A stretch of 22,628 nt of DNA, taken from positions 1 to 22,628 of the forward strand of contig JAISQQ010000278.1 of assembly GCA_031274075.1 (NCBI GenBank), read 5' to 3'. Every line of letters begins with the position of its first letter. Position 1 is the stretch's first letter. Below the pieces are notes generated by a model, which had not been told where the DNA came from, did no database searches, and saw only the letters and a program-made list of their open reading frames with translations. The DNA is from Accumulibacter sp. (GTDB lineage Bacteria > Pseudomonadota > Gammaproteobacteria > Burkholderiales > Rhodocyclaceae). Below are positions 1 through 22,628 of the stretch, in pieces. Both the position numbers and the translations under genes were made by a program.

Positions 1-2
1 GA

Positions 3-50
3 GAAAAACACGAGATCAAGGCCGAGCCGAACCGCGACCTGGAACGGTAG
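3..50 (+). CDS. C-terminal end of an unidentified gene (partial)
   Basis: An open frame enters from the left edge and reads EKHEIKAEPNRDLER before a TAG at 48-50. The charged composition is plausible for real coding and for the tail of a plasmid or ICE protein, but 15 residues are too few to name a family. It is followed by 48 bases to the first palindrome, so transcription of the next gene probably starts or is controlled in that gap. Confidence 0.35.
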   Translation, partial: EKHEIKAEPNRDLER

Positions 51-98
51 AGGTCAAATTTTTATTGTAAGGTTGTTTTACTTGTCAACATTCAAGAT

Positions 99-114
99 TT
101 TCGCGGGCGCGAAA
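99..114. promoter_or_regulatory. Palindromic operator candidate 1
   Basis: TTTCGCG-GG-CGCGAAA is a perfect 7+2+7 inverted repeat. It ends 21 bases before the ATG at 136, exactly the spacing of the second palindrome (579-596) to the ATG at 618. The repeated sequence and spacing suggest a dimeric repressor site shared by two transcription units of the island. A short hairpin is the alternative, but there is no one-sided T-run. Confidence 0.5.
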
Positions 115-135
115 CTATCAATGGAGCGGTAAGGA

Positions 136-331
136 ATGGCTGGACAGATAGGAAAACTGGTGCCGTTGGCAATCGCGGTGGGCGTTACCGGCTTATTTGA
201 TGTGGCGTTTATGGTTTTGAAGACGCACAGGCTACCGGGAAACAAGTTCAGGCTGTATGTATACGGGTCTTGGATATATCCTCGCCGTGGTGTTGCTGGC
301 GGCTTGGTGGGGTCATGGCGGGAAAACGTAG
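136..331 (+). pseudogene. Frameshifted small two-helix membrane protein (probable)
   Basis: From the ATG at 136, preceded by GGAG at 123-126, the first 33 residues are sensible and hydrophobic (GKLVPLAIAVGVTGLFDVAF). The frame then turns into basic, unconvincing sequence. In another frame a second hydrophobic helix (YILAVVLLAAWW) runs to a TAG at 329-331. Joining the two by one frameshift around 221-256 gives a protein of about 65 residues with two membrane helices, a size common in conjugative elements. Two separate micro-ORFs are the alternative. The family is not recognised. Confidence 0.4.
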
Positions 332-350
332 CCAGAGCACAGTATTTTAA

Positions 351-568
351 AAGGAGCAACGCCAAAGCGCACTTGTTGAGCGTCAGGCGCTTTCAGCGGA
401 AAAACGGCAACGCCGGACAGAGGAATGGTACAGGCAAATGCCATTGTCGGCCTGGCAGCGTTGCCCGAATCGCCGGAATTGAAAGAACTTGCCATGAAGT
501 ATGCAAACGGCGAAATCACGTTAGCCGAATTGCCGGCTGCCGATTTCCCGGTAAGAAATGGCAGGTAA
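351..568 (+). pseudogene. Frameshifted VbhA-type antitoxin remnant
   Basis: One frame from 351 gives the charged helix VERQALSAEKRQRRTEEW. At about 430-440 the reading must move to another frame, which gives VQANAIVGLAALPESPELKE followed by LAMKYANGEITLAEL and a TAA at 566-568. This is the layout of VbhA-type antitoxins of Fic toxins: an N-terminal charged helix, a small-residue segment, then a YxxGEITL signature. The E of the usual LEG inhibitory motif is not conserved. No ATG lies in the first frame, although AAGGAG occurs at 351-356. The lost frame and missing start argue for decay; family assignment is by motif only. Confidence 0.5.
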
Positions 569-578
569 AGAGTGAGTT

Positions 579-596
579 TTTTCGCGTCCGCGAAAA
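579..596. promoter_or_regulatory. Palindromic operator candidate 2
   Basis: TTTTCGCG-TC-CGCGAAAA is a perfect 8+2+8 inverted repeat, nearly identical to the one at 99-114. It lies 10 bases after the stop of the antitoxin remnant and 21 bases before the ATG of the toxin-antitoxin pair at 618. It probably binds an autoregulator of that pair, since many toxin-antitoxin operons are repressed by their antitoxin. Confidence 0.55.
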
Positions 597-617
597 TCAA
601 GAGGAAAGGGAAATATC

Positions 618-884
618 ATGAACAAGCCGCTTTATCTAGGTATCAACGATGCGCAAATAAATTATGAAGTTGCCTTGGAGATCCTTGGCGATGAAATGCA
701 GCCTTTTATTTCGGCACGCAACAAGGAAAAGGAAAAGACAAATCCATCGCCTGAATTCATAGCGTATTGCACAGCCCGTATTTCCGCCTTGAGCAATCTT
801 GAGGACGATTTGCGGCCCGATGATACGGAAACCATCGATATGATTCTTGACAAAGATAACAAGCTGTTTCGCAAAGGGGCCTGA
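618..884 (+). CDS. Putative antitoxin partner of zeta toxin
   Basis: An 88-residue soluble protein with no signal peptide or membrane helix, rich in Asp, Glu and Lys. A purine-rich ribosome site (AGGAAAGG, about 600-607) precedes the ATG. Only 2 bases separate its stop from the toxin start, and it comes first in the pair, the usual antitoxin position. The sequence itself (GINDAQINYEVALEILGDEM near the N-terminus) is not recognised as classical epsilon antitoxin, so the assignment rests on size, order and spacing. If right, it should bind the toxin and block its nucleotide pocket, and may act at the palindrome just upstream. Confidence 0.6.
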   Translation: MNKPLYLGINDAQINYEVALEILGDEMQPFISARNKEKEKTNPSPEFIAYCTARISALSNLEDDLRPDDTETIDMILDKDNKLFRKGA

Positions 885-886
885 AA

Positions 887-1738
887 ATGTCCAGTTACAA
901 GCCGCTTTCTCAAGAAACGGTCAGGGAAATAACAACCGAATACTTTGCGGAACGCAAGGATAAAGGTCATGCCCAAGTCGAGCCTGTATTAGTCCTGGTC
1001 GGCGGACAGCCCGGCGCGGGCAAGACCGCGGCCGGACACATGGCCCGCGCCGAACTCGCCCGACGCGGCGGCTATGTCCACGTCGACGCCGACCGTATGC
1101 GTAGAAAGATCGATACGGGAGGCACCCGGCCAAGCTCGGAAGAAACACAGGCCGACGCCGGCAGACTCTCCACCGAACTGCGCAGAATCGCCGTGTTGGA
1201 AAAGCGGAACATCATCGAAGAAGGCACCTTGCGTAACGCGGAAGTAGCCGGGGCGTTCCTCGATGCCATGAAAAAAGAGGGCTACAAGGCAGAACTCCTT
1301 GCCGTAGCCACGCCACGCGAGGAAAGCCTGGTGGGTATCTATCAACGCTATGAGAAGCAGCACGCGCAAGGCACCGAAAATCCCCGCTTCGTTACGGAAC
1401 GCTATCACGACGAAGCCATGCAAGGCTTTGAAAAAACCCTGGCACAGAATGAAAGCAAGCTGGATCGCGTCCGGGTGATCGACCGCAACGGCCAGGTTCT
1501 TTACGACAGCGCCGACACCGGGAAGAGGCATGCTTCCGCGCTTCAGGCGCTCCAGGAAGGCCAGAAACTGACCGACAGAAAACTTTACGACATCGACCAA
1601 TCATGGTCATTCATCAAGGAAGCGGCGGCGCGGCGTAGCGCTGACCGAGACTATCTCGCGACCATCGAAGGCCACCAAGAGCGCATCGCCGACATGCAAA
1701 ATCCGCAGCGTCTTGGCGAAATCAAAAACCCCCAATGA
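887..1738 (+). CDS. Zeta-type toxin (P-loop kinase)
   Basis: A 283-residue zeta toxin family protein. It has the P-loop GGQPGAGKT (about residues 39-47), the strand-plus-acid YVHVDADRMRRK with candidate catalytic Asp67, and the NIIEEGTLRN segment near residue 110 that in zeta kinases lines the substrate site. Family members phosphorylate UDP-N-acetylglucosamine or related sugar nucleotides and so poison cell-wall synthesis. The length fits the single-domain proteobacterial type, and all key motifs are present, so it looks functional. It is coupled to the 88-residue gene just upstream. The last 26 bases overlap a small gene that starts at a TTG. Substrate is inferred from family only. Confidence 0.85.
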   Translation: MSSYKPLSQETVREITTEYFAERKDKGHAQVEPVLVLVGGQPGAGKTAAGHMARAELARRGGYVHVDADRMRRKIDTGGTRPSSEETQADAGRLSTELRRIAVLEKRNIIEEGTLRNAEVAGAFLDAMKKEGYKAELLAVATPREESLVGIYQRYEKQHAQGTENPRFVTERYHDEAMQGFEKTLAQNESKLDRVRVIDRNGQVLYDSADTGKRHASALQALQEGQKLTDRKLYDIDQSWSFIKEAAARRSADRDYLATIEGHQERIADMQNPQRLGEIKNPQ

Positions 1739-1860
1739 CTTGAGAACCGCCAGGGCTTTTCTCGAACAGCCACCCGAAAAGGCGGTACAGCAACACCCCG
1801 AGCTTGCTCCGGTTTTTGCTTACCTGCGCGCCTGCGAAGCAAAGCCGAGGCGGACTGCCT
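1713..1860 (+). pseudogene. Truncated zeta/Fic-associated small gene
   Basis: Reading from a TTG at 1713, overlapping the toxin end, gives AKSKTPNDLRTARAFLEQPP, then EKAVQQHPELAPVFAYLRACEAK. I recall this segment from short KfrB-like or zeta/Fic-associated proteins of plasmids, where it continues with an Ala/Glu-rich helix. Here that continuation (AEADCL) appears in another frame after one lost base near 1842, and at about 1860 the sequence becomes a reverse-oriented TnpB fragment. The gene is therefore both frameshifted and cut off. The open frame continues to 1913, but that part is antisense TnpB. Family naming is from memory and moderate. Confidence 0.5.
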
Positions 1861-2179
1861 GTCCTTTCCTCCTGAAGCGGGGAAAGGCGGCGCGTTTGGC
1901 GAAGAAGTTCTGACAGGCGCGTTCCAGGTCTTTCAGCGTTTGTTGCAAGGTGCGTCGGCGCGTCCTTGAGCCACGGCGTCTCCGAACCGTTGCGCCGTAC
2001 GGTGGGCAATTTGCACAACCCGGCATAACTCAATTTCTTTTCGCCCGCCTCGAACCGCCCTTTTGCATGGCCAGCGCCTTGTTGAACACGAAACGACATG
2101 TCCCGGCGAAACGGCGCATGGCATGTTCCTGTCTGCCGTCCGGCATGAGTTCGTATTTGAAGGCATGGAGGCGTCGCAT
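1859..2179 (-). pseudogene. tnpB: TnpB (IS200/IS605 OrfB) N-terminal fragment
   Basis: On the minus strand, from an ATG at 2179, the sequence reads MRRLHAFKYELMPDGRQEHA and then MRRFAGTCRFVFNKALAMQK, the N-terminus of IS605-family TnpB, an RNA-guided nuclease ancestral to Cas12. It continues in other frames as RFEAGEKKLSYAGLCK and LQQTLKDLERACQNFFAKRA then AFPRFRRKGQ. At least two frameshifts separate these blocks. Only about 105 of roughly 400 codons remain; the RuvC domain and the right end are gone. No TnpA gene is present. It abuts the truncated small gene at about 1860, marking an old insertion and deletion junction. Confidence 0.85.
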
Positions 2180-2343
2180 GGTGAAATTATATCTTCGACA
2201 GAACTACCGAGAGGATGCCTGCGGCGTCCGCGCTATCCTTCCCCACCCCCCCCTCCCGAAGAGCGGGGCTTGTCGCGTAGCGGGTCAAATACGCGGATTT
2301 TGCTATACGGGAAGCGTGGAAACGGAAAGGGCAGGGGACTGAA

Positions 2344-2643
2344 ATGAGCACTGCGAAACCCAAGCTGGCGACGGTGAAAAAGATACTCGTCCGATTATTC
2401 CTGATAGTGCGCGTACCGCTGTTCCTGGTGATGTTCTGGCTGCGCGGGCCGATTGTCGGTTTGTGTCACATGGTGTCCGTTCCGATGCTTTTTTGCTGGC
2501 TGTTCTCGTGGTACGCTTTCCCCGAGAAACCCGAGATGGTTTGGGCTTTCTGCGTCGCCAGCTTCGTGACTTTCGCACTGGCCTGGCTTTATGATTTTGT
2601 CCTGATGGCGATTGCGCCGCACGACGTGATATTGATGCAGTAA
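2344..2643 (+). CDS. Small three-helix inner-membrane protein
   Basis: A 99-residue protein with a basic N-terminus (KPKLATVKKILVR) and three hydrophobic stretches at roughly residues 16-32, 40-58 and 66-90. The sequence VRVPLFLVMFWLRGPIV and the WYAFPEKPEMVWAF loop resemble small inner-membrane proteins carried in the backbones of conjugative plasmids and ICEs; I cannot assign a tested function. A weak purine-rich ribosome site precedes the ATG. The frame is intact although its neighbours are broken. Its stop is 24 bases before the start of the VbhA-type antitoxin, so the two may be co-transcribed. Confidence 0.7.
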   Translation: MSTAKPKLATVKKILVRLFLIVRVPLFLVMFWLRGPIVGLCHMVSVPMLFCWLFSWYAFPEKPEMVWAFCVASFVTFALAWLYDFVLMAIAPHDVILMQ

Positions 2644-2664
2644 ATTATCGATTTGGAGGATTCC

Positions 2665-2868
2665 ATGACTTTTAATAAAGAACAACGCCGGGATGCGGTT
2701 GAGCAAGCAACGGCAATCTTGGCCTTGGAAGGATTCGAGCGGGATGAAAAACACGATGCTCTTTTGGAGCGTTACATAAACGGCGAACTGACTTTGGAGC
2801 AAGTTGACGCTCTGTCCGATGCGGAACTCGCAGAACGCCGCCGGGCCGCCCGATTGAAGACCGCCTGA
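2665..2868 (+). CDS. VbhA-type antitoxin
   Basis: A 67-residue protein. The ATG at 2665 is chosen because GGAGG (2655-2659 region) sits just upstream; an in-frame TTG at 2653 would bury that site. The sequence RRDAVEQATAILALEGFERD, then LERYINGELTLEQVDAL, matches the VbhA family: an inhibitory helix followed by the YxxGELTLEQ signature. VbhA proteins block Fic AMP-transferases by placing a motif, [S/T]xxxE[G/N], in the ATP site. Here the LEG part is kept but the Ser/Thr four residues before the Glu is Ile. It has no intact Fic partner: a broken second antitoxin and a Fic fragment follow. Confidence 0.75.
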   Translation: MTFNKEQRRDAVEQATAILALEGFERDEKHDALLERYINGELTLEQVDALSDAELAERRRAARLKTA

Positions 2869-2925
2869 TTGTCATGTGTTTTACTTTTCAATCAATAGAA
2901 TGAAGCTTCTGATGGCGGTAGTACG

Positions 2926-3125
2926 ATGAGCGCGATTCTGAAATCGCGGATCAGTGAGCAAGATCGCGCGCGCCGTAAAGCCGCCATCGACCTCGCGCGA
3001 GGCAGTATGCGCCGAGAGCGTCGTGCCGCCTCCGGAAGCCGAGGAAATCAACCGCCGTTTCATCGACGGCGAGTTGACCGGGGATCATCGCATTGCGGCA
3101 GTCCAGGCTACGGTACGACATGGAT
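2926..3125 (+). pseudogene. Second VbhA-type antitoxin, frameshifted
   Basis: The first frame gives MSAILKSRISEQDRARRKAA and then IDLARGSMR. The next sensible frame continues ESVVPPPEAEEINRRFIDGE and LTGDHRIAAVQA. Together they form a VbhA-type antitoxin; related proteins read GSVRLEG at the junction, so two bases appear lost near 3010-3016. With those restored, the Ser and Glu of the inhibitory motif SxxxE are still visible. The 3' end runs into the Fic-like remnant, as expected for a VbhA/Fic operon with overlapping genes. The exact end cannot be fixed because of the decay. Confidence 0.65.
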
Positions 3126-3338
3126 GGACGGCAGCAGACAGAGCCGCGGGAATGCGCGTATGCCTTTACTCGAATCGCGGAGTTGCGGCGCGATCCGGTG
3201 GAAGGCAAGTTCGACGCCGCGCGCCTGAAAGAAGTCCACCGCCGAATTTTCCAAGACCTGCCGCAACACGCGCCGTGCGAGTATCGTCCGGATGCGCCAA
3301 CCTACATCAAGGCGCGCGGCCTTGGACATTCGGGCTAA
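3120..3338 (+). pseudogene. Fic toxin N-terminal fragment
   Basis: From the ATG at 3120 the frame reads AYAFTRIAELRRDPVEGKFD followed by AARLKEVHRRIFQDLPQHAP and CEYRPDAPTYIKARGL. The LKEVHRRIFQDL block is the conserved entry helix of Fic-domain proteins (compare LKAIHRHLF in Fic family members). It ends after 72 residues at a TAA. The catalytic HPFxxGNGR motif and everything after it are missing, so it cannot AMPylate targets. It directly follows the second VbhA-type antitoxin, which is the natural gene order. Confidence 0.65.
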
Positions 3339-3360
3339 CCACCACCCGCAGGAGATTGGC

Positions 3361-3887
3361 ATGAAAGAGAAAACTACCGCAAGCAACCCGCCCGCCGCGG
3401 GTGAGGAGAACCCTGAACCGGCCTTGCTGGACGATGAAGGTCCGAGCGCGGATATTCCGCCCTTTATCACGACTACTAACGCCCTGGAACTGTACGACCT
3501 TCGTCCTGGCGAGATGGTTTCCGAAGCCATCGCGCGCAAGGCCAACACTCTGTCCGCCGCGAGCGATGACGACCCTGAACCGGCCTTCCTGGATGATAAA
3601 AGCCCGAGCGACGACGTTTCGCAACTCGTCGCTGCGGCTCACGCCGCGTATGAACTGATGGATCGGGACTTTGGCGAAACCGAGGCCGAAGCGGCGGCGC
3701 GCAGGGCCAGAACGCGCCGCCCCGTGAGTGATGACGACCCTAAACCGACCTTTCTGGACGATGAAGGCCGATGGATCCCGATGTCGTTCATTTCCGTACC
3801 GCCTCTATCATCGATCTGTTCGGCTGGAAGCCTGGCGAAACGCTGAAGGAGTCCATCGCCCGCAAGAAGGCGCAAGACGGTTGCTGA
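3361..3887 (+). pseudogene. Acidic triple-repeat protein with one-base frameshift
   Basis: AGGAG sits 7 bases before the ATG at 3361. The protein holds three units of about 54 residues. Each starts with a D/E-rich box (NPEPALLDDEGPS, DPEPAFLDDKSPS, DPKPTFLDDEG) and ends with a helix (LRPGEMVSEAIARKAN, DFGETEAEAAARRAR, KPGETLKESIARKKA). In unit 3 the frame breaks at GGCCG (3766-3770). Restoring one C gives EGPMDPDVVHFRTASIIDLF and then GWKPGETLKESIARKKAQDG before TGA at 3885-3887; without it the frame ends at 3846. The family is not recognised. The repeats suggest a protein-binding scaffold or an antitoxin-like partner. The single lost base may be real or a sequencing error. Confidence 0.65.
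3403..3887 (+). repeat. Tandem ~162-165 bp coding repeat, three units
   Basis: Anchors CCCTGAACCG at 3411 and 3573 and CCCTAAACCG at 3738 are 162 and 165 bases apart. Units 1 and 2 agree best in the first 35 bases and diverge toward the middle, so the duplications are old and kept by selection on the protein pattern. Confidence 0.8.
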
Positions 3888-4229
3888 CAGATGCCGATCA
3901 TTGAGAGCCTGTTCACGATTTTCTCTGGAAGCGCGCGGTGCACCCGTCCCGCTTTTGACCCGTGCCATGACACGGCCGCCGCTGTTTGGGGCGGGTGCCC
4001 CGCGCTCCCCAGGGTCATCGCACTCTCTCCATGAACGTAAAGTCGACCTGTGTGCGTGAAAACAGCGATGGTTCCGTAGGGCGGGAAAGCGCAGCGCCAA
4101 TGCCGGTCTGTCATATGAGGTTTATCATTAAAAAAAAGTCGCGCGATCATGTGACCATGTCCGAAAATGGCCAGATTTTGCTGGACGAGCCGTCATGATC
4201 GCGACCAGGATCAGGATCAGGAGGTGGAG
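3888..4229. other. Noncoding stretch with dispersed repeat
   Basis: No convincing gene. It holds the first copy of a palindromic dispersed repeat and its attached block (3925-4100), then about 130 bases with an A-rich run (near 4131-4138) and a short direct repeat AGGATC at 4207-4218 just before the glycosylase gene. This is the right boundary of the decayed island. Confidence 0.6.
3925..4100 (+). repeat. Dispersed palindromic repeat, copy 1 with attached block
   Basis: A degenerate long inverted repeat (3925-4012, arms starting CTGGAAGCGCGC and ending GCGCTCCCCAG) is followed by a unique-looking block. That block (CATCGCACTCTCTC, then GTGCGTGAAAACAGCGA, then GTAGGGCGGGAAAGCGCAGC) recurs at 18128-18206 in the same order and orientation. 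The two sites are 14 kb apart and unrelated in gene context, so this is an interspersed element. Confidence 0.75.
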
Positions 4230-5726
4230 ATGGCGGAGATTCCATTGGACAACGAAGACAGGGCCTGGTATGCGGCATTCAGGGCGAAGGACGCGCGATT
4301 CGATGGGCGTGTCTTCGTGGGGGTATCCTCTACGGGAATCTATTGCCGGCCGGTATGCCGGGCGAAGTTGCCGAAGGCCGGGAATTGCAGCTTTTATGGC
4401 ACGGCGGCGGCAGCGGAGCAGGCGGGCTTTCGTCCCTGTCTCCTGTGCCGGCCGGAACTCGCCCCCGGCAACGCGCCCGTAGACGCCGCTTCCTCTCTTG
4501 CCCACAGGGCGGCGAGGCTGCTCGAAGAAAGCCTGGGGATTGACCAGGGTATTGGGGAATTGGCCGGCCGGCTGGGTTATACGGAGCGCCATTTGCGCCG
4601 GGCATTTACAGCGGAATACCATGTTTCGCCGGTGCAGTATCTGCAAACGTGCAGACTGCTGCTGGCAAAGAGCCTGCTGACCGATACCGGCCTTTCGGTG
4701 CTCGACATTGCGATGGCGGCCGGCTTCGGCAGTCTGCGGCGTTTCAACGATCTTTTCAGGAAGCAATACCGGCTCCCACCGACGGCTTTGCGCAGGCAGG
4801 CCAAGGATACGCAAGGGCAGGACGGCGGCATGACCGTATCATTGGGATATCGTCCGCCATACCGCTGGCGGCAGATATTGGATTTTCTTGCCCTGCGCGC
4901 CATTCCCGGCGTGGAGACGATAAAGGATGGAATAGGGGATGGAATAAGCGATGGAGAGTATTTGCGCACCGTGCATTTTGAAAACGGGGAGCGGCCGATA
5001 TACGGCTGGGTGCGGGTAGGCCACCGGCCGCGAAAAAACGTCCTGTCCATTACTGTGAACGCCGCCCTGCTGCCGGTGCTGCCCCAAGTGCTGGCCCGGA
5101 TTCGCCACCTGTTCGATTTGTACTGTGTCCCGGACGCGGTGTATGAAATTCTGGCGTCGATGAACGATATCCGGCCCGGGCTTTGCGTTCCGGGCACTCG
5201 TTTGCCCGGCAGCTTCGATCCTTTCGAGATGGCGGTGCGGGCGGTGCTGGGACAGCAAATCACGGTAAAAGGGGCGCGGACGCTGGCCGCGAGGCTGGCG
5301 GAAGCTCATGGCCGTCCTGTGCAAACAGGGATTGAGGGCTTGACCCATGTCTTTCCATCGGCAAAAGACATCCTTGCCTTGGACGGCGCCATCGGCAATC
5401 GCCTGGGTCCGCTCGGCATTACCGGAGCGCGGGCAAAGACTATCCTGGAACTGGCCCGGACATTCGCGCGGGGCGATATGGATTTCGGGTTTTGTGCCAA
5501 GCCTGAAACAGAGGCGCGAAAACTCATGGCCATTCCCGGCGTCGGATCATGGACAGCGCAGTACATCGCCATGCGGGCGATGGGATGCCCTGACGCTTTC
5601 CCGCATACGGATCATGGAATAAGAAAAGCGCTCGCGCCAAGTACGCCAAAAGAAATATTGGAATTGGCGGAGGCGTGGCGTCCTTGGCGCGGCTATGCGG
5701 CGATCAATTTATGGAACTCTTTGTAG
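4230..5726 (+). CDS. Ada/AlkA fusion: DNA-3-methyladenine glycosylase 2
   Basis: A 498-residue protein that senses and repairs alkylated DNA. AGGAGG at 4219-4224 selects the ATG at 4230 over an in-frame upstream start at 4167. Order: Ada zinc domain (about 10-80) with ligands Cys39, Cys43, Cys70 and Cys73, of which Cys39 would accept methyl from phosphotriesters; AraC-type helix-turn-helix (about 90-185); AlkA N-domain (about 205-300); HhH-GPD glycosylase (about 330-495) with GIGSWTA-like hairpin IPGVGSWTAQYIAMR and catalytic Asp461 in PHTDHGIRKAL. The C-terminal WRPWRGYAAINLW is complete. It excises 3-methyladenine and similar bases and may activate its own operon when methylated. The Ogt gene follows 24 bases later. 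Confidence 0.9.
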   Translation: MAEIPLDNEDRAWYAAFRAKDARFDGRVFVGVSSTGIYCRPVCRAKLPKAGNCSFYGTAAAAEQAGFRPCLLCRPELAPGNAPVDAASSLAHRAARLLEESLGIDQGIGELAGRLGYTERHLRRAFTAEYHVSPVQYLQTCRLLLAKSLLTDTGLSVLDIAMAAGFGSLRRFNDLFRKQYRLPPTALRRQAKDTQGQDGGMTVSLGYRPPYRWRQILDFLALRAIPGVETIKDGIGDGISDGEYLRTVHFENGERPIYGWVRVGHRPRKNVLSITVNAALLPVLPQVLARIRHLFDLYCVPDAVYEILASMNDIRPGLCVPGTRLPGSFDPFEMAVRAVLGQQITVKGARTLAARLAEAHGRPVQTGIEGLTHVFPSAKDILALDGAIGNRLGPLGITGARAKTILELARTFARGDMDFGFCAKPETEARKLMAIPGVGSWTAQYIAMRAMGCPDAFPHTDHGIRKALAPSTPKEILELAEAWRPWRGYAAINLWNSL

Positions 5727-5750
5727 CGCGAGCGTAATGAAGGAGGAAGC

Positions 5751-6290
5751 ATGGTCTATTCAACGAAGTATTGTTCACCGCTGGGATCGCTGCTGCTGGC
5801 GAGCAATGGTGAAAGCCTCGTCGGCCTGTGGATGGATGGACAAAAGTATTTTGGCGGCACAGTGACGGAAGCTATGGCCGAAAAGCCGGATTTGCCGCTG
5901 TTCGCCGCCGCGAGAAACTGGTTGGACGCCTATTTCGCCGGGCGGAAGCCGGCTATCTCCGATTTGTCCCTCGCTCCGAACGGCGGCGCGTTTCGCACAA
6001 TGGTATGGAATATACTGCGCGAAATTCCCTATGGGGAGATCGTCACTTATGGCGAGATCGCGAGGATCGTGGCCGCGCGGACGAACAAGGCGAGTATGTC
6101 CGGCCAGGCCGTCGGCGGGGCGGTGGGACACAATCCCATCTCCATCGTCATTCCGTGTCATCGGGTCGTGGGATCGAACGGCAGCCTGACCGGCTATGCT
6201 GGCGGTATAGACCGGAAAATCAGGCTGCTCGAGCATGAAGGCGTGGACAGGGCGGGCTTGTTTGTACCGGCGAAGAGCGCCGCGCCCTAG
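5751..6290 (+). CDS. ogt: Methylated-DNA-protein-cysteine methyltransferase
   Basis: A 179-residue suicide repair protein that moves methyl from O6-methylguanine (and O4-methylthymine) to its own cysteine. The active site PCHRV places the acceptor at Cys136. Upstream blocks IPYGEIVTYGEIA and GGAVGHNPISIVIPCHRVVG fit the DNA-binding domain, and GYAGGIDRKIRLLEHEG closes it. The N-terminal domain (1-75) is the short type found in Ogt. AGGAGG lies 5 bases before the ATG. Together with the preceding fusion protein it forms a compact alkylation-response operon covering base excision, phosphotriester sensing and direct reversal. Confidence 0.92.
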   Translation: MVYSTKYCSPLGSLLLASNGESLVGLWMDGQKYFGGTVTEAMAEKPDLPLFAAARNWLDAYFAGRKPAISDLSLAPNGGAFRTMVWNILREIPYGEIVTYGEIARIVAARTNKASMSGQAVGGAVGHNPISIVIPCHRVVGSNGSLTGYAGGIDRKIRLLEHEGVDRAGLFVPAKSAAP

Positions 6291-6518
6291 GTTTTCGTTC
6301 TCTTGACGACAGGCAACAGACGGCTTTACGATCGTTCGTCTCGAACCACGGGATCCGGTTTCAATGGCGGACGAAGCCTATCGGCGTGTGTCGCAATATT
6401 TCATGCAGCGCTGTCCGCGGGCAAAAATCGGCTTTGAAGAAGGCTTGCAGGCTTGAACCCTCACCGACTCACACCTCCTGCCTTTTGCCGGCGATCAGGA
6501 TAAATCACCGAGGCGGCC

Positions 6519-6902
6519 ATGTCGATTTCCCGATCCATGCGAGCCTGGGCGCGCCGGGTCAAGCGCGACGCGGCGATGCTGTGGTTCGCCTCGCGCCATC
6601 CCGGTACGCCGCTGTTGCCGAAAGCGGTCTGCGTCGTCGCGGTGGCGTATGCGCTGAGTCCGATCGACCTGATTCCGGACTTCATTCCCGTCCTCGGCTA
6701 CCTTGACGACGTGATCGTGTTGCCGGCGCTGATCTGGCTGGCCGCGCGCATGGTGCCCGCCGGGGTCAAGGCGTCCAGCCGGGCCGCCGCCGACAGGTGG
6801 ATGGCCGGACAGGGAGCGAAGCCTCGCAGCTACGCCGGCGCGGCGGCGATCGTCCTGATCTGGCTGGCCGCGGCGGGGCTGTGCTGGCGCTGGTTCGCGT
6901 AG
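6519..6902 (+). CDS. DUF1232 (YkvA-type) membrane protein
   Basis: A 127-residue protein. The segment YALSPIDLIPDFIPVLGYLD at about residues 44-63 is the DUF1232 signature, in a hydrophobic stretch that probably forms one or two helices; a C-terminal helix (AAAIVLIWLAAAGLCWRWF) follows. The N-terminus is basic (SMRAWARRVKRDA). Function of the family is unknown. The ATG is preceded by a weak GAGG. The 228 bases before it hold no supported gene. It faces the large minus-strand gene tail to tail with 74 bases between, and no clear terminator is seen there. Confidence 0.8.
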   Translation: MSISRSMRAWARRVKRDAAMLWFASRHPGTPLLPKAVCVVAVAYALSPIDLIPDFIPVLGYLDDVIVLPALIWLAARMVPAGVKASSRAAADRWMAGQGAKPRSYAGAAAIVLIWLAAAGLCWRWFA

Positions 6903-6976
6903 CCGCCGCCCCGGCTACAGCCGTCTGCGTTCCCGCCCCGCCCGACGCGCGGATCGACATCCTCAACGCCCATTCG

Positions 6977-9900
6977 TCATTTGCGGGCGACACACGCGGA
7001 TACGCCGCTATCCGCCCACGCCAACAGATAGCTTCTGACCGTCGCCAAATGGTTGGCGATATGGTCCGTATGGCGAAGGTTCAGATCAGCCGCTTTTCGA
7101 GGATCGCCGCTGCCCAGCGCGCCAAGCATGGCGATGACCAGCAGGTGCTCGCGGGTCATAGGGGCAAGATTATTGGCATCGGGCAGCGACAATACCGCTT
7201 CAGCTTCCCGCAACATGACGTGAGGGTCACGGGCCGCGGTCGCCGCATAGCTTCGCATGAGCGCCGCCGCCAAGGGCGTGCGCAACACATTGGCCGGCAG
7301 CCAGTCCGGGGCGGGCTGCCAGATGCCTTGCAAATCTTCCGCTGGCAGCGCGCCGATGGAAAATTCCGCCAGCATGGAGAGGGCGGCGCTCCATTCCCGT
7401 ATCTGCACGGGTGTATCACTGGATGCCTGTTGCATGACAGAAAGGGCATGGCTGATATCTTGCGCATCCTGGGGCAGGTTCCGTTTGAATTCAGCGCTCG
7501 TTCGCCCTTGCCGGATGGCGTCGATGACCTGTAATGCCAGGAATCGCCGCTTGCTGAATGAATGCGCTGAATTGATGACTTGCGCCTTGGCGCCGGAAGG
7601 AACGCGGCAATCCAGAATATCCAGCACCGGCAGGCCATTGCTCGCCAAGTCGTAAAGGAAGGTGGCGCTTTGATTCTGAAACCGCGTCCGGGGTGCGTTG
7701 AGCGAGACTTCCGGGTAATAATCGGAGTGCGCCTGGGCGCCGAACAGGCGGGCATATTGGCGAATGACTTCGCCGCCGCCAATCCGGCGCAAGGCGATGT
7801 CATTCAGACTGCCAAAGCCTACACGGCGCAACTCCGCCACCAGAGCCGCCTCGTTCCAGGGAGCGTCCAAAAACGGGGTAGCCAGCCGCCCCTTGGGCGC
7901 AAGAATCAACAGGTCGGCGCCACCATCGACCGTATACAGTTCCGCGTTCGGGAATTCGCTCACGAGCGCCGCGAGCATGGTGGCGACCAGCGGATCATTG
8001 ATTTCGTAGGTATGCAGCCACTGCACCAATATGCCTTCTTCCTTGAGATGGCGCTTCAAAAAACGGTAGAACTCGACCGTGAACAAATTGGCGACGCCGC
8101 TCACCCAGGGATTGGAAGGCTCGGAAACGATGGCATCGTACTGGCGCTGGCCGGTCGAGAAAAAGGTGCGGGCATCGTCGATGCGCACCTGCGAGCGCGG
8201 ATCGGTATACGCGCGTTCAACCCGCGGGCCAAACGCCCTGGCCGCGTCGTACATGACTTTTTCAATCTCGATCGTGTCGACCCGCCGCGGGATGGAACTC
8301 CCCAATACCGTATGCGTGCTCAAACCGGAACCCCAGCCAATGAGCGCCACGTCCTTCGGCGACGGGTGCGCGACCAGAGGCATGATGCCCAGCATGATCA
8401 TGGTAGACTCATCCAGCGTAGGTGGCTGGTCGAATGGCGTCATGCCGGCATCGGGTTTGCCATTGGTCGCAATACCCGTCTTATGTGTGTTTTTATAGGT
8501 GTAAATAGCGACAGTCGCGGTTTTCCCGTCTTTCAGGAAAGGTACGGAGGCATCTCCGCCAAATCGTACCTGCCCTGTGCGAAATACGCCCGCGGCCTGC
8601 ACGGCAGGATCGACCTGCCCCAACTTCAGGCTGACGCCCATCGCAATTACCATACCCGCTGCCGCGGTCGCCACGCCGGGCGTCATCCGGGCCGGGCTCA
8701 GCACTCTCAGCAGATAAAGCCCCAATACCACATCGACCAGCGCCGCCAGCGTCAGGCCCAGTTTCACTCCGATGGCGGGGATCAGGACATGCACCATCAT
8801 CACGACGCCCAGAATGGCTCCCAGCGTATTGGCGGCGTAGATGCGGCCAATGGCGCGTTCGTCGGCTCCGGCGCGCAGCAAGGCCATGGTGAAAAGCGGC
8901 AGCGTCATTCCCGCGAAGAACGCGGCGGGGAACATGACCGCCAGAGAAATTACGGCGGTTCCCAGTTCAAACAGGGTATAGCCGTTATCCGTTTGCGCCA
9001 GCCCTTCCATCATCCAGCCAACCCAATGAAAACTCCGGGCAAAAACCGGAATGGAAAGCAGCGCGGCAATACCCATCAACACCTGAACGTAAGCAACATA
9101 ACAAACAGGATCGTCAATCTGGCGGCTGCGACGGCGGATCCACAAACCGCCAAACGCCAGCCCCAGAATAAAGGCCGTCAACATCAATTCAAAGCTGTGG
9201 ATGGAACTGCCCAGCGCCTGATTCAACATGCGCACCCAGCCAAGCTCATAGACGAACGAGGTCGCGCCGGAAATGGCGGTCGACAGCAGCATGACTTTTC
9301 CGAGTCTCCGAACCTCTTCGTCCCGGGCCGGGTCATTTGTTGCGGGGGCGACGCGGGGGGAGGATAAAGAGAGAGATAAGGAGGGAGACACGGGCGCCGC
9401 CTGCGCGCCCTCCCGCATTCCGGCGCTGACCAGCCATGCCCCCAGCCCCACCACGATATTCAGGCCGCCGGCGGTCATCACGGTTCCGGGCAAGCCGAAG
9501 GCGGGCAACAACAGGAACGTGGCGACCAGCGCCCCCAACGCAGCGCCCAGGCTGTTGGTGAAATACAACCCGCCGAGGATTTCACCATCCTGCCGCGGCG
9601 CAATCCGCAGATAACCCGCGCTCAAAAGCGGAAAGGTTGCCCCCAATAACAGGCTCTGCGGCAAAATCAGGAGCGCGGCGGTCGCCCATTGATAGGCATG
9701 GGCAATGCCTTCGCTATCCAGCAGAGGCAGGATATTTTCCTGGGATATCCGGGTATAGGTCTGGAAAATTCCCTGAAACGACAATCCAACGATGCCGATC
9801 AATAATTCAACGAAGGCATATCCCATGACCAGCCGCCGCCAGTTCGGGGTCTTGCGGCTGACAAACCACGCCCCCAGCGCCATGCCGCCCATGAAAATCG

Positions 9901-10051
9901 ACAGCACCAGCGTTTGCGCATACGCCGCGTGTCCCAGGGTCAGCCCCAGATATTGCGACCATACCGATTGATAGATCAACCCGGCAAAACCGGAAATGAT
10001 GAACAGCGTCAGTAAAAGCCTGCCCGCCCATGCGGGGGAAAGTGTGCGCAT
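6977..10051 (-). CDS. Membrane-fused spermidine synthase-like protein
   Basis: A 1,024-residue protein. Start ATG at 10051 is chosen for GGAG 6 bases upstream; an in-frame ATG at 10081 lacks one. The first half has about 12 membrane helices in two blocks (LLLTLFIISGFAGLIYQSVW opens the first) joined by a loop near residues 225-260. The second half has a spermidine-synthase-like Rossmann domain with VALIGWGSGLSTHTVL, an acidic strand end (DTIEIEKVM) and VSEPSNPWVSGVANLFT. The SEPSN in place of the usual DxxDP suggests it does not use putrescine, so true polyamine synthesis is doubtful. A helical C-terminal tail of about 200 residues follows. It lies 94 bases after the vWA gene on the same strand and may be read from it or from its own promoter near 10085. 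Confidence 0.85.
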   Translation of the reverse strand: MRTLSPAWAGRLLLTLFIISGFAGLIYQSVWSQYLGLTLGHAAYAQTLVLSIFMGGMALGAWFVSRKTPNWRRLVMGYAFVELLIGIVGLSFQGIFQTYTRISQENILPLLDSEGIAHAYQWATAALLILPQSLLLGATFPLLSAGYLRIAPRQDGEILGGLYFTNSLGAALGALVATFLLLPAFGLPGTVMTAGGLNIVVGLGAWLVSAGMREGAQAAPVSPSLSLSLSSPRVAPATNDPARDEEVRRLGKVMLLSTAISGATSFVYELGWVRMLNQALGSSIHSFELMLTAFILGLAFGGLWIRRRSRQIDDPVCYVAYVQVLMGIAALLSIPVFARSFHWVGWMMEGLAQTDNGYTLFELGTAVISLAVMFPAAFFAGMTLPLFTMALLRAGADERAIGRIYAANTLGAILGVVMMVHVLIPAIGVKLGLTLAALVDVVLGLYLLRVLSPARMTPGVATAAAGMVIAMGVSLKLGQVDPAVQAAGVFRTGQVRFGGDASVPFLKDGKTATVAIYTYKNTHKTGIATNGKPDAGMTPFDQPPTLDESTMIMLGIMPLVAHPSPKDVALIGWGSGLSTHTVLGSSIPRRVDTIEIEKVMYDAARAFGPRVERAYTDPRSQVRIDDARTFFSTGQRQYDAIVSEPSNPWVSGVANLFTVEFYRFLKRHLKEEGILVQWLHTYEINDPLVATMLAALVSEFPNAELYTVDGGADLLILAPKGRLATPFLDAPWNEAALVAELRRVGFGSLNDIALRRIGGGEVIRQYARLFGAQAHSDYYPEVSLNAPRTRFQNQSATFLYDLASNGLPVLDILDCRVPSGAKAQVINSAHSFSKRRFLALQVIDAIRQGRTSAEFKRNLPQDAQDISHALSVMQQASSDTPVQIREWSAALSMLAEFSIGALPAEDLQGIWQPAPDWLPANVLRTPLAAALMRSYAATAARDPHVMLREAEAVLSLPDANNLAPMTREHLLVIAMLGALGSGDPRKAADLNLRHTDHIANHLATVRSYLLAWADSGVSACVARK

Positions 10052-10145
10052 GTAAAACTCCGCTGGTTTGGAATGTGGCAATCATAATAGGGTGCCTTCG
10101 ATTCTGCGGGAAGGCGCTTTTGCAGGAAGCCGTGCGCGACCCCGT

Positions 10146-11399
10146 TCAGCCGTCGCCCCGCTCCTCCGCCCGCGCCACCTTGATGTCCGCGGCCGCCGCC
10201 CAGGCGGCGATGTCTTCGCGTCTCAAGGCGGCCGCCATCATGTCCGGGAACAGGTCTGGCGTGCAGGCGAAGGCCGGGATGCCGAGCGCCGCGACTTTGG
10301 CGGCGGTGGAGGCGGAGTAGCCGGGCCGCCCCTGGTCGGTGAGCGCGAGCAGCACGATGATGTTGACGCCGCTGCGCGCCAGCGCCGCCAGACGGCGCAG
10401 CAGGTCGTCCTCGTTACCGCCTTCGTAGAGATCGGTGATCAGCACGAAATGGGCCTTGGCCGGATGTTCGATGCGCCCGGCGCAGTAGGCGACGGCCTGG
10501 TTGATGTCGGTACCGCCGCCGAGCTGGATGCCGAACAGGACTTCGACCGGATCGGCCAGATCGTCGGTGAGATCGACGATGGCCGTGTCGAAACAGACGA
10601 GCCGGGTGCGCACCACCGGGATCGAGGCCATCACGGCGGCGAAGATGGAGGCGTAGATCACCGAACTCGCCATCGACCCCGACTGGTCGACGCACAGCAC
10701 GACTTCGTCGAGATCGACGAGGCGGCGCTGCCTGCGCATAAAGCCGATGAGCTTTTCGGGCACCACGGTCTTGTGCTCGGGCTGGTAGTGGCGCAGGTTG
10801 GCGCCGATGGTGCGCGGCCAGTCGATGTCGCGGTGGCGCGGGCGGAAGGTGCGCCGGGCGCGATCGAGCGCCCCCCGGATGGCTTCCGCCGTCTGGCGTT
10901 CCAGGCGTTCCATGAGTTTGGCGACGATTTCGGCGATGACCTGACGCGCCATTTGCTTCGTTTTGTCCGGCATGATGCCGCGCAGCGAAACGAGGTCGGC
11001 CACGAGGTTGACGTCCTGCTCCACCGCCGCGAGGAATTCCGGCTCCATCAGCATTTGTTTGAGGCCGAGGCGCTCGAAGGCGTCTTTTTGCACGATCTGC
11101 ACGACTTGCGACGGGAAAAATCCGCGCAGGTCGCCGAGCCAGCCCGCGATGGCCTTGGGCGAGGAGCGTTGAAGGCCGCCGCGCCGGTTCTTTTTCTCTT
11201 CGTCGCCGTCGCCATAAAGGGCGGTCAGCGCCATGGAAAGTTTGCGGTCGCGCTCGGCAAGCGCCTCTTCGCCAGCGCCGAGGGTCAGGCGCCAGCGCCG
11301 TTCGCGCGCGCTGGCGCCGCCGTCGTCGTCGAGGGAAGGGTGGCGGGCCTCGTCGCCTTCGGGCCGGGCCGCGGTCTGGGTTGTTTCATCCATCGGCAT
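10146..11399 (-). CDS. vWA-domain protein of MoxR operon (CoxE-like)
   Basis: A 417-residue protein. The vWA domain occupies about residues 230-400 with a complete metal site: DQSGS (238-242), Thr297 in LGGGTDIN and Asp323 in VLITDLYEGG. The first 220 residues are helical and charged and contain TFRPRHRDIDWPRTI, typical of vWA proteins paired with MoxR ATPases. Such proteins bind a partner through Mg2+ and act as adaptor for the ATPase. AGGA lies 5 bases before the ATG at 11399; a second ATG at 11393 is possible. The start overlaps the DUF5682 stop by 14 bases, so translation is probably coupled. It is the last gene of the five-gene set. Confidence 0.9.
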   Translation of the reverse strand: MPMDETTQTAARPEGDEARHPSLDDDGGASARERRWRLTLGAGEEALAERDRKLSMALTALYGDGDEEKKNRRGGLQRSSPKAIAGWLGDLRGFFPSQVVQIVQKDAFERLGLKQMLMEPEFLAAVEQDVNLVADLVSLRGIMPDKTKQMARQVIAEIVAKLMERLERQTAEAIRGALDRARRTFRPRHRDIDWPRTIGANLRHYQPEHKTVVPEKLIGFMRRQRRLVDLDEVVLCVDQSGSMASSVIYASIFAAVMASIPVVRTRLVCFDTAIVDLTDDLADPVEVLFGIQLGGGTDINQAVAYCAGRIEHPAKAHFVLITDLYEGGNEDDLLRRLAALARSGVNIIVLLALTDQGRPGYSASTAAKVAALGIPAFACTPDLFPDMMAAALRREDIAAWAAAADIKVARAEERGDG

Positions 11400-13770
11400 T
11401 GTTTCCTGTGAGCAGCGGGTGCAGGATATTCAGGTGCGCTTGCCATCCCGCGCCGCCGTCCGGCGCGGGAACGAGGTGCGCCGGCAGGCTCGGCCCCCGA
11501 CCCAGCGCCGCCGCGAGCAGGCGCTTGCGCTCCATGCTGTCCAGCCCGGAGAACACCCGGCGCAGCAGCGGCAGGTGCGCGGTGAAGTCGTCCTCGTCGA
11601 GGCCGGTGAGCCATCCGTCGACGGCGCGGCGCAAGCCTTCGTCATGGGCCAGACGCATGGCGGAAGCGGAGAAAAAGCCTTCGAGGAAACCGGCGGCGTC
11701 CACAACCGGCGTGCCCGGCGACAAGCGCCGTTCGAGCAGCGTCACGGCCTCGTCGGCGGCAAGGGCTTCCGCCTCGTAGAGGATATGGGCGGCGCGTCCG
11801 GCGACGCGGGGCGTGGCGCGGGCGTCGCCGAGCACCGCTTCGAGTCCGCGGAACCATGCTTCCAGGATGTCTTGCGGCGCTTCGATGAGGCGGATGCCGG
11901 CGTGGGCCGCCGAAATCCGTTCCGTCATCTCGCCAGCAGCCTCGGCGTCAAGCTCCCGCGCCGCGTGCGGCAGATTGATCGCGGCTTCCACAATCAGGCG
12001 TTGCAGCAGGACGCCCAATTGCCCGAGGCCGGAAGTAGAAGCGGAAGAGGAAGTAGAAGCAGAAACGCGCGCATCGCCATAACGAACGATGTCGGCAAGC
12101 GGCGGGATGGCGGCGAGCATTTCGGGACAGTTGGAGGAACGCGCCGCTCTTTCCTCGAAGAGCGCGAGTCCGCGGGACGCCGCGACCGGCAGGCTGGCGG
12201 TGATGGCGGTGCGGATCAACTCGGCCAAAGCGTCGAGCGCGGCGGCCTGACCAAGCTGTTCGGCCAGATAAGCGCTGGCGGCCTGTTCGATGGTCGCGCC
12301 GTAGACGAGCTTTTCGACCAGTTGAACGGCATACTCCGGCTCCCAGGCGAGCATCCAGCGTTCGCGGAAGGTGCCGCGGCTGCCGCCCTTGTCCAGCAGC
12401 CTGCCCCACGGCACGCCGAGCACGAGCAGACGGTGCAGCAGGGTGGAGCGGAACAGCCCGCTTTCGCTGCGCAGGTCGATGGCGAGTTCGCGCTCCAGCG
12501 CCTCGGGCTTCAGCCGCGCCGCCTTCTGATGGCGTTGGAGATCCTCGATCAACGGGGCGAGCGGCGCGTCGGCCGGAATTTCGCCGACCTCGTTGCCGAG
12601 CAGCAAAGTGTCCTCGATGGTTTTCCACAACAAGGCCTCGCCGCCGAAGAGACAGGCGACCGCGGCTTCGCGCAGTTCCTCGAAACCCGCGCCGGGCCGG
12701 GAGCGGATGGCGGCGAGCGCCAGCGCCAGACGCTCGGCCTCGATCAACGCGGCGGTCGAGACGAGGTGGCCTTTCTCGCGCAGGATGTACGCGATCCGGG
12801 TCAGCCAGCGGCTGGCGCCGTCGCGCCGCGCGCGGGTGTGCCAGACATGGGCGCACCAGCCGGGCGCATCGACGCCCGCGCCGTAGCCGTGGGCAAAGGC
12901 AAGGCGCGGCATCGTCCACGGCGCCCAGGTCATGGCGGCTTTCTTGCGCGGCAAGCCCTTGAGCAAGGCGCGGTCGTCCTTTTGCGCGACTGCGCCTTGC
13001 AGCGCCGGTACGTGCCACGCGCCGCAGACCACGGCGAGCGGGCCTTCGTGCCGCTTGCGCGCCGCGGCGATGGCCAGACGCATGTGCGCTTCGCGTTTGG
13101 CCTCGAATTCCGGCAAGTGCGCCAGATCGGCGCGCAGCGCGTTCATGGCGTCGGCGATGGCGCTGAAGATCGGGCCGGGAGCCGGGTTTTGTTCGATGAG
13201 ATCGGCCCACCAGCTTTCGCCGTCCTCATAGCCAGCCGCTTCGGCCAGCACGCCGACCGGATCGCGGAATTCTGGCGGCAGCGCAGGCGGCAACGCGGCG
13301 GCGGGCGCTTCGGGTTCTTGCGCCGCCGCTTCTGCCGTTTCTGCCGTTTCCGCCGCCGTTTCCACCATTTCCGCCGCCGTTTCCACCGTCTCCGCCGGGG
13401 GAGACGCATCCGTTGGCTTTGCGGGTTTTTCCACGAAGCGGGCGGTGGATGGCAGGTCGATGAATTCGACCGGCACGCCATTTGCCATCGCCCACAAGGT
13501 CGCCTGATATTCGGGCGAAAACTCCGCGAAAGGCCAGAAACTGGCTTGCGAAGGGTCGTCTTCCGGGTAACAGAGCAAGGCGACCGGCGGCTTCATCGCG
13601 GGCGAGGCCAGCATCGGCAGGAGGGCGGAAGCGTCGGCCGGGCCTTCGATCAACACCGCGACAGGCTTTTGCTCATCGAGCGCGCGCACGAGGCTCGCCG
13701 CCGAACCGGGGCCGTGATGGCGAATGCCGAAGAAGGAAACCGCATCGAGCGCGGAGGCGTCCTTGCCCAT
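11386..13770 (-). CDS. DUF5682 protein, TraB/TIKI/EreA-like hydrolase candidate
   Basis: A 794-residue protein. Near the N-terminus FFGIRHHGPGSAASLVRAL (13-31) precedes the strand PVAVLIEGPADAS with Glu42. Further on come EYQATLWAMANGVPVEFIDL (88-107), REAHMRLAIA (226-235) and LAVVCGAWHVPALQ (245-258) with His253. This order, a GxxH-type entry, an acidic strand end, an R/E helix and a GxxHV strand, is what TraB/TIKI/EreA metallo-hydrolases show, so I infer that fold for residues 1-260. Residues 127-168 are an Ala/Glu/Thr/Pro linker with ETAAE repeats. The rest is helical and conserved in the family but not assigned. It follows the MoxR stop by 3 bases. Substrate unknown. Confidence 0.85.
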   Translation of the reverse strand: MGKDASALDAVSFFGIRHHGPGSAASLVRALDEQKPVAVLIEGPADASALLPMLASPAMKPPVALLCYPEDDPSQASFWPFAEFSPEYQATLWAMANGVPVEFIDLPSTARFVEKPAKPTDASPPAETVETAAEMVETAAETAETAEAAAQEPEAPAAALPPALPPEFRDPVGVLAEAAGYEDGESWWADLIEQNPAPGPIFSAIADAMNALRADLAHLPEFEAKREAHMRLAIAAARKRHEGPLAVVCGAWHVPALQGAVAQKDDRALLKGLPRKKAAMTWAPWTMPRLAFAHGYGAGVDAPGWCAHVWHTRARRDGASRWLTRIAYILREKGHLVSTAALIEAERLALALAAIRSRPGAGFEELREAAVACLFGGEALLWKTIEDTLLLGNEVGEIPADAPLAPLIEDLQRHQKAARLKPEALERELAIDLRSESGLFRSTLLHRLLVLGVPWGRLLDKGGSRGTFRERWMLAWEPEYAVQLVEKLVYGATIEQAASAYLAEQLGQAAALDALAELIRTAITASLPVAASRGLALFEERAARSSNCPEMLAAIPPLADIVRYGDARVSASTSSSASTSGLGQLGVLLQRLIVEAAINLPHAARELDAEAAGEMTERISAAHAGIRLIEAPQDILEAWFRGLEAVLGDARATPRVAGRAAHILYEAEALAADEAVTLLERRLSPGTPVVDAAGFLEGFFSASAMRLAHDEGLRRAVDGWLTGLDEDDFTAHLPLLRRVFSGLDSMERKRLLAAALGRGPSLPAHLVPAPDGGAGWQAHLNILHPLLTGNNADG

Positions 13771-13773
13771 GCG

Positions 13774-14853
13774 TCAGACCGCTTCGTTGAGCGCCGCGTA
13801 ATAGGCGGAATAGCCGCTGCGTTTCTTCAGCACCGTTTCCAGATATTCTTCCAGCACCGCCTTGTCCTGCACCGGGTCCTTGATGATCGCGCCGACCATG
13901 TTGGCGGCCAGTTCCTGCGCCGTGAGGCTGCCATCGTTGAACCACGCCGCCTGCGACAGGCCACCGACCACGGTGGCGATGGCTTCTGCCGTAGAGAGCG
14001 AGCCGGACGGCGTCTTCAGCGTGGTCTTGCCATCGGCGGTGGCCCCGGCGCGCAGTTCCCGGAAAATCGTGAGCACGCGGCTGATTTCCTCCTGCACGTT
14101 CTTCGGCACCGGCAGCGAGAGACTGACGGCCATCTCGGAGACGCGCCGGGCGACGATGGCGACTTCCTCGTCCATATCGTCGGGCAGCGGCAGCACCACC
14201 ACGTTGAAGCGGCGTTTCAGGGCCGAGGACAATTCGTTGACGCCCTTGTCGCGGTTGTTGGCGGTGGCGATGACGTTGAAGCCGCGCCGGGCGTAAATCG
14301 CGCTATTGAGTTCGGCGACCGGCATCATTTTTTCCGACAGCACCGTAATCAGCGTGTCCTGAACGTCCGACCCCATGCGGGTCAACTCTTCCAGACGGCA
14401 GAGCTTGCCGTCCTGCATGGCGCGAAAGAGCGGCGTCGGCACCAGCGCCTCTTCGCTCGGCCCTTTGGCGAGCAGTTGCGCGTAGTTCCAGCCGTAGCGA
14501 ATCTGGTTCTCGTCGGTGCCCGCAGTGCATTGGATCAGCATGGTCGAGTCGCCGGTGATCGCCGCCGCCAGATGTTCGGACACCCACGATTTCGCCGTCC
14601 CCGGCACCCCGAGCAAGAGCAAGGCGCGGTCGGTGGCGAGCGTAGCGACCGCCGTCTCCATCAGGCGGCGGCGGCCCACGTACTTGGGCGAGATCACCGT
14701 GCCGTCGCCCGCCTTGCCGCCCAACAGGTAAGTGAGCACGGACTGGGGCGAGAGTTTCCAGTTCTCGGGCTTGTTGGCGTCGTCACCGCGCGCCAGGGCT
14801 TCGAGTTCGAGCGCGTAGGTCTGTTCGGCGGGGAGGCGGAGAAGGTCGGACAT
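13774..14853 (-). CDS. MoxR-type AAA+ ATPase
   Basis: A 359-residue ATPase. Walker A is GVPGTAKS (82-89); the Walker B segment is KLCRLEELTRM, where the usual Asp-Glu is Glu155-Glu156; sensor 1 is NVIATANNRDKG (193-204); the arginine-finger region is SSALKRRFN (209-217). MoxR proteins form rings that use ATP to remodel a client, often delivering metal or assembling a complex with a vWA partner, which is encoded two genes downstream. GGAG lies 8 bases before the ATG. It is the central gene of the five-gene operon. The Glu-for-Asp change may be normal for this DUF5682-linked branch. Confidence 0.92.
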   Translation of the reverse strand: MSDLLRLPAEQTYALELEALARGDDANKPENWKLSPQSVLTYLLGGKAGDGTVISPKYVGRRRLMETAVATLATDRALLLLGVPGTAKSWVSEHLAAAITGDSTMLIQCTAGTDENQIRYGWNYAQLLAKGPSEEALVPTPLFRAMQDGKLCRLEELTRMGSDVQDTLITVLSEKMMPVAELNSAIYARRGFNVIATANNRDKGVNELSSALKRRFNVVVLPLPDDMDEEVAIVARRVSEMAVSLSLPVPKNVQEEISRVLTIFRELRAGATADGKTTLKTPSGSLSTAEAIATVVGGLSQAAWFNDGSLTAQELAANMVGAIIKDPVQDKAVLEEYLETVLKKRSGYSAYYAALNEAV

Positions 14854-14870
14854 TGATGGACTCCAGAAAA

Positions 14871-14908
14871 AATTTCAGCCTTGAATTTCAGCTTTGAATT
14901 CAGCCCTA
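14871..14908. repeat. Three imperfect 13-bp direct repeats
   Basis: AATTTCAGCCTTG, AATTTCAGCTTTG and AATTCAGCCCTA follow each other between the DUF5691 stop (overlapping it) and the MoxR ribosome site. AT-rich in a very GC-rich operon. May bind a regulator or simply be slippage. Confidence 0.6.
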
Positions 14909-16390
14909 TACGGCGGCGTTCGCCAGTTCGTAATTCAGGCGCAGGAAAGCGAGCGCGGGGTTGGCCGGGAAGATGCCGAACGACGCGGCCAGATCGTCGA
15001 TCACCGCCCTGGCGGCCTCGGCCGTGGCTACCCCGGCGAAAAGGTTGACCAGGGCAAGCGCGAGCGGGGTTTTGTCTTCCCGCATTTGCCCCTTGATGTC
15101 GGACTTGAGCGCGCCGTAGATGCGGCTGGACAGAATGTCCCCGGCCTGGGCGAGGTCGCCGTGTTCGATGCGCGACAGGTATTGGATATTCTGGATATTC
15201 TGTCCCGCGAGAATTTTTTTCATCACCCGTTGCTGAGCGGCGCGATCCAGCCGGGGCAGCAAGACGGGCAGGGACGGGTTCAGCTCCTTTTCCGCGACGA
15301 GCCGGTTTGCCATGAGCCGGTTCGCCAGACGCGCGACGAACTCATCGGCGGAACTCTGCGCCGCCATCCGCGCCACGCAGTCATCCGCCGCTGGCGTCAG
15401 CATCGACATATCCTGACCGCCGAATTGCCAGCCGTCGATGAATTCGGCCTCGGTCAGCCCGAGCGCGGCGGCAAGTTCCATCAGTGAGGACTGGTCGCAC
15501 AATTCCGCGCGCCGCGCCGCTTGCGCCTGCGATTTCAGGGGTTTCGCGCTGACGGCTGCGTTGCGCTTGAAAAAGCCCTTGCCGCCGCGCTCGAAAAATC
15601 CGGCGAGTTCGGCCAAATCTTCCGGCGAGAGACCTGTGCCCGCGCTCGCCTGCCGCAAACGGGCGAGCAGACGCGCCGCCAGCGCCTTGATCTTGCCGGA
15701 GCGGTCGCTGGCGAGACTTTGCAGGTAAGGCGCATCACCATCGCCCAGCCCGATGGCCAGCGTTTCGATCAGCGCCAGCCGTTTCTCCGCCGCTTCCTGC
15801 CCGGCGCGGGCGGCGATGAGCACCAGCGCGCGCGCCGGTTCCTGCCGGCGCATGGCCTTGAGCAACAGGCGGCGCTGCGCGGGGTAGAAGCTGTCCCAGG
15901 TGTCCTCGTTCAATTCGTCGCCGCCCCCGCCCTTATCCTTATCCTCCTGATCCAGCGACTGCGCCCAGTCCTGCCAGGGCGCGTAGAGATCGGGCACATC
16001 TTCGCTCGACGCGGCGGGCATCCAGTCGAGCGGATGGGCGGAAAAGCCGCGCCGTTCCGCAAGGCGCAGCACGGCGTAGCGGTCGTTGCCGGGCGCTTGC
16101 CGGAGCGCGTGGCGAAACAATGGGCGCAGGCGGTCGGGGAGGGTCGGCAGCGCGAGACGGGGCAAGTCTTTTTGCCGCGCGGCATCCTTGGGCAACGCGG
16201 GGCGGAAGGCCACCTCCCACGCTTGCCCGGCGAGCGCGGCGAGGCGGCGCTCGCCCTCCGCGGCGCTGACCCCGGCGATGAGCGGACGCCACGCCTCGGG
16301 CGTCAGCGCGGCGGCGCTGCCGCCAGTGATCCAGCAATCGCGGATGGCGGCGAGCGGTATGGCCAGTTGTGCGGCCAATTGCGCATTCAT
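14906..16390 (-). CDS. DUF5691 protein
   Basis: A 494-residue, soluble, mainly helical protein. The start at 16390 overlaps the SWIM stop as ATGA, which selects it over an in-frame start at 16453. The block DTWDSFYPAQRRLLLKAMRR, then LIETLAIGLGDGDAPYLQSL and DRSGKIKALAARLLARL, looks like HEAT-type helical repeats of DUF5691. Residues near 140-155 are an acidic Gly-rich loop (EDKDKGGGGDEL). DUF5691 genes are known by their place beside SWIM, MoxR, DUF5682 and vWA genes; no activity is known. A scaffold or client-binding role in the complex is inferred from the helical repeats. Confidence 0.82.
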   Translation of the reverse strand: MNAQLAAQLAIPLAAIRDCWITGGSAAALTPEAWRPLIAGVSAAEGERRLAALAGQAWEVAFRPALPKDAARQKDLPRLALPTLPDRLRPLFRHALRQAPGNDRYAVLRLAERRGFSAHPLDWMPAASSEDVPDLYAPWQDWAQSLDQEDKDKGGGGDELNEDTWDSFYPAQRRLLLKAMRRQEPARALVLIAARAGQEAAEKRLALIETLAIGLGDGDAPYLQSLASDRSGKIKALAARLLARLRQASAGTGLSPEDLAELAGFFERGGKGFFKRNAAVSAKPLKSQAQAARRAELCDQSSLMELAAALGLTEAEFIDGWQFGGQDMSMLTPAADDCVARMAAQSSADEFVARLANRLMANRLVAEKELNPSLPVLLPRLDRAAQQRVMKKILAGQNIQNIQYLSRIEHGDLAQAGDILSSRIYGALKSDIKGQMREDKTPLALALVNLFAGVATAEAARAVIDDLAASFGIFPANPALAFLRLNYELANAAV

Positions 16391-17796
16391 GACAGATCGA
16401 GCCTCCCGAATGGACTTTGCGCGGCGAGCAGATCCAGCCGCATCCCGTTCCACAGCCCGACCGTCGCGCCGAGCGCCATGCCGAGCACGGGCAACGGTGC
16501 TTCACGCGCCAACGGCAGGCCGATTGATTCCGCACCGGCCTCCGCCCGCCACCAGCAACGGCCCCCCTTGTCCCTGACGATGCGCCCCGGCGGCAGGGCG
16601 AGCGGCCATTCAATCTCCCACGGCCTGCCGTTCCAGAACGGCAGGCAGGGCGACAGCGGATCGGATGTGGCGTTGGATACAAAACCGGTATCCCGCCAGG
16701 GCAGGCATGTTTGTGCCGGCGAGCGTTCGACCACCAGCGCGCGCAAGGGAACCGGCGAGGCATAGAACGCCAGCGCGGCCTCGAACTGTTCGCCCGCGAT
16801 GAAGGATTCCGAACGCTTGCCGGCGGAAGCGGGATAAAAATCGAGCAACAAGGCGTAGCGGCACTCTTCCGGCTTCAGGTTCATCAGCCAGGTGGCGTGG
16901 CGAACCAGACCGTCGCGGCGCGTCTGGATTTTCTCGCCCAGCACCTCCCACGCGCTGCTGACCACCCGCGTATCCGGGTGGCCGATGACCTGCTCGCGCG
17001 TCTCGGAAGCCGCCACCTGCCGCCGGACTTCCGGGTCATCCGGCCGGGCGGCCCACGCCTTGATCAGGAGCACGAGCTTGCCCAGTTCGCGGATGGCGGC
17101 TTCCGGGCGTTCCTCGTTGCGCAATTCGAGCAAGCGGGCCGGCATCTCGTCGATGCGCGAAGCCAGCGCCGCCGCCTTCTGGTCGACCAGGCGCGCGGCG
17201 ATGCGGCGGCAGCGTTCGCTGGCGTCATCGACGAACGCGGCCAGCCCCAGGCGCAACTGATCGTTGATCCACTGTTCGAGTTCTTCGAGCGCGCCAGCAA
17301 TGGCCGCGCGCGTATTTTCGGCCCGCTTTTCCCGCGCCGCTTCCCGCCGCGCCGCCGCTTTGGGATCTTCCGCTGCCGCCGTCTCCACCATCTCCGTCGT
17401 TGGAATGGCGGCGATGCTCTTGCCGCCGGAAGACGCGGCAGGCTCGTCGCCCCCGCCTCCGCCGCCACCCTTGCGCCGCCTGCCGAGCCAGTCCGTCACC
17501 CATTCCGGCGGCGCGCCCGTCTGGAAGCTTACGGCGCCGTCCGCGCCGAGCCACATCAAGGCCAGCGCGTGCTTGCAAGGAAATTTGCGCGACGGGCAAG
17601 TGCATTTGTAGCCCCTGTCGCCAGCATCGACGATAACGCGGTAAGGATTCGCCCCCGACCCCTGGCATTCGCCCCAGTAAAGCTCGCCATCACGCTCCAG
17701 CCGCGCCCACTTGCCCGCCTTGGCAAGCTTGGAAGCCGCGCCAAGCGAAGCCTGATCGGGCGCAAGCGCTTCAATGGTCTTGAGGTCGAACGGCAT
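16387..17796 (-). CDS. SWIM zinc-finger protein
   Basis: A 469-residue protein, first gene of the operon. The SWIM finger CTCPSRKFPCKH (65-76) has the CxCx6CxH ligands and should bind zinc, and possibly nucleic acid or protein. It is followed by LALMWLGADGAV, a Gly-rich linker (about 109-116) and an EMVETAA stretch (135-141) that also occurs in DUF5682. The rest is helical (DDASERCRRIAARLVDQKAA) and ends in a beta-rich domain. Start 17796 (MPFDLKTIEAL) matches the family N-terminus better than the in-frame 17859. No strong ribosome site is seen. A TTGACA lies at 17859-17854 on this strand, but no good -10 follows at the right distance. Confidence 0.88.
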   Translation of the reverse strand: MPFDLKTIEALAPDQASLGAASKLAKAGKWARLERDGELYWGECQGSGANPYRVIVDAGDRGYKCTCPSRKFPCKHALALMWLGADGAVSFQTGAPPEWVTDWLGRRRKGGGGGGGDEPAASSGGKSIAAIPTTEMVETAAAEDPKAAARREAAREKRAENTRAAIAGALEELEQWINDQLRLGLAAFVDDASERCRRIAARLVDQKAAALASRIDEMPARLLELRNEERPEAAIRELGKLVLLIKAWAARPDDPEVRRQVAASETREQVIGHPDTRVVSSAWEVLGEKIQTRRDGLVRHATWLMNLKPEECRYALLLDFYPASAGKRSESFIAGEQFEAALAFYASPVPLRALVVERSPAQTCLPWRDTGFVSNATSDPLSPCLPFWNGRPWEIEWPLALPPGRIVRDKGGRCWWRAEAGAESIGLPLAREAPLPVLGMALGATVGLWNGMRLDLLAAQSPFGRLDLS

Positions 17797-17863
17797 CTTG
17801 GCACGGCGGACGATTCGCTGAAGCACCGGAGCCTGACAGAAAGACCGGGATCGTGTCAATGTT

Positions 17864-17953
17864 CAGAAGACAGAGTTCAGAGGACAGAAGACAGGGGACA
17901 GAGGACAGTAATATTTGCGGGCGCGAAGCGCCCGGTGACTGGACTGTCGTCTG
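17864..17953 (+). repeat. Heptamer-hairpin element, left copy
   Basis: Degenerate 7-base units (CAGAAGA, CAGAGTT, CAGAGGA, CAGAAGA, CAGGGGA, CAGAGGA) are followed by TAATATTTG and the hairpin GCGGGCGCGAAGCGCCCGG, then ACTGGACTGTCGTCTG. The same arrangement occurs in reverse orientation at 18695-18782, and a shorter relative at 22028-22090. Confidence 0.8.
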
Positions 17954-18045
17954 ATCAGCGAAAGCGCGCCAAGAAGCTGTTTGCGATCTTCTCTGGGAGC
18001 GTGGGTATCTTGCCCATCATGTGAAAGCCTCTCTCCGAGCCACTT

Positions 18046-18213
18046 CTGGGAGCGCGGGGCACCAGCCCCGCAACGGCGGCGGCAGTGTCATTCCCGCTGT
18101 TGCGGGGCTGGTGCCCCGCGCTCCCAGGGCCATCGCACTCTCTCAATGAATCGACTGGTGCGTGAAAACAGCGACGGTTGGGTAGGGCGGGAAAGCGCAG
18201 CGCCTCCCGCCGA
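18046..18213 (+). repeat. Dispersed palindromic repeat, copy 2 with attached block
   Basis: Arms 18046-18079 and 18094-18127 are complementary at 33 of 34 positions around a 14-base loop, beginning CTGGGAGCGCGGGGCACC. The following block (CATCGCACTCTCTC, GTGCGTGAAAACAGCGA, GTAGGGCGGGAAAGCGCAGC) matches the block after copy 1 at 4013-4100. Confidence 0.85.
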
Positions 18214-18326
18214 TCCTGTTCACGGCGCAACGCGCCGCACGATTCAAAGGCCGCCGAATAATAGAGACGGCGGCGATGCCGCCGGAGAGAACGACCGGCG
18301 GGAGGCGCTGCGCTTTCCCGCCCTAC
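18182..18326. repeat. Perfect 31-bp inverted repeat
   Basis: 18182-18212, starting GTAGGGCGGGAAAGCGCAGC, is repeated exactly in reverse complement at 18296-18326. The 83 bases between hold smaller palindromes (GGCGCAACGCGCC, CGGCGGCGATGCCGCCG). The pair could fold into a long stem in RNA or act as ends of a small nonautonomous element. Confidence 0.85.
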
Positions 18327-18363
18327 GATTTCCCGCCGGGAAGGCCGGCCGGGTTTGGGGTTC

Positions 18364-18445
18364 CTGGGAGCGCGGGGCTTCCGCCCCGCAACGGCGGGAA
18401 TGACACGACCAACGCTGTTACGGGGCGGGCGCTCCGCGCTTCCAG
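18364..18445. repeat. Dispersed palindromic repeat, copy 3
   Basis: Left arm CTGGGAGCGCGGGGCTTCCG and right arm ending CTCCGCGCTTCCAG form a degenerate version of copies 1 and 2, here without the attached block immediately after. The right edge reads CCAGAGAAGATCGC, the reverse complement of the GCGATCTTCTCTGG found at 17984-17997. Confidence 0.75.
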
Positions 18446-18503
18446 AGAAGATCGCCATCGGCTTCCTGGAGCGTTTCAGTGCGGACAGCGGCTATTTCGA
18501 TCC

Positions 18504-18575
18504 CGTCATTCCGGCGCAAGCCGGAATCCAGGAATTTGAGGTACGCACTGGGTCCCGGCTTGCACCGGGACGACG
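18504..18575. repeat. REP/MITE-like element with terminal inverted repeats
   Basis: CGTCATTCCGGCGCAAGCCG opens a 28-base end (18504-18531), and the other end (18548-18575, finishing TGCACCGGGACGACG) is its inverse at about 22 of 28 positions. Each end is itself a small hairpin. This CGTCATTCC...GGAATCCAG form is common as an interspersed repeat in proteobacteria. Confidence 0.8.
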
Positions 18576-18652
18576 CGCTTATGCTCATACCACAGTTCAT
18601 GCGATGAAATACATCGATACTCGACCCGAAAACGCGCTAAATTGCCTTTATC

Positions 18653-18808
18653 CTCATTCTCCATGACTACCCATCTTTTCGTGGCGTCTGTTTTCAGAGG
18701 ACAGAAGACAATCCAGTTACCGGGCGCTTCGCGCCCGCAAATATTACTGTCCTCTGTCCTCTGTCCTCTGTCCTCTGAACTCGTTCTCCATGACTACCCA
18801 TCTTTTCG
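18653..18808 (+). repeat. 25-bp direct repeat flanking the right heptamer-hairpin element
   Basis: TTCTCCATGACTACCCATCT plus TTTCG occurs at 18657-18681 and 18784-18808, 127 bases apart. The inverted heptamer-hairpin copy lies between them. It looks like a target duplication or a local segment duplication. The second copy lies just before the kinase start. Confidence 0.8.
18695..18782 (-). repeat. Heptamer-hairpin element, right copy (inverted)
   Basis: Four exact TGTCCTC units lie at about 18747-18776 beside the hairpin CCGGGCGCTTCGCGCCCG and AATATTA. Read on the minus strand it matches 17873-17953 over about 80 bases, with only a few changes in the heptamers and at the far end. Confidence 0.85.
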
Positions 18809-18818
18809 CGCCTGTTCC

Positions 18819-21800
18819 ATGAATCTTTCGCACCGGGATTTCCGGCCCAGGATGCTGCTGGCCTTTCTGGCGGTGGTGGTGCTCGTCGCGGCGGGGGCGG
18901 CGGTTCTTCGCGCCATCGAGAAGGAATACCGGCGGAACATCGCCGATCTCCTGGCCAGCAACCTGGAAAGCATGGCGCGCGGCATCGCGCTGATGCAGCG
19001 GGACTCGGTCTCGCGGGTACGCCGGATCGCCGACGAGCCGCGGCACCAGGAACTGGTCGCGCGCCTGCTGGCCGATCCGCGCGAGCCGTCGTTCCACGAG
19101 GCTTTCCGCGACTGGATCACGCCGCTTTACCGGAGCCGCGGTTTTGTCGACTACTCGCTGATTTCGGTCGATGGTCAACGGGTCATCACCGCCGGCACGC
19201 GGCTCTACATCGGCCAGGAGCCGCTGCCGTCGGTGCGCGAGACGCTGCTGCGCTCGGAACTTTTGCTGGGCGGCGCGGTGACGCCGCCGCTCTCGGCGGC
19301 GCATCCGTTCGCCGCGCTGACGGTCGACAATCCGTCGGACTACGCCTACCAACTGTCGTGCGCGCCGGTCGAGCGGAAGTGGCGGCTCATCGCCTATCTT
19401 TGCCTGCATGAAAATCCGATGCTGAGCCTCTACCGCCTGCTGCGCGACGGCCGGCCAGGGATGAGCGGCGACGCCTACGTCGTCGACCAGCAGGGGCGGA
19501 TCCTCTCGCCAATCCGCTTCGAGAAAAACCTGGCTGCGCCGGAAGGCGCCGAGCCGGGATGGAGCCTGTTCCAGCTCGAAGCGCGGGTCATGCCGCGGCG
19601 CGCCGACGGCCTGGCGGACCCCGCGCGGGCGGGCGGCGAAGCGCTGACGCGGGTGGTGGCGCGCCTGTTCCGCTTCGACGCGCTGGAGACGGGCCTGGTC
19701 GAAGACTATGCCGATTATCGCGGACGCCGGGTGGTCGGCGCGGGACGCTGGCTACAGGACGCCGCGCTCGGCCTGATCGTCGAGGAAGACATGGACGAGG
19801 CCTTCCGTTCGCTCCATTTCGCGCGCCGCGCCCTGGTGTCGCTGATCGCGCTGGGCGTGCTGCTGATCGTCGCCCTGACCTTCGTCGACTGGCGCTCGCG
19901 CCGGTCGCTGGCGCGCAGCGAACAGCAAATGGCCGCTTTCCGCGATTACATCCCCGCGGGGCTGAGCATGAAGAGCGCGGATGGGCGGTATCTGATGACC
20001 AATCCGGTGTTCGAGGCCAGCTTTCATTTCCCGCCCGGCCACGTGCTGGGAAAAACCGACGCCGAACTGTTTTCCTTCGACGAGGCGCGCGAGCTGGCGG
20101 CGGAACACGACGCGGTGATGCGCACCGGCCAGCCCAGCCTGCGTCATTACGCGACGCGCGAAGCCGACGGCCGGGAGAGGATTTTCAATACCGTGCGTTT
20201 CCCCGTGCGTGAGGAAAAGGACGGCGCCATCGTCGCCGTGGGCGCCGTGGCGCTCGACATTTCCGAGCTGATCCGCACCCAGCGCGACCTCGAAGACTTG
20301 ACCCAGACGCTGGAGAACAAGGTCGCCGAGCGCACCGAGCAACTGGCGGCGGCGCGCGACATGGCCGAGGCGGCCAACCGGGTCAAGGCCGAATTCCTGG
20401 CCAACATGAGCCATGAGATCCGCACCCCGCTCAACGCCATCATCGGCATGAACCACCTCGCGGTGCATGCCAACGCCGACGCGCGCGTCGGGCATTATCT
20501 CGAGCGCATCGGCTCGTCCAGCGAACACCTGCTGGGGATCGTCAACGACATCCTCGACCTGTCGAAGATCGAGGCCGGCAAGCTGGTCATCGCCGCCGCC
20601 GAATTCACGCTCGAAGCGCTGCTCGATCACGTCGTCTCGCAGGTTTCCGGACAGGCGGTCGCCAAGGGACTGCCGCTACGCACCGCCATCGCCCCGGCGC
20701 TGCCCGGCCGCCTGGTCGGCGACGCCAAGCGCATCAGCCAGATCCTGATCAATTTCGCCAACAACGCGGTGAAATTCACCGAGCGCGGCGAAATCAGCCT
20801 GAGGGTGATCGAACTCGGGCGCGACGCGGAACGAATCCGGCTGCGCTTCGAGGTCGAGGACAGCGGCATCGGCATCGCCGAAGACCGGCTGCCGCTGCTG
20901 TTCCGCCCGTTCCAGCAGCTCGACGGCTCGATGTCCCGGCAATTCGAGGGCTCCGGACTGGGCCTGGCGATCAGCCGGAACCTGGCCGGACTGATGGACG
21001 GCGCGGTCGGCGTCAGCTCGCGTCCGGGGCAGGGGAGCGTCTTCTCGCTGGAACTCGCGCTGCGTCTCGGCACGTCCGCGCAGGACGCGGGGACGGCGGG
21101 CGCTGTGTCGTTCATGCCGCTCATGCCGCCCGATCCGCACCGCCCGGCGCAAGGAAGCGGCTTCGCCGCGCCGCCGCCGACGGTCTCGAAAGAAGCGGAA
21201 GAACCCGAGGACTGGGGGCTGCACGGAAATTCCATCCTGCTGGTCGAGGACAATCCGATCAACCAGGAGGTGGTGCAAGGGCTGCTGGAGATGGTCGGCG
21301 CGCGCGTCACCGTCGCCAACGACGGCGCGCAGGGCGTGCGCCTGCTCGAAGACCGCTCCTTCGATCTGGTGCTGATGGACGTCCACACGCCGAACATGGA
21401 CGGCTTCGAGGCCACCGCGCGGATCAGGAAGAATCCCCGCTTCGCGCAACTGCCGATCGTGGCGCTGACGGCCAACGCCCTGGCGGGCGATCTCGAACGC
21501 TGCCTGGCCGCGGGCATGGACGCCTACGTCGCCAAGCCCATCCAGCCGAAGCGCCTGTTCGCCGTCCTGGCCCGCTATTGCCGCAAAGACGCCGCGCCCG
21601 AATCCGCGGCGGCGGCACCAGAGGAAAATGACGGAAATGAAAGCCGCGCGCCTGCCGCGAGCGCGAACGCGAGCGGGGATGACGAACTGCTGGCCAGGCT
21701 GGCCAAGATCCCGGAGATCGACGCCGAAGCGGCGATTTCCCGCCTGCTGGGAAGGCGCGATCTCTACGCGCAGCTCGTCCGCCGCGTCGCCGGCGAAGCC

Positions 21801-22034
21801 CCGGGGCTGCTGCAAACGCTCGCAAAGGCGCGCCGCGACGGCGACCGCCATACCCTGGCCGAGGCGATCCATTCCGCCAAGTCCACCCTCGGCCTGCTCG
21901 GCGCCGACGCCCTGCAACAGCGCTGCCTCGAGCTGCAGCAAGACTTCGCCGAAGGAACCGAAACCGACGCCGGGGTGGGAGATTTCATCGCCGGGCTGGA
22001 GGCGATGCTGGTTCAGGTATCGGCTTGCGGGTGA
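18819..22034 (+). CDS. Hybrid sensor histidine kinase with HPt domain
   Basis: A 1,071-residue phosphorelay kinase. Start 18819 ([20 protein letters not shown]) is chosen because the 59 upstream in-frame codons lie in repeat elements. Order: membrane helix (12-30); periplasmic Cache-like sensor (about 34-330); second helix (337-358); PAS (about 370-490); coiled linker; HisKA with [10 protein letters not shown], phospho-His532; HATPase with [16 protein letters not shown] and GSGLGLAI (about 635-760); receiver with LVEDNPIN and phospho-Asp854 in [13 protein letters not shown]; HPt with [13 protein letters not shown], His1018. The layout is BarA/EvgS-like: the phosphate would pass His-Asp-His to a separate response regulator not found in this window. 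The ligand is unknown. Confidence 0.92.
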
Positions 22035-22090
22035 CAGGTAACAGGAGTTAGCGGCGCTTCGCGCCGCAAGATCCTGTCACCTGCTACCCG
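22028..22090. terminator. Hairpin overlapping the kinase stop codon
   Basis: CGGGTGACAGGTAACAGGA pairs imperfectly with TCCTGTCACCTGCTACCCG around the core CGGCGCTTCGCGCCGC. It begins at the kinase stop. No T-run follows at once (TTTTG comes at 22099), so it may be a repeat element rather than a classical terminator. It shares layout with the elements at 17864 and 18695. Confidence 0.55.
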
Positions 22091-22269
22091 TCCAGCGGTT
22101 TTGTAGGGCGGATGCAATCCGCTGGTCGTAAACCTCCGGCGCGGAGCGCCGCCTGCTTGATCGCCCCTGCGCCGAAGAATTCGTGATGCGCAGAATTCCG
22201 GGCGAGACCTTCAATCTCATGATGCGTTGCCTGGCTTTCGCGGGAGGAATCAAATTGTTGTTTTAAAAC

Positions 22270-22338
22270 CGAAAATAATAGAGGAGAGACCACGATTGAG
22301 TTTTGGAATTAATCGTGGTCTATCTCCTATTATTTTCG
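22270..22338. repeat. Long AT-rich inverted repeat
   Basis: Arms 22270-22297 and 22311-22338 are complementary at 25 of 28 positions around a 13-base loop (GAGTTTTGGAATT). Arm core is CGAAAATAATAG then AGACCACGATT. The AT-rich content stands out from the surroundings. It could be a bidirectional terminator, a MITE or a structured RNA. Confidence 0.75.
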
Positions 22339-22364
22339 AATGTGGCGATGTATCACCCTGTTTT

Positions 22365-22391
22365 GTTGGAGTTCGCTGCGCTCACTCCAAC
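22365..22391. repeat. Short hairpin repeat
   Basis: GTTGGAGT and ACTCCAAC pair around TCGCTGCGCTC. Similar GTTGGAnTTCGCTGCGCTC hairpins are common interspersed repeats in proteobacteria. Confidence 0.65.
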
Positions 22392-22537
22392 CTATGCGCA
22401 CTGAGTGACGATTCAGGTCAGGGCAAAATCGCGCTGTGTCCGTCGGCGGCGCCCGCAGGGAGGGACCGCTCACGCAGAGGCTCGCGGCCAAGCCGCGGTC
22501 ATGCGGGTGGAGACGGGAACCGCGCTACAATCCGCCC

Positions 22538-22628
22538 ATGCCCGACCACGACAGCGACTACAAGCTCCTGTTCTCCCATCCGCGGATGGTGCGCGAGCTC
22601 TTGCGCGACTGGGTGCCGGGCGAATGGA
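22538..22628 (+). CDS. Rpn-family nuclease / transposase_31-like (partial)
   Basis: From the ATG at 22538 the frame reads MPDHDSDYKLLFSHPRMVRE and then LLRDWVPGEW before the window ends. This is the usual N-terminus of Rpn (YhgA-like, transposase_31) proteins, with HDxxYKxLFSHPRMVxELL. The family has a PD-(D/E)XK nuclease domain and promotes RecA-independent recombination; some members act in phage defence. Catalytic residues lie outside the window. Confidence 0.75.
   Translation, partial: MPDHDSDYKLLFSHPRMVRELLRDWVPGEW

Follow-up and report, generated by a model that had tools for sequence, protein, structure and literature searches.

A DUF5691-bearing form of the YehLMPQ-type MoxR-vWA locus in Accumulibacter sp.

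Introduction

The question raised by the locus considered here is what a MoxR-type AAA+ ATPase and its vWA partner act upon when they are encoded together with a SWIM zinc-finger protein, a DUF5691 protein and a DUF5682 protein. The locus lies within a stretch of 22,628 nucleotides from Accumulibacter sp. (contig JAISQQ010000278.1), which is referred to throughout as the window. According to the available portion of one paper (PMC3893208), MoxR proteins are believed to work with vWA partners in the maturation or activation of dedicated complexes, with CoxD, NorQ and RavA-ViaA as examples.

The five-gene set

The genes form a compact, conserved five-gene set around a MoxR-vWA motor-and-adaptor pair (Table 1). 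All are minus-strand frames, and the spacing is as an earlier note on this DNA had claimed, with an ATGA overlap between the SWIM and DUF5691 genes followed by gaps of 52 and 3 bases and then a 14-base overlap. The Pfam matches to SWIM, DUF5691, AAA_5, DUF5682 and VWA_CoxE all exceed their cut-offs. Reading of motifs in the proteins agrees with the claim of a MoxR-vWA pair, the ATPase and MIDAS motifs being intact, the former protein having GVPGTAKS and EEL and the latter DQSGSM, GGGTD and ITDL, and the proposed zinc-finger protein is indeed of the SWIM type, both by Pfam and by the CxC...CxH motif CTCPSRKFPCKH near its N-terminus. A search for DUF5691 proteins gave 59 at E ≤ 1e-3, that of the window included, among 8000 candidates scored, and DUF5682 had a single match in the window's genome (a 3.18 Mb draft, 88.7% complete). 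A scan for promoters and terminators gave matches at chance level.

Table 1. Positions of the five genes, and of the two parts of the DUF5682 protein, in the window
Feature	Position	Strand	Details
SWIM zinc-finger protein	16387..17796	-	469 aa from ATG 17796; frame open from TTG 17859; Pfam SWIM PF04434 29.4 bits, cut-off 19.6
DUF5691 protein	14906..16390	-	494 aa; Pfam DUF5691 PF18944 66.6 bits
MoxR-type AAA+ ATPase, YehL-like	13774..14853	-	359 aa; AAA_5 PF07728 127 bits
DUF5682 protein, YehM family	11386..13770	-	794 aa; DUF5682 PF18934 688.7 bits
N-terminal alpha/beta domain of DUF5682, residues 1-314	12829..13770	-	TIKI/ChaN/Ere-type predicted fold; low-confidence linker at about residues 112-160
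C-terminal helical region of DUF5682, residues about 445-757	11500..12438	-	predicted model
vWA protein, VWA_CoxE family, YehP-like	10146..11399	-	417 aa; VWA_CoxE PF05762 183 bits

Kinship to E. coli yehLMPQ

By Pfam, the E. coli K-12 genes yehI-yehK-yehL-yehM-yehP-yehQ encode DUF4132, the small yehK product, a MoxR-type AAA_5 protein, DUF5682, VWA_CoxE and SWIM, and yehL-yehM-yehP-yehQ thus resembles the window in having MoxR, DUF5682 and VWA_CoxE in the same order together with a SWIM protein, all of the same Pfam families. The two differ in that the window has DUF5691 whereas a Pfam scan of five E. coli proteins turned up none, and it is for this reason that the window locus is called a variant of the YehLMPQ type. 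In addition, the E. coli SWIM protein is larger, has two SWIM-like motifs and is located 3', and upstream of it there are genes for DUF4132 (yehI) and for a protein of the WGR family (yehF, PF05406). On sequence comparison the window MoxR is closer to YehL (43% identity over 366 columns) than to the other MoxR proteins compared, the N-terminal part of RavA giving 24% over 101 columns (E 0.063) and, of the two further MoxR proteins of the same genome, L211 an E of 2.7 and L212 no row at E ≤ 10. The YehL subfamily is said to come originally from a survey by Snider and Houry. The earlier note had described the set as an operon of unknown function; that the set is unknown was not borne out, because E. 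coli carries yehLMPQ and YehL is already a named MoxR subfamily in the available portion of PMC3893208.

The locus occurs in two forms. In larger stretches taken from other genomes with DUF5682, the order YehI-type (DUF4132), MoxR, DUF5682, vWA was found in eight loci (L113-L117, L119, L132 and L133), L120 has MoxR, DUF5682, YehI-type twice and then vWA, and L118, which ends with its contig, has MoxR and DUF5682 without a YehI-type match. A frame with SWIM-like CxC...CxH motifs lies beside vWA in six of the eight loci L113-L120, and also in E. coli; when three of these frames were given to Pfam two passed the SWIM cut-off and one was without a match. Four DUF4132 proteins were run against Pfam and two of them also carry WGR, E. 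coli YehI being one of the pair that do not. The E. coli-type sequences form one group in the DUF5682 tree (support 1.00), and in the MoxR tree the MoxR proteins of the DUF5691 type are separate from all others (support 1.00), with RavA and the two other MoxR proteins of the window's genome attaching inside the E. coli-type part. Both forms were observed within single genomes, namely G196 (L109 and L113) and G490 (L131 and L133). The candidate relationship of DUF5691 to DUF4132 was rejected, as there was no detectable sequence kinship (hhalign 1.2%). In its gene content, order, conservation and kinship to E. coli yehLMPQ the window locus is the DUF5691-bearing form of the YehLMPQ type.

Conservation and distribution

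A scan of named genomes for DUF5682 gave 569 confirmed loci, and the best 80 were used, a sample in which close relatives are over-represented (34 of the 80 are titled Mesorhizobium). Among these best 80 of 569 the order SWIM, DUF5691, MoxR, DUF5682, vWA was found in 74, which according to record titles span alpha-, beta- and gammaproteobacteria, Bacteroidota and Acidobacteria-type bins; this shared order is more than chance, though the sample consists of close relatives. Four of the six incomplete loci are cut by contig ends (L041, L074, L081 and L097); no MoxR match lies in the 0.8 kb between L086 and the start of its contig, and the 6.5 kb upstream of L096 contain neither MoxR nor DUF5691 nor SWIM. 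Within the same sample of 80 from 569, the CxC...CxH pattern was present in 75/75 SWIM frames, a hand-typed Walker A pattern in 69/78 and EEL in 76/78 MoxR frames, and D-x-S-x-S-M in 76/76 and GGGTD in 74/76 vWA frames. Four of the 80 loci, in bins labelled Propionibacteriaceae, Micrococcales and Bifidobacteriaceae (L041, L051, L053 and L056), have DUF5682 proteins 54-61% identical to that of the window, reflecting either transfer or mis-binning.

In a phylum set of 398 genomes, the window's own included, DUF5682 exceeded the cut-off in 14 and DUF5691 in 7, with two more DUF5691 matches below it. All seven DUF5691 genomes are among the 14 with DUF5682, the paired matches being no more than about 2.5 kb apart on the same strand of a single contig. 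The order in 74 of the best 80 of 569 loci and the pairing of DUF5691 with DUF5682 support one co-inherited cassette. In the loci examined SWIM, DUF5691 and DUF5682 were found with MoxR/vWA, not mostly apart, and therefore the pattern that would speak against the earlier note is not seen there.

Closer to the host, DUF5682 was found in 6 of 119 relatives and, among 28 genomes of the genus, in the window's genome, G398 and G408. The locus in G398 (L128) has the five genes in the window's order, with the SWIM frame running to the contig end, and dN/dS between the two was 0.13 for MoxR, 0.21 for vWA, 0.25 for DUF5682, 0.29 for SWIM and 0.40 for DUF5691. The locus in G408 (L129) is an eroded copy of the operon that lacks most of DUF5682 and a stretch of vWA, its contig breaking off within MoxR. 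This patchy distribution is consistent with a stress or niche function that has been gained and lost, but is proof of none.

The predicted fold of DUF5682

A predicted model of the whole DUF5682 protein had a pLDDT of 88.2 and a pTM of 0.84. Rows from a structure search with this model fell almost all on the helical C-terminal part, and the N-terminal domain was therefore modelled alone. It was predicted to have an alpha/beta core of the TIKI/ChaN/Ere type, the best named fold match being haem-binding ChaN; a sequence search of the PDB with the DUF5682 profile gave one row, with an E of 0.89. From the model, the N-terminal domain appears to have the common core fold of TIKI/TraB/ChaN/Ere proteins, which is known from certain proteases and esterases, and the predicted fold agrees with the earlier suggestion of a possible hydrolase.

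Conservation was followed in 67 DUF5682 sequences drawn from both the DUF5691 and the E. coli-type forms. H253 is kept in 67/67 and falls on the G-x-x-H of both the ChaN and the TraB profiles, a position which we take to be that of the catalytic histidine of the superfamily. H18/H19 and E42, candidates for the first histidine and the second glutamate of the superfamily motif, stand where the first two strands end and are likewise present in 67/67, and the ChaN and TraB profile alignments stop short of them. An invariant R17 stands just before H18-H19 with no glutamate there, so that the first glutamate (E-x-H) is not evident. The motif of the TIKI superfamily is given as 2His/2Glu in the available portion of PMC6254334. 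DUF5682 would be like the TIKI/TraB/ChaN/erythromycin-esterase superfamily in its predicted N-terminal fold and its conserved histidines and glutamate, and differs from it in the roughly 300 residues of helices that follow, in being tied to MoxR-vWA and in the first motif glutamate not being evident.

Proposed mechanism and its alternatives

The reading that we prefer, tentatively and at a little short of an even chance, is that in this DUF5691-bearing locus of the YehLMPQ type MoxR-vWA acts on the TIKI-fold DUF5682 protein upon an input that comes via SWIM/DUF5691, with damage or a related stress the likeliest input. The MoxR AAA+ ring and the MIDAS-bearing vWA protein would be the chaperone and adaptor acting on DUF5682, whose N-terminal domain may be a hydrolase (of peptide or ester bonds) or a metal or haem carrier and whose C-terminal helices may dock the partners. 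ATP-driven remodelling, triggered by an input arriving through the SWIM and DUF5691 proteins, would load metal into DUF5682 or open its active site. In PARPs, WGR domains bind DNA ends. The part receiving the input in the E. coli-type form would be DUF4132 instead, in some loci with a WGR domain, and for this reason nucleic-acid damage or a related stress would be the likeliest input. In Deinococcus radiodurans the WGR protein DR2173 and the DRA0165-DRA0166 operon (with DUF4132 in DRA0166) are strongly upregulated on depletion of the DNA-damage repressor DdrO, and MolR is said to have been described as a member of the LexA regulon (both in the available portion of PMC8533742). This induction suggests nucleic-acid damage as the input. 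A search for LexA-type boxes lent it no support, as there were 65 in the window against 52 expected and 8 in E. coli against 7.4, with no exact site. A more specific version, in which DUF5682 is a cytosolic TIKI-fold protease or esterase that is held inactive and switched on by MoxR-vWA remodelling, with SWIM+DUF5691 or SWIM+DUF4132/WGR as interchangeable damage-sensing inputs, is unlikely as a whole.

It may instead be the case, though this is judged somewhat unlikely, that MoxR-vWA serves to insert a metal into a client enzyme, in the manner of NorQ-NorD and CoxD-CoxE, DUF5682 being a ChaN-like metal or haem carrier and not a hydrolase. The membership of the window vWA protein in VWA_CoxE, the match of the MoxR protein to NorQ structures (E 8.5e-8, behind Midasin at 6.5e-15) and the haem-binding ChaN as best named match of the modelled N-terminal domain all fit such a role, but no client oxidoreductase was seen travelling with the cassette in 45 loci, where the commonest similarity group among the flanking genes occurred in 8 loci and the groups were by eye generic (ABC ATPase, LysR-type regulator etc.). 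The RavA-ViaA, NorQ-NorD and CoxD-CoxE pairs all resemble the window in having a MoxR-type AAA+ protein adjoining a vWA partner with intact MIDAS, and the roles of CoxD and NorQ, as described in the available portion of PMC3893208, are the basis of the metal-maturation analogy; the window differs in its dedicated DUF5682/SWIM/DUF5691 partners and in that no recurring enzyme client was seen in the flanks.

Quite improbable is a reading of DUF5682 as a TIKI-fold scaffold that has lost catalysis, within a stress complex that binds nucleic acids. In its favour, one glutamate of the 2His/2Glu motif is not evident, the predicted helical region is large and the partners are SWIM and WGR proteins; against it, two histidines and one glutamate, together with several further polar positions, do not vary in 67/67 DUF5682 proteins from both forms.

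The question of a defence system

The earlier note had also raised conflict systems. On such a reading the set would serve in biological conflict or against phage in the manner of the MoxR-vWA ternary systems, DUF5682 being the effector. The window shares with those systems a MoxR and a vWA protein accompanied by a third protein, but the third protein is DUF5682 and not VMAP, inactive STAND, FtsH or a beta-propeller (as these are listed in the available portion of PMC7159879); Pfam found none of the latter in the five proteins at E ≤ 0.01 apart from nSTAND3/6 matches below cut-off on the MoxR ATPase itself. The window MoxR scores 27.5 bits, 0.5 bit above the bpMoxR cut-off of 27, and the set is patchy both in the phylum (14/398) and in the host genus, where one copy is eroded. 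Against this, 5301 of 5426 complete genomes of E. coli have a match to yehLMPQ, 5162 of them to at least 80% of it, and DUF5682 was found in 1 of 50,697 phage records and 20 of 72,556 plasmid records, the 20 plasmids all being called non-mobilizable and several being of chromosome size. None of the five proteins had a PADLOC match at E ≤ 0.01. A defence island was also looked for and rejected: at E ≤ 1e-10, with genes of at least 150 aa called by a rough frame finder, the 105 genes flanking 17 loci gave 8 matches to 7 PADLOC models and 103 control genes from the same genomes gave 10 matches to 9 models, the controls being 103 of 126 called genes, from 13 of 16 control stretches, one of which may hold a real Qat system. 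Near-general presence in E. coli, the lack of PADLOC matches and flanks that are not enriched leave the conflict-system reading unsupported and very doubtful.

Other features of the window

A Zeta-toxin-like kinase gene lies near the left end (887-1738, plus strand; Pfam 158 bits). Direct repeats spaced 162-165 nt, with three copies of a 46-nt core, occur at 3395-3769 within the frame 3292-3846, and an alkylation-repair pair lies at 4167-6290 (plus strand), made up of an Ada-type fusion (Ada zinc domain, AraC HTH, AlkA) and, after it, an O6-methylguanine methyltransferase. The minus-strand gene at 6977-10081 encodes a 1034-aa fusion of a membrane part and spermidine synthase; among the 28 genus genomes, close copies (72-75%) besides that of the window were present only in G398 and G408, which also carry the operon or its remnant, on other contigs. 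The intergenic stretch 17868-18787 contains nested inverted repeats, with 86-nt arms 92% complementary at 17868-17953 and 18702-18787, a hairpin at 18046-18127 and a 47-nt copy (94%) at 4052-4098 and 18158-18204, and these are REP- or MITE-like.

Literature and significance

A literature search on DUF5682 and DUF5691 found none naming either among the papers searched; searches on yehP, yehM, yehQ and yehI gave none on their function, by title, among the matches listed, and a search on MoxR, Tiki, ChaN and YehM gave no paper combining MoxR and Tiki among the matches listed. SWIM, YehL, TraB and EreA do not occur in the ternary conflict systems paper (PMC7159879), and the available portion of a paper on CRISPR mining (PMC10910872) names vWA-MoxR-VMAP and, in a separate place, SWIM. 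What is new is the DUF5691-bearing variant of a known, uncharacterised locus, together with a fold assignment for DUF5682 for which no precedent in print was found.

The yehLMPQ genes are nearly general in E. coli, yet their annotations in K-12 read putative or uncharacterised. The predicted TIKI/ChaN/Ere fold of YehM/DUF5682 points to H18/H19, E42 and H253 (window numbering) as candidate active-site residues, and the function of a whole MoxR subfamily therefore becomes testable in E. coli K-12 by point mutants. Were the switched-hydrolase version of the mechanism true, a stress-activated, AAA+-gated hydrolase would be present even in E. coli K-12.
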